DNA of 64,000 nt, from NCBI RefSeq assembly GCF_000565015.1, contig NZ_JDFF01000004.1:1-64000 (forward strand). The letters run 5' to 3'. The notes below the pieces were generated by a model. The model saw nothing but the letters and a program-made list of their open reading frames with translations. It did not search any database and was not told the origin of the DNA. Shown one piece after another: positions 1 to 64,000 of the stretch (positions are counted from its first letter, which is position 1; each line of letters starts with the position of its first letter). This DNA is from Porphyromonas catoniae ATCC 51270 (GTDB lineage: Bacteria; Bacteroidota; Bacteroidia; Bacteroidales; Porphyromonadaceae). A program made the translations under genes and the position numbers.

Positions 1-389
1 TTGCTGATGGTGTGCCCCACGCGCTGACGGATGCCATCGATGAACTTGTCAAAGACAGGGAGAAAGGTGCTGAACTCCTGGATTTGCCCGAGGTAGGCGG
101 AGCGGAGCTTGTCCAGCGAGATCGTTTGGTCGTCTTGGTACTTGTGGTAGAGGGAGTGGAGGCTGGTGGAGATGGCATCTAGGCTAGCATTGACAGCGAG
201 GGCTTCTGAGGAGCGTCCCTTCTGTCGGCTGGTTCTGCTATTCCACTGTGCCTTGTCTACGAAGATCTTCGTGGAGCCAAGATTGCTCATAGCTCCTCCG
301 AGGAAGATCCGTAGCATGACGGGCGACTTGCCTTCTTTGTTCTCGTAGTTGGAGCGTAGGTAGAAGGACACCTTGAACGATTGTCTCAT
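1..389 (-). CDS. Tyrosine-type site-specific recombinase/integrase, N-terminal part (runs off window)
   Basis: The reading frame starts at ATG 389 and is still open at base 1, so about 129 N-terminal residues are visible. The protein begins MRQSFKVSFYLRS and continues with a GKSPVMLRIFLGG segment. This is the usual start of Bacteroidota phage/conjugative-element integrases: an Arm-type DNA-binding beta domain followed by a helical SAM-like core-binding domain. The catalytic domain with the R..H-R-Y residues lies outside the window, so activity cannot be judged. A TAACTTTG -7 box (421-428) lies 32 bp upstream and overlaps a perfect TGTAGCA/TGCTACA palindrome. The gene points away from the nearby tRNA-Ser 3' end, as in elements integrated at tRNA genes. 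I infer an integrative element extending to the left of the window. Confidence 0.85.
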   Translation of the reverse strand, partial: MRQSFKVSFYLRSNYENKEGKSPVMLRIFLGGAMSNLGSTKIFVDKAQWNSRTSRQKGRSSEALAVNASLDAISTSLHSLYHKYQDDQTISLDKLRSAYLGQIQEFSTFLPVFDKFIDGIRQRVGHTIS

Positions 390-406
390 AATGCATCATT
401 CCTTAG

Positions 407-539
407 TGTAGCAGGTGCTACAAAGTTACTTACTTATACATTGAATGAGAGTATGTTGCGGCCTTCAATTAGCCCTTCATTTAGCCGTCACTGCTACACT
501 AATTGCTACGCCTTGATTTGTGTAGCAGTTTCTGTAGCA
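407..539. other. Cluster of TGTAGCA/TGCTACA heptamers (probable integrase arm/operator sites)
   Basis: Six copies of one heptamer lie in 133 bp: TGTAGCA at 407-413, 521-527 and 533-539; TGCTACA at 416-422 and 492-498; and a one-base variant (TGCTACG) at 504-510. The first pair forms a perfect 7-2-7 palindrome over the integrase start-site region. The other four form two pairs spaced 12 bp, arranged as one large inverted repeat centred near 515. This fits arm-type recombinase or excisionase sites plus an autoregulatory operator. The function is inferred. Confidence 0.55.
421..428 (-). promoter_or_regulatory. Bacteroidota -7 box of the integrase gene
   Basis: TAACTTTG on the minus strand matches TAnnTTTG and lies 32 bp upstream of the integrase ATG. 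No TTTG is visible at the -33 position. It overlaps the TGTAGCA palindrome at 407-422 by two bases, which suggests repression by a protein bound there. Confidence 0.5.
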
Positions 540-609
540 GAATTTGACCGGTTGATGACGATTAGACCCTAGGGGTAAGCCGTCAGGTCTATGGACTGCA
601 TACAAAGAA

Positions 610-698
610 AAATCGTTGTAAGACCATGTCCTACAACGATTTCCTCTTGTTTTGAAGGCTTCTGTGACGACCATTTCGCAGTCACTTTGAAGCCTTTT
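610..698. terminator. Two consecutive hairpins between the element and tRNA-Ser
   Basis: The first hairpin pairs AAATCGTTGTA (610-620) with TACAACGATTT (632-642). The second pairs AAGGCTTC plus GTGAC (655-668) with GTCAC and GAAGCCTT (681-696). The second is followed by TTTTT on the plus strand, so it reads best as a plus-strand terminator, although no plus-strand gene is visible upstream. Confidence 0.5.
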
Positions 699-700
699 TG

Positions 701-788
701 CGGAGAGGGCGGGATTCGAACCCGCGAAACGCTTTTGGCGTTTACACACTTTCCAGGCGTGCCTCTTCAACCACTCGAGCACCTCTCC
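701..788 (-). tRNA. tRNA-Ser (anticodon GGA)
   Basis: On the minus strand the gene runs from GGAGAGG (788-782) to CCTCTCC plus discriminator G (708-701). It has the class II long variable arm, a GGTTCGAATCC T-loop and anticodon GGA (read from 754-752), which decodes UCC and UCU. It is 88 nt long without an encoded CCA. It is intact, and its 3' end faces the integrase fragment, so it is the likely attB of the neighbouring element. A TATCTTTG promoter box lies 40 bp upstream. Confidence 0.95.
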
Positions 789-827
789 TCTCCGTTTTTC
801 CTTTGGGGCTACCCCGAAAAGACCCCG

Positions 828-860
828 CAAAGATAGAAATATATATCCATTTAGCCAAAA
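828..860 (-). promoter_or_regulatory. Promoter of tRNA-Ser
   Basis: TATCTTTG (minus strand, 828-835) has a TTTG at 857-860, spaced 21 bp. This is the Bacteroidota -33/-7 pattern with a slightly long spacer. Confidence 0.65.
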
Positions 861-984
861 GCCCTCGCTCTATCACCTATTGCTCCTCCGCTCCCCAATG
901 GCATTAGAGTTATCGGTGCGAAACACCTGCTCAAAGAGGGCTGGATGCACTGCCTACGGAGGGCATTTCCCCGTCCAAACAAAA

Positions 985-1068
985 CCCTTGCAAGGGTTCC
1001 CCCGAGAGTCCTTGCAAGGGTTTGCGAGGAAAGGCTTGCAAGGGTTTCAAGCCAAGCCCTTGCAAGGA
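985..1068. repeat. Family B palindrome array, copy 1 (4 units, 24-bp pitch)
   Basis: Four CCCTTGCAAGGG-type palindromes are centred at 990/991, 1014/1015, 1038/1039 and 1062/1063, which is exactly 24 bp apart. The 12-bp spacers differ between units. The array lies between the divergent tRNA-Ser and nspC genes. The rest of 836-1225 shows no supportable gene; ORFs reading through the palindromes are artefacts of the repeat. Confidence 0.85.
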
Positions 1069-1225
1069 TTATGGGAGAGCTCCAAAATAGGAAAAGCAGG
1101 GAGGGCAAAGGACAACTAAGAGGAGAGCCATAGTCAATCACCTGGCTAGATGATGGGACATTACGAGGAGAATGAGAGCATCCCCAGGTTGGAAAACTAC
1201 GTAAAGAAAAGAGGGGCAGATTTAC

Positions 1226-1233
1226 TATCTTTG
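1226..1233 (+). promoter_or_regulatory. -7 box of nspC
   Basis: TATCTTTG, a full TAnnTTTG match, lies 35 bp upstream of the nspC start codon. Confidence 0.65.
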
Positions 1234-1268
1234 TAACTTAAACGAGCGTAGAGTATAGACGATAAGCT

Positions 1269-2414
1269 TTGGCAACAACAATACAAGCAGTACCCTCCCC
1301 CTGTTACATCCTCGAGGAAGACCTCCTGAGGAGGAACCTTACCCTCATACAGAGCGTGGCTAAGCGGGCAGGCGTGGAGATCATCCTAGCCTTCAAGGCC
1401 TATGCCTTGTGGAAGACCTTCCCCATTATCCGGGAGTACATCACCCATAGCACAGCTAGCTCCATCTGGGAGGCACAGCTTGCCTTCGAGGAGATGGGCG
1501 CACGTGCCCATACCTTCTCCCCAGCCTATACCCTGGAGGAATTCCCTAGCTTCCTACGCTACAGCTCGCATATTACCTTCAACTCCCTAAGCCAAATAGA
1601 GCGTCTTCGCCCACTCATGCCACGGGATGGGAGCGTATCCTTCGGGCTTCGGATTAACCCCGAGTATTCGGCTGTCGAGACCGACCTCTATAACCCTTGC
1701 GCTCCAGGCTCTCGCTTCGGTGTGCCAGCAAGTGAGCTACGGACTCTGCCCGAGGGCATTGAAGGGCTGCACTTCCACTCCTTGTGCGAGGGGACAGCCG
1801 AAGACCTAGAGCAAACGCTCGCTATCATTGAGCAGAGTTTCGCCCATATCCTTCCTAAGATCAAGTGGCTAAACATGGGTGGGGGGCACCTGATGACCAG
1901 GAAGGACTACGACGTCGAGCGACTTATCCGAGTACTTCGGGACTTTAAGGCTCGTCATCCACACCTCTCACTCATCCTCGAGCCAGGCAGTGCCTTCGCA
2001 TGGCAGACGGGCTACCTTACCTCCTCCGTAGTAGACATCGTTGAGCATCATGGCATACGCACGGCCATCGTGGACGTATCATTCACATGCCACATGCCCG
2101 ATTGTCTTGAGATGCCCTACCAGCCAGCCATCCGAGGAGCGAAAAGCACTACGGAATACAACCGTGAGGCACATAGCTATCGCATCGGGGGAAATAGTTG
2201 TCTCAGTGGAGACTTCATCGGCTACTGGGAGTTTGATCGCCCCCTACAGATCGGCGACGAAGTAATCTTTGAGGACATGCTCCACTATACCACGGTGAAG
2301 ACAACAATGTTCAATGGTATCACACACCCATCGATTGCCCTCAAGCACAGCGATGGTAGTATTGAATGCCTTCGCTCCTTTAGCTACGAAGACTACAAAG
2401 GACGCATGGACTAA
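1269..2414 (+). CDS. nspC: Carboxynorspermidine decarboxylase
   Basis: The 381-residue protein is a fold-III PLP-dependent decarboxylase of the alanine racemase/ornithine decarboxylase type. NspC converts carboxyspermidine or carboxynorspermidine to spermidine or norspermidine in the alternative polyamine route. The PLP lysine is in AFKAYALW (K43). A GGGH loop near residue 205 and LEPGSAF near 237 are the phosphate- and substrate-binding elements of the family. The length matches known NspC (about 380). The start codon is TTG (1269-1271): no in-frame ATG lies nearby, and the N-terminus ATTIQAVPSPCYILE aligns well with the family. It has its own promoter. nrdB follows 36 bp downstream on the same strand and may be cotranscribed. 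The partner carboxynorspermidine dehydrogenase is not in the window. Confidence 0.93.
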   Translation: MATTIQAVPSPCYILEEDLLRRNLTLIQSVAKRAGVEIILAFKAYALWKTFPIIREYITHSTASSIWEAQLAFEEMGARAHTFSPAYTLEEFPSFLRYSSHITFNSLSQIERLRPLMPRDGSVSFGLRINPEYSAVETDLYNPCAPGSRFGVPASELRTLPEGIEGLHFHSLCEGTAEDLEQTLAIIEQSFAHILPKIKWLNMGGGHLMTRKDYDVERLIRVLRDFKARHPHLSLILEPGSAFAWQTGYLTSSVVDIVEHHGIRTAIVDVSFTCHMPDCLEMPYQPAIRGAKSTTEYNREAHSYRIGGNSCLSGDFIGYWEFDRPLQIGDEVIFEDMLHYTTVKTTMFNGITHPSIALKHSDGSIECLRSFSYEDYKGRMD

Positions 2415-2450
2415 AACCAAACCGACTATCAGTAATAACCAAATACAAAT

Positions 2451-3401
2451 ATGATCTTCGATAAACGGACGGAATACAAGCCCTTTGAATATCCAGAGGT
2501 ACAGCGGTTCATCGACAACATGAATCGTACCTTCTGGGTACACTCTGAGGTGGACTTCAGTGACGACATCCAGGACTTCAAGACCCTACTCACCGATGAG
2601 GAGCGTGAAGTCATCAAGCGTAGCCTACTAGCGATAGCACAGGTAGAGGTAACGGTGAAGACCTTCTGGGGGAAGCTCTACGAGTTCTTACCCAAGCCAG
2701 AGTTCAACGACCTAGGGGCAACCTTTAGTGAGTCTGAATGCCGTCACTCATCAGCCTATGCTAGGTTACTCGAGGTAGTGGGCCTAGAGGAGGAGTTCAA
2801 GAAGCTCTTGGATATCCCCGTCTTCCGTCGCAAGCTCGAGCTGACAGAGGAGCATTTGAGTTCGCAGCAGGACTTTATACACAAGCTCTTCTTCTTCACT
2901 ATCGTCATCGAGAACTCCTCACTCTTCTCTCAGTTCGCCAACATGGTAGCCTTCTCGCACTTCAAGGGCATACTGAAGAATACAGCCAATATGGTCTCAT
3001 GGAGCAGTGTGGATGAGCAGTGTCACGCCGATGCCGGTGTATATATCATCAACAAGATCTTCACAGAGTACCCAGAGATGCGACTTAGCACCGAGGAGGT
3101 AGAGCGTATGGTACGCCACTACCTGGCCTACGAAGAGGAGCTCTTGACATGGATCTATGAGCCTGGAGAGCTAGAGTTTTACTCTGCGAAGGACATGCTC
3201 TCATTCATGAAGTACCGTGTAGATAATGCTCTGACGCAAATGGGCTACGACAAGGTATATAACATCTCTACCGAGGAGTACCTGCCCATGCAGTGGTTCG
3301 ATGAATACGTCTATGCTAATGACCTAGACGACTTCTTTGCCAAGCGACCCACCGCCTATACTAAGCACGATAGACCCATTACCGCAAATGACTTATTCTA
3401 G
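2451..3401 (+). CDS. nrdB: Ribonucleoside-diphosphate reductase, beta (radical) subunit
   Basis: This is the R2 subunit of class I ribonucleotide reductase (316 aa). It carries the dimetal centre and radical needed to make dNTPs. Visible ligands are E66, E96 and H99 in the first half (ECRHSSAY, with the radical tyrosine Y103) and E154, E189 and H192 in the second half (IENSSLF and DEQCH). The first ligand is Glu where the classical enzyme has Asp. The C-terminal tail (HDRPITANDLF) is the peptide that normally docks on NrdA. No N-terminal ATP-cone precedes the R2 fold, which begins almost at once with TEYKPFEYPEVQ. nrdA overlaps its 3' end by 14 bp. Confidence 0.95.
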   Translation: MIFDKRTEYKPFEYPEVQRFIDNMNRTFWVHSEVDFSDDIQDFKTLLTDEEREVIKRSLLAIAQVEVTVKTFWGKLYEFLPKPEFNDLGATFSESECRHSSAYARLLEVVGLEEEFKKLLDIPVFRRKLELTEEHLSSQQDFIHKLFFFTIVIENSSLFSQFANMVAFSHFKGILKNTANMVSWSSVDEQCHADAGVYIINKIFTEYPEMRLSTEEVERMVRHYLAYEEELLTWIYEPGELEFYSAKDMLSFMKYRVDNALTQMGYDKVYNISTEEYLPMQWFDEYVYANDLDDFFAKRPTAYTKHDRPITANDLF

Positions 3402-5070
3402 ACAAGAGCCTTGGTGGTACAACGAGGAGTCCAAGGCCGTCCTCGATAGAGGCTATCTCCTCAACGGAGAGACCATACACGATGCCATAGATCGTATCAC
3501 CTCATCTGTCTGCTCGTACCTTGGGCAGAGCGTAGGCACAGATAGCCTCAAGGAGGAGTTTAAGGATGCCATCTACAAGGGCTGGCTCTCCCTCTCCTCT
3601 CCTATCTGGACCAATGCTGGCACCTCCCGTGGGCTCCCTATCTCCTGTCAGGGATGTTACATCGGGGATAGCATCGCCGACATCACTACGAAGCTAGGTG
3701 AGGTGATGATGCACACCAAGCTAGGTGCTGGTACATCTGCCTACTTCGGTAACCTCAGAGGTCGCGGGGCATCCATCGCAAACAACGGGAAGTCCTCTGG
3801 TGCAGTCTCCTTCATGAAGCTCTTTGACACGGTGATGACCGTCGTCACACAGGGCTCCCGCAGAGGGTCATTCGCTGCCTACCTAGACATCGACCATCCC
3901 GACATCGAGGAGTTCCTACGCATTAAGGATATAGGTAGTGATCTGCAGAACATCTTCTACGCTGTCTGCGTACCCGACTACTGGATGGTCGAGATGATTG
4001 AGGGTGATGAGGAGAAGCGCAGGATCTGGGCGAAGGTCTTGGAGTCTCGTGTGCAGAAGGGACTACCTTATATATGGTTTAGTGACACCAATAATATTAA
4101 TAAGCCTGAGATCTATCAGTATCTAGGTTGCAACATCACCCATAGTAACCTCTGTAGCGAGATCGCTCTACCAGATGCGGACAAAGAGACCTTCATCTGC
4201 TGTCTCTGCTCTCTGAACCTCGCCCTCTACGATGAGTGGAAGGACACCAACCTACCCGAGCTAGCAGTGATGTTCCTCGATGGTATCCTCTCGGAGTACA
4301 TCGCCAAGACGGATGGGAAGAAATTCCTAAAGTATGCTGCCAACTTCGCTAAGCGACATCGGGCAATAGGTATCGGTGTACTCGGGTGGCACTCCTACCT
4401 ACAGAGCAAGATGATCCCCTTTGGCTCATTGAAGGCTAATGCCCTCACCACGGAGATCTTCGGCCTTATAGAGCGAAAGACCACTGCTGAGAGCCTTCGC
4501 CTAGCAGAGCTCCTAGGCCCTGCGCCCATCTTCGAGGAGAATGGCTACCCTGGCGTCAAGTATCGTAACACGACACGCCTTGCTATTGCTCCGACGACAT
4601 CCTCTTCTTCTATCCTCGGACAGGTAAGCCCAGGTATCGAGCCTTACTCCAGTAACTATTATAAGGTAGGTCTTGCAAAGGGGAACTTTATCCGCAAGAA
4701 TGTCTACCTACGCCAGCTCCTCGAGGCTAAGGGCAAAGACACCTATGAGGTATGGCGTGAGATCATGATGAACGCTGGCTCGGTACAGCACTTGGACTTC
4801 CTCTCGAATGAAGAGAAGGAGGTCTTCAAGACCTTCCGTGAGATCTCGCAGAAGGACATCATCATCCAGGCATCAATTCGTCAGAAGTTCATCGACCAAT
4901 CTCAGAGCCTCAATCTCAACATCCCACCAGAGATGCCAATCAAGGAGGTGAACCGTCTCATCATCGAGGCTTGGAAGCTCGGCATCAAGGGTCTGTACTA
5001 CCAGCGCAGTAACAGTGTCTCAAAGGACATGATCACAAACCTTGTCACCTGTACCAGCTGCGAGGCTTAG
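3388..5070 (+). CDS. nrdA: Ribonucleoside-diphosphate reductase, alpha (catalytic) subunit, no ATP-cone
   Basis: This is the R1 subunit, which reduces ribonucleoside diphosphates with NrdB. Catalytic features seen are C87 in SCQGCYIGDS and C271/C272 (redox pair), the N254-L-C256-S-E258 active-site motif with the thiyl radical cysteine, the YYQRSNS segment with the radical-transfer tyrosines, and a C-terminal C555-T-S-C558 tail. At 560 aa it is short for NrdA (usually 700-850), because it starts directly at the helical domain (RGYLLNGETIHDAIDRI) with no N-terminal ATP-cone. I chose ATG 3388, inside the end of nrdB; an upstream in-frame start at 3337 would lengthen the overlap and add 17 unlikely residues. 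The gene is translationally coupled to nrdB. Confidence 0.93.
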   Translation: MTYSRQEPWWYNEESKAVLDRGYLLNGETIHDAIDRITSSVCSYLGQSVGTDSLKEEFKDAIYKGWLSLSSPIWTNAGTSRGLPISCQGCYIGDSIADITTKLGEVMMHTKLGAGTSAYFGNLRGRGASIANNGKSSGAVSFMKLFDTVMTVVTQGSRRGSFAAYLDIDHPDIEEFLRIKDIGSDLQNIFYAVCVPDYWMVEMIEGDEEKRRIWAKVLESRVQKGLPYIWFSDTNNINKPEIYQYLGCNITHSNLCSEIALPDADKETFICCLCSLNLALYDEWKDTNLPELAVMFLDGILSEYIAKTDGKKFLKYAANFAKRHRAIGIGVLGWHSYLQSKMIPFGSLKANALTTEIFGLIERKTTAESLRLAELLGPAPIFEENGYPGVKYRNTTRLAIAPTTSSSSILGQVSPGIEPYSSNYYKVGLAKGNFIRKNVYLRQLLEAKGKDTYEVWREIMMNAGSVQHLDFLSNEEKEVFKTFREISQKDIIIQASIRQKFIDQSQSLNLNIPPEMPIKEVNRLIIEAWKLGIKGLYYQRSNSVSKDMITNLVTCTSCEA

Positions 5071-5080
5071 CATTTCCCCT

Positions 5081-5118
5081 AGGTCTCTGCTTCCCTCTCC
5101 CAAGAGGAGCAGAGACCT
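5081..5118 (+). terminator. Hairpin after nrdA
   Basis: AGGTCTCTGCTTCC pairs with GGAGCAGAGACCT across an 11-nt loop, just after the nrdA stop. No T-tract follows, so termination may be weak or partial before ftsY. Confidence 0.5.
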
Positions 5119-5155
5119 CCTCCCTACCCCAATGATAAGGAACGAGTTTTAAAAT

Positions 5156-6109
5156 ATGGGACTATTCGGACTTTTCTCTAAAAAGAAAAAGGAGACGCTT
5201 GACGAAGGACTCGCCAAGAGCAAGGAGAATGTCTTCACTAAGATCGCACGTGCCGTAGCGGGTCGTACGACAATAGATGACTCAGTGCTTGATGAGCTAG
5301 AGGATGTACTAGTCACTAGTGACGTCGGCGTGGAGACTACCCTAAAGATCATCCGCCGCATCGAGGAGCGTGTCCAGCGAGACAAGTATGTCTCTACCTC
5401 GGAGCTGACAGGCATCCTACGAGGCGAGATCGCTGAGCTCCTCACCGAGAACGGAGCTACGGATGGTGAGGACTTCTCTCTACCTGCCGATAAGAAGCCC
5501 TACGTAATCATGGTCGTAGGGGTAAATGGTGTCGGGAAGACCACAACCATAGGCAAGCTCGCACATCAGTTTAAGCAGAACGGATACAAGGTGATGCTTG
5601 GTGCTGGAGACACCTTTAGGGCTGCAGCAATCGAGCAATTAGATATTTGGGCAAAGCGTGTGGACGTCCCACTCATCAAGCAGCATCAGTCTGCCGACCC
5701 AGCCTCCGTAGCCTTCGACACGCTAAGTGCCGCGATGAAGGCGGGCTCCGATGTCGTAATCATCGACACAGCGGGTAGACTACATAACAAGGTAGGCTTG
5801 ATGAACGAGCTAACGAAGATCCGCAGGGTCATGCAGAAGGTCGTCCCTGATGCTCCCCATGAAGTCCTCTTAGTCTTAGACGGAAGCACAGGGCAGAATG
5901 CCTTCGAGCAGGCCAAGCAGTTCACTGCAGCTACCGAGGTCAATGCTCTGGCCATCACTAAGCTCGATGGTACGGCCAAGGGTGGTGTAGTCATCGGTAT
6001 ATCAGATCAGTTTAAGATCCCAGTCAAGTATATAGGATTAGGTGAAGGCATTGAAGACCTTCAGCTTTTCAGAAAGAAAGAGTTTGTGGACTCCCTATTC
6101 GGAGAATGA
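5156..6109 (+). CDS. ftsY: Signal recognition particle receptor
   Basis: FtsY is the membrane-associated GTPase that docks SRP-ribosome complexes at the Sec translocon. The 317-residue protein has a short N-terminal basic stretch (FSKKKKE), a four-helix N domain, and the SRP-type G domain with GVNGVGKTTT (near residue 123), DTFRAAA, DTAGR, TKLDGTAKGG and the closing GLGEGIEDL motif. The long acidic A domain of the E. coli protein is absent, as usual in Bacteroidota. The stop codon overlaps the ATG of rimO (ATGA), so the two are coupled. The SRP RNA is also in this window (22113-22213). Confidence 0.96.
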   Translation: MGLFGLFSKKKKETLDEGLAKSKENVFTKIARAVAGRTTIDDSVLDELEDVLVTSDVGVETTLKIIRRIEERVQRDKYVSTSELTGILRGEIAELLTENGATDGEDFSLPADKKPYVIMVVGVNGVGKTTTIGKLAHQFKQNGYKVMLGAGDTFRAAAIEQLDIWAKRVDVPLIKQHQSADPASVAFDTLSAAMKAGSDVVIIDTAGRLHNKVGLMNELTKIRRVMQKVVPDAPHEVLLVLDGSTGQNAFEQAKQFTAATEVNALAITKLDGTAKGGVVIGISDQFKIPVKYIGLGEGIEDLQLFRKKEFVDSLFGE

Positions 6110-7410
6110 GAAAGAATCAAGTAGACGTCATCACACTCGGGTGCTCTAAGAACCTAGTAGATTCCGAGCAGCTCATCCGCCAGTTCCTAGCTAATGGATA
6201 CAAGGTAAGCCATAATTCATCAGCGGTGAATGGTGAGATCGTTGTCCTCAACACCTGTGGCTTCATTGGCGACGCACAGGAGGAGTCGATCAACATGATA
6301 CTCAAGATGGTCGAGGCCAAGAAGTCTGGGCGCATCGGGCAGGTCTATGTCATGGGCTGTCTGACGGAGCGTTTCATGGATGAGCTGAAGAAAGAGATAC
6401 CCGAGGTTGACGGATACTATGGGAAGTTTAACTGGAAGAACCTCCTCACCGACCTAGGCAAAGCCTACCATCATGACCCGCTAGGTGGCAATAGGAGCAT
6501 CACGACCCCTACCCACTACGCCTACATGAAGATCTCGGAGGGCTGTAACCGCAGCTGCTCCTACTGTGCCATCCCTATCATCACAGGCAAGCACAAGTCT
6601 CGTCCTATGGAGAGCCTCCTCGAGGAAGCTAAGGCCCTAGTTGCCTCTGGAGTCAAGGAGATCCAGCTCATCGCTCAGGACCTCACCTTCTATGGTCTAG
6701 ACATTTACAAGAAGAACTGTCTCGCCGAACTGATGCAGCGTCTCTCTGACGTCCAAGGCCTCGAGTGGCTACGTCTACACTATGCCTATCCAGCAGATTT
6801 CCCCAGAGAGATCCTCGATGTGATGAGGGAGCGTGATAACATCTGTAACTACCTCGATATAGCCCTACAACATATAAGTGACCGAATGCTTCGGGCTATG
6901 CGTCGGCGAGTGACCAAGGCTGAGACCTATGACCTCCTATGCTATATGCGCCAGAGCGTCCCAGGCATCCATCTAAGGACCACCCTGATGACTGGGCATC
7001 CTCATGAGACGGATCAAGACTTCGAGGAGCTGTTACAGTTCGTTCGGGATATTCGCTTTGATCGCATGGGGGCCTTCGTCTACTCACATGAGAGTGGTAC
7101 CTATGCCTACGAGCAATATGAGGACCACATCCCCCTCTCTGTCAAGCAGGAGCGTATGGATCGTCTGATGCAGACTCAGGAGCAGATTGCAGGAGAGCTG
7201 AATGCTGCCAAGGTCGGTCAGACCCTACGCACTCTGATTGATCGTGCCGAGGAGGAATACTTCATCGGTCGCACAGAGTACGACTCTCCTGAGGTCGATG
7301 GGGAAGTGCTTCTTGCCCGAGGCGAGCATCCAGATCTTCAGGTAGGTCACTTCTATCCCGTAGAGATTATTTCGGCGGATACCTTTGACCTTTACGGACG
7401 CATCCACTAG
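6106..7410 (+). CDS. rimO: Ribosomal protein uS12 methylthiotransferase
   Basis: RimO is a radical-SAM enzyme that methylthiolates the conserved Asp of ribosomal protein S12. The 434-residue protein has the N-terminal UPF0004 domain (VDVITLGCSKNLVDSEQL plus further cysteines for the auxiliary cluster), the radical-SAM motif C147-NRS-C151-SY-C154 in SEGCNRSCSYCAIP, and a C-terminal TRAM domain (ISADTFDLYGRI end). The LGCSKN signature separates RimO from MtaB (LGCKLN) and MiaB; an MtaB is encoded at 50027-51334. It overlaps ftsY by four bases and is followed after 11 bp by the HU/LysM gene. Confidence 0.95.
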   Translation: MRKNQVDVITLGCSKNLVDSEQLIRQFLANGYKVSHNSSAVNGEIVVLNTCGFIGDAQEESINMILKMVEAKKSGRIGQVYVMGCLTERFMDELKKEIPEVDGYYGKFNWKNLLTDLGKAYHHDPLGGNRSITTPTHYAYMKISEGCNRSCSYCAIPIITGKHKSRPMESLLEEAKALVASGVKEIQLIAQDLTFYGLDIYKKNCLAELMQRLSDVQGLEWLRLHYAYPADFPREILDVMRERDNICNYLDIALQHISDRMLRAMRRRVTKAETYDLLCYMRQSVPGIHLRTTLMTGHPHETDQDFEELLQFVRDIRFDRMGAFVYSHESGTYAYEQYEDHIPLSVKQERMDRLMQTQEQIAGELNAAKVGQTLRTLIDRAEEEYFIGRTEYDSPEVDGEVLLARGEHPDLQVGHFYPVEIISADTFDLYGRIH

Positions 7411-7421
7411 CACATCGCCCC

Positions 7422-8957
7422 ATGCTACAAGAGGAACTATGGACAGTGCGCCTTGCCAAGGCCTCCTCACTACACCCCAGTAGCTCTCAGCAGCTCTGGC
7501 AGGCACTCGCAGCACAGATCGAGCAGCGTTTGCTCCTCGGGGCAGAGATTGCCTTCCCCTGCATTGGCGTTTTCACACTGAGGCAAGAGGGCGAATTCCT
7601 TGCCCAGCTCCCTGATGGCACTCGCTACCTCGTCCCTCCTAGGCTTTCTCTAGATCTGCGCTGGGAGAGGGCAGGAAGAGAGGAATCTGCTATTCCCCTC
7701 ACCTTCCTCATCGAAGCCCTGGTAAACTCCACGAAGCTACGGGCTGAAGTCATTCAGGTTTGGCTTAAAGCTATCCCCATCCTTTGGGAAGAGCTGATGC
7801 GAGAAGCAGGCTCAGTAGCTTGGCCCCGCCTCGGCCTCTTCCATACAGTTTCAGGGGATGCTTCCTCTACCTCTTCGGGCTATACCTTCACACCTCTATC
7901 AGTCTTTGCCGAGGCACTCAACAAGCCCTTCAGCATGTTTGTCCCCGTAGAGGTTGCACACGGGGAGCAGAGCAATGACCTCGAGATACGTGAGGTTACA
8001 AGTCTCGAGGTCTTAGGAGAAATCCACCCCATTACACTCCTCATGCCTACGCCATTCCCTGAAACAGAGGGTGAAACAGCGGTGGAGGATACGAAAGGAG
8101 TGGAACAAGAGAAGATGGAAGCCGTTGTTGTGCAATCCTCGTCTGACCCTGTCTCGCAGATAGAACCAGAGGAAGAGGAAAAGGTAGAAGCCCCCACTAT
8201 ACAGGCCTCATCTGACCCTACACCACAGGCAGAACTAGAGGAGGAGAAGGAGGTAGAAGCCCCTGCCGTGCAGACCTCACCTGACCCTATCTCGCTGACA
8301 GAATCAGAGGAAGAGGAGAAGGTAGAAGCTCCTGCCGAGGCGACAACACCCGTCATACCCCCAGTACCCTCGGTATCCGTCACGACGCCCACAGCCACCT
8401 CTTCACCCCGTAAGTCTCGCTCTGGCTGCTACATCTGGCTCATTGTGGCCATGCTCCTACTCATCGGAGCTATACTCGTTATCTTCTTGCTCAACAACCA
8501 GCAGAAGAACAAGAACGAAGCTAAGCCTCTCCCTCCGAAGCCCGCTCAGCAGACAACCCCAACCACAGTCATTCCGACCGCCGAGCCTAGAGAGAAAGAT
8601 AGCCTCATGATCCAGGCGGACAGCTCCAGCGGGACAGCTAGCGACGCCCTCGCCTCTACACCTGCCCCTGCCCCTCCCTCTGCCTCTAAAGCCCAGCCTG
8701 CCTCCAGCGAAGAGACCGAAGTTGTGCGCATACAGGCTGGAGACCGCCTCACACGCTTCTCTTTGAGGAAGTATGGGCATAAGGCCTTCTGGGTGTACAT
8801 CTATGAGGAGAATCGAAGTCGAATCAAAGACCCCGACAATATCCCCATTGGCACCACCATCACACTACCACAAGCCTCGAAGTATAAGATAGATGCACGT
8901 GATACGAATTCCGTTAATAAGGCGTTGATACTACAGCGCTCTATTAAGAATAAGTAG
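7422..8957 (+). CDS. HU-like (CCDC81-type) DNA-binding / transmembrane / LysM fusion protein
   Basis: The 511-residue protein appears to have two N-terminal HU-like modules: about residues 20-90 (LLLGAEIAFPCIGVFTLR, then LPDGTRYLVPP) and about 95-175 (VAWPRLGLFHTV). They resemble the paired CCDC81-like prokaryotic HU domains of Bacteroidota. An acidic Pro/Glu region follows (about 205-310) with three imperfect repeats around EEEEKVEAP. One transmembrane helix follows (WLIVAMLLLIGAILVIFLL, about 335-355), preceded by basic residues (RKSRSGCY). A low-complexity linker then leads to a C-terminal LysM-like domain (VRIQAGDRLTRFSLRKYG ... IPIGTTITLP). By the positive-inside rule the HU part is cytoplasmic and the LysM part periplasmic. 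It probably belongs to the ftsY-rimO operon. Its function is unknown; a link between nucleoid and cell wall is my inference. Confidence 0.75.
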   Translation: MLQEELWTVRLAKASSLHPSSSQQLWQALAAQIEQRLLLGAEIAFPCIGVFTLRQEGEFLAQLPDGTRYLVPPRLSLDLRWERAGREESAIPLTFLIEALVNSTKLRAEVIQVWLKAIPILWEELMREAGSVAWPRLGLFHTVSGDASSTSSGYTFTPLSVFAEALNKPFSMFVPVEVAHGEQSNDLEIREVTSLEVLGEIHPITLLMPTPFPETEGETAVEDTKGVEQEKMEAVVVQSSSDPVSQIEPEEEEKVEAPTIQASSDPTPQAELEEEKEVEAPAVQTSPDPISLTESEEEEKVEAPAEATTPVIPPVPSVSVTTPTATSSPRKSRSGCYIWLIVAMLLLIGAILVIFLLNNQQKNKNEAKPLPPKPAQQTTPTTVIPTAEPREKDSLMIQADSSSGTASDALASTPAPAPPSASKAQPASSEETEVVRIQAGDRLTRFSLRKYGHKAFWVYIYEENRSRIKDPDNIPIGTTITLPQASKYKIDARDTNSVNKALILQRSIKNK

Positions 8958-9011
8958 CACAGCGAAATAGATAGTAAGAATACTCCAAACTAAGATAAGG
9001 ATAGACTAACA

Positions 9012-10007
9012 ATGGAATCAACAGACATCCGTATCCTCACTGAGGAGATTGAGCGTAAAGGGCACCTCGTAGAGCAGCTACGTACAGGGATGCACCAGTC
9101 AATCGTCGGCCAAGCGCACCTCGTAGACTCCTTGCTCATCGGGTTACTTTCAGGTGGACACATCCTCTTGGAGGGGCTCCCGGGGCTAGCGAAGACCCTA
9201 GCCATCAAGACCCTGGCGCAGCTCATACAAGCCGACTACAAGCGCATTCAGTTTACCCCTGACCTCCTACCTGCTGACGTGGTAGGGACACTGATGTATA
9301 GCCAGCGAGAGGAGGACTTCCAAGTGAAGAAAGGTCCTATCTTCTCTAACTTCATCCTTGCCGATGAAATCAACCGTGCCCCAGCGAAGGTACAGAGTGC
9401 CCTGCTAGAGGCCATGCAGGAGCATCAGGTGACCATCGGCGAAGAGACCTTCCGTCTGCCGAACCCATTCCTTGTCATGGCTACACAGAACCCCATCGAG
9501 CAAGAGGGTACCTATCCTCTGCCCGAGGCTCAGGTAGACCGCTTCATGCTGAAGGTCCTCATCTCCTACCCCAAGAAGGAGGAAGAGACACTCATCATCC
9601 GCCAGCAGATCCGCCCAGGACACGAGGATAAGGTCAGCCCCATCCTCTCCATCTCTGACATCCTAGAGCTACGTAATCTAGCTGCACGAGTCTACGTGGA
9701 TGAGAAGATCGAACGCTACATCGTCGATATTGTCTTTGCCACACGACGTCCAGAGGAGTACGGGCTAGAGTCACTACGCCCCTTCATCGCCTTCGGTGCG
9801 TCACCTCGTGCTTCTATTAACTTGGCTTTGGCAGCACGCTCCTACGCCCTCATCAAGCGACGTGGCTACGTCATCCCAGAGGATATCCGAGCTGTGTGCT
9901 ATGACGTCCTACGTCATCGTATCGGGCTCTCCTACGAGGCAGAGGCGAATGACCTCACTGCTGACGAAGTCATCAAGGAGATCCTCAACAAGGTAGAGGT
10001 ACCCTAG
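9012..10007 (+). CDS. MoxR-family AAA+ ATPase
   Basis: MoxR ATPases are chaperone-like AAA+ proteins that work with VWA-domain proteins. The 331-residue protein carries Walker A GLPGLAKT (about residues 55-62), Walker B ILADEINRAP, sensor I ATQNP, and the family motif QEGTYPLPEAQVDRF. The C-terminal lid includes SPRASINL. The length is typical. It is the first gene of the Bacteroides aerotolerance (bat) cluster, followed by a DUF58 protein and batA-batE, the classic MoxR/DUF58/VWA arrangement. The 54-bp upstream gap shows no clear TAnnTTTG box, so readthrough from rimO/HU is possible. Confidence 0.93.
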   Translation: MESTDIRILTEEIERKGHLVEQLRTGMHQSIVGQAHLVDSLLIGLLSGGHILLEGLPGLAKTLAIKTLAQLIQADYKRIQFTPDLLPADVVGTLMYSQREEDFQVKKGPIFSNFILADEINRAPAKVQSALLEAMQEHQVTIGEETFRLPNPFLVMATQNPIEQEGTYPLPEAQVDRFMLKVLISYPKKEEETLIIRQQIRPGHEDKVSPILSISDILELRNLAARVYVDEKIERYIVDIVFATRRPEEYGLESLRPFIAFGASPRASINLALAARSYALIKRRGYVIPEDIRAVCYDVLRHRIGLSYEAEANDLTADEVIKEILNKVEVP

Positions 10008-10032
10008 CCTCTACCTCAGACCCTCTGTATAG

Positions 10033-10917
10033 ATGAAGTCAAGACTGCAAACCTCTGACCTCCTCAAGAAGGTACGGCGTATCGAGATCAAGGCACGGGG
10101 ACTCTCCGAGCAGGTCTTCGCTGGGCAGTATCACTCGGCCTTCCGTGGTCGAGGGATGGCCTTCAGTGAGGTACGAGGCTATCAGGTAGGGGATGACGTA
10201 CGAGACATTGACTGGAATGTTACCGCACGCTACGCCAACCCCTTTATTAAGGTCTTCGAGGAGGAGCGAGAACTCACCGTCATGCTCCTAGTAGATATGA
10301 CGGGTAGCACAGCCTTCGGAACTCGTAGCGAGAGCAAGCGGGAGCTGAATGCCGAGATCGCTGCTACCCTCGCCTTCTCCGCCATTCAGAATAATGATAA
10401 GGTAGGGGCCATCCTCTTCACGGATGAAGTCGAACTCTTCATCCCAGCACGCAGTGGGAAGAAGCACATCCTCTACCTCATCCGTGAGCTACTGAGCTTC
10501 GAGCCTCGGAGCAGGGAGACCAATCTAAATGTCCCCCTTTCCTACCTCAACCGCTTGATCAAGAGGCGGTGTACTGCCTTCCTTATCTCGGACTTCTTCC
10601 AGTGGGGTGAGCCGTATAGCCAGACGCTGATGCTCGCAGCACGTAAGCATGACCTCGTGGCTATCCGCACCTACGACGAAGGGGCAGTCGAGCTCCCACA
10701 GATGGGGATCGTCCGCCTCTTGGATGCCGAGAGTGGAGAGGAGCGTTACATCGACACCTCTTCCCCACGCCTAAGGAAGGCCTACCGCAAGAGCATCGAG
10801 GAGCAACTCGAGACCTTCCGCTCTAACTGCCTCAGAGGGGGCGTAGATCACATTGAGGTCTCTACGGGTAAGGACTACGTACCCGAGCTCATCAAACTGT
10901 TTGGGGTACGACGCTAG
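10033..10917 (+). CDS. DUF58 domain (VWA-like) protein of the bat operon
   Basis: The 294-residue protein has the DUF58 signature GDDVRDIDWNVTARYANPF followed by a degenerate VWA fold with LLVDMTGST (MIDAS-like DxTxS). It has no signal peptide or membrane helix, so it is cytoplasmic. DUF58 proteins sit between MoxR and the membrane VWA proteins in bat operons and are thought to be MoxR clients. It lies 25 bp after moxR. A 393-bp gap with a repeat array and a promoter follows before the next gene. Confidence 0.9.
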   Translation: MKSRLQTSDLLKKVRRIEIKARGLSEQVFAGQYHSAFRGRGMAFSEVRGYQVGDDVRDIDWNVTARYANPFIKVFEEERELTVMLLVDMTGSTAFGTRSESKRELNAEIAATLAFSAIQNNDKVGAILFTDEVELFIPARSGKKHILYLIRELLSFEPRSRETNLNVPLSYLNRLIKRRCTAFLISDFFQWGEPYSQTLMLAARKHDLVAIRTYDEGAVELPQMGIVRLLDAESGEERYIDTSSPRLRKAYRKSIEEQLETFRSNCLRGGVDHIEVSTGKDYVPELIKLFGVRR

Positions 10918-10973
10918 CCAGCTTGACCCTCTTCCAGCCCTCTATCTACAGGCTGTCTCTGGAGGCCTAAACG

Positions 10974-11057
10974 GGTATCGGGGAAACCTCTCTGGAGGTA
11001 CTGAGGGAAACGCTCCCGAGGTATCGGGGGTACCTCAAGAGGGGTATCCTCAGTACC
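10974..11057. repeat. Family C palindrome array, copy 1 (4 units, 23-bp pitch, last reversed)
   Basis: Units of 15 nt start at 10974 (GGTATCGGGGAAACC), 10997 (GGTACTGAGGGAAAC), 11020 (GGTATCGGGGGTACC) and 11043 (GGTATCCTCAGTACC, the reverse of a GGTACTGAGGATACC unit). The pitch is exactly 23 bp and the 8-bp spacers vary. The array fills part of the 393-bp gap between the DUF58 gene and the next bat gene; the rest of that gap holds only the promoter at 11281. Confidence 0.8.
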
Positions 11058-11280
11058 TCTAGAATGGAGCTGGAGGAAACAGCCCTCCTCTTAGTAATAC
11101 GAGGGTGAGGAAGCTGGACCTTCTGAGAAGTAAGGACTAGCTCTACTAGAGGCGCAGAGCTATCAGACCTATCCCTACACTGCAGTCCCCGCTGTTTAGT
11201 AACAGCTTGACAAACAAAACGAAGCCCACCCCCACAGCTCCACAATGAAGTTAGCTGTAGGATTAGCCCACCGAAAGCCC

Positions 11281-11288
11281 TATATTTG
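11281..11288 (+). promoter_or_regulatory. Internal promoter of the bat operon
   Basis: TATATTTG matches the Bacteroidota -7 box and lies 22 bp upstream of the ATG at 11311. It suggests that the membrane accessory gene plus batA-E can be transcribed independently of moxR-DUF58. Confidence 0.55.
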
Positions 11289-11310
11289 TTTAGGTATAGG
11301 CATTGATTAG

Positions 11311-12291
11311 ATGAAGTATTTAGCATATTGTCTCCTCCTTAGCCTTGCTTGGTGCCTTCCGTCCGTTGGGCAGAATGTCTCCATTCAGGCTCGCTTGGAT
11401 CGACCAGAAATCAAGATTGGGGAACGTGCGGCCATTGACCTCACGATCCGCACGGACGATCTATCGCGTACACGCTTCTACCTACTCCAGGACTCCACAG
11501 GCGCTCCTGAGCGGTATCGTGTCCTCTCCTTTGGGGCAACCGATACCATTGACATCGGCAAGGGTGTACAGGAGATTAAGGCACAGATGATCGTCACCTC
11601 CTTCGACTCCACGCTCATCACACTCCCTCCCATTGTTGTGGAGACCCCCTCAGGACAGGCGATGACCAAGCCTCTTGCCCTGAATGTGATTTCCCCAGAG
11701 GTAGACCTCTCCCAGCCCGAGAACATTCGCCCCATTGTCTCGCCTTGGGACGAGCCCTATACCTTGATGGATATACTCATCTTGATCTTTACGTCTTGGA
11801 TCTTCTACGCCGTAGCTGGGCTACTGCTCATCGCTCTACTCATCTATGAGTATCGGAATAGAGCTCGGTATCTCCAGGTCGTTAAGCCCGAGATCCTTCG
11901 CCCCGTGTCTGCATTGGAGCAGCTCAAGAGGAAGCTGGAGGCGCTAGGGGATGCTCGACTGGAGACACAGGAGGACTTCAAGCGTTATTACTCAACGGTA
12001 ACGGATGGGCTAAGGGCTTACCTCGGAGCACGCTATGGGTTCGAGGCCATGGAGCGCACGACAGATGAAGTCATAGAGAAGCTCCATAGCCTCGGGCTGG
12101 GAAGTGAGCAGACGAGGCACGTAGAGCAAGTTTTGATGGAGGCTAGTTTGGTAAAGTTCGCCAAGAGTCTCCCCGAGCGTGGTGATGCACTCCTGCTCCG
12201 CACACAGACACTGGCTCTAGCCGAAGGCATAGAGAGACTCTTCATACCTAGCGAGGGAGAGTCACTAGCAGGAAAGGAGGTGACCCAATGA
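11311..12291 (+). CDS. Membrane accessory protein of the bat operon (DUF4381-like)
   Basis: The 326-residue protein has an N-terminal signal peptide (YLAYCLLLSLAWCLPSVGQ), a beta-rich extracytoplasmic region of about 130 residues, one transmembrane segment (LMDILILIFTSWIFYAVAGL onward, about 150-180), and a cytoplasmic helical tail. The tail has FKRYYSTVTDGLRAYLGARYGFEAMERTTDE, seen here in parts as FKRYYSTVTDGLRAYL and GFEAMERTTDEV. The tail resembles the C-terminal part of BatD proteins and of DUF4381 proteins that accompany MoxR/VWA systems. The family assignment is by context and topology, not by a sharp motif. It overlaps batA by four bases (ATGA). Confidence 0.7.
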   Translation: MKYLAYCLLLSLAWCLPSVGQNVSIQARLDRPEIKIGERAAIDLTIRTDDLSRTRFYLLQDSTGAPERYRVLSFGATDTIDIGKGVQEIKAQMIVTSFDSTLITLPPIVVETPSGQAMTKPLALNVISPEVDLSQPENIRPIVSPWDEPYTLMDILILIFTSWIFYAVAGLLLIALLIYEYRNRARYLQVVKPEILRPVSALEQLKRKLEALGDARLETQEDFKRYYSTVTDGLRAYLGARYGFEAMERTTDEVIEKLHSLGLGSEQTRHVEQVLMEASLVKFAKSLPERGDALLLRTQTLALAEGIERLFIPSEGESLAGKEVTQ

Positions 12292-13274
12292 CCTTCCTTC
12301 ATCCACATCTACTCTGGGGCTTACTGCTTATTCCCCTCTTAATCGCCATCTATATCTTCTGGCGAAGGAAACAGGAGGCAACGGTACTGCTCCCCTCCCT
12401 CCGTGGGCTAAGTGGCAAGGGTGGAGGCTTGCGTGTCTACCTCAGGCACTCCGTCTTTGTCCTCCGACTTTTAGCCCTGAGTGCCGTCATTGTTGCGCTG
12501 GCACGTCCACAGAGTACCTCCAGCTGGCGTGAGAACCAAGTAGAGGGGATCGACATCATGCTCACGATGGATATCTCTACCAGCATGCTGGCGATGGACT
12601 TCCAGCCCAACCGTGTAGAGGCTGCCAAGGAAGTGGCAATGCGTTTCATCGCAAGTCGCCCAAACGACAACATCGGTCTCGTCGTCTTCGCAGGGGAGAG
12701 CTTCACTGCATGTCCGCTGACACAAGACCATGCGACGCTCATCAATCGCCTCCGAGACATGACCCCAGGGATCATCGAGGACCAAACGGCCATTGGCTCA
12801 GGGATTGCTACGGCGATTAACCGCCTCAAGGACAGCAAGACCAAGAGCAAAGTCCTCATCCTGCTGACGGATGGTGTGAACAACACGGGGAATATCTCCC
12901 CAAAGATGGCAGCGGATCTTGCTAAGACGTTTGGCATATCCATCTACACGATTGGCGTCGGATCCTCCTCGGGGGAAGCCCCATATCCTTTCCAGACTGA
13001 ATTCGGCACCATCGTGCGCAACGTACCTGTAGACCTCGATGAGCCTACGATGAAACAAATAGCCGAGATCTCTGGGGGAGCTTACTTCCGTGCTACGGAT
13101 AACAACTCGCTCTCTACAATCTATCAGAAGATCGATCAGCTCGAGAAGACCAAACTCTCGACGAAGAATCATCGTACGATTTACGAGGAGTACTCGTTGT
13201 TTGCCTTCATCGCTGTTATCTTCCTCTTGCTGGAGTTCCTCCTGCGCTCGACCCTCTTGAAAACCAACCCGTAA
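12288..13274 (+). CDS. batA: BatA, membrane-anchored VWA protein
   Basis: The 328-residue protein has two N-terminal membrane helices (LLWGLLLIPLLIAIYIF and a second near 50-70), a VWA domain with MIDAS motif DISTS (about residue 94) and TDGVNNTG, and a C-terminal membrane helix (YSLFAFIAVIFLLLEFLL). This is the BatA/BatB topology, with the VWA domain probably in the periplasm. Bat proteins are linked to aerotolerance and stress survival in Bacteroides; the biochemical role is unresolved. It overlaps the preceding gene by 4 bp and lies 4 bp before batB. Confidence 0.92.
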   Translation: MTFLHPHLLWGLLLIPLLIAIYIFWRRKQEATVLLPSLRGLSGKGGGLRVYLRHSVFVLRLLALSAVIVALARPQSTSSWRENQVEGIDIMLTMDISTSMLAMDFQPNRVEAAKEVAMRFIASRPNDNIGLVVFAGESFTACPLTQDHATLINRLRDMTPGIIEDQTAIGSGIATAINRLKDSKTKSKVLILLTDGVNNTGNISPKMAADLAKTFGISIYTIGVGSSSGEAPYPFQTEFGTIVRNVPVDLDEPTMKQIAEISGGAYFRATDNNSLSTIYQKIDQLEKTKLSTKNHRTIYEEYSLFAFIAVIFLLLEFLLRSTLLKTNP

Positions 13275-13278
13275 GGCG

Positions 13279-14313
13279 ATGAATATCCTATTCTATTCTC
13301 CAGAGTACCTTTATTTACTCTTCGGGCTCATCCCCCTTACCCTACTCTCTCTCTTCGTCTACTACAGACGAAGGAAGCTCATCGCACGCTTCACCAGCAG
13401 GGAAATGAAGGACGAACTGATGCCTCTTGCCTCGGGCAAGCGTCAGCTCGTGCGAGATGCCCTCGTACTCTCAGCCTTGGCACTGCTCATCGTGGCTCTG
13501 GCACGTCCACAGGTACCTGGACGTACCTCCTCGGGTAAAGAGGACGACAGCAAGGGTATAGAGGCGATGATCTGTCTGGATATATCGAACTCCATGCTCT
13601 GCCAGGACGTCGCCCCTAGTCGCCTCGACTTCGCCAAGCGCACAATAACGAAGCTCCTAGAGGAGATGCGCTCGGACAAGGTGGGACTTATCGTCTTCGC
13701 TGGTAGCTCGTTTGTGCAGCTCCCCATCACCACCGACCTCTCTACCGCACAGGAGTTTCTCTCGGATGTATCACCGAGCATGCTCTCTGACCAAGGTACA
13801 GCCATTGGGAGTGCCATCACCCTAGCGCGCCAGTCATTCTCGGATAGGAAGGACTTAGGCAAGGCGATTGTTATCCTGACAGATGGAGAGGACTTCGAGG
13901 ACAACGCCCTCGAGGCTGCTACCGATGCCTCCAAGGCAGGTGTGCACATCAATGTAGTAGGTATTGGGACAAGCGAAGGTGGCCCGATCCCAACACCTCA
14001 GGGACAGCTCACCGATGAGTCCGGGAACATGGTCGTCACAAAGCTCAACCTGGATATGTGCAAACAGCTTGCAGATACTGGGAAAGGCATCTTCGTGTCT
14101 TCGCAGACACAAGCCACCATCATCAAGGCTCTCAAGAAGCAACTTGACGAGCTACCCCGAGCCTCTGTCTCCTCTATGGCTGACAATGGCAACATCGAGA
14201 ACTTCGAGCCATGGCTTCGTGTAGCTCTACTCCTTCTCATCGTAGAATTCTTCATCATGGGACGTAAAAACAAGTTCCTCATTCGCCATAACATCTTTGG
14301 ACATGAGCAGTAA
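13279..14313 (+). CDS. batB: BatB, membrane-anchored VWA protein
   Basis: This 344-residue paralogue of BatA has the same layout: two N-terminal helices (YLLFGLIPLTLLSLFVYY and LVLSALALLIVALARPQ), a VWA domain with intact MIDAS DISNS (about residue 101) and ILTDGEDFED, and a C-terminal helix (LRVALLLLIVEFFIMG). The LALLIVALARPQVPGR segment just before the VWA domain is shared with BatA. batC starts within its last codons. Confidence 0.92.
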   Translation: MNILFYSPEYLYLLFGLIPLTLLSLFVYYRRRKLIARFTSREMKDELMPLASGKRQLVRDALVLSALALLIVALARPQVPGRTSSGKEDDSKGIEAMICLDISNSMLCQDVAPSRLDFAKRTITKLLEEMRSDKVGLIVFAGSSFVQLPITTDLSTAQEFLSDVSPSMLSDQGTAIGSAITLARQSFSDRKDLGKAIVILTDGEDFEDNALEAATDASKAGVHINVVGIGTSEGGPIPTPQGQLTDESGNMVVTKLNLDMCKQLADTGKGIFVSSQTQATIIKALKKQLDELPRASVSSMADNGNIENFEPWLRVALLLLIVEFFIMGRKNKFLIRHNIFGHEQ

Positions 14314-15046
14314 GATCATTGCCCTCTTGCTCCTCTTATCTTCCTCAAGCCTTGCCTATAGCCAAGGGATAAAGACGAAGATACGTCAGGGCAACAGGCT
14401 CTATAAAGAGAGGAACTTCTCCGAGGCTGAGACAGCCTACCGTAAGGCTCTTCTGCTAGATAGTCTCTCGGGCAAGGCAAACTTTGGTGTCTCCGCTGCC
14501 GCCTATGAGCTTGGTCGGTATAAGGAGGCTGCGAGCTACCTAGAGCGTGCCCTCAGAGACCCTCGCATCTCCACCAAAGAAGCTGCTGCCACCCTGCATA
14601 ACTTGGGCAATGTAGCTATGAAGGACAAGAAGTACGAAGAGGCCATACGTCTCTACGAAGAGTCCCTCATCACGCACCCAGAGAGTGACGATACACGCTA
14701 TAACCTTGCCTTGGCACAACGCCTCCTAAAGCAACAGCAACAAAACCAGCAAGGAGGCGGAGGCAACAATCAGAATCAAGACAAGGACAAGCAGGATAAG
14801 CAGAAACAGAACCCCAAGCAGGATCAACAGCAGAACAAGGATAAAGACAAGCAAGATCCTAAGCAAAACAACAATCAGGAAGGCACGCCCAAGGAGCAAC
14901 AGAACGGGCAAATGTCTCAGGAACAAGCCAAGCAAATCCTCGATGCCTTCCGCTCCGATGATGAGCAGACTCGCCGACGTGTCGAGCAGCGACAGCGTGA
15001 GCAAAAGCAACAACAGAATAGCACTAAGAATAAAAAGCGATGGTAG
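14303..15046 (+). CDS. batC: BatC, TPR protein with charged Q/K/D-rich tail
   Basis: The 247-residue protein has a signal peptide (SSKIIALLLLLSSSSLAYSQ) and about three tetratricopeptide repeats between residues 25 and 145 (NRLYKERNFSEAETAYRKAL, KEAASYLERAL, NLGNVAMKDKKYEEAIRLYE). A long hydrophilic Gln/Lys/Asp/Asn-rich tail follows. This is the BatC pattern: a periplasmic scaffold thought to bring Bat components together. I chose ATG 14303, 11 bp inside batB; a TTG six bases upstream is the only alternative. Its end overlaps batD by 7 bp. Confidence 0.9.
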   Translation: MSSKIIALLLLLSSSSLAYSQGIKTKIRQGNRLYKERNFSEAETAYRKALLLDSLSGKANFGVSAAAYELGRYKEAASYLERALRDPRISTKEAAATLHNLGNVAMKDKKYEEAIRLYEESLITHPESDDTRYNLALAQRLLKQQQQNQQGGGGNNQNQDKDKQDKQKQNPKQDQQQNKDKDKQDPKQNNNQEGTPKEQQNGQMSQEQAKQILDAFRSDDEQTRRRVEQRQREQKQQQNSTKNKKRW

Positions 15047-16821
15047 CCCAACTTGCCCTACGTCATAGGGCGCTCTGGTATTGCCTCCTCTCCCTCACCT
15101 GCGTCCTCTCGCTACACAGCCAGAGCGTACAGATCGAGGTACCCGCCACCGTAATCCAGGGCAAGCCTTTCCAGCTCTCCTACTCCATCCAGGGTGAGGC
15201 TGAGCTCACACGCTTCGACAACCCTCGCCTGCAGGGTCTAGCCCTACTCTACGGGCCAGCCCAGGAGCACTCCAGTCGCTTCCAGAGCATCAATGGTCGC
15301 ACGACCTCCTCGGTCTCTACGAGTGTGACCTACACGCTCCTAGCCGAGAACGTCGGGACGGCTACCATCGGAGCAACAACAGCGGTCATCGGGGGGCGTC
15401 AAGTGCAGGTTCGAGGAGCCAGCATCCGAGTCCTCCCCAGCAAGGGTGGATCGGCAGAGGCATCAACCTCCAGCACTGGGCGTTACCTCTATCGAGCCAT
15501 CCCTGGGACAACTACCGTCTACGAGCAACAAGCCATACCCATACACTACAAGCTCTACTCCTCCACAGAGTTTGAGCTATCCAGCATCAAGGCTCCCGAG
15601 TACGACGGCTTCATCTCGGAGAGTGAACCTCCAGGGGATGGGCGGAAGCAACTCGTCCTCGAGAACTACCAAGGGACCAACTACCGTACCGTGGTACTCC
15701 GTGAGGACGTCCTCTTCCCTCAGCGCTCAGGCACCCTCACCATCCCCTCCAGCGAAGTGGGTATCCGCATCCCCGTTGCAATCGACACAGATGATCCCTT
15801 CTTCGGCTCAACGACCATCGTAGACCGTCTGCTCCGCTCCACCCCCATCACCGTGCAGGTTCGTCCCCTTCCCACAGAGGGTCGCCCGAGTGACTTCTCT
15901 GGAGCAGTCGGGGCTTTCCGCATGAAGGCCGAGCTCCTAACGAAAGCACCGAAGACCAACGAGTCCGTGACCCTCCGCCTCACACTCGAGGGGACGGGGA
16001 ATCTGAAGCTAGCAAAAGCTCCTTTGATTAAGTTCCCAGAGAGCTTCGAGATTTACGACCCCAAAGAGACCTATGAGCAGAAGGTACTCCCAAGCAATGT
16101 CGAGGGAAAGAAGGTCATTGAATACTTCGCCATCCCTAGACGGATAGGCAAGGTAACGATCCCCTCGGTTTCCTTCTCGTTCTTTAACCCTCAGACCCAC
16201 CGCTACGAGACACTCCACTCGCCTAACTTCACGCTAGATGTAGCACAAGGGAAGGCAAGCTCTGACCTCACCTCTGGTGAAGGGGGCGAAGGCATCGTCC
16301 ACCAGCAAGGCCTCCGCCCTCAGCACAGCGAAGAGGGGCAAACAGCCATCCCTCTACTTGGCTTTGTTTCGGGGCTGGGCTATGGACTTATCTACTTCCT
16401 CCTCATCATCCTCAGTTTCGTCATCTACACTTATCTTGACCGCTCACGCCGTCTACGTGCCGACAGCCTCACCTACAACGCTACACGAGCCAGTAGTGTC
16501 GCCACGAAACGCCTACGCCTATCAGCTCAATACCTAAGAGAGGGGAAGCGTGAAGCCTTCTACGAGGAAGTCATGCGTGCCCTCTGGGGCTATCTTGGCG
16601 ATAAGCTCCGCCTGCCTGTCTCCGAGCTAAGCCGTGCCTCTGTGAGCGAGATACTCACACAGCGTGGTCTGGAGGGAAACCTCATCCATGAGCTAACCTC
16701 TGTCATTGACGAGGCCGAGTTTGCCCGCTTCGCCCCTGTCAGAGAGGGGGATATGCAGCAGCTCTATGACAGGGCAGCCCAGATCATAGGGCAGATAGAT
16801 AGCCACAAGCTCCGTAAGTAA
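15040..16821 (+). CDS. batD: BatD, large membrane protein of the aerotolerance operon
   Basis: The 593-residue protein has an N-terminal signal segment (ALWYCLLSLTCVLSLHSQ), a long beta-rich periplasmic region with repeated Ig-like stretches (VPATVIQGKPFQLSY; NESVTLRLTLEGTGNLKLAK), one transmembrane helix near 450-470 (YGLIYFLLIILSFVIYTYL), and a cytoplasmic tail. The tail (EAFYEEVMRALWGYLGDKL ... EFARFAP) resembles that of the protein at 11311-12291. Length and layout match BatD. It overlaps batC by 7 bp, and batE follows after 13 bp. Confidence 0.92.
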   Translation: MVAQLALRHRALWYCLLSLTCVLSLHSQSVQIEVPATVIQGKPFQLSYSIQGEAELTRFDNPRLQGLALLYGPAQEHSSRFQSINGRTTSSVSTSVTYTLLAENVGTATIGATTAVIGGRQVQVRGASIRVLPSKGGSAEASTSSTGRYLYRAIPGTTTVYEQQAIPIHYKLYSSTEFELSSIKAPEYDGFISESEPPGDGRKQLVLENYQGTNYRTVVLREDVLFPQRSGTLTIPSSEVGIRIPVAIDTDDPFFGSTTIVDRLLRSTPITVQVRPLPTEGRPSDFSGAVGAFRMKAELLTKAPKTNESVTLRLTLEGTGNLKLAKAPLIKFPESFEIYDPKETYEQKVLPSNVEGKKVIEYFAIPRRIGKVTIPSVSFSFFNPQTHRYETLHSPNFTLDVAQGKASSDLTSGEGGEGIVHQQGLRPQHSEEGQTAIPLLGFVSGLGYGLIYFLLIILSFVIYTYLDRSRRLRADSLTYNATRASSVATKRLRLSAQYLREGKREAFYEEVMRALWGYLGDKLRLPVSELSRASVSEILTQRGLEGNLIHELTSVIDEAEFARFAPVREGDMQQLYDRAAQIIGQIDSHKLRK

Positions 16822-16834
16822 ATCCGACCACACG

Positions 16835-17662
16835 ATGCGCTCATTCCTTATATTCCTCTTCACCGCCTGCTCCTTTGCCCTCTATGGAGAGGCTAGAGCA
16901 GCAGAGAGCTTGGTAGCTTTCGACGAGACCCAAGTCACCCCCCAAACAGTTTCCCCGGATACCTCCGAAAGGGTTACGGGGAAACCTCAATCGAGTTATG
17001 CCCGTAACCCCTCGGGAGTTTCCCCCGATACCTCCAAAGCCGATACGGAGACACCCCACTCCGAGTACTACTACAACCTCGGGAATATCTCCTACAACTC
17101 GGGGGATCTGGGGCGTGCTATACTCTGCTATGAGCGTAGCTTACACCTTGACCCTCGCAACAGAGATGCTCGGCACAATAGAGACCTAGCTATTCGTAAG
17201 ACGGTAGATAAGATCTCCGATGGCAAGAGCTGGTTCGCCTCCGCTGGGGAAACTCTAGCCTATGCTCTACCGCTCACAGCGCTTGCCCCTCTTGCCCTTA
17301 TACTCTTCGTTGGAGCATTAGCCTCAGGGATATTCTTTTTCCTCACCGAGAGCCGAGGCAGACGTAGGCTGTACTTCTACCTTGGCCTATCGCTCTTCGG
17401 TCTCTGTATTTTCACCAATGCCCTCATCCTGCATTGGGTGTATACAGACCGAGCCTATCGGAGCATCGCAGTCGTACTTAGCCCCGAGGTGAATGTACAC
17501 ATCTCTCCAGAGGCAACCTCTGGGGTAGCCTTCACCCTACACGAGGGCGCACGAGTGCAGCTCACAGACGAGCCACTGGATGGATGGCAAACGATCACCC
17601 TCCCCGATGGGCGAAAGGGTTGGATCACCTCCTCTTCGATTGAAGCCGTACTCCCTCATTGA
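16835..17662 (+). CDS. batE: BatE, TPR/SH3 protein with an embedded repeat array
   Basis: The 275-residue protein has a signal peptide (SFLIFLFTACSFALYGEARA), a short low-complexity segment (about residues 38-74), TPR motifs (YYYNLGNISYNSGDLGRAIL), two transmembrane helices (LPLTALAPLALILFVGALAS and YFYLGLSLFGLCIFTNALIL), and a C-terminal bacterial SH3 domain (VHISPEATSGVAFTLHEGA ... GWITSS). This is the last gene of the operon. The low-complexity segment is encoded by a family C palindrome array at 23-bp pitch; because 23 is not a multiple of three, each unit is read in another frame and gives different residues. The array has therefore been tolerated as coding sequence in a region probably under little constraint. 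Confidence 0.9.
   Translation: MRSFLIFLFTACSFALYGEARAAESLVAFDETQVTPQTVSPDTSERVTGKPQSSYARNPSGVSPDTSKADTETPHSEYYYNLGNISYNSGDLGRAILCYERSLHLDPRNRDARHNRDLAIRKTVDKISDGKSWFASAGETLAYALPLTALAPLALILFVGALASGIFFFLTESRGRRRLYFYLGLSLFGLCIFTNALILHWVYTDRAYRSIAVVLSPEVNVHISPEATSGVAFTLHEGARVQLTDEPLDGWQTITLPDGRKGWITSSSIEAVLPH
16949..17032. repeat. Family C palindrome array, copy 2, inside batE
   Basis: Units of 15 nt start at 16949 (GTTTCCCCGGATACC), 16972 (GGTTACGGGGAAACC), 16995 (GTTATGCCCGTAACC) and 17018 (GTTTCCCCCGATACC), exactly 23 bp apart and in mixed orientation. A weaker fifth unit may lie at 17041-17055. The units match the array at 10974-11057 about 6 kb upstream in the same operon. Confidence 0.8.
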
Positions 17663-17686
17663 TACACGCTTAAAGCAAGGATATTC

Positions 17687-18382
17687 ATGATAGCTATTTC
17701 ACCCCCTTTTATTTCGGGAGAGCTAGACCTCCTTCGAGCTATCAATGGTTGCCATAGCCCCTACTGGGACGCAGCGATGTGGGCAATCTCGCACTTCGCT
17801 GCTTGGGTCTTCCCAGCTATTGCTTTGCTTTTCTTCCTCTTCTGGAGACGCCCAAAGAGTGAGGCGGTCTTGCTCCTGCTGTGCATCGGGCTATGTGTGG
17901 CGATTGGGGATGTGCTGAGCTCGCATATAGCCAAGCCCTTCTTCGAGCGTCTACGCCCAACTCATACGCCAGAGCTACAGGACTCATTGCACTATGTCTA
18001 TGGCTATCACGGGAAGCTCTATGGCTTCTTCTCGGGGCATACGGCAAACTACACAGCCGTAGCAACACTGCTCTGTCTGACCTTCCGCAACAGAGCTTTC
18101 ACCGGTGCCGTCTCCCTCCTTGTAGGCTGGGTCATTTACAGCAGGATATATATCGGGGCACACTTCCCCTCCGACTGTCTCATGGGACTTGCCGTAGGGC
18201 TCACCATCGGATGGCTGGTCTATAAGCTCTACAGCTCCCTCAGGCAACAGTTCCTCGCCACACGCTACAAAACCACGCCAGAGCTATACCGCGAGGGCAT
18301 TGGCTACTTAGCCCTAGCCCTCATCCTCTCCATCCCCATCACGCTGGCTTTCGCACTAGAAATTACCCGCCTGATGCGGTAA
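17687..18382 (+). CDS. PAP2-family membrane phosphatase
   Basis: The 231-residue integral membrane protein has the three phosphatase motifs of the PAP2 superfamily in order: KPFFERLRP (KX6RP), SGHT, and SRIYIGAHFPSD (SRX5HX3D). Around six membrane helices are visible, with the active site on the periplasmic side. Family members dephosphorylate undecaprenyl pyrophosphate, phosphatidylglycerol phosphate or lipid A; the substrate cannot be told from the sequence. It follows batE by 24 bp and may be cotranscribed. Confidence 0.88.
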   Translation: MIAISPPFISGELDLLRAINGCHSPYWDAAMWAISHFAAWVFPAIALLFFLFWRRPKSEAVLLLLCIGLCVAIGDVLSSHIAKPFFERLRPTHTPELQDSLHYVYGYHGKLYGFFSGHTANYTAVATLLCLTFRNRAFTGAVSLLVGWVIYSRIYIGAHFPSDCLMGLAVGLTIGWLVYKLYSSLRQQFLATRYKTTPELYREGIGYLALALILSIPITLAFALEITRLMR

Positions 18383-18739
18383 GTCTTCTCCGGTCTACAC
18401 AACGAAGTACAATCCTCCAATAAGCCCGTAGATCGCTAGTCGCTCCATACGCAGCACCGCCCCTATTTCTAGGCTTCTACCTCACCTTGTACACAGGCAC
18501 AAAGCCTCCCCCTCATACGCTCAAACACAAACTCTCCCTCCTCGACCTCTCTTGTTGATGAGGGCAATAAGAGCTGAAAAGGATACGCATCACTCACGGA
18601 AGAGGAAATGGAGGTGCAGACACGTAATGAGGCCTAACATTTTCGCAATCGAGAAAAGCTATTCTCCTTGCGGTTTGTACCATCACCTTTGCTTCTTGAA
18701 GAATTTTAATAAGAAGCAAACCATTCGGTTAATTTATTC
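18383..18739. other. Intergenic region without a recognised gene
   Basis: This stretch between the PAP2 gene and the aldolase promoter shows no convincing ORF or known RNA. It becomes AT-rich after about 18640. I see no palindrome array here. Confidence 0.5.
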
Positions 18740-18747
18740 TATCTTTG
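18740..18747 (+). promoter_or_regulatory. -7 box of the aldolase gene
   Basis: TATCTTTG, a full match, lies 46 bp upstream of the ATG within an AT-rich stretch typical of a strong Bacteroidota promoter. Confidence 0.65.
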
Positions 18748-18793
18748 CGGTAGAGAACTAAGTACAAAAACGTTTTTAATAAGTCAATAACAA

Positions 18794-19789
18794 ATGGTTA
18801 GTTACAAGGAACTAGGCTTGGTCAATACTCGCGAGATGTTTGCCAAGGCCATCAAGGGTGGCTATGCTATCCCTGCGTTCAACTTCAATAACATGGAGCA
18901 GCTCCAAGCCATCATCGGTGCTGTAGTTGAAACGAAGTCTCCCGTCATCCTCCAAGTCTCTAGTGGCGCACGTAAGTACGCTAACCAAACCCTCCTCCGC
19001 TACATGGCTCAGGGTGCAGTTGAGTATGCAAAGGAACTCGGTTGTCCCAATCCTCAGATTGCCCTTCACCTAGACCACGGTGATAGCCTCGAGCTCTGCA
19101 AGAGCTGTATCGAGATGGGCTTCTCCTCTGTCATGATTGACGGCTCACACCTTCCCTATGACGAGAATGTCGCACTCACACGCTCTGTCGTAGAGTATGC
19201 CCACCAGTACGACGTAACCGTAGAGGGTGAACTCGGTGTACTCGCTGGTATCGAAGACGATGTCGTAGCTGAACACCACACTTATACTGAGCCTGCTGAA
19301 GTCATCGACTTCGTGAGCAAGACCGGGGTAGACTCACTGGCTATCTCCATCGGTACGTCACATGGGGCGAACAAGTTCACACCCGAGCAGTGCAAGCGTG
19401 ATGCTAACGGCATCCTCGTTCCTCCCCCACTGCGCTTTGACATCCTTGCTGAGATTGAGAAGCAGATCCCAGGCTTCCCTATCGTACTGCACGGCTCATC
19501 CTCTGTCCCTCAGGACGAGGTAGCTACAATCAACCAGTATGGTGGTGCACTCAAGGACGCTGTCGGTATCCCCGAAGAACAGCTTCGTCAGGCCGCTAAG
19601 AGCGCCGTATGTAAGATCAACATCGACTCCGATGGACGTCTTGCGATGACGGCTGCTATCCGTAAGGTCTTCGCAACGAACCCTGCAGAGTTCGACCCAC
19701 GTAAGTACCTCGGTCCAGCTCGTGAGTCGCTCAAGAAGCTCTACATGCACAAGATCATCAACGTCCTTGGCTCTAACGATCGCCTCTAG
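18794..19789 (+). CDS. fba: Class II fructose-1,6-bisphosphate aldolase
   Basis: This zinc-dependent cytosolic aldolase (331 aa) interconverts fructose 1,6-bisphosphate with DHAP and glyceraldehyde 3-phosphate. Seen are YAIPAFNFNNMEQ at the N-terminus, the zinc/catalytic motif ALHLDHGDS (near residue 95), EGELGVLAGIED, SIGTSHGANK and the phosphate-binding HGSSSVP with KINIDSD. The length is typical of the short class II type. A strong intrinsic terminator follows, so it is probably monocistronic. Confidence 0.95.
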   Translation: MVSYKELGLVNTREMFAKAIKGGYAIPAFNFNNMEQLQAIIGAVVETKSPVILQVSSGARKYANQTLLRYMAQGAVEYAKELGCPNPQIALHLDHGDSLELCKSCIEMGFSSVMIDGSHLPYDENVALTRSVVEYAHQYDVTVEGELGVLAGIEDDVVAEHHTYTEPAEVIDFVSKTGVDSLAISIGTSHGANKFTPEQCKRDANGILVPPPLRFDILAEIEKQIPGFPIVLHGSSSVPQDEVATINQYGGALKDAVGIPEEQLRQAAKSAVCKINIDSDGRLAMTAAIRKVFATNPAEFDPRKYLGPARESLKKLYMHKIINVLGSNDRL

Positions 19790-19840
19790 TTCGCTAGTAG
19801 CGTCACATACCAAACTTTAGGAGGGCTTGTCCTCCTCTCT

Positions 19841-19898
19841 AAGCTACCTGCCTTTCGCTTGCCCCTGAGGCAAGGGGTAAAGGCAGGTAGCTTATTTT
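19841..19898 (+). terminator. Intrinsic terminator after the aldolase gene
   Basis: AAGCTACCTGCCTTT (19841-19855) pairs perfectly with AAAGGCAGGTAGCTT (19879-19893). An inner GCCCCT/AGGGGT stem extends it and ATTTTCT follows. Confidence 0.85.
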
Positions 19899-19921
19899 CT
19901 CTCATATCCTAGTACAGCCCG

Positions 19922-21964
19922 ATGAACAGCCTATTACAACCCACAACGACAGCGCATGGTGCTTATCCCTTCGATAAGATACAAGTGGAAGACTTCCGTG
20001 AAGCCTTCAGTCTCGCCATTGAAGAGAAGGAGCAAGAGATCAAAGCCCTAATTGCCTCTGAGGAGCAGCCTACCTTCACCAATACCATCGTTGCCCTAGA
20101 GCGTAGCGGTGCCAAGCTCGAGTGGGTATCAGGCATCTTCTTTAACCTCCTACACGCAGCAGCTACGGATGAGCTGATGGCGATTAGTCAGGAGATTACC
20201 CCTCGTCTCTCTGCTCTCTCCTCGTTCATCACCCTTTCTGATCCCCTCTTTGAGCGTATTCGCTCTGTCTGGGAGAAGCGTGAGATGCTTGGGCTAGATG
20301 CTGAGGACCTTCGTCTGCTGGAGCGTACTTATGAAGGCTTCACAGAGCGAGGAGCTCTGCTCCCAGCTGACAAGAAGGAGCGACTCAAGGCTATCCAAGC
20401 TCGCATGAGTGAGCTAAGCCTGACCTTCAGCCAAAACAACCTCAAGGATCAGCAACGCTTCCGCCTACACATCACCGATCAGCACTACCTCACAGGGATG
20501 CCCGAGACATCTTTACGCTCGGCAGAGGCTCTTGCACGTGAGGAGGGTAAGAGTGGCTGGGTCTTCACGCTTGCAGCACCAAGTTTCTTCCCCTTCATGC
20601 AGCACTGCCCCGAGGGGAAGCTCCGTGAGGAAATGTACCGTGCTAAGATGATGGTCGGCGCAGCTAGTGATGAGTACGACAACCGAGAGCTCATCCGAGA
20701 GCTCGTGAACCTACGCTTGGAATATGCTCAGCTCCTCGGTGCCAAGACCTATGCCGAGAAGGCTCTACGCCTTCGTATGGCACGCACACCAGAGGCTGTC
20801 TACCAGCTCCTGGATGAGCTACTCACAGCCTATCGTCCTATCGCCGAGGAGGAACTAAGGCGGGTAGAGACCTTCGCTAAAGAGCATGGCCATACCAAGC
20901 CTTTACAGCCATGGGACTGGAGCTACTGGGCACAGCAGTACCAGAAGGCTTACTACGAGCTGGACGAAGAGATGCTCCGCCCCTACTTCGAGCTAACGAA
21001 GGTATCGGAGGCTGTGCTTGGGCTAGCGACGACCCTCTATGGCATACACTTCACCCCTCGTCCAGAGCTTCCCGTCTACCATCCCGATGTACGAGCCTAC
21101 GAGGTGACCGATGCAGATGGTAGCTACCTAGGGCTACTCTATACGGACTTCTTTCCTCGGGAGGGGAAGCAGAGTGGGGCTTGGATGAATAACCTCCAGG
21201 AGCAGTATCACACTGCGAGTGGAGAGGATCATCGCCCACACATCGTACTCGTCATGAACTTCACCCCTCCGACCGAAGGACACCCTGCCTTGCTGGCTCC
21301 GGGGGAGGTACGGACGTTCCTACATGAGTTCGGGCATGCCTTGCATGGTATGTTTGCCTCAGCACGCTATAGCTCACTCAGTGGCACGAATGTCGTGCGT
21401 GACTTCGTCGAGCTACCTAGCCAGCTGATGGAGAACTGGCTAGATGAACGGTCGTGGCTCCTGACCTTCGCCCGCCACTATGAGACAGGGGAAACGCTCC
21501 CAGAAGACCTCATACAGCGGATGGAGCGAGCTAAGCACTTCCTCGTCGGCTATGCCGCATGTCGTCAGCTCAGCTTTGGCTACCTTGACATGGCGTGGCA
21601 TACGATCACCGAGCCACTCAGCGAAGGGCTGGACACGAAGGCCTTCGAGGAGCATGCCTGGCAGAGGGCTACACTCCTTGCGCCAAGCCCTGCACCCTGT
21701 CAGATGAGTACATCCTTTGGTCATATCTTCTCGGGTGGCTATGCTGCGGGCTATTATGGCTATAAGTGGGCGGAGGTACTGGATGCAGATGCCTTTGCAG
21801 CCTTCCAGGAGGAAGGGATCTTCAGCCGTGCTACTGCCGAACGTTTCCGCAGGGAAGTTCTTTCCCAAGGAGATAAACGGGATGCCGAGCAGCTCTACGA
21901 AGCCTTCCGAGGCAAGGCACCTACGGTCGATGCCCTACTCCGTAGAGACGGAGTGAAGGCCTAA
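19922..21964 (+). CDS. dcp: M3-family oligopeptidase (peptidyl-dipeptidase Dcp type)
   Basis: This zinc metallopeptidase (680 aa) cleaves short peptides, typically removing C-terminal dipeptides. The zinc site is FLHEFGHALHGMF (HExxH near residue 468), followed by the third-ligand motif FVELPSQLMENW about 30 residues later, as in all M3 peptidases. The C-terminal FGHIFSGGYAAGYYGYKWAE segment is typical of Dcp/OpdA. There is no signal peptide (it begins MNSLLQPTTTAHGAYPF), so it is cytoplasmic. Peptide degradation fits an asaccharolytic lifestyle. Confidence 0.93.
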   Translation: MNSLLQPTTTAHGAYPFDKIQVEDFREAFSLAIEEKEQEIKALIASEEQPTFTNTIVALERSGAKLEWVSGIFFNLLHAAATDELMAISQEITPRLSALSSFITLSDPLFERIRSVWEKREMLGLDAEDLRLLERTYEGFTERGALLPADKKERLKAIQARMSELSLTFSQNNLKDQQRFRLHITDQHYLTGMPETSLRSAEALAREEGKSGWVFTLAAPSFFPFMQHCPEGKLREEMYRAKMMVGAASDEYDNRELIRELVNLRLEYAQLLGAKTYAEKALRLRMARTPEAVYQLLDELLTAYRPIAEEELRRVETFAKEHGHTKPLQPWDWSYWAQQYQKAYYELDEEMLRPYFELTKVSEAVLGLATTLYGIHFTPRPELPVYHPDVRAYEVTDADGSYLGLLYTDFFPREGKQSGAWMNNLQEQYHTASGEDHRPHIVLVMNFTPPTEGHPALLAPGEVRTFLHEFGHALHGMFASARYSSLSGTNVVRDFVELPSQLMENWLDERSWLLTFARHYETGETLPEDLIQRMERAKHFLVGYAACRQLSFGYLDMAWHTITEPLSEGLDTKAFEEHAWQRATLLAPSPAPCQMSTSFGHIFSGGYAAGYYGYKWAEVLDADAFAAFQEEGIFSRATAERFRREVLSQGDKRDAEQLYEAFRGKAPTVDALLRRDGVKA

Positions 21965-22062
21965 GCCTTCGCCTCTTATGCTCCCCAGCAAGCCTCGATA
22001 GCATCGAAGAGTAAGGTGGTTTAGCTCCCTTCCCTGCGATGCAAAACCACAGCTACGCATGT

Positions 22063-22077
22063 AGAGTTATAGTAACT
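22063..22077. repeat. Solo family A palindrome upstream of the SRP RNA promoter
   Basis: GAGTTATAGTAACTC is a 15-nt unit of the family A type in reversed orientation, with a possible degenerate partner 23 bp upstream (22040-22054, about 9 of 15 matches). It ends about 25 bp before the -7 box of the SRP RNA. Confidence 0.5.
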
Positions 22078-22102
22078 CGCTTGCATATTCGCAGAATTAT
22101 AC

Positions 22103-22110
22103 TACTTTTG
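22103..22110 (+). promoter_or_regulatory. -7 box of the SRP RNA / tRNA-Thr transcript
   Basis: TACTTTTG matches TAnnTTTG; TTG at 22081-22083 lies 19 bp upstream. The predicted start coincides with the 5' end of the SRP RNA fold. Confidence 0.65.
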
Positions 22111-22112
22111 CA

Positions 22113-22213
22113 CTCGGGTAAGTCCTATACGACCAGCTCCCTTTGACTCCCCCAGGGCTTGATCGCAGCAAGGGTATTAGGTTGTAGCGGTGCGATATAG
22201 ATCGCTTACCCAC
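22113..22213 (+). ncRNA. ffs: Small signal recognition particle RNA (4.5S type)
   Basis: The conserved apical region reads GACTCCCCCAGG ... GCAGCAAGGGTA, the small bacterial SRP RNA signature (symmetric and asymmetric loops), here with an unusual apical sequence (GGGCTTGATCGC) in place of the usual GGAA tetraloop region. The ends pair (GGGTAAG at 22116-22122 with CTTACCC at 22205-22211), giving one long hairpin of about 100 nt. A promoter box sits directly upstream. With Ffh and FtsY (5156-6109) this RNA targets membrane proteins to the Sec translocon. The tRNA-Thr gene starts four bases later and is probably cotranscribed. The ends are approximate. Confidence 0.82.
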
Positions 22214-22216
22214 CTT

Positions 22217-22290
22217 GCCTCTTTAGCTCAGTTGGCCAGAGCACGTGATTTGTAATCTCGGGGTCGTTGGTTCGAATCCGACAAGAGGCT
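22217..22290 (+). tRNA. tRNA-Thr (anticodon TGT)
   Basis: A 74-nt cloverleaf: acceptor GCCTCTT/AAGAGGC, D-arm TAGCTCAGTTGG, anticodon loop TTTGTAA with anticodon TGT, T-arm GGTTCGAATCC. CCA is not encoded. It lies just downstream of the SRP RNA and is followed by a hairpin. Confidence 0.95.
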
Positions 22291-22293
22291 CAA

Positions 22294-22335
22294 GACGAGT
22301 GCTATCCATCTATGATGGGTGGCACTCGTCATTTA
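22294..22335 (+). terminator. Terminator hairpin after tRNA-Thr
   Basis: GACGAGTGC (22294-22302) pairs perfectly with GCACTCGTC (22322-22330), followed by ATTTAT. Confidence 0.7.
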
Positions 22336-22400
22336 TAAAGCCCCTAAGGACAAACAAACCTAACCCAACCAGCTCTAGCCATGGAGCAGACCCACCGAAA

Positions 22401-22483
22401 CCCTAGCAAGGGTCCCCCGTTCAACCCATCCTAGCCTTTGACTCCAAACCCATGCAAGCCTCCTCGTGCAATCCTTGCATGGG
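22401..22483. repeat. Family B palindrome array, copy 2 (degenerate)
   Basis: Units CCCTAGCAAGGG, a damaged CCTAGCC-type unit, CATGCAAGCC and TCCTTGCATGGG are centred at about 22406, 22434, 22454 and 22477. Spacings of 28, 20 and 23 bp sum to 71 bp, the length of three regular steps, so compensating indels or decay are likely. Nothing else is recognised in 22336-22720 apart from a solo GGTTACTGAGGGTACC (family C-like) at 22686-22701. Confidence 0.65.
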
Positions 22484-22734
22484 TTCCCTCCTGCTCTCTA
22501 GACTCCACTAACTGCCCAGGGATTAACCAATCGCACCCTCCTCCTTTCTCGCCACAAGAGGCAAGAAATATACCCCTCCTCGGTCATGTATTTTATCTCC
22601 AAGGGGAAGGAGCGGAGCTGAGTGAGGACAAAAATAGAAGGGCTGGAGCGTTAAACGATGTAAAACTTTTGGGGTAAAAGGTGAGGGTTACTGAGGGTAC
22701 CTACTTGAGGTGGATAACTTTTTCTCCCAGAGGG

Positions 22735-22765
22735 TTTGCTTGGGTAGATTTTCTTCCTACCTTTG
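22735..22765 (+). promoter_or_regulatory. Promoter of the HU gene
   Basis: TTTG (22735-22738) and TACCTTTG (22758-22765) are separated by 19 bp, a textbook Bacteroidota promoter. It places the transcription start well downstream of the longest ORF start and supports the internal ATG at 22821. Confidence 0.75.
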
Positions 22766-22820
22766 CAATGACAAGGGGGTAGCGACCTCCATTATGTATC
22801 ATTTTTTATTTATCTACATT

Positions 22821-23312
22821 ATGTCTTTGAAATTCAAAGTTGCCAAGCGGAAGCAACCCGTTGGCAAGCGCAAGGGACAGACTGTCTACTACGCCATCCA
22901 GGACGAACACCCACACACCACATGGGCAGAAGTCGAAGAACGCATCTCACAGGCCACCACGATCAGCCGTGCTGATCTCAGAGCCGTGACCATCGCACTA
23001 CATGACATCATCACTCAGGAGATCCGCGCAGGTCGCTCGGTCGATCTAGCAGACCTCGGGAGCTTTAAGGCGGTTGCCTCGGGGAAGATGATGGACACCT
23101 TCCAAGCCGTCACCGTAGATACGCTTCGCCGTGTCGGGGTACGCTTCTATCCCAAGCACTCCATCCGTGACGCCTCGAAAAAGATTGAGCTAGAGCTCAT
23201 CCGAGAGGCCTACACCCCTCGCCCGAAGAAGGCAAAGACCCCAGGAGGGAAAAAGCCTGAAGGTAGCGAAGGTGACACCCACCAGCCTGGGGGCGGAGGA
23301 GTAGGCATCTAA
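22821..23312 (+). CDS. HU-family DNA-binding protein with basic, Gly-rich tail
   Basis: The 163-residue protein begins MSLKFKVAKRKQPVG and contains a HU/IHF fold with the variant DNA-binding beta arm (DLADLGSFKAVASGKMMDTF ... VRFYPKHSIRDA). The tail is Lys/Pro-rich (RPKKAKTPGGKKPEG) and ends GGGGVGI, the Bacteroidota HU domain fused to a glycine-rich motif. I rejected the longer frame starting at 22710 because the promoter (22735-22765) lies inside it. It is probably a nucleoid protein. Monocistronic, with a strong terminator. Confidence 0.88.
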   Translation: MSLKFKVAKRKQPVGKRKGQTVYYAIQDEHPHTTWAEVEERISQATTISRADLRAVTIALHDIITQEIRAGRSVDLADLGSFKAVASGKMMDTFQAVTVDTLRRVGVRFYPKHSIRDASKKIELELIREAYTPRPKKAKTPGGKKPEGSEGDTHQPGGGGVGI

Positions 23313-23329
23313 CCTCCCACTATACTCTA

Positions 23330-23382
23330 GAGAGGAGACCTCATCCCAAGGTGACTTTGGGTGGGGTCTCCTCTCCCTTTTT
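23330..23382 (+). terminator. Intrinsic terminator after the HU gene
   Basis: GAGAGGAGACC (23330-23340) pairs with GGTCTCCTCTC (23365-23375), with an inner CCCAA/TTGGG stem, followed by CCTTTTT. Confidence 0.85.
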
Positions 23383-23503
23383 AGCCCTAATCCATCCAGC
23401 GTCACACCATGAGGGGGAAGACCACCCCAGCAGAGCTAGGATAACGATGGTCTCAAGAGCCTACACACTCGCAGCCTAGAAGGGTGACACACTGAAATAG
23501 TTG

Positions 23504-23511
23504 TACTTTTG
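23504..23511 (+). promoter_or_regulatory. -7 box of the cation efflux gene
   Basis: TACTTTTG lies 36 bp upstream of the ATG at 23548. Confidence 0.55.
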
Positions 23512-23547
23512 TAATACATTATTTGGACAGACTTTACCACTACAGCT

Positions 23548-24576
23548 ATGGTACATCAGGACGAACACGAAGGGCATTGTCTCTGCGAGGGGCATGAGCA
23601 TCACCACGAGGCTCATGAGGCGCAACATGAGCATCAGCACGATCATGAGCACAGTCACCACGGACACGGACACCACCATAGCCATGGGGGACATCACCAC
23701 CATCATCACCATCATGCCGAGGGGAACATCCTCATTGCCTTCCTGCTCAACCTCTTCTTCGCTATTGTAGAGCTGGTCGGGGGGCTATACACAGGGAGTG
23801 TGGCGATCCTATCCGACTCACTCCATGACCTGGGGGACTCCTGCTCACTCGGGGTAGCGTGGTATCTCGAGCGACTCTCTAAGAAGGGAAGAGATCGGTA
23901 CTTTAGCTACGGCTATAAACGCTTTTCACTACTTGGTTCGTTACTTATATCGGTTATCCTACTCGTAGGCTCAGTGTTTGTCATCAAGGAGTCCATAGAG
24001 CGGATTATTACCCCAAGTACGCCAAGAGCTGAAGGGATGTTCCTACTGGCTATCTTTGGCCTCATCATCAACGGCTATGCGGCATGGAGGATGAGTGGCG
24101 GACATTCACTCAATGAGCGGGCCATGCGCCTGCACCTCATGGAGGACGTACTGGGGTGGATCGCTGTGCTGATCGTCAGTGTGGTTATGTACTTTGTCGA
24201 TCTACCCATCCTTGACCCACTCCTCTCGCTGGGGATCACCGCTTGGATACTGTATAACGTCTACTTCAATCTAAGGGATAACTTCCGCATCCTCCTACAG
24301 GGTGTCCCCGAGGAGGTAGACCAAGAGGGCTTCGTGCAGGCCATAGAGCATCTCGACGGAGTATTATCGGTACACGACGTACATATCTGGACGCTGAATG
24401 GCGAGCAGCATATAGCCTCTCTCCACCTCGTCTTCAATGCACAGCAGTACCCCACCCCCGAGGCTTGGGCTGGACTCAAGCAACAGGTACGCGAGATTGC
24501 CCTAGGCTACGAGCTACAGCACATCACCATCGAGCTAGATCCTCGGGGATGTAGCTGTGGGATGGAGAACTGCTAG
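23548..24576 (+). CDS. Cation diffusion facilitator (Zn/Co/Cd efflux), extremely His-rich N-terminus
   Basis: The 342-residue CDF transporter has six membrane helices starting at about residue 60 (ILIAFLLNLFFAIVELVGG) and the metal-site motif SDSLHDLGDS in helix II. The matching HLMEDVLGW in helix V gives the paired HxxxD/DxxxD site of CzcD/ZitB-like exporters. The C-terminal cytoplasmic domain contains VHDVHIWTLNGE and ends in CSCGMENC. The first 60 residues hold 28 histidines, including a run of eight, plus two cysteines (CLC): a cytoplasmic metal-binding tail much richer than usual. It probably exports Zn2+ to the periplasm. The gene has its own promoter. Confidence 0.92.
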   Translation: MVHQDEHEGHCLCEGHEHHHEAHEAQHEHQHDHEHSHHGHGHHHSHGGHHHHHHHHAEGNILIAFLLNLFFAIVELVGGLYTGSVAILSDSLHDLGDSCSLGVAWYLERLSKKGRDRYFSYGYKRFSLLGSLLISVILLVGSVFVIKESIERIITPSTPRAEGMFLLAIFGLIINGYAAWRMSGGHSLNERAMRLHLMEDVLGWIAVLIVSVVMYFVDLPILDPLLSLGITAWILYNVYFNLRDNFRILLQGVPEEVDQEGFVQAIEHLDGVLSVHDVHIWTLNGEQHIASLHLVFNAQQYPTPEAWAGLKQQVREIALGYELQHITIELDPRGCSCGMENC

Positions 24577-24613
24577 CACCCTGCTCCCCACGTGAGACGT
24601 ATAAAGACATTAG

Positions 24614-26695
24614 ATGACTATAAGACCCTTCCTTCTCTCCGTGCTGCTACTCGTGAGTGCCGCAGCATGGGCACAACGCCCAGAGCGTAACAACTACAAC
24701 CCCTACGAGGTACGTGACATCGAGGAGATCCCTGATGAGATCAAGATGGTACGTGGTGATAAGCTACGTGCCTACCGCATCACACCCAGCGTTGCCCGAG
24801 CTACACGAGTAGAGATGCCCGATACGCTCACACACTATACCTTCGAGTACATCTCCCCAGAGTTTCGCTCCCTAGGGGTATCGTACCAAGGGAACATGAA
24901 TCACGCTTGGCAGTCTAAGCTCTTCTTCGATCGAGCCCGCCGTGTAGGAGACTTCTTCTACACAGACGGGTATTACCGCATGCTTTATACCCCCGATGAG
25001 GTACGCTTCTACGACACGAAGACCCCTTTCACCTTCGTTCGCTACCAACGTAACTTTAAGACCAATGAGAGTGAAGACGTAGTGGCAGGCGACTTCGGTG
25101 TGAACATGGGGAAGGCTCTTAACCTAGGGGCAAACTTCGATTACCGAAATGCCCAAGGCTTCTACACCAATAGTCGAAGCAAGGACGCACGCTATCGGCT
25201 CTTCGGCAGCTACCGTGCCGATCGCTACGAACTCTATGCCTATATCGCCAACGACTACTACAAGCAGGAGGAGAATGGTGGTATCACCAATGCTGACTAT
25301 ATCCTCAACCCCGACCGATACACTAATGGGCGCACTAAAGTCAGTGCCAAGGATGTACCCGTCCAGATCACCGAGAGGCTAACGAACCGTATCCGCTCAG
25401 GTCATGCCTATCTAGCACAGACCTTCCGCCTCGGGCACTATACTACCGTACAGCGTAAACCCACAGGAAAAGAACATCAAGATACTGAGCTATTAGGTGA
25501 CACACTAAGCCTAGACTCCACCTACTTCGTCCCCGTGGGAGGGCTTTCACTGACTACATACTACAACGTCCAGAGCCGCCGCCTACAGACTCAAGGAGAG
25601 AATGACCTCTGGAAGAACGTCTTTGGTGAGCCTGTCGTGACACAGACCCGAGTACCCGATGGTGGAGGTACACCTGTGGCGTATGCCTTCCCTAATGACA
25701 CAGCACAGCTTACCACCCTGCATAATACGTTGGCCCTCTCACTGATGGAGGGCTTCCGTCCTTGGGTAAAGTTCGGTCTCTCTGCCTACCTTCGCCAAGA
25801 GCAGAACTGGGCCAAGCTCCCGAATGCTACTACACATCTCTATGGAGCGACAGAGCGTTTCTCGTCAACCTTTATAGGCGGACTCATCGAGCGTCGTGAA
25901 GGTACGGGGCTGAACTTCTCGGGACGTGGAGAGCTAGGCATACTAGGCTCTGATCTGGGAGCCTTCAAGATCGAGGGCAACCTACTCACAACCTTCCGAC
26001 TCTTCAACCGCCAGTTCGCACTCGAGGCTGATACCTACATCGACAACGCACGACCTTCATACTTCGCAGCCCATCACCATGGCACCTATGGTTGGTGGGA
26101 TAAGGACTTAAAGTTCACACGCCGTATAGAGCTCGGGGGGAAGGTACACCTCACCTCATGGGGCACACAGCTAGAGGCTCGCACAGCCAGCCTACAGAAC
26201 TATATCTACTATGGAGCCAAAGGGGAGCCAAGCCAACTAACCGACCTCATGCAAGTCCTCTCGCTAAGGGCAAAGCAAGTAGGCTCTGTAGGAGTGCTGA
26301 ACTGGGAGCTAGAGGCTGCTTACCAGACCTCCACCAATGAGTCCGTCCTCCCGCTACCACGCCTCGCTGTCGCTGCTGACATCTACGTACGCTTCCTCGT
26401 TGCCAAGGTCATGCGTATCGACCTTGGGGTCAAGGGCTACTGGCACAGTGCGTACTATGCCCCTTACTACCTACCCACGACTCAGCAGTTCATCCTGCAA
26501 AGCGAAGGTAAGGTTGGTGGCGAAGCCCCACTACTGAATGCATACGCTAACTTCCGTCTCAAGCGTGCTCGCTTCTTCCTTCAGATGTACAACGTTACCG
26601 AGGCCTTCACCACAGGTAGTCGCCTCTCCATGCACAAGTACCCCTACAATCCCATGTACCTAGCTGGTGGCGTTGTCGTGGACCTCAATAACTAA
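24614..26695 (+). CDS. Putative outer-membrane porin (Porin_10 type)
   Basis: The 693-residue protein has a signal peptide (FLLSVLLLVSAAAWAQ) and then many alternating aromatic/polar strands, with no TonB box or plug domain. The pattern, the LGVSYQGNMNHAWQSKLFFD start and the ending YPYNPMYLAGGVVVDLNN match the Bacteroidota putative-porin family Porin_10. The substrate is unknown. It lies 37 bp after the CDF gene and 12 bp before a membrane-anchored solute-binding protein, an arrangement that suggests joint uptake, but this is inference. Confidence 0.8.
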   Translation: MTIRPFLLSVLLLVSAAAWAQRPERNNYNPYEVRDIEEIPDEIKMVRGDKLRAYRITPSVARATRVEMPDTLTHYTFEYISPEFRSLGVSYQGNMNHAWQSKLFFDRARRVGDFFYTDGYYRMLYTPDEVRFYDTKTPFTFVRYQRNFKTNESEDVVAGDFGVNMGKALNLGANFDYRNAQGFYTNSRSKDARYRLFGSYRADRYELYAYIANDYYKQEENGGITNADYILNPDRYTNGRTKVSAKDVPVQITERLTNRIRSGHAYLAQTFRLGHYTTVQRKPTGKEHQDTELLGDTLSLDSTYFVPVGGLSLTTYYNVQSRRLQTQGENDLWKNVFGEPVVTQTRVPDGGGTPVAYAFPNDTAQLTTLHNTLALSLMEGFRPWVKFGLSAYLRQEQNWAKLPNATTHLYGATERFSSTFIGGLIERREGTGLNFSGRGELGILGSDLGAFKIEGNLLTTFRLFNRQFALEADTYIDNARPSYFAAHHHGTYGWWDKDLKFTRRIELGGKVHLTSWGTQLEARTASLQNYIYYGAKGEPSQLTDLMQVLSLRAKQVGSVGVLNWELEAAYQTSTNESVLPLPRLAVAADIYVRFLVAKVMRIDLGVKGYWHSAYYAPYYLPTTQQFILQSEGKVGGEAPLLNAYANFRLKRARFFLQMYNVTEAFTTGSRLSMHKYPYNPMYLAGGVVVDLNN

Positions 26696-26707
26696 CCCTC
26701 CTAGACT

Positions 26708-27502
26708 ATGCGCTCACGACTCTTCACTCTTCGCTCTCTTACCTATCTGGCTGGGCTGGTGGCCATCATTGCACTGATGCTCTACCTGCATCACCAGGCA
26801 CGCAAGCGAGCTGATAGCACGGACTCCACCCCTATCATCCGGGACTATCCCGAAATCCGACGTGAAGGGACACTCCGCCTCTGTACCTCATACAACGAAG
26901 GCGGAATTAAAGCACAAGGAGGTGAGCTCTCTGGTCTTGTCTATGATCTAGCCAAGGTGCTGCAGCAGCGAAGTGGACTACGCGTCGAAGTCGTGCTAGA
27001 GAACAACTGGGAGAAAGCACTTACCTACCTGAGCTCTGGACAAGTAGACCTCGTCACTCGTCCCACAGCCTCAACGTCCGACATCGACACCACACGCTTC
27101 CGCCTCTTCGGTCAAGAGCACTCTGGCCCCATCTTCCTTATTCAGCGGCGCGCAGACAGCACGACCTTCGTCACTAGTCAGATACAGCTCTCTGGACGAA
27201 CGATCACGCTCCCTCTTGCTTCACCCTACCGCCTCTTCCTAGAGCACCTCAGCGAAGAGATTGGTGAAGCTATCCACCTTGAGGAAGATTCGCTCTACCA
27301 AGCCGAGCAACTAGCTATGCAGGTAGCATCAGGGAAGATTGACTACACGATCTGCACCGACAAAGAGGCACAACGGTTTAAGACACTCTTCCCAGAGCTG
27401 GACTGCACACTCCCGCTGAGCTATTCGTTCCGTACTGCCTGGCTTTTACGTCGTGCCGCACCAGCACTCAGTGATAGCCTCTCACTCTGGCTGAAGAAAT
27501 AA
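26708..27502 (+). CDS. Membrane-anchored periplasmic solute-binding (SBP_bac_3/MltF-N-like) protein
   Basis: The 264-residue protein has one N-terminal membrane helix (LTYLAGLVAIIALMLYLHH) followed by a family 3 solute-binding fold (REGTLRLCTSYNEGG ... LSGLVYDLAKVL ... VDLVTRPTAST ... DYTICTDKEAQRF). No lytic transglycosylase domain follows, although the fold resembles the N-terminal half of MltF. No ABC permease or ATPase lies nearby, so a sensor or regulatory role is possible. It lies 12 bp after the porin gene and is followed by a bidirectional terminator. Confidence 0.78.
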   Translation: MRSRLFTLRSLTYLAGLVAIIALMLYLHHQARKRADSTDSTPIIRDYPEIRREGTLRLCTSYNEGGIKAQGGELSGLVYDLAKVLQQRSGLRVEVVLENNWEKALTYLSSGQVDLVTRPTASTSDIDTTRFRLFGQEHSGPIFLIQRRADSTTFVTSQIQLSGRTITLPLASPYRLFLEHLSEEIGEAIHLEEDSLYQAEQLAMQVASGKIDYTICTDKEAQRFKTLFPELDCTLPLSYSFRTAWLLRRAAPALSDSLSLWLKK

Positions 27503-27517
27503 ACCCACACAATGCAG

Positions 27518-27555
27518 AAAGGGGATACACGTTAGACGTGTATCCCCTTTCTATA
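27518..27555. terminator. Bidirectional terminator between convergent genes
   Basis: AAAGGGGATACACG (27518-27531) pairs perfectly with CGTGTATCCCCTTT (27537-27550). The T/A-rich flanks allow it to serve both the gene ending at 27502 and the minus-strand gene ending at 27573. Confidence 0.85.
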
Positions 27556-27572
27556 TGTATCAAGCTCTTTTC

Positions 27573-28478
27573 TTACTTGAAGAACTTATACTCGATGGTA
27601 AACTTATTTTGCTCTTCTCTACCACTCTCTATACCCTCGATTGGCAAACCTTGGGCATTATACTTGGTATAAGTAATCTGATTTAGTTCACTTCTCGTGA
27701 CAGCACCCTTTTCATCATAGCTCTTATTAAGCTCAAAAAGCGACTCTCCGAAGATACCATACTTTTTCTCCGAATACTCGTGGTACTTACGAGAGCCTCC
27801 ATACCCGAATATCTCTGTTCCTTGAGCCTCTCGCTGTACGACACGCCCAAGGTCATCATAGATAGTCTCAACCATCCCAATCTTTTGTGTTCGAGCCTTG
27901 TCTGAGAATATCGTCTCAATCTCTTTTCCTTCTTTATACGTAAATAAAGAATATGTTTCCGTTTTCTCGGTTGATCCCTCTATTTGCTCTGTTGTAGAAG
28001 AAGAGACTCTTTTTCCCTTATCATTGGTGTATAAAACGGTCTTCGTATTACGCCCTGCTTTCTCTGAATATTCTTCGTAGCTCACAAGGAGACCATCACT
28101 GTAGGTGTATCTTTCCTCAAGTCCTGGGAAACCGACCTCACCATATTTATAAAGGACGAGACGTCCCTCTAAGTCATAGGTGTAGTAGCCATCTACAGAT
28201 GGGACAAACTTACCATTCTTAAAGGTTGAATAAATATCTGTCAGTGGGCGAAATTGTCTATCATAGGTGGCAGAACTTGAGGAAACCACCTGTCCTTTTT
28301 CATTGTATCTATAGACAGTGATTTGCTCTAGCTTCCCGACGATGTCTTTCCTTTCAGCATGCTTGACATTGGGGACATCAGGGTTGGGGCTAGGGGTGTC
28401 ATTCTTCCCCTTACATGAAGTGAATACTACTGTAGCTGTGAGAGCTAGCAGGGTAAAACGTAAAGTCTTTGTTATCAT
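27573..28478 (-). CDS. Lipoprotein with YD-like repeats
   Basis: The 301-residue protein has a lipoprotein signal (LALTATVVFTSCKGKND; lipobox cysteine at about residue 21) and an Asp/Pro linker. It then carries about eight imperfect repeats of the type VYRYNEKGQVVSSSSATYD, YYTYDLEGRLVLYKY, TIYDDLGRVVQ and YTKYNAQGLPIEG. This resembles YD/RHS-like beta-strand repeats without any toxin or core domain. The sorting context after the cysteine (KGKNDT) does not decide between inner and outer membrane or surface export. Function unknown. It has its own promoter 110 bp upstream. Confidence 0.8.
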   Translation of the reverse strand: MITKTLRFTLLALTATVVFTSCKGKNDTPSPNPDVPNVKHAERKDIVGKLEQITVYRYNEKGQVVSSSSATYDRQFRPLTDIYSTFKNGKFVPSVDGYYTYDLEGRLVLYKYGEVGFPGLEERYTYSDGLLVSYEEYSEKAGRNTKTVLYTNDKGKRVSSSTTEQIEGSTEKTETYSLFTYKEGKEIETIFSDKARTQKIGMVETIYDDLGRVVQREAQGTEIFGYGGSRKYHEYSEKKYGIFGESLFELNKSYDEKGAVTRSELNQITYTKYNAQGLPIEGIESGREEQNKFTIEYKFFK

Positions 28479-28587
28479 TCGTCTATTGGTTTATAAATAC
28501 TTTGTTGGCCGTAGTTAGGTCATAAAGCCTATATGGCGCGATATCCAGCCTTGTAGCAAGCCGAGAGACCAAATCATACACGGCGCA

Positions 28588-28595
28588 CAAAGATA
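28588..28595 (-). promoter_or_regulatory. -7 box of the YD-repeat lipoprotein gene
   Basis: TATCTTTG on the minus strand gives a leader of about 100 nt before the ATG at 28478. Confidence 0.6.
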
Positions 28596-28707
28596 CTAAT
28601 TAATCCTCATGTTCCACAGATTGAAATCCCATACACAGCTACACATTCTCCAAAGAGATAGCCTCTTTCAAACGTCCTAAATTGGGCGTTTATACAGGCA
28701 TTGCAAC

Positions 28708-28814
28708 GAGTTACCATAAGTCGTTACAACGAGTTACCATAACTCTCCGTAGCGACTTACCACAACTCATTTAAACGAGTTACCACAACTCTATGGAAAG
28801 AGTTGTGGTAACTC
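28708..28814. repeat. Family A palindrome array, copy 1 (5 units, 23-bp pitch, fifth reversed)
   Basis: Units of 15 nt start at 28708, 28731, 28754, 28777 and 28800. The first four are GAGTTACCATAACTC or close variants; the fifth is GAGTTGTGGTAACTC, the reverse complement of a GAGTTACCACAACTC unit. Spacers are 8 nt and differ. The array lies between the lipoprotein promoter and the end of the DUF721 gene. A degenerate shared tail (GTAGAC-ATACCT... to AGGCTATTT) follows the last unit. Nothing else is recognised in 28596-28965. Confidence 0.92.
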
Positions 28815-28965
28815 GTAGACATACCTTCTTAAAACACCGTAAACAGGCTATTTCTAAGAGATAAAATAGGAATGTAGAAGAATACAGATTGTGACTGAGG
28901 GTATTTTCTCCCCTTATATGACCTTTTCATCCAGCTCCTGCTAGACACTGCTCTTCACTCGGCTC

Positions 28966-29262
28966 TTAGTACACCTGCACGAGGCGTATAAGTTCGGCGT
29001 GGAGATAGGTGTTGAGTTGCTGGCGGAGGGTATTGAGTTGAAGGTTAAGCTCCTGACGTGCGATGGGCGAAGAGGTACGAATACGTAGTACGCCCTCGTC
29101 AATGCGTGCCTCCCGCACCCATTGGTGAAGCTTACCTAGTAGCACAGGCAAGTGCTCTAGCGCACGATGCACGAGGAGCTGCTCGTACATATCAGGATCT
29201 TCATCCCAGAGGTTGGAGAGGGCTTGGCGGAAGTCCAGCGTTTCACTACGCTTCATGCTCAC
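28966..29262 (-). CDS. DUF721 (DciA-like) protein
   Basis: This small protein (98 aa) has the DUF721 pattern: an N-terminal helix, then VLRIRTSSPIARQELNLQ and LRQQLNTYL. The family includes DciA, a helicase-loading factor, and is often encoded next to recF or gyrB. Its ATG overlaps the recF stop (ATGA), so the two are translationally coupled. Start M3 is an alternative. A role in replication or repair is inferred from context. Confidence 0.85.
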   Translation of the reverse strand: MSMKRSETLDFRQALSNLWDEDPDMYEQLLVHRALEHLPVLLGKLHQWVREARIDEGVLRIRTSSPIARQELNLQLNTLRQQLNTYLHAELIRLVQVY

Positions 29263-30365
29263 TGAGGTATTTGTCGGATCTCCCCATCAGAGACTTCAAA
29301 GAGCTGGTAGTCTGTACCCCAGCCATGCACGAGTTCATCGAGGTGCTCTCTATTGGTATCCGTGATGAAGATCTGTCCAAAATCACGCCCCCCGACAAGC
29401 CGAATGATACGCCCGACACGCTCGGCATCAAGCTTGTCAAAAATATCATCCAGTAGCAGAATCGGACGCTCAGGGTTGGTCTCGGAGAGTAGGGTGTACT
29501 GGGCGAACTTCAATGAGATGAGGAAGGTCTTGTTTTGCCCTTCAGAGCCAACGCGACGGATTAATTCATCGTCCAGCAGCATCTGCAAGTCATCCTTATG
29601 TAACCCTACACTCGTATGTCCAAGTATGCGGTCACGCTCACGTACCTCCCTAAGAAGCTCTGCAATATGTCCCTCGGTAGCCTCAAGCGTAGAGGCATAG
29701 GCAAGGCTGACAGACTCCCTACCACCGCTGATCTCGGTGTAGTACTGCTGAAAAAGGGGAATGAAAAGCTCAACGAACTGGCAACGCTTCTCGTACAAGA
29801 TTGGCGAGACTTGCTCGAGTTGAAGGTCGAGAATATCGAGGACGCTGGATGAGGCTTGTTGGTTTTTCAGCAAGGTATTTCGTTGCTCCAGCACCTTATG
29901 ATACTGAGTAAGGGCAGCCATGTACACGCTGTCCTGCTGAGAGAGTTGTCTGTCGAGGAAGCGACGACGCTCATCGCTTCCACCGAGGATGAGCTGATAG
30001 TCTTGTGGCGAAACAATCACAAGGGGGAAAGCCCCGATATGCTCACTCAGCTTGCCATACTCCTTGCGATTACGCTTCAAGATCTTGCGTGCTCCAGGTC
30101 GTATCTGCAGCAGTAGATGCCGCTCATCACCATGGTCACTGAGGTATGAAGCATCCAGCACAGCGGATTCTTCTCCCCTACGTACAGCCAGTGTATCAGT
30201 GATCGAGAGGTGACTCTTCGTGAATGAGAGGTAGTGCAGCGCATCCAGCATATTCGTCTTGCCCATCCCATTGAGACCAATGAAGCAATTTACCTTGGGC
30301 GAGAACGTGCATGTTGCCGTGGCAATGCTCTTGAAGTTAATGAGGTGCAGGCGATTCAGTACCAC
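29259..30365 (-). CDS. recF: DNA replication and repair protein RecF
   Basis: RecF is an SMC-like ATPase that binds gapped DNA and helps load RecA. The 368-residue protein has Walker A GLNGMGKTNML near residue 35, the signature LGGSDERRRFLD, and Walker B RPILLLDDIFDKLD with RVGRII. I chose GTG 30365 as start: it gives VVLNRLHLINFKS, the usual RecF N-terminus, and lies 13 bp after the rlmN stop. The only upstream ATG (30458) lies inside rlmN and would add 31 atypical residues. Confidence 0.93.
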   Translation of the reverse strand: MVLNRLHLINFKSIATATCTFSPKVNCFIGLNGMGKTNMLDALHYLSFTKSHLSITDTLAVRRGEESAVLDASYLSDHGDERHLLLQIRPGARKILKRNRKEYGKLSEHIGAFPLVIVSPQDYQLILGGSDERRRFLDRQLSQQDSVYMAALTQYHKVLEQRNTLLKNQQASSSVLDILDLQLEQVSPILYEKRCQFVELFIPLFQQYYTEISGGRESVSLAYASTLEATEGHIAELLREVRERDRILGHTSVGLHKDDLQMLLDDELIRRVGSEGQNKTFLISLKFAQYTLLSETNPERPILLLDDIFDKLDAERVGRIIRLVGGRDFGQIFITDTNREHLDELVHGWGTDYQLFEVSDGEIRQIPQ

Positions 30366-30378
30366 GGGAGACGTTGGA

Positions 30379-31437
30379 TTAGCGTGAAAGGGAGGTAGAG
30401 GCTCCTGCCATCTGCTCCTTGGTCGAGAGCATACCACATGCAGCCGAGATGTCTTCACCTCGAGAGGTACGGATTGTGGTCACGTAGCCTCGAGACTCTA
30501 AGTAGGACTTAAAGAGCTCCATCCCTTGGGCAGAAAGTGGACGTAGGGGGACATCTGGGATTTGGTGAAAAGGAATTAGGTTAATACGGCACGGAATGCC
30601 TCGCAACAGACGTGCAAGCTCCTCTGCATGCTCTCTACTATCATTAACGCCATCGAAGACAATGTACTCAAAGGAAACCCTTCTCTGGCCTGTAAAATCT
30701 GCTTCACGGATCATCCTCAGCGTCTCCTCTAGGGGCATTCCACCCTCGGCTGGCATGAGAGCAAGGCGGCCCTCATGGAAGGGATTATGTAGACTTACAG
30801 CGAGGTGGCACGTCGTCTCCGAGAGGAAACGCTCCAGCCCCTTGCGGACACCTACTGTAGAGAGTGTGATACGCTTGGGAGACCATCCCAAGCCCCATGG
30901 TGCCGTCATCACAGAGATGCTACTCAGGACATGAGCTGCATTATCCAGAGGCTCACCCATACCCATGTAGACGATGTTTGTAAGCGAAGCTGATTCCTCT
31001 ACGGAGAGTACCTGATTTAAGATCTCACCCGAGGAGAGGTTTCCCTTGAAGCCCTGCTTACCCGTCATACAGAAGAGACAATCCATCTTACACCCTACTT
31101 GCGAAGAAATACAGAGGGTAGCTCTGTCCTTCTCGGGTATATAGACTGCCTCCACAAGTCCCCCAGAGCGTACTCGGAAGAGGTACTTGCGTGTCCCATC
31201 CTTGGATAGCTCACTCTTGACAGGTAGTGACCGCCCCACTTCGTAGTGAGCCATGAGTAGCTCTCGATTAGACTTTGAGATATTCGTCATCTCATCTATC
31301 GAAGTCACTCGCTTGTCATATAGCCACTGGGCGATTTGCTTCCCAGTGAAGCGTGGCATACCAAGTGCCATAACTTCGTGAGTCAATTCATCGAGGGTAA
31401 GCCCTAGGAGGATACGCTTCTCTGCTGGAGGGGTCAT
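30379..31437 (-). CDS. rlmN: 23S rRNA (adenine2503-C2)/tRNA methyltransferase RlmN
   Basis: This radical-SAM methyltransferase (352 aa) modifies A2503 of 23S rRNA and A37 of some tRNAs. The CxxxCxxC cluster motif is in VGCKMDCLFCMTGKQGF, with MGMGEPLDN, SLHNPF and the catalytic cysteine in ISAACGM near the C-terminus. I chose ATG 31437; a longer frame from GTG 31488 runs into the terminator hairpin of the upstream gene. It heads an operon with recF and the DUF721 gene. Confidence 0.93.
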   Translation of the reverse strand: MTPPAEKRILLGLTLDELTHEVMALGMPRFTGKQIAQWLYDKRVTSIDEMTNISKSNRELLMAHYEVGRSLPVKSELSKDGTRKYLFRVRSGGLVEAVYIPEKDRATLCISSQVGCKMDCLFCMTGKQGFKGNLSSGEILNQVLSVEESASLTNIVYMGMGEPLDNAAHVLSSISVMTAPWGLGWSPKRITLSTVGVRKGLERFLSETTCHLAVSLHNPFHEGRLALMPAEGGMPLEETLRMIREADFTGQRRVSFEYIVFDGVNDSREHAEELARLLRGIPCRINLIPFHQIPDVPLRPLSAQGMELFKSYLESRGYVTTIRTSRGEDISAACGMLSTKEQMAGASTSLSR

Positions 31438-31464
31438 TAAAGAGGGTGATAAATCGTTTGTAGG

Positions 31465-31506
31465 AAAGGCTGTCCGCAGGTGTTGCACCCATCGGACAGC
31501 CTTTTA
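31465..31506. terminator. Terminator hairpin after the PpiD-like gene
   Basis: GGCTGTCCG (31469-31477) pairs with CGGACAGCC (31493-31501). T-tracts follow on both strands: TTTTATA on plus, TTTCC on minus. It separates the minus-strand gene ending at 31563 from rlmN. Confidence 0.75.
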
Positions 31507-31562
31507 TATAACTCGTGGAGGCTCAAAAGGGTTGTCTTCAGCTACTCCACTAAGATTGGTCT

Positions 31563-33722
31563 CTAATAGAAGCGAGCTCTGTTATCCTCGACCTTCATGC
31601 GTTGGATGAAGTCAGCAAACGCACGATAGCTGTACTGGCGTGCGAGACCTGCCTCCTGTTGCTTGATCTGAGATGCCGCCACAGCCTTATCTTGTGGGGT
31701 CTTAGCGATTGGTTGCAGTACCATCACCTCTGTGTTGCTTGCTGCGAAAGGCTTTGAGAGCTGTCCGATAGGAGTCGTCATAGCGATACCATTGAAGGTC
31801 GCAGGCTCACTACCACGCACGACATAGCTCACATCAACGAGCGTATCCACCTTAGTCTGCAGATCTGCTGCGTAGGCATCAAGGCTCGTGAGCTTCTTAG
31901 CCTCGAGGCTCTTGACTAGGTGCTCAGCCTTCTTCTGCCCAGAGAGGTAGGCAACGATCTCCTCCTTGACTGCCGAGAGAGGAGCATAGCCAGCTGGGGT
32001 ATGTGTCCCTACTGCGGGGATGACGAGATAGTCTGTACCACAGGTATAGAGCTTGGGGCTGACCTCTCCATCCTTAGCATTAAGCGCCCAACTAACGATC
32101 TGTCGTGAGCTAGGGATCTGACCGAGCATAGGGCTCTGGGTAGTGATTACAACATCACGTGAGACATTGAAGCCTTCCTTCTCAGCCTTCTTCGCCATAG
32201 CCTCGAAGCCTCCGCCTTCACCCAAGATCTTGTTCAGTGCGCTATACTTCCCATTGTATGTATCAGGGGAGAAAGTAGCAGGGATTGTAAGGAAGGCAAC
32301 CTGATACTTCTCTACTGCGGGCTGAGGGTTCTCTGCCTTCGCTAGGATTGTGATAGGAGCCTGTCCAAGGCGAACCACTGTACCTACGGGGACTTGGTAG
32401 AGGGTATCGAGCTTCAGACCTGAGTTAGCACTCAGCTGCTGGAGCATGAACTCCGAGAAGGTGCTATCCTCCATGCCGTAGCGATTAGGTATGGTGACAA
32501 GTCCACCCTTCCCTGCGGTCTGTGGGTCGATACTGTTCTTCTGTGCTAGCTCGGCGAAGCTTGCTCCTCCCTGCAGGAGGGAGAGAAGGCTGTCTGCTTG
32601 CCCCTTAACGCTATCGTTCAGCACAATCATACGCACAGAGAGCGATGCTGTAGAAGACGTCTTGCCAAGGAGCTTAGCGATGTCATAGCGATCACTTACG
32701 AGCTGTGGATCATTCACCGCCCCAACCTCTGCGCTCTTGATGAAGGCTACTTGGTCTGCGCCCAGCCCTAGCTCATCAAGTTCGGCACCTGTAAGGTAGG
32801 CCTTGCTGAAGTACTTGTTGGAGGTAGAGAAGCTACGCATAGCGTTCTCTATCGTAGAGACTGTAGCACCACGTAGCTCAGAGAGAGCCTTGTCCTTCTC
32901 TGCTTCGGCAGCCTTGTAGTCAGCCTGTGAAGGGACGACCTGTAGGCTGATATAGCTCACCTGAGTCAGAGGATATTGCATGCGGTAGAAGTCCTTGTGC
33001 GTATCGTAGTAGCTCTTCACCTCAGCATCCGTAGGACGTGCTGTGGAGTCTGCGATCATCGCCGATGATGTACGTACGAGGGCAACTGTGCGAGCATCTG
33101 CCCCGAGGGCTAGCTCACGGTCGATGTCATTAATCTTATAGGTGCGAGAGAGGAGGGTACCGAGCTTCTGCTGGAGACGCTGGGTGCGTATCTGCTCCTG
33201 CAATAGAGTGAACTGCGTCTGCATAGCACGCAACTGCTGGCGTTGCTCTGCTGGGGCAGCCTGGATCTGCTTGTCAGATAGCTGACGGATGAACTCATTG
33301 ACTTGCTTCTCATCCGTTGTCCCAAAGAACTGTGATGCTAGGGGCGAAGGAGCGATTCCCTTACCTACAAGCAGGGCATAGAGCTCATCATCTGTCACGC
33401 TAAGACCTATATGGCTAGCGATCTTCTGGAGGGCATACTCCGAGATATACTGCTGAGCCAGTTGGTTGTTGAGCTGCATACGCTGTTCGTCTCCGAGCTT
33501 TTGTCCCTGAGCCTCGGCTTGGTTCTGTAGTTGCTCCAGACGTGCACTGTAGTCTTGGATGGAAATGTCCTTACCATCGATTGACAAGGCTACCTGCTCG
33601 CTTTTGCTCCAGAAGGTACGCCCGCTAGTAAAGAGGTCACCAATAACAAAGCCCGCGAGAGCAATACCAATGATGACAACGAGCATGACCGAGTGGCTAC
33701 GGATCTTCTCTAATACTGCCAT
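31563..33722 (-). CDS. ppiD: PpiD/SurA-like periplasmic folding factor (SurA_N plus parvulin-type PPIase)
   Basis: The 719-residue protein has an N-terminal membrane anchor (VMLVVIIGIALAGFVIGDLF) and a SurA_N-like helical domain (residues about 45-210: GKDISIQDYSARLEQL ... MQLNNQLAQQYISEYAL). A parvulin domain lies near 345-460 (RMIVLNDS ... ADSLLSLLQGGASFAELAQ), and a further helical/beta region follows. It is probably tethered in the inner membrane facing the periplasm and helps fold outer-membrane and secreted proteins. PpiD homologues are usually about 620-710 aa. A well-formed promoter lies upstream. Whether the PPIase site is active is uncertain. Confidence 0.9.
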   Translation of the reverse strand: MAVLEKIRSHSVMLVVIIGIALAGFVIGDLFTSGRTFWSKSEQVALSIDGKDISIQDYSARLEQLQNQAEAQGQKLGDEQRMQLNNQLAQQYISEYALQKIASHIGLSVTDDELYALLVGKGIAPSPLASQFFGTTDEKQVNEFIRQLSDKQIQAAPAEQRQQLRAMQTQFTLLQEQIRTQRLQQKLGTLLSRTYKINDIDRELALGADARTVALVRTSSAMIADSTARPTDAEVKSYYDTHKDFYRMQYPLTQVSYISLQVVPSQADYKAAEAEKDKALSELRGATVSTIENAMRSFSTSNKYFSKAYLTGAELDELGLGADQVAFIKSAEVGAVNDPQLVSDRYDIAKLLGKTSSTASLSVRMIVLNDSVKGQADSLLSLLQGGASFAELAQKNSIDPQTAGKGGLVTIPNRYGMEDSTFSEFMLQQLSANSGLKLDTLYQVPVGTVVRLGQAPITILAKAENPQPAVEKYQVAFLTIPATFSPDTYNGKYSALNKILGEGGGFEAMAKKAEKEGFNVSRDVVITTQSPMLGQIPSSRQIVSWALNAKDGEVSPKLYTCGTDYLVIPAVGTHTPAGYAPLSAVKEEIVAYLSGQKKAEHLVKSLEAKKLTSLDAYAADLQTKVDTLVDVSYVVRGSEPATFNGIAMTTPIGQLSKPFAASNTEVMVLQPIAKTPQDKAVAASQIKQQEAGLARQYSYRAFADFIQRMKVEDNRARFY

Positions 33723-33777
33723 TGTATGTACTTACCTATAATTATATAATGGTGTTTTATTTCAAATATTTGAAGCA

Positions 33778-33807
33778 CAAAGATACAAACACTCTAACGA
33801 ATACTCA
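33778..33807 (-). promoter_or_regulatory. Promoter of the PpiD-like gene
   Basis: On the minus strand TATCTTTG (33778-33785) has TTTG (33804-33807) 18 bp upstream, a full Bacteroidota promoter. The leader is about 50 nt. Confidence 0.75.
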
Positions 33808-34212
33808 AATACCGCCTCTGCTCCCAGCCTCTGCGCCGAAATACCTCGATGGATCTCCCCTCTGATGAGTTACTCTCACCCCTCGGCTCCACTAGAGGAA
33901 CATCCGCCAAAGCCCTATCCATCCACTCCTTCCCCCTCCACGCCGTAGAGCAAACGCCCCAGACAACATCCCTTCACACGCCATGGCGGATAATCGGGAG
34001 TAATCATGCAGGAGAGGCGAAACAAGGGATAACAAGGGTGTGACAAAAAGCACCACTCCCCATTATGGAGGAGTGGTTAGCTGAAAGGGAGAGACCCTTC
34101 TGCCTCAAAAAAGAAAAGGGTATTACCGAACCACGAGGACGAGAGGAGGCTATACACGAGTGAGGGTATAGCGTCTCGGGGAGGGGGTGATTACAGATTA
34201 GGCTGGGCGTCG
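33808..34212. other. Intergenic region with a minus-strand terminator, no recognised gene
   Basis: The only structure I see is the hairpin ACCACTCC (34052-34059) / GGAGTGGT (34070-34077), followed on the minus strand by GCTTTTTG. It is a likely terminator of the gene ending at 34213. Short ORFs here show no coding support. Confidence 0.55.
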
Positions 34213-35151
34213 CTAATGGTCGCCGTACTGATGTTGCATACGACGAGCATCCTCCTCGGTGATGCGTGGCTTAGGCGTTGGTACGGGAGCTGCCCCATCC
34301 TGCTTATGCACCTCGAGGCGGTAGCCCCCCACGAAGTCGTTCTTTACGGCACTGACGAGGATTGAGTGTGCGATCGGTTGCCCCCCCGTCGTCTGCATGT
34401 AGGAGATCAGGTAGCGACCACCCTGTGTGGCAGGCTGAATCTTTAAGGAAGAGACCCACGTAGGATCAAAGTCCACGTTGTCAATGAGTACATCGTAGTA
34501 ACCATCGTCCATGTCCCCAGACTCACTACGCTCGTGGTGCAGGCCAATGGTGGTGAGCGTACAATACCTCTCCCGAAGCCCCGAGAGGATTGCCCCAAGG
34601 TCTTTGCTCATCGAGAGGTAAGCCGATAGATAGAGCCGATAGAAGGAGAGGATGAATGCCTGCTCCGAGCTATTATCAACACTCGTGGCTTGGGCAAGTG
34701 GGTTCTCTCTCAGATGCTCCCCATACGCATCACCATGCCAAGCTGGGGTGATGAAGTCAATCAGATACCGCCCTCCGACAGTCGTCACATGTAGGGGGAT
34801 GCGCACCTGCTCTGCGGGTTCGCCCAGAGAGACTTCGTACCAGCCATCCTTGAGCTGTCTAGCACGGAAGGTCTTCTCCAAGCCTGCGCGTGCATCCTGC
34901 ATCCTAAGGAGTGGATCGGCATCCGTTGCAGCGACGAGGCGGTAGACCTTCTCGTGTGCCTCCTGGGTTAGAGCAGTGGCGACAAGCGAATCCCTCTGAT
35001 CTTGCTCAAACATCCGGTCTATGGAACGGATATACTGCGTATAGAAGCGTTGCAGGAAGGGGATGGGGCTGTTCTTCTGCGCATACATCTTAGTCGTCTG
35101 CCCAAGGGCAAGGGCTACGATAAACAAGAGGATATACTTTTTCATCTTCAC
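34213..35151 (-). CDS. Secreted protein with two DUF3828-like halves
   Basis: The 312-residue protein has a signal peptide (YILLFIVALALGQTTKMYAQ) and two similar halves, each starting with a helix pair: PFLQRFYTQYIRSID (about residue 30) and AFILSFYRLYLSAYLSM (about residue 165). Each half then has the pattern GWYEVSLGEP / GYYDVLIDNVDFD and GGRYLIDF / GGRYLISYM. This looks like an internal duplication of a DUF3828-type fold. It is probably periplasmic; function unknown. It has its own promoter and terminator. Confidence 0.75.
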   Translation of the reverse strand: MKMKKYILLFIVALALGQTTKMYAQKNSPIPFLQRFYTQYIRSIDRMFEQDQRDSLVATALTQEAHEKVYRLVAATDADPLLRMQDARAGLEKTFRARQLKDGWYEVSLGEPAEQVRIPLHVTTVGGRYLIDFITPAWHGDAYGEHLRENPLAQATSVDNSSEQAFILSFYRLYLSAYLSMSKDLGAILSGLRERYCTLTTIGLHHERSESGDMDDGYYDVLIDNVDFDPTWVSSLKIQPATQGGRYLISYMQTTGGQPIAHSILVSAVKNDFVGGYRLEVHKQDGAAPVPTPKPRITEEDARRMQHQYGDH

Positions 35152-35184
35152 AGCTAAGCATTAAAGGGTGAAACAAACCATAGA

Positions 35185-35192
35185 CAAATGTA
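35185..35192 (-). promoter_or_regulatory. -7 box of the two-repeat secreted protein
   Basis: TACATTTG on the minus strand lies 33 bp upstream of the ATG at 35151. Confidence 0.55.
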
Positions 35193-35313
35193 CTAAAACC
35201 TGATGGACACACTCTTACCATCCCTTTACACATCTCCCCAAGGTATGCAGGCTCCTCCATGCTCAAACCTTTTTACCTCCTCTTATGAAGGCCTAAACAG
35301 GTGACGTATCTAG

Positions 35314-35395
35314 CCCTTGCATGGGTCATTCAGTTACCCTTGCAAGGGTTGGAAACCCAACTCATGCTAGGGTCAGCACGAAACCCTTGCATGGG
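35314..35395. repeat. Family B palindrome array, copy 3 (4 units)
   Basis: Units CCCTTGCATGGG, CCCTTGCAAGGG, CTCATGCTAGGG and CCCTTGCATGGG are centred at 35319, 35342, 35366 and 35389 (steps of 23, 24 and 23 bp). The array lies between divergent genes. Confidence 0.85.
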
Positions 35396-35513
35396 TTCTC
35401 CAGCACCCCATCAGAGGGGTTATCAACAGCCCAACTACGGTCACGCCTCTCTGACCACCATAGGCTACACATCAATGGCATGATGCTTAGGTAATTATAT
35501 GCAATAGATTTTG

Positions 35514-35521
35514 TATCTTTG
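35514..35521 (+). promoter_or_regulatory. Promoter of the outer-membrane barrel gene
   Basis: TATCTTTG gives a 5' leader of about 210 nt before the ATG at 35740. The leader includes a 61-codon frame with no similarity I recognise; I treat it as untranslated. Confidence 0.6.
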
Positions 35522-35739
35522 TGAATATAAAGATTGCCCACTCCCCTTCACATACACTAAGCAGGGAAATCTGTGAGAAGCTCCTCGGATATACTCAAAG
35601 GCAATCCAAGGAAGCGAACAAAACCCATTCCCTGTTTTTTATACAAGGAGAATTAGGTACAAACAAAATATCGTATAGCTCGCTAGAGACACTGATTTCT
35701 CCCTAGAGGAGCCATGGTAAATAGACTACAATTAACTCA

Positions 35740-38184
35740 ATGATTATGAAGAAATTATCTCTCATCTTAGGTACAGCCCTTGTGGTGGGTCTAGGCAACA
35801 TCGCACATGCACAGGTGCAAGATGTTAGCTTCACAGCCTCTCCAGTTGTAGGGTACACACATTGGGACAGCAAGCTCAAGCTCGGCGATGCCCCCTTCTG
35901 GGGTGTACGTGCAGGCTTTGGCTTCGGTCCACTCTTCGAAGTACGAGGGCTCTATGAGCGTAGCTTTGACCTCAAGGGTAAAGGCACTGCTGGCCCTGAC
36001 TGGCTAGCCAAGTGGCTCGATAAGCTCGAGGATGCTAACGCTGAGATCGAACGCTATGGTGGTGAGCTGAAGCTCAACCTTTGGTCAAACGCTATCGTTA
36101 CCCCTTACCTCACCGCAGGCGGGGGTATTATGAAGTTCACCTACACAGGTACACCACAACCAGGGCTTCCCAGTGACTACAAGGAGGAGCAGATCTATGG
36201 GGCTGGTGGTCTAGGTGTGAAGTTCAACCTCGGACAGCGTGTTGCACTCTCACTTGAAGGACGAGACTTGATGTTTAACGTCAATCCTAATAACCGCTTC
36301 CTCGCCTCTGCAACAGATGGCAACAAGCTCCTTCATAACTGGACAGGGCAAGCCTCTCTGGATCTTTACTTCGGAGGCTCGGCCTCTCGCCCCGCAGATG
36401 CCGTATCCCGTGCCTACAAGAATATGTACACTGGGGGCTTCCGTGGTCTAAAGTTCGCCATCGAGCCAGGCGTAGCCTATGTGGACTTTGCTAATAGCAC
36501 AGGCTTCAGTGACCAGTGGTTCTACGGAGGATCAGCTGGGGTGGATCTCTCCTCAGTCTTTGGTATCCGCGGCTTCTACTACATCGCAACAGAGAAGCCC
36601 AACAAACTTAGCTTCGATACCAATCGTGAGCTATCCATGTATGGGGGGAACTTCATCGCTCGCCTCAACATGCCTCTTGGCCTCACCCCTTACCTCAACC
36701 TAGGGGCTGGGTACCTCGATGCTAGTAAGCGCTACGTAGGTTCAGGGAATGGTGTCGATCCAAAGAGCGGTCTCTTCCTCTTCGGAGGTGCAGGCCTCGA
36801 GATCCCACTCCACCGTTATGTAGCTCTACACGGTAACGTGAATGCTATGCTGACCCAGCGTGGGAACCCCGACATTACCAATGTCACCAACCCAGAGCAA
36901 GTGAAGGTAAGCACCTTCTATCAGGCAGGGCTCCGCTTCAACATTGGTCACAGTGCCCACAACGGACGAGAGCTATACGAAAACTACAGTTCCAACAATG
37001 CTGCCACTGCCGTAGCTATAGCCAACGAAGCTAACCTACGTGAGCTAAACGAGCTTCGTGCCTCTTATGACGCTCGCATCAAGAAGCTCAATCAGGAGCT
37101 TGCCGATGCTGTCTCTCGTCGGGATACCATCACCATTACTCGTGTCCTCAGAGAGAAGGAGGATGTGAATACCCGCATCAGTACGGTAGACCACCAGACC
37201 ACTCAGCTCGCAGTCGAGGCTCCTAAGCAAGTAGCCGTTGCTACCCCTATCCAAGCCCCTGCGACGACCTCTGGTGCCAAGACGGTGACACTTACCACTA
37301 GCCAGTTCGAGCAACTCGTACGCCGTGTCATCGCTGATGTCAACAAGGAGAACGCCTCTCCCCTCGGTGTAGCAGACGTTACCTCCAGCAGCCTCTCAGA
37401 CCTAGATAAGATCCTTCTCTTGAACGCTCTCTATCAGGGTCAGCAAAGATTCGGTGGCTATCCTATCCAGCCCCTTCAGGCACAGCCCATCCAACAGGTT
37501 GCACAACCTCAGCAGCCTGCTCAAGTATCCACCCAGACCGCAGCACCAGAGGATGCAACGAAGGTAGATGCTAACATTGCGCTCATCAAGCGACTAGATC
37601 AAGTCATCGACCGACTAGATGCTATCAGCACAGGCCAAGCAAAGGCTACTAGCGCCTCCAATGCAGCTGCTAACCAAGTTGCACAAGCCCTCGTGACGAA
37701 CAGCAACCGCGATCGTCAGACCATCATCGTAGCAGACCGCAACGACGAAGGAACGGTATATGCTAAGGAAGTACCTGTACGCAAGTCTTCTCACCTCGAG
37801 TTGAATCGTGCGGCTGTCTTTGTAGCACCAAACTTCGGTGATCAGTTTGCTCTGAACCTAGGTCTACGTGGCTACATCCAAATCGCAAACACGCAGTTTG
37901 ACATCGTCCCTGACGTGTACTTCGGTCTAGGTAGCGGTACGAACTTCGGCATCAATGCCAATGTCCACTACAACCTCCCCACCCTATTGGAGGGAGCTAT
38001 CAACCCCTACCTCGGTATTGGTCTTGGCTATAACAAGGTCGGCGATCTTGGTCGCTTCGTGCCTAACTATGTCCTAGGGACGATGCTTAACAAGGTACTG
38101 GGCGGTCACCTCTTCGTTGATTATACGATCCGTGGGGCGTTCCGCAACAACCAGATTGCCGTTGGCTATCGCTTTAACTTCTAG
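35740..38184 (+). CDS. Large outer-membrane protein with three barrel-like segments and a coiled-coil/Q-rich linker
   Basis: The 814-residue protein has a signal peptide (KKLSLILGTALVVGLGNIAHA). The first barrel-like segment covers about residues 28-215 and the second about 228-405. They look related (GPLFEVRGLYERS vs SSVFGIRGFYYI; YGGELKLNLWSNAIVTPYL vs YGGNFIARLNMPLGLTPYL). A charged, probably coiled-coil segment follows (about 420-475, RELNELRASYDARIKKLNQE), then a Q/A-rich linker (KTVTLTTSQFEQLVRRV ... PIQPLQAQPIQQ). A third barrel-like segment runs from about 690 to the end (NYVLGTMLNKVLGG ... GYRFNF), closing with the C-terminal Phe expected of outer-membrane proteins. An OmpA-family gene follows 23 bp later. 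Function unknown; probably a structural or adhesive surface protein. ATG 35746 is an alternative start. Confidence 0.78.
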   Translation: MIMKKLSLILGTALVVGLGNIAHAQVQDVSFTASPVVGYTHWDSKLKLGDAPFWGVRAGFGFGPLFEVRGLYERSFDLKGKGTAGPDWLAKWLDKLEDANAEIERYGGELKLNLWSNAIVTPYLTAGGGIMKFTYTGTPQPGLPSDYKEEQIYGAGGLGVKFNLGQRVALSLEGRDLMFNVNPNNRFLASATDGNKLLHNWTGQASLDLYFGGSASRPADAVSRAYKNMYTGGFRGLKFAIEPGVAYVDFANSTGFSDQWFYGGSAGVDLSSVFGIRGFYYIATEKPNKLSFDTNRELSMYGGNFIARLNMPLGLTPYLNLGAGYLDASKRYVGSGNGVDPKSGLFLFGGAGLEIPLHRYVALHGNVNAMLTQRGNPDITNVTNPEQVKVSTFYQAGLRFNIGHSAHNGRELYENYSSNNAATAVAIANEANLRELNELRASYDARIKKLNQELADAVSRRDTITITRVLREKEDVNTRISTVDHQTTQLAVEAPKQVAVATPIQAPATTSGAKTVTLTTSQFEQLVRRVIADVNKENASPLGVADVTSSSLSDLDKILLLNALYQGQQRFGGYPIQPLQAQPIQQVAQPQQPAQVSTQTAAPEDATKVDANIALIKRLDQVIDRLDAISTGQAKATSASNAAANQVAQALVTNSNRDRQTIIVADRNDEGTVYAKEVPVRKSSHLELNRAAVFVAPNFGDQFALNLGLRGYIQIANTQFDIVPDVYFGLGSGTNFGINANVHYNLPTLLEGAINPYLGIGLGYNKVGDLGRFVPNYVLGTMLNKVLGGHLFVDYTIRGAFRNNQIAVGYRFNF

Positions 38185-38207
38185 TTCATCCTTAGTCTCT
38201 AGCCAAG

Positions 38208-39401
38208 ATGAATATGAAGTCCCTCCTGCTTTGCTTAGGACTTTGCTCCACACTCAGCGTAGGTAGTGCCTCTGGCACTACCCTCGCTCGTGAGAGCAAT
38301 CAACTAGCAAAGCCCGACACGCTGATTACGCTGACGGAGGACGAACTCGTGGCAGGGCTACGTGCCATCGCTGAGGCTTATCGTGCTAAAGCTGCCCCAA
38401 GGAAGCAGAGCGAACTGACAGCAGAGCATCTTCGCATCCTGAAGTTTCAGATGCTGCTGAATGCCCTTGGCTTAGGCGCAGTCCCTCCTCAGGCTCAGCC
38501 TCTACAGCTACAGCAGGCTCCACAGCCCCATGTCTATAATCCTTCGTTACAGCCGACTCATAGTCTGCCACAGCAGATCTATAGCCTGCCAGAGCGTCAT
38601 ATCTATAGTCAGCCACAGCCCTACCCCGTCTATCCTCAGGGCTACTTACAGCAGCCCCAGGTAAGGGAGAGCCAAGACACCCGACTGGATCGTCTGGAGC
38701 AAATGCTCCTGCTCCTACTACAGCAACGCTCGAACGAGCCTCGTATCGCTACGGTGCTCCCTGCTCGCAACTCAGGGACAAAGACGGTGATACGTGAGAC
38801 GGTTGCCCCCAAGCATGAGACTCAGGTCGTACATAATCGAGCAACAGACTCCCTCCTTCTAGCCCTACAGCAAGAGCTCGTAGCAATTCGCACAGAGCAG
38901 GAGAAGCTCAATGCAGAGGCAAACCAAGAGGCGAAGGCACAGCCCACGACGGCACCCCAGATCTCTCTACAGCAGCCTGTGGGACAGCTCCCCCAGACGA
39001 TGCCCCTACAGCCTCTGACACCAGCGCAACCTATTGTACGGGTGGACACTGTTGTCGAGGTACGAGAGGTTACGCCCGAGCCAGCCCACTTCAAGCGTCA
39101 GGTTTTCTTTGCTGTTGGGACGAGCAAGCTCTCACCCAAGGCTCGCCTTACGCTCAATGAAGTCTACCGAGCTATGGAGCAAGATCCAGAGATGAAGCTT
39201 TACCTCACAGGTTATGCTTCTGCTGAAGGTAATCCAGAGCGTAATGCACTCCTCTCACTACGCCGTAGCCGTGCCGTCCTGAACTACCTCATCGAATGTG
39301 GCATCGCAGAGTCTAGGCTCTTCAGTGTCGCAGGTGGCGTAGATCACCACACCGAAGAGCGAAACAATGCTCGTCGGGTAGATATAGAGCTACGCCGATA
39401 G
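38208..39401 (+). CDS. OmpA-family protein with Q/P-rich linker
   Basis: The 397-residue protein has a signal peptide (SLLLCLGLCSTLSVGSASG), a helical region, a long Gln/Pro/Tyr-rich linker (about 85-160), a second linker with short repeats (PQISLQQPVGQLPQTMPLQP), and a C-terminal OmpA/Pal peptidoglycan-binding domain (VFFAVGTSKLSPKARLTLNE ... LTGYASAEGNPERNALLSLR ... NNARRVDIEL). The conserved N..LS..R(A/S) pattern that binds diaminopimelate is present. It lies in an operon with the preceding barrel protein and shares its Q-rich style, so the pair may link outer membrane and cell wall. Confidence 0.87.
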   Translation: MNMKSLLLCLGLCSTLSVGSASGTTLARESNQLAKPDTLITLTEDELVAGLRAIAEAYRAKAAPRKQSELTAEHLRILKFQMLLNALGLGAVPPQAQPLQLQQAPQPHVYNPSLQPTHSLPQQIYSLPERHIYSQPQPYPVYPQGYLQQPQVRESQDTRLDRLEQMLLLLLQQRSNEPRIATVLPARNSGTKTVIRETVAPKHETQVVHNRATDSLLLALQQELVAIRTEQEKLNAEANQEAKAQPTTAPQISLQQPVGQLPQTMPLQPLTPAQPIVRVDTVVEVREVTPEPAHFKRQVFFAVGTSKLSPKARLTLNEVYRAMEQDPEMKLYLTGYASAEGNPERNALLSLRRSRAVLNYLIECGIAESRLFSVAGGVDHHTEERNNARRVDIELRR

Positions 39402-39433
39402 TCTTCTACAAGGGGTAAACAGCCCTTTACAAC

Positions 39434-39479
39434 ATCGCCCCCACCTTCCATTTTAGGAAAGGTGGGGGCGATCTTTTTC
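39434..39479 (+). terminator. Intrinsic terminator after the OmpA-family gene
   Basis: ATCGCCCCCACCTT (39434-39447) pairs with AAGGTGGGGGCGAT (39459-39472), followed by CTTTTT. Confidence 0.88.
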
Positions 39480-39538
39480 ATCCCTATATAATCTCCTATA
39501 AGTCAAAGAATTACAGAGTCACAAAAATTACCCTCAAC

Positions 39539-39645
39539 GAGTTGCCATAAGTCGCCATCACGAGTTACCATAACTCGTTTCAGAGACTTACCATAACTCA
39601 CTAAAACGAGTTACCACAACTATTTTTAATGAGTTATGGTAACTC
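39539..39645. repeat. Family A palindrome array, copy 2 (5 units, fifth reversed)
   Basis: Units start at 39539, 39562, 39585, 39608 and 39631 (exact 23-bp pitch). The first four are GAGTTGCCATAAGTC, GAGTTACCATAACTC, GACTTACCATAACTC and GAGTTACCACAACTA; the fifth, GAGTTATGGTAACTC, is reversed. The array lies between convergent genes (OmpA-family, plus; rpoN, minus). Confidence 0.92.
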
Positions 39646-39730
39646 GTCACACACGCCTCACCAAGGCACGAAATACGCGTATTGTAGAGGGTGAAAGAAG
39701 ACTGATTGGGAAAGTTTGTAGGTATTAGGG

Positions 39731-41194
39731 CTACTTAGCTGGGCGAAGAGCCTTACGCAATCGAGCTACAGGTAGGCGAAGTTGCTCTCGATATTTGGCA
39801 ACCGTACGGCGAGCAATGGGGTAACCACGCTCAGCAAGAAGCTCTGTCAGGCGTTCGTCTGAATAGGGAGCTCGTTTATCTTCACCTTCGATGAGTTCGG
39901 ATAAGGCCTTCTTAATCTCTCGGGTTGAGATGCTTTCACCCTCATCATTGAGCATACCCTCACCAAAGAAGAACTTGAGCATATACACACCAAAGTCCGT
40001 CTGCACAGACTTGCTATTACTCACACGGGAAATCGTGCTAATATCTAGCCCCGTAGCCTCTGCAATATCCCGAAGAATCATCGGGCGAAGATCCGTGACC
40101 TCACCCGAGAGGAAGAACGCACGCTGATGAGCCACGATCGCCGTCATCGTAGCACGAAGGGTATGCTGACGTTGCGCCAAGGCATCTATGAACCAGCGAG
40201 CCTGCTCAACCTTATGCTTGAGGAACGTCATCGCCTCACGGCTCTGTCGATTTTCCTTAGCCTTGGCCTTATTCTCCTCCAGCATCAATAGGTACGTGGG
40301 GCTCAGACGTAGGGCTGGCAGGTCACGCTCCTCGGCGAGCGAGATCAAGAGCTCTCCCGAGCGCTCAGTGACAATGAAGTCCGGAGTGAAGTGTGCAAAG
40401 CGTGCATCACTATCGTCCCCAAAGCCATTGCCTGGCTTAGGGTTCAGTCGACCGACATAATCATAGAGCTCCGCCAAGCGTTCCTCAGAGACCGAGAGTG
40501 CCACGCATAGCTTATCGAATCGTTTGTTTACGAAGTCGTCATAATGCGCACGCACCATGCGCTCGACCAAAGGCTTTAGCTCGTCTGATGGTAGACGCTC
40601 AATCTGTAAGAGGAGGGCTTCCTGTAAATCATGGGCAGCAATGCCTGCGGGATCCAAGGTTTTGATGAGGCGGATAAGCTCGGTGAGTTCATCAGCAGAG
40701 ACATCAAGCCCCGCCTTGAAGAGCAAGTCATCTTGTAGCTCCTCGACAGAGCGAGTGAGGTAACCATCTTCGTTGATATTCCCGATGATGTAGCGTGCCA
40801 CCTCACGGCGACGATCCGTAAGCGGAGTGACCAGAGAGAGCTGACTCATCAGCTGCTCGTCCAGCGAAGGAGCACCAGAGGCAAAGGGGATTTCTTCCCG
40901 CACCGACTGACGCTCCTGTAGCTCACGGAGCTTGTATTCGGGTATATCATCTTCGCTAGCATACTCCCCCAGCTCCCAGTCTTGGTCGTTGGTATCATTC
41001 TCCCCCTCCTCAGAGGACGTCTCCAGAGTAGGTTGCTCATAGTCCTCCTCCAGTGCTGGGTTCTCCTCCAGCTCATGCTCTATACGACTCGCAAGCTCAA
41101 GCCCTGTGAGCTCGAGGATCTTGATTGCCTGGATCTGTGCCGGCGTGAGCGAAAGCGTCTGCTCTGTCTTCTGCTGCTGGGTGAGCTTGCTCAT
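39731..41194 (-). CDS. rpoN: RNA polymerase sigma-54 factor
   Basis: The 487-residue protein has the Gln-rich region I (QQQKTEQTLSLTPAQIQAIK), an acidic region II, the core-binding region, and the C-terminal DNA-binding part. The RpoN box reads ARRTVAKYR, close to the family consensus ARRTVTKYR. It needs an AAA+ enhancer-binding protein; none is in the window. It is followed after 15 bp by the cobalamin adenosyltransferase, whose gene lies upstream on the minus strand; the two are probably cotranscribed (adenosyltransferase first). Confidence 0.95.
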   Translation of the reverse strand: MSKLTQQQKTEQTLSLTPAQIQAIKILELTGLELASRIEHELEENPALEEDYEQPTLETSSEEGENDTNDQDWELGEYASEDDIPEYKLRELQERQSVREEIPFASGAPSLDEQLMSQLSLVTPLTDRRREVARYIIGNINEDGYLTRSVEELQDDLLFKAGLDVSADELTELIRLIKTLDPAGIAAHDLQEALLLQIERLPSDELKPLVERMVRAHYDDFVNKRFDKLCVALSVSEERLAELYDYVGRLNPKPGNGFGDDSDARFAHFTPDFIVTERSGELLISLAEERDLPALRLSPTYLLMLEENKAKAKENRQSREAMTFLKHKVEQARWFIDALAQRQHTLRATMTAIVAHQRAFFLSGEVTDLRPMILRDIAEATGLDISTISRVSNSKSVQTDFGVYMLKFFFGEGMLNDEGESISTREIKKALSELIEGEDKRAPYSDERLTELLAERGYPIARRTVAKYREQLRLPVARLRKALRPAK

Positions 41195-41209
41195 TGAGGT
41201 TGGGGAGCG

Positions 41210-41785
41210 TTAGTCGTCGTTGTGGTCGTACGTCCAGACTATTTCTTGCCCGTGGATGCGAAGTACCTCCTTTCGTGCCAGAGCGAAGAAATAATCGCTC
41301 AGACGATTCATGAAACGAAGGACGTTGGGCTCTAGGGCAACTTCACTATTCAGCCTATAGATAATCCGCTCTGCTCGTCTACACACCGTGCGACAGACAT
41401 GCGCAGCAGCGGTGATTGCACCACCTGAAGGGAGGATGAAGGCCTTTAGAGGAGGTACCATCCCATCTAGACGGTCAATCTCTCGCTCGATCTTTGCTAC
41501 TGCTCGCTCCGTAACCGCTGTGACCTCATGGATCGCGTCTTGGGTTGTGTCTGTAGCGAGATAACCACCGACAGAGAAGAGCTTGTGCTGAAGCCAGAGT
41601 AGGAACTGCTGATCTGGCACCTCCAAGTCATGAGAGAGCAGGACGCCGACAAACGCATTCAGTTCGTCCACGGTACCGTAGCACTCTAGTCGAAGGTCAT
41701 ACTTCGGTACGCGCTGACCTCCCACAAGGGATGTGCGACCCTTATCGCCACCCTTAGTATAAAGTTTAGACTTCTCTGTATCCAT
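41210..41785 (-). CDS. pduO: Cob(I)alamin adenosyltransferase, PduO type
   Basis: This enzyme (191 aa) transfers the adenosyl group of ATP to cob(I)alamin or cobinamide. The PduO signature is present: KLYTKGGDKGRTSL at the N-terminus (ATP binding), LECYGTVDELNA, FILPSGG, and CRTVCRRAERI with RFMNRLSDYFFALAR at the C-terminus. It gives the cell adenosylcobalamin and fits the cobalamin riboswitch at about 60013-60200, although the two are 18 kb apart. It lies upstream of rpoN and downstream of the MBL-fold gene on the minus strand. Confidence 0.92.
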   Translation of the reverse strand: MDTEKSKLYTKGGDKGRTSLVGGQRVPKYDLRLECYGTVDELNAFVGVLLSHDLEVPDQQFLLWLQHKLFSVGGYLATDTTQDAIHEVTAVTERAVAKIEREIDRLDGMVPPLKAFILPSGGAITAAAHVCRTVCRRAERIIYRLNSEVALEPNVLRFMNRLSDYFFALARKEVLRIHGQEIVWTYDHNDD

Positions 41786-41815
41786 AAGTGTACTGTTTTA
41801 GGAAAGAGGGTAATG

Positions 41816-42625
41816 TCAAGGCTCCAATAGATACATCGGTGAGGCGGTAGTACGTCTCAGGGCTGTAAGCGAAAGGTCCTTACCGACACGGATACCCTCG
41901 GAGAATAGTCGTTGCTCAACGCTTTTCCAGCACAAGTCTGGATGATTGTTGTCCTTACTCAGGTGACAGAGCCACACATTCTTCATCCGAGGATGATAGG
42001 TACGAGCCAATAGCTCGGCAGCCTCTTCATTTGAGAGATGTCCTTGTGGGCTGGCGACACGCTCCTTTAGGAACTCTGGATAGTTCCCACCACGGAGCAT
42101 CTCCCGATCATAGTTAGCCTCGAGCACCACATGACTAGCACGAGCGATATAGTCCTCTATTATGGCTGTAGGATGCCCTATGTCGGTGGCTAGGGTGAAG
42201 CTGAAGTCTCCCTTAGTGATATGGTACCCGACATTCTCCACGCTGTCGTGGGGCACAGGGAAGGCCTCAATGGTGAAGCCTGCAACCTCAAATGGGGTAC
42301 GAAGCGAAATATCTCTACGAGAGGCTCCAATCGGGTCTTGCACAAAGCGGCTCTGAGTAATGCTATTATGCACCAGTGTCGTGGCATATACGGGGAGGTG
42401 ATAGACACCACCAATCACTCCGACCGTACGTATATGATCTGCGTGGTCATGTGTCACGATAGTCCCTCGTATATGTCCGTCATCGAGTGCAATGCCCTCT
42501 GCACGTAGTACCTTGGTGATTGTACGAATGGGGATACCTGCATCAATCAATAATCCCCCCTCGTCATCGCCTAGATAGTAGCAATTCCCACTGCTACCAC
42601 TAGCCAAGCTCATGAACCGTATCAC
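41816..42625 (-). CDS. MBL-fold metallohydrolase, YycJ/WalJ type
   Basis: The 269-residue metallo-beta-lactamase-fold protein begins MIRFMSLASGSSGNCYYLG and carries the metal motif THDHADH, then VPHDS and a later histidine-bearing VWLCHLSKDNNH. It matches the YycJ group, proposed to be exonucleases or RNases acting at the DNA replication/cell-wall interface. There is no signal peptide. It lies 28 bp downstream of the asparaginase gene, so one minus-strand operon (ansA, MBL, pduO, rpoN) is likely. Confidence 0.88.
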   Translation of the reverse strand: MIRFMSLASGSSGNCYYLGDDEGGLLIDAGIPIRTITKVLRAEGIALDDGHIRGTIVTHDHADHIRTVGVIGGVYHLPVYATTLVHNSITQSRFVQDPIGASRRDISLRTPFEVAGFTIEAFPVPHDSVENVGYHITKGDFSFTLATDIGHPTAIIEDYIARASHVVLEANYDREMLRGGNYPEFLKERVASPQGHLSNEEAAELLARTYHPRMKNVWLCHLSKDNNHPDLCWKSVEQRLFSEGIRVGKDLSLTALRRTTASPMYLLEP

Positions 42626-42653
42626 GCCTTACCTCCTACTTGTTGTTTGTCTC

Positions 42654-43739
42654 TTATCGTCTATATATGAAGGTCTCCCTATTCAGGTCTTCGTCTGTAC
42701 GCTCCAGCGTCATCTCTCCTCGGAGCGGGATAGCCATCTGTCGCTTGACCTCTGCCTCAGTGTAGCCCCGAGCGAAGAGGTACATCATCTTCGTCAGTGC
42801 GGACTCCGTGGTGCAATCCCTTCCGCTAATAAGTCCAATCTCCTGCAATAGAAGCCCCGTCTCATAGCGTAGCATATCTACATAGCCCGTCACGCACTGA
42901 GTGACATTGACGATTACTAAGCCTCGTGCCACAGCCTGGCGTAGAGCATCAAGGAACCATGGGGTCATGGGCGCATTCCCACTGCCGAAGGTCTCCAGCA
43001 CGACGCCACGCAGGGAGGGGATGCCGAGTACCGTCTCCACCACCTCACGAGTGATGCCAGGGAAGAGCTTCAGTATGGCTACATGCGAATCGAAGGTTTT
43101 GTTCACTGCAAACGGGATTTCCCCACAATTCCGATTAATCGAAGCATCGTGGTAGCGAATCTCTATCCCTGCATAGGCCAGATGAGGATAGTTGTAAGAC
43201 TCAAAAGCACTGAACTGATCTGCACTAATCTTACTCGTGCGATTACCTCGCATCAGATAGTTCTCAAAGAAGAGTGACACCTCGGGTACTCGTGGGCGTC
43301 CCTCGCTGTCTCGTGCAGCGGCAATCTCTATGGCTGTGATGAGATTTTCCTTCCCATCGGTGCGTAGTCTCCCTACGGGGAGCTGTGAACCCGTGAAGAC
43401 AATCGGCTTATCCAGCCCCTCGAAGACAAAGCTCAGCGCAGAGGCTGTGTAGGCCATCGTGTCTGTACCATGTAGGATCACAAAGCCATCGTAGCGGTGA
43501 TAATTCTCCTCTATAATCGTGGCTAATCGAGTCCAATCATCGGGTGTAATAGCAGACGAATCTAGGGGGGGATTAAACTCTACAATCGATATATCGCACC
43601 CTAGGCGACGAAGCTCTGGGACATTATCTTTAAGATAGTTAAAGTCAAAGGGCTCGAGCACCCCCGTTGAAGGGTTCTCCACCATCCCGATTGTCCCTCC
43701 CGTGTAGACGAGAAGGATGGAAACACGATTTTCAGCCAT
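42654..43739 (-). CDS. ansA: Type I L-asparaginase
   Basis: The enzyme hydrolyses asparagine to aspartate and ammonia. The first active-site motif is VYTGGTIGM (catalytic Thr), and the second is ILHGTDTMAYTASALSF with the HGTDTM triad residues; FTGSQLPVG follows. The start at 43739 (MAENRVSILLVYTGG) gives 361 aa, a typical length with no signal peptide (cytoplasmic). An in-frame ATG at 43790 would add 17 residues and is also downstream of the promoter (43816-43823), so it cannot be excluded. Confidence 0.9.
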   Translation of the reverse strand: MAENRVSILLVYTGGTIGMVENPSTGVLEPFDFNYLKDNVPELRRLGCDISIVEFNPPLDSSAITPDDWTRLATIIEENYHRYDGFVILHGTDTMAYTASALSFVFEGLDKPIVFTGSQLPVGRLRTDGKENLITAIEIAAARDSEGRPRVPEVSLFFENYLMRGNRTSKISADQFSAFESYNYPHLAYAGIEIRYHDASINRNCGEIPFAVNKTFDSHVAILKLFPGITREVVETVLGIPSLRGVVLETFGSGNAPMTPWFLDALRQAVARGLVIVNVTQCVTGYVDMLRYETGLLLQEIGLISGRDCTTESALTKMMYLFARGYTEAEVKRQMAIPLRGEMTLERTDEDLNRETFIYRR

Positions 43740-43815
43740 ACAGATCGTATTGTTAGTGTCGTTGGGTAGGTATGCTCTAGGTAGGGACATACCTCATGTC
43801 ATTCTGTTACTAGGA

Positions 43816-43823
43816 CAAAGATA
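43816..43823 (-). promoter_or_regulatory. Promoter of the ansA operon
   Basis: TATCTTTG on the minus strand, upstream of both candidate ansA starts. Confidence 0.6.
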
Positions 43824-43854
43824 AGAATAATAGGGAGCCTAGTGGCTTTCACGC

Positions 43855-44091
43855 TTAGTAAAGGGCTATGACGCCCTCCAGCACATCGTCCCCTAATCGT
43901 ATTGCGTAAACCAAGGCATTGTCTTGGTCTCGTAACCACATGAAAGCGAGTAGCTCCATCCTCCCCGATGATAAGGCATGGCGACAGATACAAACGTGGG
44001 GCTTCCCCTCACACTCAAAGACGCACAACCCCTCTTTCCTTAACCAGAGAAACACATCATCACCACCCCTGACGCAACCCACTATAAACAA
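43855..44091 (-). CDS. Possible small hypothetical protein (78 aa)
   Basis: An open frame on the minus strand lies between the ansA promoter and a family A array. It starts at TTG (or GTG nine bases later) and encodes a peptide with four or more cysteines near PHVCICRHAL and a hydrophobic C-terminal half (MELLAFMWLRDQDNALVYAI). Codon choice looks acceptable for this genome, but no family is recognised, the start codon is not ATG and no clear promoter box is present. It may be a real small protein or a chance frame. Confidence 0.3.
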   Translation of the reverse strand: MFIVGCVRGGDDVFLWLRKEGLCVFECEGKPHVCICRHALSSGRMELLAFMWLRDQDNALVYAIRLGDDVLEGVIALY

Positions 44092-44124
44092 AGAATATAC
44101 GAAGGCACAGGAATGCAGATCTAC

Positions 44125-44231
44125 GAGTTACCATAACCCGCTTAAACGACTTACCACAACTCGTCATGACGACTTACCATAACTCTCCCAAACGAGTTAC
44201 CATAACTCGTCTGAGCGACTTATGGTAACTC
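44125..44231. repeat. Family A palindrome array, copy 3 (5 units, fifth reversed)
   Basis: Units start at 44125, 44148, 44171, 44194 and 44217 (exact 23-bp pitch); the fifth, GACTTATGGTAACTC, is reversed. It lies in a divergent region upstream of dnaX. The tail after the last unit (GTAGAGCACCCCTCAC ... AAATAGGCACTTTGAG) resembles the tail of copy 1. Confidence 0.92.
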
Positions 44232-44360
44232 GTAGAGCACCCCTCACAACAGCCCTAAATAGGCACTTTGAGAAGGAGTATTTTCGACAACCCCTATCTC
44301 TCCCCTCAGCGCCTTCCCGAGAGACCTATGACCATTCCCAGACAACTCAGGCAAGATCGC

Positions 44361-44368
44361 TATCTTTG
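44361..44368 (+). promoter_or_regulatory. -7 box of dnaX; decides the start codon
   Basis: TATCTTTG lies 24 bp upstream of ATG 44393. It is inside the longer reading frame that begins at 44222, so that longer start is not used. Confidence 0.7.
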
Positions 44369-44392
44369 TACACACGTAATATATGGAGTACT

Positions 44393-46192
44393 ATGGCTGA
44401 AAACTATATCGTCTCAGCACGCAAATATCGCCCAGATAGCTTCCAGAGCATCGTAGGGCAAGGCGCAATGGCCTCTACACTTCGTACGGCTGTACTGCAG
44501 GGACGTCTAGCACATGCTTACCTCTTCTGTGGACCTCGTGGTGTGGGTAAGACTACGGCTGCACGTGTGCTAGCCAAGACGATCAACTGCATGCATCTAA
44601 GCCCAGAGGGTGAGGCATGCAATGAGTGCGAGAGTTGTCGAGCCTTTAATGAGGGACGCTCGTTCAACATCTTTGAGTTGGACGCTGCCTCCAACAATTC
44701 CGTTGAGGACATCCGTCAGCTCACCGAGCAGGTAGGTATGCCTCCAGCTCTAGGCAAGTACAAGGTCTACATCATTGATGAGGTGCACATGCTCTCAGTC
44801 ACAGCCTTCAATGCCTTCCTCAAGACCCTTGAGGAGCCTCCTTCCTATGCCATCTTCATCCTCGCTACCACAGAGAAGCATAAGATCCTCCCGACAATCC
44901 TCTCTCGCTGTCAGATCTACGATTTCAAGCGTATTACCGTACAGGATATCACACGCCACCTACAGTACGTGGCTACAAGCGAAGGGATCGAGGCAGACGA
45001 GGCTGCCCTAGGCTTGATTGCAGAGAAGGCAGATGGAGGGATGCGAGATGCCCTATCGATGTTTGACCGCATCTCGAGCTTTGCTGGAGGGAAGATCACG
45101 TATGAGCATGCCTTAGAGAGCCTAAACGTACTAGACTACGCCTACTTCATCCGTGCCTTTGACCTCCTGCTCGCTGGCGATTACCGTTCCCTACTGCTTC
45201 TGCTGGATGAGCTATTGGGTAAGGGCTTCGAGGGACAGACAATCCTCTCTGGGCTCGCAACCTTTGCTCGTGACCTACTTGTGGTACAGCACCCTGGCAC
45301 AAGCTCACTCCTAGAGAAACCCGATCGTGTAACCGCCGAGTACGTTGCTCTAGCGAGTCGCTGTACAGCACCACAGCTCTTCGCTGCCATTCGAGCCCTC
45401 GTACAAGCAGATCAGCAGTACAGAGGAGCGACGAATAAGCGTTTGCTCATCGAGCTAACACTCCTTGGGCTTGTACCAGTCTTTCACAGCGAGGGGGAGC
45501 TTACCCCAACACCTAGCTCTTCCCCCAAGCCTGCTGTGACTTCTGCTCCTACAGCACCCAAGGCCACTACACAAGCCAGCCCTACCCCCTCCCCTCAGCC
45601 TACCCCAACCCCCTCGGCACAGCCTGTACCACAGCCTCAACCGACTCCCCCTACACCCCCACCACCAGCTCCTGCATCCACGCCTCAGCCCCCCATCACT
45701 CCTCCATCAGCAAATCCCAGCACCGGGCAGACACGACAGCTCTTTGGACGTAGACGCTCAGTACAAGAGGGTGCAAGTGAGACACAGCAGAGGGAGGTAA
45801 GTGAAGCCAAGGAGGAATCGGAGCCGTTCACTGAGCAAGACTTACAGCGAGCCTATGTGCGCTTCGTCGAGCAGGAGCTAAGCAGTGAGCAGGTTATATG
45901 TCGCAACATCCTTCATGCCGAGCTACCAGCTCTCACGGGTGAGCGTGAGGCAGAGCTAGCCCTACCCCCAGGCAACGCCATCCGTGATGCTGTAGAGGCT
46001 GTCCAACCACAACTCCTTACCTTCCTTAGGCGGACCCTGCGCAACTCACATCTGACCCTTACACTAAGGGAGAAGAACAAGCAGGAGCAGGCGCTCATAG
46101 CCCTCACCCCAGAGGATCGAATGAAGAAGCTCATCGAGATTAACCCCGAGGTACAGCGTCTCAAGGACGAACTTCAACTGCGACTCTCTTAG
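44393..46192 (+). CDS. dnaX: DNA polymerase III subunit gamma/tau
   Basis: DnaX is the clamp-loader ATPase of the replicative polymerase. The 599-residue protein begins MAENYIVSARKYRPDSF. It has Walker A CGPRGVGKTTAA (near residue 45), four zinc cysteines (C-M-H ... EACNECESC), Walker B KVYIIDEVHMLS and sensor 1 ATTEKHKILPTILSRC. Domain III follows, then a Pro/Thr/Ala-rich linker (about residues 365-450) and a tau-like C-terminal domain. I moved the start from 44222 to 44393 because the promoter and the repeat tail lie upstream of it. A frameshift site for gamma production was not evident. Confidence 0.94.
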   Translation: MAENYIVSARKYRPDSFQSIVGQGAMASTLRTAVLQGRLAHAYLFCGPRGVGKTTAARVLAKTINCMHLSPEGEACNECESCRAFNEGRSFNIFELDAASNNSVEDIRQLTEQVGMPPALGKYKVYIIDEVHMLSVTAFNAFLKTLEEPPSYAIFILATTEKHKILPTILSRCQIYDFKRITVQDITRHLQYVATSEGIEADEAALGLIAEKADGGMRDALSMFDRISSFAGGKITYEHALESLNVLDYAYFIRAFDLLLAGDYRSLLLLLDELLGKGFEGQTILSGLATFARDLLVVQHPGTSSLLEKPDRVTAEYVALASRCTAPQLFAAIRALVQADQQYRGATNKRLLIELTLLGLVPVFHSEGELTPTPSSSPKPAVTSAPTAPKATTQASPTPSPQPTPTPSAQPVPQPQPTPPTPPPPAPASTPQPPITPPSANPSTGQTRQLFGRRRSVQEGASETQQREVSEAKEESEPFTEQDLQRAYVRFVEQELSSEQVICRNILHAELPALTGEREAELALPPGNAIRDAVEAVQPQLLTFLRRTLRNSHLTLTLREKNKQEQALIALTPEDRMKKLIEINPEVQRLKDELQLRLS

Positions 46193-46227
46193 CATAGACT
46201 ATACCCTTCTCTACATTCCCATACACA

Positions 46228-48270
46228 ATGAAGATCAAACAACACATGGCAGCACTCCTGACTGCTACGGCACTTGCCTCATCGCTGCCTACACAGGCAG
46301 AGGAACGTCCGCACCTTACCCCCGAGACGATGCTCACCCTCGCTCGTGTAGGCTCATCCGCACTCTCCCCCGATGGGAAGCTCGTCGTCTACAGCGTAGG
46401 CTTCCCAAACATCAAGGACAATAAGATCCGTACCGAGTTCTTCACCGTTACCTCATCAGGCACCGCACGTACCCAGATCACACGAGACATCCCTGGCCTA
46501 TCGTCTCCTCGGTGGATACAAGGCGGACGACGCATCAGCTACCTCTCTAGTGAGAGTGGGGCTACACAAGTCTGGACGATGCGCCCCGATGGCTCAGACC
46601 GCAAGCAAGTAACGAATATCGAGGGTGGGATATCGGACTACCTCTTCTCTCCAGACGAGACGAAGCTAGCCTACATCAAGGAGATTAAGTTCGGCAAGGC
46701 AACAAAAGACATTTACCCCGATCTCCCCAAGGCTACGGGACGTATCGTCACCGACCTCATGTACAAGCACTGGGATGAATGGGTAGAGACCATACCTCAC
46801 ATCTTCATCGCCAGCGTCGGAGACACTCCCATCACCTCGGGTAAAGACATCCTAGAGGGTGAGCCTTACGAAGCTCCCACCAAGCCCTTCGGTGGCTCGG
46901 AGGAACTGTCATGGAGTCCTGATGGAAATACCCTCGCCTACTCCTCTCGCAAGAAGGTAGGTCTCGACTACGCCCTCTCCACCGACACCGACATCTACCT
47001 CTACAATGTGATCTCAGGCTCTACAACAAATGCCACCGAGGGCAACAAGGGCTATGACACACATCCTCGCTTCTCTCCAGATAGCCGTAAGCTCAGCTGG
47101 ATCAGTATGGAGCGTGACGGCTACGAAGCAGACCTCAAGCGTCTCTTCGTCATGGAGCTTGGGAAGAAGACCTACCTCACCGAGGGCTTCGAGTGTGATG
47201 TCGATGAAACCGTGTGGTCACCCGACAGCAAAAGCATTTACTTCCTTTCTACCAAAGAAGCAGAGACCCAACTCTGGCAAGTAACACTCAAGACAAAGAA
47301 GATCCGTCAGATCACCACAGGGCAACACGACTATACCTCCATTGACTTCGTCGCTGGGAAACTCCTAGCTGGTCGCCAGAGCATGATTGTGCCTAAGGAT
47401 CTCTACCTTGTGGATCCTAAGACGGGAAGTAGTAGAGCAATCACGGCGGAGAATAAGGCTACGCTGGATGGACTCACACCCATCACCGTAGAGAAACGCT
47501 GGATACGCACGACCGATGGTGGTAACATGCTCACCTGGGTAGCCCTACCTCCAAACTTCGATAAGACGAAGAAGTATCCTGCTCTACTCTATTGCCAAGG
47601 TGGCCCTCAGAGTACCGTTAGTCAGTTCTTCTCCTTCCGCTGGAATATCCGTCTGATGGCTGAGCAAGGCTATATTGTCATTGCCCCCAACCGACATGGT
47701 GTACCTAGCTTTGGGAAGGCTTGGAACGAGCAAATAAGTGGTGACTACTCAGGACAAAACATCCGTGACTACCTCTCTGCTGTAGATGAGCTAAAGAAAG
47801 AGCCCTACGTCGATGCCGACCGCCTCGGCTGTGTCGGAGCAAGCTATGGGGGATACTCCGTATTCTATCTAGCAGGGGTACATCAGAAGCGTTTCAAGGC
47901 CTTCATCGCACATGCTGGTATCTTCAACCTCGAGATGCAGTACATGACCACCGAGGAGATGTGGTTCGCCAACTGGGATATGGGTGGTGCTCCCTGGGAC
48001 AAGGAGAACAAGGTCGCTCAACGCACCTTCGCTAACTCTCCTCACCATCTAGTAGCTAACTGGGATACTCCGATCCTTGTGATCCATGGCGAACGAGACT
48101 ACCGAATACTCGCTGGTCAAGGTATGGCAGCCTTCAACGCTGCGAAGCTAAGGGGAATACCTGCGGAGCTACTCATCTATCCAGATGAAAACCACTGGAT
48201 CCTACGCCCACAGAACGCACTACTCTGGCAGCGCACCTTCTTCGGCTGGCTCGATAAGTACCTCAAGTAA
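46228..48270 (+). CDS. dpp5: Dipeptidyl-peptidase 5-like S9 serine peptidase
   Basis: This secreted prolyl-oligopeptidase-family enzyme (680 aa) has a signal peptide (ALLTATALASSLPTQAEE), an N-terminal beta-propeller of WD40-like/TolB-type repeats (SPDGKLVVYS, SPDETKLAYIK, SPDGNTLAYSS, SPDSRKLSWIS, SPDSKSIYFLS), and a C-terminal alpha/beta hydrolase domain. The catalytic serine is in VGASYGGYS (about residue 539), Asp in HGERDYRI (about 622) and His in DENHW (about 654). Length and motifs match periplasmic DPP5 of Porphyromonas, which releases dipeptides after hydrophobic residues; substrate preference is inferred. It lies 35 bp after dnaX. Confidence 0.88.
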   Translation: MKIKQHMAALLTATALASSLPTQAEERPHLTPETMLTLARVGSSALSPDGKLVVYSVGFPNIKDNKIRTEFFTVTSSGTARTQITRDIPGLSSPRWIQGGRRISYLSSESGATQVWTMRPDGSDRKQVTNIEGGISDYLFSPDETKLAYIKEIKFGKATKDIYPDLPKATGRIVTDLMYKHWDEWVETIPHIFIASVGDTPITSGKDILEGEPYEAPTKPFGGSEELSWSPDGNTLAYSSRKKVGLDYALSTDTDIYLYNVISGSTTNATEGNKGYDTHPRFSPDSRKLSWISMERDGYEADLKRLFVMELGKKTYLTEGFECDVDETVWSPDSKSIYFLSTKEAETQLWQVTLKTKKIRQITTGQHDYTSIDFVAGKLLAGRQSMIVPKDLYLVDPKTGSSRAITAENKATLDGLTPITVEKRWIRTTDGGNMLTWVALPPNFDKTKKYPALLYCQGGPQSTVSQFFSFRWNIRLMAEQGYIVIAPNRHGVPSFGKAWNEQISGDYSGQNIRDYLSAVDELKKEPYVDADRLGCVGASYGGYSVFYLAGVHQKRFKAFIAHAGIFNLEMQYMTTEEMWFANWDMGGAPWDKENKVAQRTFANSPHHLVANWDTPILVIHGERDYRILAGQGMAAFNAAKLRGIPAELLIYPDENHWILRPQNALLWQRTFFGWLDKYLK

Positions 48271-48288
48271 TCGAGCTGCCACCATACG

Positions 48289-48330
48289 ATGACGCCCCGC
48301 TACTCCTCGATGGAGTGGCGGGGCGTCATG
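48289..48330. terminator. Hairpin between convergent dpp5 and oxyR
   Basis: ATGACGCCCCGCTACTCC (48289-48306) pairs with GGAGTGGCGGGGCGTCAT (48312-48329), an 18-bp perfect stem. There is no long T-tract on either side. Confidence 0.75.
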
Positions 48331-48345
48331 CTTATCTCACCTATA

Positions 48346-49272
48346 TTAGACTAGGTCTTGCCCTGGTTGCAGGTGGAGCATACGTTTGGGTACGGATGCG
48401 GTGATCACTCGTGCCACAGCTTCGATTAGAGCGTGGCGGACGTACTCATGGTGCGTCACAAGGTTAATCCCTCTCGTTGGGCGGGGGAGAGCAAAGGGGC
48501 GGACTAGTGAACGATGACGCTCATCCAATTGCTCTACAGCTAGCTCAGGAAGGAAGGTCACACCATTGCCCCCCTCGACAAAGTGCATGAAGGTCTCCAA
48601 GCTACCTCTACTATAATTATGTCGTTGCGTTGGGTCGTAGCGCAGGTGACAGAACCTAACCAGCTGATCCCTGAAGCAATGCCCTTCATCCAAGAGCCAC
48701 AGATGGTATTTCCCCACCTCTGCCGAGCGAATGACCTCCTCTGCATAGAGCTCTGAGTCTCGTGGCACATAGCCCATGAATTCCTCATAATAGAGCGGAT
48801 GATCAACGAGGTAAGTCTCCTTTGCCTCGGAGGCTATGATTGCCATCTGCACCGTCCCTAGCCGCAATGCCTCCAAGCACTCACTAGTCTTCAACTCAAC
48901 GAACATAATGCGAAGATTGGGAAGCTCTCGCTCCAGAAGAGGCAAAACACGAGGTAGGAGGTACGGCGCAATCGTAGGCAGGATACCGAGGGTAATCGTC
49001 CCTGCTAGTGCATCCTTCTCCTCTCGGACGATCTCGCGTACTTGTTCTGCCTGTATAAGGATGACAGCAGCTTGATCCAAAATACGTCGCCCGACCTCGG
49101 TGGGGATAATCGGTTGGTGGCTACGATCAAAGATCTTCACTCCTAGCTCCTCCTCTAGCTTTTGGATCATTGTGCTTAGGGTTGGCTGGGTAACATCGCA
49201 GTATTCGGCAGCCTTACCGAAGTGTCGGTAGCGGTCAAGCGCTTGGATGTATTCGAGTTGCTGTAGGTTCAT
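48346..49272 (-). CDS. oxyR: Hydrogen-peroxide sensor, LysR-family regulator OxyR
   Basis: The 308-residue protein has an N-terminal winged helix (MNLQQLEYIQALDRYRHFGKA start, HTH with AEYCDVTQPTLS) and a LysR substrate-binding domain. The motif GHCFRDQLVRFC places cysteines at residues 199 and 208, the same numbers as the redox pair of E. coli OxyR, so this is a true peroxide sensor rather than a generic LysR protein. I chose ATG 49272: the promoter box at 49295-49302 lies inside the longer frame starting at 49317. No target gene (ahpCF, dps, katE) is adjacent. Confidence 0.93.
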   Translation of the reverse strand: MNLQQLEYIQALDRYRHFGKAAEYCDVTQPTLSTMIQKLEEELGVKIFDRSHQPIIPTEVGRRILDQAAVILIQAEQVREIVREEKDALAGTITLGILPTIAPYLLPRVLPLLERELPNLRIMFVELKTSECLEALRLGTVQMAIIASEAKETYLVDHPLYYEEFMGYVPRDSELYAEEVIRSAEVGKYHLWLLDEGHCFRDQLVRFCHLRYDPTQRHNYSRGSLETFMHFVEGGNGVTFLPELAVEQLDERHRSLVRPFALPRPTRGINLVTHHEYVRHALIEAVARVITASVPKRMLHLQPGQDLV

Positions 49273-49294
49273 TGTGTTCTGTTTTGCTTCTCTA

Positions 49295-49302
49295 CAAATA
49301 TA
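49295..49302 (-). promoter_or_regulatory. -7 box of oxyR; decides the start codon
   Basis: TATATTTG on the minus strand lies 22 bp upstream of ATG 49272. It excludes the upstream ATG at 49317, which would precede transcription. Confidence 0.65.
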
Positions 49303-49465
49303 GTGTAGATGATACAATCATGGCTATCGATCTAGCCACCCCTAAGCCACAGCGACTCTTAACCCATTATCCTACGGACAGGGTGATGCCATAGAAGCCT
49401 TGAGCGTACCTAAAGCACTACTCCCACGGTATTGTCTTAGGGAGACTTATATACAACTAGTGAAG

Positions 49466-49495
49466 TTTGTGTAACTTCGTGCTAGAATACTTTTA
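49466..49495 (+). promoter_or_regulatory. Promoter of the PUR-like gene (near-leaderless)
   Basis: TTTG (49466-49469) and TACTTTTA (49488-49495) are spaced 18 bp. The start codon follows within 4-10 bases, so the mRNA is leaderless or nearly so. Confidence 0.6.
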
Positions 49496-49499
49496 GCGA

Positions 49500-49874
49500 A
49501 TGATTATGGAGAAAGAATGGAACGGCTCAGTGACCCTCGTCTCACAGAAGATAAAGGCTGGCACCCGACACTATTATATCGATGCTAAGCTCGACACAAA
49601 AGGGAATAAGTACATCGTACTCTCTGAGACGAAGATGAGAGAGAGCGAGGGTAAGCCCGAGAGACATCGTATCTTCATCTACGAAGAAGACTTTGCCAAG
49701 GTCTCCCAAGCCTTGCTAGAGACCATCATGCAAATATCGGATGGTGTCTTGCAGGAGATGCCTGACCTAGGGAGAAATGTACCTAGTCAGCCCCAAGAAG
49801 AGGCCCACCATGCTCCTCAGCCTGAGGATGTGCAAATCGGCTCCTTCGACCTTGACTGGACGGACGAGGCTTAG
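49500..49874 (+). CDS. PUR-alpha-like nucleic-acid-binding protein (DUF3276)
   Basis: The 124-residue protein (122 if it starts at ATG 49506) has the Bacteroidota PUR domain: SVTLVSQKIKAGTRHYYID, KGNKYIVLSETK and HRIFIYEEDFAKV form the beta-beta-beta-beta-alpha pattern of PUR repeats. An acidic, Pro/Gln-rich tail follows. These proteins bind single-stranded nucleic acids. The promoter lies so close (49488-49495) that the internal ATG 49506 may be the real start. Probably monocistronic. Confidence 0.85.
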   Translation: MIMEKEWNGSVTLVSQKIKAGTRHYYIDAKLDTKGNKYIVLSETKMRESEGKPERHRIFIYEEDFAKVSQALLETIMQISDGVLQEMPDLGRNVPSQPQEEAHHAPQPEDVQIGSFDLDWTDEA

Positions 49875-49918
49875 CCCCTCATCCGACGAAGCAGCCTCCC
49901 CTTAGGTTCCTTTTTTCC

Positions 49919-49990
49919 CTATACCATAGGTTTCACATCTATGGTCACGGAGGTGTTTACCTCACCTCTTCACCCCTATTTCCCTTTACT
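49919..49990. other. Small hairpins ahead of mtaB
   Basis: ACCATAG pairs with CTATGGT, and GAGGT with ACCTC just after. The region is T-rich. It could be a terminator for the PUR-like gene or part of a leader; I see no gene here. Confidence 0.35.
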
Positions 49991-50026
49991 TTTTTACCCC
50001 TCAGGACATCACCCCAGCACGCCTCG

Positions 50027-51334
50027 ATGACGGATAGCACGGTATTCCTAGACAAGATAGCTGCCTACTACACCCTCGGGTGCAAGCTCAACTTTGCCGA
50101 GACCTCTACCATCGGTCGCTCGCTCCTCGCCCAAGGTATCCGTACTGCCAGACAAGGGGAGGAAGCCCATATCTGTGTCATCAACACTTGCTCTGTGACG
50201 GAGCAGGCCGACCGTAAGTGTAGGAGCGTCATCCGCAAAGCTCATAGAGAGCACCCTGGGGCATTCATCGTGGTCACGGGCTGCTATGCTCAGCTGGACC
50301 CCGAGGAAGTCGCAGCCATAGAGGGGGTCAACCTCGTACTCGGGGCGGATGAGAAGCTCGATGTGGCTCGCTACCTCGACCTATTGGAGCATCAGGGGCA
50401 GACGCCCCATGTCATCCGAGGCAAGACCAAGGACATCCACACCTTTCGCCTAAGCTCATCTTCCGACGAACGGACAAGGCACTTCCTGAAGGTACAAGAT
50501 GGGTGTGACTACCACTGTACCTATTGCACCATCCCGAAGGCTCGAGGAAGAAGCCGAAGCGGGAGCATCAAGGAGATCGTGAAGGAAACAGAACGCATCG
50601 CCAGCGAAGGTGGACTAGAGATTGTCCTGACGGGTGTGAATATCGGGGACTTCGGGCGTAATACGGGTGAGACGTTCCTTGACCTAGTGAAGGCGCTTGA
50701 TGGCGTAGAGGGGATTGAGCGGTTTCGTATTGGCTCTATTGAGCCCAACCTACTTACCGAGGAAATCATCGACTACTGTGCCTCATCCCGCAGGATTGCC
50801 CCACACTTCCACATCCCTCTACAGAGCGGTAGCGATGACGTGCTACGTCTGATGCGTCGCAGATATGATCGTGCGCTCTTCCGAAGCCGTGTGGAGCATA
50901 TCCGTAGCGTACTCCCAGAGGCATTCATCGGAGTGGATGTCATCGTGGGGACACGAGGTGAAAGACCAGAATATTTCGATGATTGCTATCACTTCCTAGA
51001 AGACCTTCCATTCTCCCAACTCCACGTCTTTAGCTATTCGGAGCGAGAGGGTACAGCTGCCCTCCAGATCCAATATACGGTAGCCCCAGCAGAGAAGCAT
51101 AAACGCAGTCAGCGGCTTATGCGTCTCAGTGAGGAGCATCTTCGTGCTTTCTATTCCTCACAGATCGGTAGGGAGCATACCGTCATTTGGGAACATGGGC
51201 AGTACAACGGACTCATGATGGGGCACAGCGAGAACTATACACGCATCGCCCAGCCGTATGATGCGGGGGCTGTCGGGACGATCTCTCGTATCACCCCGAC
51301 GAAGATGGATGTATCGGGGGGCTTCCTCCTCTAA
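50027..51334 (+). CDS. mtaB: tRNA (t6A37-C2)-methylthiotransferase MtaB
   Basis: This radical-SAM enzyme (435 aa) adds a methylthio group to t6A37 of tRNAs reading ANN codons. The N-terminal UPF0004 domain has the MtaB-type YYTLGCKLNFAE, INTCSVTEQADRKCR and TGCYAQ cysteines. The radical-SAM motif is CDYHCTYCTIPKARGRSRS, and a TRAM domain closes the protein. It differs from RimO at 6106-7410 in the LGCKLN signature. The lipid A acyltransferase starts 10 bp downstream. Confidence 0.94.
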   Translation: MTDSTVFLDKIAAYYTLGCKLNFAETSTIGRSLLAQGIRTARQGEEAHICVINTCSVTEQADRKCRSVIRKAHREHPGAFIVVTGCYAQLDPEEVAAIEGVNLVLGADEKLDVARYLDLLEHQGQTPHVIRGKTKDIHTFRLSSSSDERTRHFLKVQDGCDYHCTYCTIPKARGRSRSGSIKEIVKETERIASEGGLEIVLTGVNIGDFGRNTGETFLDLVKALDGVEGIERFRIGSIEPNLLTEEIIDYCASSRRIAPHFHIPLQSGSDDVLRLMRRRYDRALFRSRVEHIRSVLPEAFIGVDVIVGTRGERPEYFDDCYHFLEDLPFSQLHVFSYSEREGTAALQIQYTVAPAEKHKRSQRLMRLSEEHLRAFYSSQIGREHTVIWEHGQYNGLMMGHSENYTRIAQPYDAGAVGTISRITPTKMDVSGGFLL

Positions 51335-51344
51335 TTGGTTTCTG

Positions 51345-52277
51345 ATGGAACGGCTCGAATATCTCCTACTCAGACTCCTGCTTGGTCTCCTAGCTCGCCT
51401 ACCATGGTGGGTCATCCATTGCCTATGTCGACTCTCCGCCTTCCTCCTAGAGCACGTCCTGCACTACCGCCGTAAGGTCATTCGGGAGAACCTTGCAAAC
51501 AGCTTCCCAGAGAAGAGCGAAGCAGAGCGCAGGAAGATCGAGCGAGACTTTTACCTCCAGTTTGCCTACAACTTCCTCTCTACCCCTAAGCTCCTTCGCC
51601 TCCCATCCCATGAGATCATGGAGCGGCACTTCCTCATACCCGACCTTACGCCCCTACGGCAGGTCTTCGAGGAGCATCCATGTGCCTTTGCCGCCCTAGG
51701 CCACTTAGGCAACTGGGAGCTATTCAGCACGGGTCAGCTCTACTTCGATCAGCTGGGAGTGACGATGGATCAAGTGTATCGCCCACTCAAGAGCAAGCTG
51801 ATGGATGAGTTCTTTGCTCGCCAGCGTCAAGCCTTCGGTGCTACACTCACGCCCAAGGCACAGGTCGCACGACGTTTGGTTGAGCATCTTAATGCGGCTG
51901 AGGGGAAGACCTTGATGGCAATGATTACCGACCAAGCACCGGGTATGGGGCATGTCCATTACTTCACCCTCTTCCTCAATCAAGCTACGGCTATCCTCGA
52001 TGGGGTCGAGAGACTTGCTCGCAAATATAATTTGCCCGTACTCTACTTCGATATAGAGCGTGTGAGTCCCGTGCGTTTCGTCGGACGCTTCCGTCTCATC
52101 ACAGATAGCCCTCGTGAGCTACCTCCCTTGGCGATCACAGAGCAATACACACGCCTCCTAGAGGAGACGATACGCCGTGATCCAGCCTCTTGGCTCTGGA
52201 GCCACCGACGCTGGAAGCGTCCTCTCTCCGATTACCCCGAGGCGACGCTTAGTGAGGCTTTACGGGATCAGGAATAA
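51345..52277 (+). CDS. Lipid A biosynthesis acyltransferase (LpxL/HtrB family)
   Basis: The 310-residue protein has an N-terminal hydrophobic anchor (LLLRLLLGLLARLPWWVIHCL), the acyltransferase catalytic motif HLGNWE (HX4E), and the WLWSHRRWK ending motif of the family. It adds secondary acyl chains to Kdo-lipid A or a lipid A precursor at the inner membrane. I chose ATG 51345 (MERLEYLLLR); a longer frame from 51258 overlaps the end of mtaB by 77 bp and gives an Arg-rich, unlikely N-terminus. It probably shares an operon with mtaB and the following glycosyltransferase. Confidence 0.9.
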   Translation: MERLEYLLLRLLLGLLARLPWWVIHCLCRLSAFLLEHVLHYRRKVIRENLANSFPEKSEAERRKIERDFYLQFAYNFLSTPKLLRLPSHEIMERHFLIPDLTPLRQVFEEHPCAFAALGHLGNWELFSTGQLYFDQLGVTMDQVYRPLKSKLMDEFFARQRQAFGATLTPKAQVARRLVEHLNAAEGKTLMAMITDQAPGMGHVHYFTLFLNQATAILDGVERLARKYNLPVLYFDIERVSPVRFVGRFRLITDSPRELPPLAITEQYTRLLEETIRRDPASWLWSHRRWKRPLSDYPEATLSEALRDQE

Positions 52278-52300
52278 GACACACATACATCCACATCACT

Positions 52301-53338
52301 ATGCATCACGAGCCACAACAGCAGGTCGCTGTCCTCGTCCTCAACTGGAATGGTAGAGCCCTCCTAGAGCAGTTCCTACCCTCCTGGGTCGAACATACCC
52401 GAGGGATTGCCGAACTGATTATCGTGGATAACGGCTCGACAGACGACAGCCTTCCCTTCCTCCACCAGTACTACCCCGAGGTACGGGTATTGAGCTTCGA
52501 CACCAACTATGGTTTTGCCGAAGGGTACAATCGTGCCATCCGTGAGCTGGACTACCCAATCGTTGTCCTGCTTAATAGCGATGCAGGCCTCTCCTCAGGT
52601 TGGCTAGATGAACCGCTACGACTCCTCACGGAGCATCCCGACGTAGCAGCTATTCAGCCTACGATACGTGCCTATCATGAGCCTCAGCGGTACGAATATG
52701 CAGGTGCAGCAGGTGGCTATATTGATGCTCTGGGCTATCCCTTCTGTCGAGGGCGAATGCTCGATACGGTGGAGCTGGACGAAGGGCAGTACAACACTCC
52801 AGTGGAGATCTTCTGGGCATCGGGGGCATGCCTCATTGTGCGTCGGAGCGTATATCTAGAGGTCGGAGGGTTAGACCCCCATTTCTTCGCTCACCAAGAG
52901 GAGATAGACCTCTGCTGGCGCATGAATGCAAGGGGGCATAAGGTAATGCACGCACCGTCCTCTCTCGTCTACCACGTGGGCGGCGGTAGCCTCTCGATGG
53001 AGAGCCCAAGGAAGGTCTATCTGAACTTCCGCAACAACCTCTTGATGCTCTACAAAAACCTGCCCTCGAGGAAGCTCTACCTTGTGCTTCTCATGCGTAT
53101 CTTCCTCGATTCCCTTGCCTCGCTCCTCTACCTCGTGAAGCTCCGCCCCCGACATGCGCTATCGGTCATCGAGGCTTGGCGTTCGTTCCTGATCGTCCGT
53201 GGGCAGTACGAGGCTGTACGTAGGGAGAACATACGTCTCACCTCCACCCCTCCATCACCTGACATCCTCAAGCCGTACAGCCTCCTCTGGCACTACTATG
53301 TACGCCGTGAGCGCACCTATAATGCTCTGCCGAGGTAG
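52301..53338 (+). CDS. Family 2 glycosyltransferase
   Basis: The 345-residue GT-A fold protein begins VAVLVLNWNGRALLEQFL. It has the nucleotide-sugar motif IIVDNGSTDDS, the acidic metal motif LLNSDAG (DxD-like), and the acceptor-side FFAHQEEIDLCWRMNARG. It resembles rhamnosyltransferase-like enzymes of polysaccharide or LPS assembly. A hydrophobic stretch near the C-terminus (LYLVLLMRIFLDSLASLLYL) suggests membrane association. It lies 23 bp after the lipid A acyltransferase, consistent with surface glycolipid synthesis; donor and acceptor are unknown. Confidence 0.9.
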   Translation: MHHEPQQQVAVLVLNWNGRALLEQFLPSWVEHTRGIAELIIVDNGSTDDSLPFLHQYYPEVRVLSFDTNYGFAEGYNRAIRELDYPIVVLLNSDAGLSSGWLDEPLRLLTEHPDVAAIQPTIRAYHEPQRYEYAGAAGGYIDALGYPFCRGRMLDTVELDEGQYNTPVEIFWASGACLIVRRSVYLEVGGLDPHFFAHQEEIDLCWRMNARGHKVMHAPSSLVYHVGGGSLSMESPRKVYLNFRNNLLMLYKNLPSRKLYLVLLMRIFLDSLASLLYLVKLRPRHALSVIEAWRSFLIVRGQYEAVRRENIRLTSTPPSPDILKPYSLLWHYYVRRERTYNALPR

Positions 53339-53384
53339 TGCAGGGTGCGGTTAGATTCACTCCCCTTGATCACGTAGCTAGAGA

Positions 53385-53467
53385 CCCTTGCAAGGATTTA
53401 TAAACAAGTCCTTGCAAGGGTCTCGCTTATACCCCATGCAAGGGTCTCGAGCGAAGCCTAGCATGGG
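53385..53467. repeat. Family B palindrome array, copy 4 (4 units)
   Basis: Units CCCTTGCAAGGA, TCCTTGCAAGGG, CCCATGCAAGGG and CCTAGCATGGG are centred at 53390, 53414, 53438 and 53461 (steps of 24, 24 and 23 bp). It lies between the glycosyltransferase and the rarA promoter. Confidence 0.85.
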
Positions 53468-53602
53468 TTTGTGAGACGACACAACAAGGAAGGAGGCTCT
53501 GCAAATTCATGTACTGAAGACTTACTCCTCGTAGGAGGAGCAAGGACACCACCCGAGACATCCTCCGTGAGCCTTTCCGCTAGTTGTGTTGTTTCCTTTT
53601 TG

Positions 53603-53610
53603 TAGCTTTG
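53603..53610 (+). promoter_or_regulatory. -7 box of rarA
   Basis: TAGCTTTG lies 42 bp upstream of the rarA ATG. Confidence 0.55.
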
Positions 53611-53652
53611 AAGGTTGCCCCTGAAGGGCTCCCAAACTAGTGCTGAGTAGAT

Positions 53653-54948
53653 ATGATGACGACCCTAAAACCCCTAGCCGAGCGCATGCGTCCTGAGACG
53701 CTGGAGCATTACTACGGACAATCGCACCTCGTAGGCCCCGATGGCATCCTAAGGAAGATGATTGAGGCTCGGCGTCTGCCCTCATTAATCCTCTGGGGGC
53801 CTCCGGGTGTAGGGAAGACCACCCTATCTGAAATCATCGCTCGGAGCTTGGGTGCGAACTTCTATTCGCTAAGTGCCGTACACTCCGGCGTCAAAGACGT
53901 ACGAGAGGCTCTGGAGCAAATCGCCAAGGATGGGGGCGGGATATTTAGCTCAGACATTCGCCCGATCCTATTCATAGATGAAATTCATAGGTTTAGCAAG
54001 AGTCAGCAGGACTCTCTCCTAGGGGCTGTCGAGCAAGGGGTTGTAACGCTTATCGGGGCAACCACTGAGAACCCTAGCTTCGAGGTCATTCGTCCTCTGC
54101 TCTCCCGATGCCAGGTGTACACGCTGAGTCCCCTAAGCAAGGAGGAGATGCTCGCCCTATTACACCACGCCCTGACGAGCGATGAGATGCTGAGTAAGCG
54201 ACACATAGAGCTGACCGAAACCGATGCCCTCATGCAGCTCTCGGGAGGGGATGCACGCCGTGCGCTCAACATCCTAGAGCTCGTCACGCTCTCCACCACC
54301 GCAGATCCCCTCTCCATCACCAATAGCCTCGTCTCCGAGCATGTACAGGCTAATCCGATTGCCTTCGACAAGGGTGGCGAACTACACTACGATATTGCCT
54401 CCGCCCTCATCAAAAGCATACGTGGGAGCGACCCTGACGCAGCTATCTACTGGTTAGCACGTCTCATCGAAGGGGGAGAGGATCCCTCATTCATCGCACG
54501 CAGGTTGATGATTTCTGCTGCCGAGGATATAGGCCTTGCTAACCCCAACGCCCTACTGCTGGCGAACGCATGTGCCATGACCCTCGACCGAATAGGTTGG
54601 CCCGAAGGAAGGATACCCCTTGCAGAGACTGTAATCTACTTGGCATGTAGTGAGAAGAGCAACTCTGCCTACAACGCCATCAACAACGCTCTCACACGTG
54701 TCCGTGCCACAGGTAATCTCCCCGTCCCGCTACACCTACGTAACGCTCCGACCGAACTCATGAGCGATCTGGGTTACGGAGCAGGATACCTCTATGCGCA
54801 TGACTACCCTGGGCATTTCGTCCAGCAGCAATACCTCCCCGACGCAATCGTAGGGGAGCGTTTCTGGCAAAGTGATGAAGCCAATGCCTCCGAAGTTCAG
54901 ATGATGAACCGCTGGCGTCTTCGCTGGGGTCAGAAGTCCGAGGAGTAG
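53653..54948 (+). CDS. rarA: Replication-associated recombination protein RarA (MgsA/WRNIP1 family)
   Basis: This AAA+ ATPase (431 aa) is related to the clamp loader and acts at stalled replication forks. Seen are YYGQSHLVGPDGILR, Walker A LWGPPGVGKTTLSE, Walker B ILFIDEIHRFSKSQQD, sensor 1 ATTENPSFEV with LLSRCQVYTLSPL, and the C-terminal tetramerisation region (DIASALIKSIRGSDPDAAIY, EDIGLANPNALLLANAC). The length is typical. It has its own promoter. Confidence 0.94.
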   Translation: MMTTLKPLAERMRPETLEHYYGQSHLVGPDGILRKMIEARRLPSLILWGPPGVGKTTLSEIIARSLGANFYSLSAVHSGVKDVREALEQIAKDGGGIFSSDIRPILFIDEIHRFSKSQQDSLLGAVEQGVVTLIGATTENPSFEVIRPLLSRCQVYTLSPLSKEEMLALLHHALTSDEMLSKRHIELTETDALMQLSGGDARRALNILELVTLSTTADPLSITNSLVSEHVQANPIAFDKGGELHYDIASALIKSIRGSDPDAAIYWLARLIEGGEDPSFIARRLMISAAEDIGLANPNALLLANACAMTLDRIGWPEGRIPLAETVIYLACSEKSNSAYNAINNALTRVRATGNLPVPLHLRNAPTELMSDLGYGAGYLYAHDYPGHFVQQQYLPDAIVGERFWQSDEANASEVQMMNRWRLRWGQKSEE

Positions 54949-54952
54949 TCCC

Positions 54953-54990
54953 CTCCTCTCCGATGCCCCATATCTCCTCCTCTCCGATGC
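54953..54990. repeat. Short direct repeat at 24-bp pitch
   Basis: CTCCTCTCCGATGC occurs at 54953-54966 and 54977-54990, exactly 24 bp apart, just after the rarA stop. A reversed GCATC follows at 55002-55006. It may be a remnant of a further array of the fixed-pitch type. Confidence 0.5.
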
Positions 54991-55070
54991 TTCATACGCT
55001 CGCATCATAATGCTTTATACCCTGCCATTATAGTGTATTATCCCATTTCCCCTTTAGTATAAGCTCAATC

Positions 55071-57278
55071 ATGACGAAGCAAACCTATCCGCTCCTTGGA
55101 CTACATTGTGCAGCCTGTGCCTCACATGCTACTAAGGCTCTGGAGGACGTCCCAGGGGTGGTCTCCGCAAGTGTTAATCTCTCCTCTGCTACAGCCTTTG
55201 TAGTATATGACGAGACAGTGTGTCACCCCGAGGCTCTTCGATCAGCCGTGGCTAGCATGGGCTATGAGCTACGCATCGACGAGGTAAGCCCTGAGACCAT
55301 CGAGGCCATACGCCTTAGAGAGGAGCGACGACAGCTGTACAAGGCCATCGTCGCTACCGTCCTTTCCCTTGTCGTCATGGTGCTTATGATGGCTCACCCC
55401 ATTACCCTAGCCAAGGCGGTCATCTCTGCCCTACTCACCCTCGTTGTCCTCGTCTGGGCAGGTTCGGGCTTCTATGCACGAGGGTGGAAGCAACTAAAGA
55501 GTAAAGCTGCCGGGATGGACCTCCTCGTAGCTCTCAGCACGGGGACTGCCATACTCTACAGCCTGACCCACCTCATGGAGTACCTCCTCTCGGGTAGCAT
55601 GCATCACCTGCACCACCTATATTTCGAAGCAGCAGCGATGACTATTGCCTTTGTCCTCCTAGGCAAGGTCATCGAAGCACGAGCCCAGCGTAGGACAACC
55701 ACGGCACTGCGCCATCTGATGGGTAGCCAACCTAAGCAGGTCATCCAGGTACTCCCTACAGGCGAAGTAACACTACCCATAGAGGAGGTGGAGCCAGGGA
55801 TGATCTTGCGTGCCCAGCCCGGAGCGTTATTCGCCGTCGACGGAGAGGTCGTATCAGGCGAATCCTATGCCAATGAGCAACTCATCAGCGGTGAGCCTAT
55901 CCCCGTCCCCAAGACCCAAGGCACTCCTATCTATGCAGGCACGATGAACGGCAACGGGAGCCTGACATACCGAGCCACCGAAGTGGGTCGAGCCACGGTC
56001 ATGGCACGCATCATACGTCTCGTGCAAGAGGCACAGTCTAGCCGTGCACCTATCCAAAAGCTCGTTGATCGCATTGCCCGCATCTTCGTCCCCGTCATTG
56101 TCTTCATCGCTCTCATCACTTGGGTATTATGGCTCGTCCTCCTTCCCCATGGAGGGCTGGAGCAAGGGCTCATAGCGGCTGTCACGGTACTGATTATTGC
56201 CTGTCCGTGCGCTCTGGGTCTCGCTACGCCGACAGCGATCATGGTGGGCATCGGGCGAGGAGCAAGTGAGGGTATCCTCATACGCAACGCAGAGAGTCTC
56301 GAGGCTGCACGGCACATCGACACCATAGTCCTTGATAAGACGGGGACGATTACCGAAGGTAGACCCGAGGTAAAGACCATTCACTGGCTATCGGGCAGCA
56401 GCAAAGCAGACCACCTACGCCTCTCTCGCGTGGAGCAGCTCTCAGGACATCCTCTGGCTTCGGCCATTGTCCAAGCACTCAACATTCCCTTTAACCCCCT
56501 TCAGGTCATGGAGTTCAGTGAGGTGGCAGGCAAGGGCTTACAAGGGAAGATTGGGGAGAAAGTCTATCGTGTCGGAAGCACAAAGTTCATCATGGACTCG
56601 GGCGTTACCCTCGGCGAGGAAGCAAGGAAGGCCTTAGAGGAAGGTGAAGCCAAGGGTGCTACATGTAGCCTCTACGCCAGTGAAGAGGAGGTCCTTGCCG
56701 TCATCATGATCTCCGACACCATTCGTCCTAGCGCACGAGAGGCCATCAATCATCTACGCCAGCGAGGGATCAACATCATCATGCTCACGGGGGATGGGGA
56801 GCGAGCTGCCCAAGCCATCGCCCAAGAAGTCGGAGGTATCCAATACATCGCAGGTGTACTGCCCGAGGGAAAGGCGGAGCATATCCGTAGCCTCCAGGCA
56901 CAAGGGGCTAGGGTGGCCATGGTCGGTGACGGTATTAACGATGCCGCAGCACTTGCCCTTGCAGACGTCAGCATCGCCATGGGGCAAGGCAGTGACCTCG
57001 CTATGGAGACTGCGATGGTGACAATCCGCACCTCGAACCTCCTCGCCATAGACCGCCTGCTTAGCCTATCCCATAGGACGCTAAGGGTCATCCATCAAAA
57101 TCTCTTCTGGGCGTGTATTTACAACCTCATTGCCATCCCCATAGCTGCTGGCATCCTCTATCCTATCTCGGGCTACCTGATGAACCCTATGCTCGCTGGC
57201 GGACTGATGATGCTCAGTAGCCTAAGTGTCGTAACAAATAGCGTCGTAAGCTGGGGTAGAAGGGAGGACAAGTCCTAG
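55071..57278 (+). CDS. copA: Copper-exporting P1B-type ATPase
   Basis: The 735-residue pump has one N-terminal heavy-metal-associated domain (GLHCAACASHATKALE; metal cysteines C13 and C16) and eight expected membrane helices. The intramembrane CPC motif (IACPCALGLATPTA, near residue 378), the phosphorylation motif DKTGTITEG (near 421), HPLAS-type SGHPLASAI in the nucleotide domain and VGDGINDAAAL complete it. CPC plus the C-terminal MxxSS pattern (MMLSSLSVVTNS) points to Cu(I) export. No copper regulator or chaperone gene is adjacent. Confidence 0.93.
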   Translation: MTKQTYPLLGLHCAACASHATKALEDVPGVVSASVNLSSATAFVVYDETVCHPEALRSAVASMGYELRIDEVSPETIEAIRLREERRQLYKAIVATVLSLVVMVLMMAHPITLAKAVISALLTLVVLVWAGSGFYARGWKQLKSKAAGMDLLVALSTGTAILYSLTHLMEYLLSGSMHHLHHLYFEAAAMTIAFVLLGKVIEARAQRRTTTALRHLMGSQPKQVIQVLPTGEVTLPIEEVEPGMILRAQPGALFAVDGEVVSGESYANEQLISGEPIPVPKTQGTPIYAGTMNGNGSLTYRATEVGRATVMARIIRLVQEAQSSRAPIQKLVDRIARIFVPVIVFIALITWVLWLVLLPHGGLEQGLIAAVTVLIIACPCALGLATPTAIMVGIGRGASEGILIRNAESLEAARHIDTIVLDKTGTITEGRPEVKTIHWLSGSSKADHLRLSRVEQLSGHPLASAIVQALNIPFNPLQVMEFSEVAGKGLQGKIGEKVYRVGSTKFIMDSGVTLGEEARKALEEGEAKGATCSLYASEEEVLAVIMISDTIRPSAREAINHLRQRGINIIMLTGDGERAAQAIAQEVGGIQYIAGVLPEGKAEHIRSLQAQGARVAMVGDGINDAAALALADVSIAMGQGSDLAMETAMVTIRTSNLLAIDRLLSLSHRTLRVIHQNLFWACIYNLIAIPIAAGILYPISGYLMNPMLAGGLMMLSSLSVVTNSVVSWGRREDKS

Positions 57279-57341
57279 GTCATCTGTACCAACTAGGTCT
57301 CATAGGTTCATTACCAGACCTGTGAAACCCAGCAAAAGAAA

Positions 57342-57424
57342 CCCTAGCAAGGGTCTATAAAGACACCCTTGCTAGGGTTTAATAGTTACCCCATGCTAGG
57401 ATCTCGGCGAGACCCTAGCATGGG
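57342..57424. repeat. Family B palindrome array, copy 5 (4 units)
   Basis: Units CCCTAGCAAGGG, CCCTTGCTAGGG, CCATGCTAGG and CCCTAGCATGGG are centred at 57347, 57371, 57395 and 57418 (steps of 24, 24 and 23 bp). It lies between the convergent genes copA and the GH20 gene and may act as a terminator for both. Confidence 0.87.
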
Positions 57425-57503
57425 GTAACTTCTTAGGGCATGAGACCTAGTAGCCCAAGCAAACCTAGCCGCTAGGTCTCAGACGTCCTAGCACTTTCCT
57501 TCT

Positions 57504-59753
57504 CTACCAGACTACGATTTCGTCCGTGAAGATAAAGTGCCCCGCCGAGCGAGCATTAGCAGCCTTCAGGCGAATGTACCGTGCACGCTCCTTCATCGGG
57601 AAGGAGAACGTCTCAAAGACGGGCTTGTACTCCTCCTCACTGGTGCGTGTCACTTGTTTACCGACACTGCGGAAGGTTTCCCCATCTTCGCTAAGTAGCA
57701 CCTCCACATCGCCCGGCATATAGACCCACTGCATACGCTCCTGCATGAAGCGAGCAAAGACATGCTTTAGTTCGGTGACTTCCCCTAGGTCGATTGTGAC
57801 ATCGAGGGGCGTAGTGTAGCCCTGCCACTTCCCATCTAGATAGGTCGGAGTACCTCGTAGACCGTCGACGAGAGCCTGAGTACCTCCTGCGGGATACTTC
57901 TCATTCCATGTGTGTCCATTATAGGTAACCTTCTTGCCAATCGCCTTATGGTAGTCCGTGCGGTACCTTACAGAGGGTAGATCTAAAGGCTTAGCTCCAT
58001 CGAAGAGCCGAGCCACGAGCAGGATCGAGTCCGCAGAGACGATGGGTTTGCCCAAATAGAGCTGAGAGGTAGCCGTCGGCTCTGTACCATCGGTCGTATA
58101 GCGAATCTCCGAGGGCTGTCGCTCCGAGGACAGATGGATCGAGACCTCACGCCTTGTACTGTCGAGCTGCATATCCACGGCGATACGGCGTAGAGGATAG
58201 ACGTTGATACCACGCTCTTGGAGTCGTGGGACATGGTAGTTTACCCTTGCAAGGAAATCTGAGTAGCTGCGTGTGGCCTGTGGTGACCAAACTACCTCGG
58301 ATAAGGCAAGTAGGCGTGGGAAGAGCATGTACTCAGCGTGCCGTGCATCGAGGACGTACTCCGTCCATAGGTTCGCTTGAGCACCCAAGATATGCTTATG
58401 CTCCTCGGGGGTAAGGGCTGTGGGCTCGGGGTTATAGGAGTAGACCTTCTCAAGGGTAGTAAAGCCTCCGTTGGCACGTGGCTCACCTTCGCTCTCCCGT
58501 TGGTAGAAGTCTAGGTAGACATGGCTACCAGGGGTCATGATGACATCGTGCCCTGCCCTTGCAGCGGTAATGCCCCCTTCCTCTCCACGCCAACTCATGA
58601 CGGTCGCCTCTGGTGCCAACCCACCCATCAGAATCTCATCCCACCCAAGGAGCTTACGCCCCTTACTCAGCAGGTAACGCTCGATGCGCTTGATCATATA
58701 GCTCTGGAGCTCATGGTTGTCCTTGAGACCTTCCTCCTTCATACGTCTCTGGCAATCCGTGCATGAGCCCCAATGGTTCATGGCGGCCTCATCGCCCCCG
58801 ATATGAATATACTTCGAGGGGAAGAGCTGTATTACTTCGCTGAGGATATCCTCAAAGAAACGGAAGGTAGACTCCTTACCAATGCACACATCCGAGGCAT
58901 CAAAGGTCCACTTCCCCTTACAGCTTAGCTCTGGGTAGGCGAAGAATAACTCATTGCTGTGCCCAGGCAACTCAATCTCGGGGATAACAGTGATACCCAG
59001 CTTCGTGGCGTGGCTAATGACTCTGCGGATCTCATCCTTGGTATAATAGCCACCATAGGCACCCGGGGTCTGCTCGTCGACGAACTTGCGGTCTTTCTGC
59101 CAGAAGGTATCCCAGTCCTTCTCCATACGGTAGGCAGCTTTCTTCGTCAGTAATGGGTACTTCTCACTCGGGAAGCGCCACCCTCCGCCATCGACCAAAT
59201 GCCAATGGAAGCGGTTGAGCTTATAACGAGCCATCTCATCGAGGAGCCTTAGGATCATCTCCGAAGGCATGAAATGTCGTGAGACATCGAGCATCACACC
59301 TCGATAAGCAAAGCGTGCTGAGTCGGTGATCGTCATGTAGGGGAGCTTCGTGCCATACTGCTCTAGGAGCTGAAGGAGCGTCTGTGTCCCTTGGCGCAGG
59401 CCATCCTTAGAGCCCCCGATGAGCGACACACCACGCTCCCCGATCGAGAGACGATAAGCCTCTCGACCACGAAGTTTAGGATCGATCGAGCAAGCAATAC
59501 GGCCCCTACTGCGACGCATGCTCGGTGCAGCATTGATGGAGAGCCTCTTGAGTCCCTCTGTGAGGAGTGGGGGCGTATCAACACCCAGACGTAAAGGGCT
59601 AGGCAAGCAATACACCCCAGTGCCACGCTGGACAGATACAGGCCGAGGGATGAGCTGTAGGCTATCCGAGCAGGCTCGAAGCTGGGAAGGGGTTACCCAC
59701 ACACCTAGACAGATCAGGAGGGCGAAGCACCATGATGAGCGAAGGAAATTCAT
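57504..59753 (-). CDS. Secreted beta-N-acetylhexosaminidase (GH20)
   Basis: The 749-residue protein has a signal peptide (SSWCFALLICLGVWVTPSQ), a GH20b-type N-terminal domain (LIPRPVSVQRGTGVY) and a GH20 catalytic barrel (RGVMLDVSRHFMP, then YKLNRFHWHLVDG). The catalytic Asp-Glu pair is in YIHIGGDEAAMNHWG. A chitobiase-type C-terminal beta domain (IRYTTDGTEPT) and a final F5/8-like region (VTIDLGEVTELKHVF) follow. It removes terminal GlcNAc/GalNAc from host glycans or glycoproteins. I chose ATG 59753 because the promoter (59786-59793) overlaps the longer start at 59786. Confidence 0.92.
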   Translation of the reverse strand: MNFLRSSWCFALLICLGVWVTPSQLRACSDSLQLIPRPVSVQRGTGVYCLPSPLRLGVDTPPLLTEGLKRLSINAAPSMRRSRGRIACSIDPKLRGREAYRLSIGERGVSLIGGSKDGLRQGTQTLLQLLEQYGTKLPYMTITDSARFAYRGVMLDVSRHFMPSEMILRLLDEMARYKLNRFHWHLVDGGGWRFPSEKYPLLTKKAAYRMEKDWDTFWQKDRKFVDEQTPGAYGGYYTKDEIRRVISHATKLGITVIPEIELPGHSNELFFAYPELSCKGKWTFDASDVCIGKESTFRFFEDILSEVIQLFPSKYIHIGGDEAAMNHWGSCTDCQRRMKEEGLKDNHELQSYMIKRIERYLLSKGRKLLGWDEILMGGLAPEATVMSWRGEEGGITAARAGHDVIMTPGSHVYLDFYQRESEGEPRANGGFTTLEKVYSYNPEPTALTPEEHKHILGAQANLWTEYVLDARHAEYMLFPRLLALSEVVWSPQATRSYSDFLARVNYHVPRLQERGINVYPLRRIAVDMQLDSTRREVSIHLSSERQPSEIRYTTDGTEPTATSQLYLGKPIVSADSILLVARLFDGAKPLDLPSVRYRTDYHKAIGKKVTYNGHTWNEKYPAGGTQALVDGLRGTPTYLDGKWQGYTTPLDVTIDLGEVTELKHVFARFMQERMQWVYMPGDVEVLLSEDGETFRSVGKQVTRTSEEEYKPVFETFSFPMKERARYIRLKAANARSAGHFIFTDEIVVW

Positions 59754-59785
59754 AAGACCAATCGTACTAACTGAATGAATGAACA

Positions 59786-59793
59786 CAAAGATA
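59786..59793 (-). promoter_or_regulatory. -7 box of the GH20 gene; decides the start codon
   Basis: TATCTTTG on the minus strand lies 32 bp upstream of ATG 59753. The gene may also be read from the riboswitch promoter upstream. Confidence 0.65.
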
Positions 59794-59841
59794 ACCCACC
59801 AAAGGGTAAGAAGCGAATAAGCCCCGAGTAAAGAGACCTGA

Positions 59842-60012
59842 CTATGCTGGTTTTCCCCAACACCATCCGGACTTTACCCGAGGCATATCCACTAAATTAC
59901 TACGGCAAGCCGAAGACCCTCTTGATTTAAAAGAGTGGGCAACTCTTTGGGGAATGAATTCCAAGCATAGAGTGCTATACTTGTAGCTTTCCTCGAAGCA
60001 TTTGATAAGCAT
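59842..60012 (-). CDS. Candidate 56-aa small protein directly behind the cobalamin riboswitch
   Basis: An uninterrupted 57-codon frame runs on the minus strand from ATG 60012 to TAG 59842. The ATG begins two bases after the GACCTGC that ends the riboswitch aptamer, so ligand binding could control translation directly. The peptide has cysteines at positions 5, 17, 36 and 48 and ends GWCWGKPA. It contains ten serines and many Arg/Lys, with no signal peptide or membrane helix. I recognise no family. A frame of this length can occur by chance, and the region also holds small hairpins (AAGAGT/ACTCTT, GGAAT/ATTCC), so an RNA function is the main alternative. Confidence 0.4.
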   Translation of the reverse strand: MLIKCFEESYKYSTLCLEFIPQRVAHSFKSRGSSACRSNLVDMPRVKSGWCWGKPA

Positions 60013-60200
60013 TGCAGGTCTTCTGACTTGTACACCTTGTCTACCGACGCATCACCTTCCCAAGGACACAGAACCCTCAGTGGTGGTGGGTTACCCCAGC
60101 ATATCGTGGTAGCTGTATGATGTACTCACAGCAGCGGGACTGTCCGAGACTCACACTCGATTCCCTTTTAAGCTCACCCCCACGCACACAGATCTATGTG
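60013..60200 (-). ncRNA. Cobalamin (B12) riboswitch
   Basis: Reading the minus strand, the conserved parts appear in order: AAAAGGGAAT, GTGAGTCTCGGACAGTCCCGC-type core (seen as GTGAGTCTC, ACAGTCCCGCTGCTGTGAG), CCACTGAGGGTTC, CTTGGGAAGG, GATGCGTCGG and AAGTCAGAAGACCTGC. This is a full cobalamin aptamer with the B12-box region. A TACCTTTG promoter lies just upstream (60226-60233). The 3' end runs straight into the ATG of a 56-codon ORF. No B12 uptake or synthesis gene follows; the next known gene is the GH20 hexosaminidase. The ends are approximate. Confidence 0.92.
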
Positions 60201-60225
60201 AGAGCAAGACACAACGCTTTGGGGG

Positions 60226-60233
60226 CAAAGGTA
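60226..60233 (-). promoter_or_regulatory. -7 box of the riboswitch transcript
   Basis: TACCTTTG on the minus strand, about 25 bp upstream of the aptamer. Confidence 0.65.
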
Positions 60234-60435
60234 GTAAAATAGTCGAGAATGTACACCTCTTATCCGATGATGGGGGAGCATATTCCTTCGCTCGTTTCTC
60301 TCCCCGTACCCATCGATCGACATGTGGTGTAATGGGAATAAAGTGTACACCTAAAGTCAAAAAACGACCCTAAAAGGAGTACAAAAACAAACTATAATCC
60401 AGCAACTTATAAACCCCACCCAAACACACCCCAAT

Positions 60436-60542
60436 GACTTACCATAACTCGTCACAACGAGTTACTATAACTCATCCAAGCGAGTTACCATAACTCTCTG
60501 AAACGACTTACCACAACTCTCTAAAACGAGTTATGGTAACTC
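60436..60542. repeat. Family A palindrome array, copy 4 (5 units, fifth reversed)
   Basis: Units start at 60436, 60459, 60482, 60505 and 60528 (exact 23-bp pitch); the fifth, GAGTTATGGTAACTC, is reversed. It lies in the divergent region between the riboswitch and serC. Confidence 0.92.
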
Positions 60543-60891
60543 TCAGAGGCACCCCCAAACACACTCTATATCTAACTCTCCTTCACCCTTGCTCGAGGCT
60601 CTTTGATTCATCCTGCACCACCTCACCCCAACCTCTACATTATTATATAGCAGATACACGAGGGTCAGTTGAGGTGTGTTCATTTGACACATCATAACGA
60701 GCCAGCAACCAGACCCAAGGCAACAAGCATGTCATTATCACACACTCTAGGAGCAGGGTATTACCAAAATTTGGGGGAAACATGCACATCATTAAATATT
60801 TTAATTGACTGAATATCAACGCTTATAGACTAACATTTTTACCCCTCGGGGCAAATAGTGAAGTAAAGTAACAATCTTCTCGTTTTTTTGA
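60543..60891. other. Intergenic region without a recognised gene
   Basis: No ORF or RNA family is recognised. The second half is AT-rich (for example around 60780-60840) and leads into the serC promoter. Confidence 0.5.
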
Positions 60892-60899
60892 TACCTTTG
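60892..60899 (+). promoter_or_regulatory. -7 box of the serC operon
   Basis: TACCTTTG lies about 100 bp upstream of the serC ATG, after an AT-rich stretch. Confidence 0.6.
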
Positions 60900-60998
60900 C
60901 CTATGGGTATAGTCCGAAGGCTCTTCCCAGTAGCACAGAGTGTCTGATCGTGCCCAGAGCTTGATGTCAATAACTATTCATTTTCAAATACTGCTCTT

Positions 60999-62072
60999 AT
61001 GAAGAAGCACAATTTCTCGGCAGGACCATCCATCCTAGACGAAAGTGTGATCAAGGACGCAGCCTCTGCTGTCCTCAACTATGCAGGCACAGGCCTGTCC
61101 CTCCTCGAAGTATCTCACCGTGGTAAGGAGTTCACCGCTACTATAGAGGAAGCTCGCAACCTGATGAAGGAGCTGCTCGATGTACCCGAGGGTTACGAAG
61201 TGATCTTCCTCGGGGGCGGTGCGAGCCTACAGTTCTATCAGGCTCCACTGAACCTACTGAAGACCAAGGCTGCCTACGTAGACTCCGGCACGTGGGCGAG
61301 CAAGGCTGCTAAGGAAGCTAAGCTCGTCGGTGAGGTTGTCACCTTCTCCTCTAAGGCAGACAACTACGTCTGGTACCCCAAGCCATGGGAAAAGAACGAG
61401 GTGCCCGATGATGTAGACTACCTCCACATCACGACCAACAACACCGTCTACGGTACGGAGCTCCGCTACGACCCAGACGTCAAGACTCGTCTCGTGGGTG
61501 ATATGTCCTCCGACATCTTCACTCGTGAGGTGGATGTAGCTAAGTACGACCTCATCTACGGTGGTGCACAGAAGAACATCGCTCCTGCTGGTGTGACCTT
61601 CGTCATCGTACGCCGTGATGCCCTCGGCCACGTAGATCGTCCTCTGCCTACGATGCTCGACTATCGTACGCACATCGAGAAGGACTCTATGTTCAACACT
61701 CCTCCCGTATTCCCCATCTACGTCGCTCTACAGACGATGAAGTGGTACAAGGAACTCGGCGGTGTGAAGGCCCTCGAAAAGATGAACCTCGAGAAGGCTC
61801 GCATCCTATACGATGCCATCGACTCCAGCCGCCTCTTCCGTGGTACCGTCAATCCCGAAGACCGCTCGATCATGAACGTCTGCTTCGTCATGAAGGACGA
61901 GTACAAGGAGCTCGAAAAGGACTTCTTCGACCTCGCTACCTCACGCGGTATCTCCAGCATCAAGGGGCACCGCTCTGTAGGAGGCTTCCGTGCTTCACTC
62001 TACAATGCCCTACCAAAGACCAGCGTAGAAGTGCTCATCGAAGCTATGAAGGACTTCGAGCGTAAGCACTAA
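60999..62072 (+). CDS. serC: Phosphoserine aminotransferase
   Basis: This PLP-dependent enzyme (357 aa) converts 3-phosphohydroxypyruvate and glutamate to phosphoserine. It begins [16 protein letters not shown], has [11 protein letters not shown] and [10 protein letters not shown], and carries the PLP lysine in [28 protein letters not shown] is near the C-terminus. The length is typical. It is followed by serA after a 164-bp structured gap, giving two consecutive steps of serine synthesis. Confidence 0.95.
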
Positions 62073-62092
62073 ACGGAGCCTTTCATCTCTCA

Positions 62093-62193
62093 TTGAAACT
62101 TGGTTGCCATCAGTTTCAACTAGAAGTAACGCACAGGCACGCACCTCCTATTACAACTAAGGCAGAGGTGTCCGTGTGCTGTGCGCTACTTCT
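62093..62193 (+). other. Two strong hairpins in the serC-serA gap (possible leader or attenuator)
   Basis: TTGAAACT (62093-62100) pairs with AGTTTCAA (62112-62119). AGAAGTA-CGCACAG-ACCTC (from 62122) pairs with GAGGTG-CTGTGCG-TACTTCT (ending 62193), a stem of about 70 nt with small bulges. No T-tract follows either hairpin, so they may be mRNA-processing or stability elements rather than terminators. Confidence 0.55.
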
Positions 62194-62236
62194 TCACTAT
62201 GCGTATCTATTCACTAGCTAATTATTACCAGAAATC

Positions 62237-63160
62237 ATGTCCAAGGTACTTATTGCCACCGAAAAGCCATTCGCAGCACCTGCCGTAGCAGGGATACGTC
62301 AAATCCTCACCGATGCAGGCTTTGATGTTGTTGCACTCGAGAAGTACACCTCTAAGGCTGAGCTCCTCGCCGCAGTAGCCGATGTAGAGGCTATCATCAT
62401 CCGTAGTGATATCATAGATAAGGAGGTCTTCGACGCTGCTAAGCAACTCAAGATCGTCGTACGTGCTGGTGCAGGCTACGACAACGTAGACCTCGAGGCT
62501 GCTACCGCACACGGCGTATGCGTCATGAACACCCCAGGGCAGAATGCCAACGCTGTGGCTGAGCTCGTCTTCGCCCTCCTACTCTTCTCCGTTCGCAATC
62601 GCTTCAACGGCGCATCCGGCACAGAGCTCAAGGACAAGAAGCTCGGACTGCTGGCCTATGGGAACACTGGTCGTAACGTGGCTCGTATCGCCAAGGGCAT
62701 TGGCATGGAGATCTTTGCCTTCGACCCCTATACCCCAGCTGATGTGATGGTCAAGGAAGGTGTGACACCCGTTAGCTCACAGAAGGAGCTCTTCTCCACC
62801 TGTGACGTCGTCTCCCTACACATCCCCGCTACACCCGAGACCAAGGGCTCGATCGGTCGTGAGCTGGTAAGCCTCCTGCCTAAGAAGGCTATCCTCGTCA
62901 ATACAGCACGTAAGGAGATCATCAACGAAGCTGAGCTACTCGAGCTCCTCAAGGAACGCGAAGACCTTCGCTACCTCAGCGACATCCGCCCCGCTAACCA
63001 CGAAGAGATGGAGGCAGCCCTCGGCGAACGCTACTTCTCTACACCTAAGAAGATGGGTGCTCAGACCGCTGAAGCCAACACCAACGCTGGTCTAGCTGCT
63101 GCTCGCCAGATCGTGGGCTTCATCAAGGAGGGTAACGAACGCTTCCGCCTCAACAAGTAG
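62237..63160 (+). CDS. serA: D-3-phosphoglycerate dehydrogenase
   Basis: This NAD-dependent 2-hydroxyacid dehydrogenase (307 aa) catalyses the first step of serine synthesis. It has the N-terminal catalytic domain (IIRSDIIDKEVFDAAKQLKI, VRAGAGYDNVDLEAA) and a Rossmann NAD domain starting at LGLLAYGNTGRNVARIAKG. The NTAR motif is in ILVNTARKEIINEAEL. It ends without an ACT domain, so it is the short form, probably lacking serine feedback. The family's catalytic histidine near the end appears to be replaced in KKMGAQTAEANTNAG, where GAQT stands for the usual GGHT-like element. Confidence 0.9.
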   Translation: MSKVLIATEKPFAAPAVAGIRQILTDAGFDVVALEKYTSKAELLAAVADVEAIIIRSDIIDKEVFDAAKQLKIVVRAGAGYDNVDLEAATAHGVCVMNTPGQNANAVAELVFALLLFSVRNRFNGASGTELKDKKLGLLAYGNTGRNVARIAKGIGMEIFAFDPYTPADVMVKEGVTPVSSQKELFSTCDVVSLHIPATPETKGSIGRELVSLLPKKAILVNTARKEIINEAELLELLKEREDLRYLSDIRPANHEEMEAALGERYFSTPKKMGAQTAEANTNAGLAAARQIVGFIKEGNERFRLNK

Positions 63161-63204
63161 CCGACACATACACGTACACATCACACTAGCACAAACACCA
63201 TCCT

Positions 63205-64000
63205 ATGGCTGTCATCAAACCATTCCGTGGTATCCGCCCACCCCAAGATCTCGTAGAGCGTGTCGCCTCTCGCCCCTACGACGTGCTCAATAGTGACGAA
63301 GCTCGTGCCGAAGCAGCGGGCAACGAGATGTCCCTCTACCACATCATCCGTCCCGAGATCGACTTCCCAGTCGGTACAGACGAGCATGAGGAGAAGGTCT
63401 ATGCTAAGGCGGCTGAGAACTTCCGCCTCTTCCGTGACAAGGGCTGGCTCGTACAGGACGACAAGGAGAACTACTATGTCTACGCTCAGACAATGAACGG
63501 CAAGACACAGTACGGCCTCGTCGTATGTGCCTCCGTCCAGGACTACATGACGGGCGTCATCAAGAAGCATGAGCTTACCCGCCGTGACAAGGAAGAGGAC
63601 CGCATGAAGCACGTACGTGTGAACAATGCCAACATCGAGCCTGTCTTCTTCGCCTACCCCTCCCAAAAGGAGATCAACGACATCGTCGCTAAGTACACGA
63701 AGGAGAAACCCGTCTACAGCTTCATCGCTCCACTAGACGGCTTCGGCCACGAGTTTTGGATCATCGACAACGAAGCCGATATCCGTCGTATCACCGAGCT
63801 CTTCGCTGCTATGCCTGCGCTCTACATCGCAGACGGTCACCACCGTTCTGCCGCCGCTGCCCTCGTGGGTGACGAGAAGCGCAAGCAGAACCCCAACCAT
63901 CGTGGCGACGAGGAGTACAACTACTTCATGGCTGTCTGCTTCCCCGACGACCAGCTGACCATCATTGACTACAACCGTGTCGTCAAGGATCTCAATGGCC
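63205..64000 (+). CDS. DUF1015 protein (runs off window)
   Basis: The frame starts at ATG 63205 and is still open at the window end, so 265 residues are seen of the usual 400 or so. The N-terminus AVIKPFRGIRPPQDLVERV is typical for DUF1015, as are the SRPYDVLNSDEAR segment, HELTRRDKEEDRMKHV and ALYIADGHHRSAAA. The IADGHHR motif is the family hallmark and looks catalytic. It follows serC-serA directly (44 bp), a linkage that suggests a role in serine or phosphoserine metabolism, but its activity is not established. Confidence 0.88.
   Translation, partial: MAVIKPFRGIRPPQDLVERVASRPYDVLNSDEARAEAAGNEMSLYHIIRPEIDFPVGTDEHEEKVYAKAAENFRLFRDKGWLVQDDKENYYVYAQTMNGKTQYGLVVCASVQDYMTGVIKKHELTRRDKEEDRMKHVRVNNANIEPVFFAYPSQKEINDIVAKYTKEKPVYSFIAPLDGFGHEFWIIDNEADIRRITELFAAMPALYIADGHHRSAAAALVGDEKRKQNPNHRGDEEYNYFMAVCFPDDQLTIIDYNRVVKDLNG

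Follow-up and report, generated by a model that had tools for sequence, protein, structure and literature searches.

The question raised by this locus is what kind of element a chromosomal array of five short palindromes with a fixed pitch and one reversed member represents, and what in the cell might read it. The window analysed here, a stretch of 64,000 nucleotides, comes from contig 4 of the host genome (G000; 2.04 Mb in 25 contigs). A sequence-only reading had described five 15-nt palindromes at a 23-bp pitch with the fifth reversed, and this proved exact: the units starting at 28708, 28731, 28754 and 28777 share the plus orientation with centre CCA, and the unit starting at 28800 is reversed. 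The three further places said to repeat the design do so, each with five units and the last reversed (Table 1). In the window as a whole, 29 units match with no more than three mismatches where 1.42 were expected, a number reached in 0 of 100 shuffles. The genes adjoining the window arrays encode DciA/RecF-like, OmpA-family, RpoN, asparaginase, DnaX, GH20 and aminotransferase proteins and have no theme. One protein of the window scores above the NCBIfam cut-off for DipepPtdsDpp5Prph (dipeptidyl-peptidase Dpp5), in keeping with Porphyromonas as the probable genus of the host.

Table 1. Coordinates of the arrays, their flanks and nearby features in the window
Feature	Coordinates	Strand	Details
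Focal five-unit array	28708-28814	+	order ++++-, pitch 23 bp, zero mismatches to the genome-wide pattern
Focal array with outer RRC / GYY bases	28705-28817	+	each 21-bp dyad complete
Left flank of focal array	28658-28707	+	class X, contains AAACGTCCTAAATTGGGCGTTT
Right flank of focal array	28815-28864	-	likewise class X
Second array	39539-39645	+	order ++++-; flank Y 39489-39538, flank X 39646-39695
Third array	44125-44231	+	order ++++-, upstream of dnaX; flank Y 44075-44124, flank X 44232-44281
Fourth array	60436-60542	+	order ++++-; flank Y 60386-60435, flank X 60543-60592
Solitary unit	22064-22078	-	GAGTTACTATAACTC, immediately upstream of the gene for the small SRP RNA
Bacteroidales small SRP RNA	22109-22215		tRNA-Thr directly after; region with the preceding solitary unit 22064-22291
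Cobalamin riboswitch	59996-60224	-	shares its intergenic region with the fourth array

The design was searched in full (107 bp, five 15-nt units at 23-bp pitch, last reversed, no more than three mismatches) and found 82 times in the host genome, 48 times forward and 34 times reverse, as against 0 for a control pattern; adjacent unit pairs number 505 at the same tolerance. A 464-kb sample of this genome, read base by base, contains 34 multi-unit places and 6 solitary units. In 32 of the 34 places the number of units is exactly five, at 23 bp; the other two are a four-unit and a three-unit array. The ++++- order is present in 24 of the 32 five-unit arrays. The genome-wide scan and the count of units per locus thus bear out the design, and unit number, pitch and orientation do not vary at random. 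Extrapolation from the sample gives roughly 140 arrays in this genome, with a unit counter that overlooks diverged arrays.

The spacers had been thought to differ almost completely; this was not sustained, as they follow K-Y-Y-N-N-N-R-C. Aligned units carry RRC before the 15-mer and KYY after it, and the true unit is therefore a 21-bp dyad, RRC-GASTTACCAYAASTC-GYY, with about 2 bp left free between neighbours. The two half-sites vary independently of each other in the host genome. Watson-Crick pairing between unit positions 2 and 12 was 0.476 against 0.571 expected (164 units; 0 of 2000 shuffles as low), and it again fell below expectation when units 1-3 were counted in 71 arrays from the whole genome (90 versus 103, P 0.01), a set that overlaps with the 164 units. 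In the same-genus genome G015, half-sites are independent too and pairing is no higher than shuffled. Independent halves and avoided pairing fit a protein dimer bound to duplex DNA better than they fit a hairpin. Units 1-4 differ compositionally at some positions (P 0.002-0.014), which may come from either ancestry or role.

By gene calls from a simple codon model, every one of the 33 arrays that have at least four units in the 464-kb sample lies between called genes. Their orientation relative to genes is about random (6 versus 5 in co-directional gaps), and they approach a stop to 43 bp at the closest and never come within 135 bp of a called start. Divergent regions hold 15 of the 30 arrays with both neighbours called, versus 29 of 126 long intergenic regions overall; convergent and downstream positions occur as well.

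The sequence on either side of the arrays is also patterned, and a model with two flank classes was preferred by BIC. The consensus of class X is tt..cCCTt.aaAAa.gcC.TAtATA.GGgGtTT.t.aagGGGg..taAC and that of class Y is AAc..aCT...AatcAA..a.ATA.AAA...; one X and one Y flank accompany 25 of 30 canonical arrays, and the focal array is one of 2 with X on both sides. Among the 25, the X flank is on the left, next to unit 1, in 12 arrays and on the right, next to the reversed unit, in 13. Arrays of one arrangement resemble each other in their spacers more than they resemble arrays of the other (P 0.003, and P 0.007 when a close subfamily was cut to one representative), and six closely related copies agree, so the array has turned round between its flanks on one or more occasions in the past, with ongoing flipping only a possibility. 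In the 464-kb sample motif X rises above threshold solely at arrays or no more than 120 bp from them, and its use as a general terminator was rejected on this ground. Arrays of G015 have the motif as well, and its distance from them, 29-31 bp, is unchanged.

Subfamilies within the 71-array set have spacers and flanks in common, and copies therefore disperse. Small non-coding dispersed copies with shared ends, a general trait of MITEs, are present here as X-array-Y units and shared-spacer subfamilies. An early test on 24 arrays, which gave no common ancestry of spacers, was underpowered. Spacers within one array are no more alike than spacers of different arrays. The flanks of the six related copies align, and this alignment gave no exact ends or target duplications. 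Mean pairwise identity is 0.91 for units, 0.50 for spacers, 0.34 for flanks and 0.26 for far flank. Since units are 91% identical while flanks at 34% are near the background of 26%, selection seems to act on the array itself, its units having been kept after dispersal as the rest decayed.

BrickBuilt, a MITE of P. gingivalis, is present in 19 copies with spacer-less repeats that number 1 to 22.8 per copy (Klein et al. 2015, PMC4596501). The suggestion that the present arrays are a relative is borne out in layout, since both are dispersed in many copies per genome as 23-bp tandem arrays between two distinct flanks, leader and tail in BrickBuilt and X and Y here, and both are strictly intergenic. 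It fails in descent. The arrays have diverged spacers, nearly always five units and about 80-140 copies, and a search of the window for the BrickBuilt 23-nt unit GAGACCATAGTATCCTCTCATAT at 3 mismatches gave 0 matches; the unit is present in G025, read as P. gingivalis. The BrickBuilt terminal inverted repeat, GAGACCTTTGCA / TGCAAAGGTCTC, matches the window at 1 mismatch only at 49694 and 53381-53448, and at no array. Judged by sequence, ends or unit number, the arrays are thus not a BrickBuilt member, and other palindrome-array families of G025 are closer to them in layout. Tandem direct repeats of 22 and 23 nt were reported in P. gingivalis W83, with locations not given then (PMC4596501); their pitch is like that of the arrays here, and the 22/23-bp palindrome families of G025 are probably of one class with them. 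Literature searches gave no account of the present arrays other than the BrickBuilt paper (PMC4596501). As a separate observation, GAGACCCTTGCA occurs three times within 70 bp of the window (53381-53448), once on the plus and twice on the minus strand; it has one mismatch to the P. gingivalis IS5/BrickBuilt terminal repeat, and the copies are possibly an IS or MITE remnant.

The REP, BIME and REPIN elements and their RAYT transposases offer another comparison. They too are dispersed intergenic palindromes, arranged in arrays with inverted members and lineage-specific in sequence. Unlike them, the present arrays have a fixed two-turn pitch, variable spacers and no hairpin conservation; no covarying stem of the REP type was found, pairing being below expectation. 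Plasmid iterons and partition centromeres such as R1 parC consist of about five short sites at a fixed helical pitch that are bound cooperatively, which is the geometry seen here, but the present arrays are chromosomal, exceed 80 copies, have palindromic units and show no adjacent rep/par operon. The search for a mobile partner covered RAYT and IS5-type domains. RAYT (Y1_Tnp, PF01797) had no match in G000 or G015 and was rejected. The IS5-type N-terminal domain, the presumed type of the BrickBuilt partner, was found in G000 only at two contig ends, was absent from G015 and G021 and fell below cut-off in G005; all three of these genomes carry arrays, and IS5 was rejected on its absence from the first two. 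A viral origin was likewise rejected, with no exact match in IMG/VR, and a plasmid search gave no match.

The adjacent unit pair of the host is absent from all 25 same-genus genomes searched, and relatives have arrays of their own. In 460 kb of G015, whose dnaX protein is 72% identical to that of the host, arrays occupy 38 places; most have four units at a 23-bp pitch, and their half-site GACCYAC is related to yet different from GASTTAC of the host. The G015 unit pair occurs 309 times in that genome and in none of the others among the 26 searched, and its copies are younger, with spacers in common. Runs of about 100 N lie inside G015 arrays at L096, L098, L115, L116, L118, L119, L120, L121 and L130, so that arrays in this genome may break short-read assemblies. 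Arrays of G005 have four units. A scan blind to sequence found intergenic repeats with a pitch of about 21-23 bp in 16 of 21 sampled same-genus genomes (G000 aside), mostly lineage-specific palindromic units and usually 3-5 per array; small samples of G003, G007, G009, G011 and G023 gave no arrays. Such repeats are far fewer in other Bacteroidota, and some are palindromic.

Besides BrickBuilt, G025 has several palindrome-array families at 22-23 bp, one of them common to G010 only. A family at 22-bp pitch in this genome (read as P. gingivalis ATCC 33277), GATYTATATAYAAATC, is not BrickBuilt and has many copies, mostly of five units (L230, L231, L260, L266, L271, L272, L274, L275, L277), and several of its arrays end beside a GGCCnnnnnGGCC-like hairpin. 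Of the G025 samples, the first 200 kb seemed poorer in arrays than the stretches at 0.98-1.14 and 1.5-1.6 Mb; the numbers are small, and array density along this chromosome is possibly biased. As arrays have 3-5 units by family across genomes, five-ness is not universal, and the number of units is characteristic of the family. The proposal of a protein or structure that counts units is accordingly kept in part: independent halves and avoided pairing speak for a protein that reads the units, and counting is not needed because unit number is set per family and could be inherited as copies disperse.

The most plausible hypothesis explaining these observations, to which we give a probability of about one half, is a dispersed MITE-like element with dyads bound by a dimeric protein, domesticated as a host platform for several dimers. 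The element would be an intergenic unit of about 200 bp, consisting of flank X, the five-unit array and flank Y. Each 21-bp dyad may be read on duplex DNA by a putative dimeric sequence-specific protein, with five dimers side by side at the 23-bp pitch, perhaps binding cooperatively and covering about 113 bp. After spread by copying, flanks and inner spacer bases decayed while unit sequences were kept at each site, and the arrays may now serve as host nucleoprotein platforms between transcription units, with a role most likely in chromosome organisation or insulation rather than in control of particular genes. Relatives keep the geometry with drifted or different unit sequences, as would follow if each family and its reader protein had changed together. 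The neighbouring genes lack a common theme, and it is therefore conservation alone that argues for a host function. Further observations speak against this explanation. Array positions in G000 and G015 orthologues are shared in 5 of 9 cases (raw P 0.002), but there is no excess beyond that from long intergenic regions (P 0.65 when a length of 200 bp or more was required of both regions), and shared positions were rejected. No insertion site was found in both occupied and empty form; the few aligned G005/G025 intergenic regions inspected by eye for such sites were heavily diverged. The unrelated palindrome families, several within one species, would moreover need several reader proteins.

The main rival is a purely selfish MITE-like element, with units as recombinase or transposase sites of an autonomous partner and conservation reflecting mobility needs. 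We consider this rather unlikely, though it accommodates much: the subfamilies with common spacers and flanks, the intergenic location and random orientation, the lineage-specific families, the younger G015 copies, and the at least one past inversion indicated by arrays that face either way between their flanks. What it accommodates poorly is that copies with drifted spacers keep their units at 91% with flanks at 34%, since dead copies should decay evenly, and that the RAYT transposase is missing from G000 and G015 and the IS5-type domain is missing or below cut-off in the array carriers G015, G021 and G005.

Other explanations are considerably weaker. Operators of one gene-specific regulator with a large regulon could account for the enrichment in divergent regions, and yet the convergent and downstream arrays, the random orientation, the distance of 135 bp or more from starts and the functionally mixed neighbours (RpoN, DnaX, OmpA family, asparaginase, GH20) make this improbable. 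Action as a single strand, through RNA hairpins or DNA cruciforms used for example as terminators or processing sites, is already disfavoured and slightly less probable again. The predicted RNA fold of each window array is much more stable than those of shuffled sequences (z -7 to -11), but covariation between pairing positions is lacking and pairing is even avoided, G015 shows no more pairing than shuffled units, the four window arrays differ in predicted fold topology, and many arrays lie between divergent genes, a setting without transcript ends; an Rfam search gave no RNA family match at arrays. An ordinary minisatellite made by slippage would explain tandem units with a fixed period, but a unit number fixed at five, spacers that differ and are no more alike within than between arrays, and one reversed unit in a fixed place leave it barely credible.

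Returning to the domesticated element, its array of five dyads at a 23-bp pitch is a concrete bait for a candidate reader protein. Geometry that is kept across species while sequence turns over is unusual among bacterial repeats, and it is the signature expected if a DNA-binding protein evolves in step with its sites across the genome. The similar geometry with different sequences in relatives points to an unrecognised, fast-evolving DNA-binding system on these chromosomes. Tentatively, and with less confidence than for the element itself, one may speculate on a genus-wide chromosome-organising or insulating system, in which fast-evolving dimeric proteins would occupy three to five two-turn-spaced dyads at about 100 intergenic sites in each genome, one dialect giving way to another from lineage to lineage. 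If true, the isolated BrickBuilt report would join a general class in the genus.
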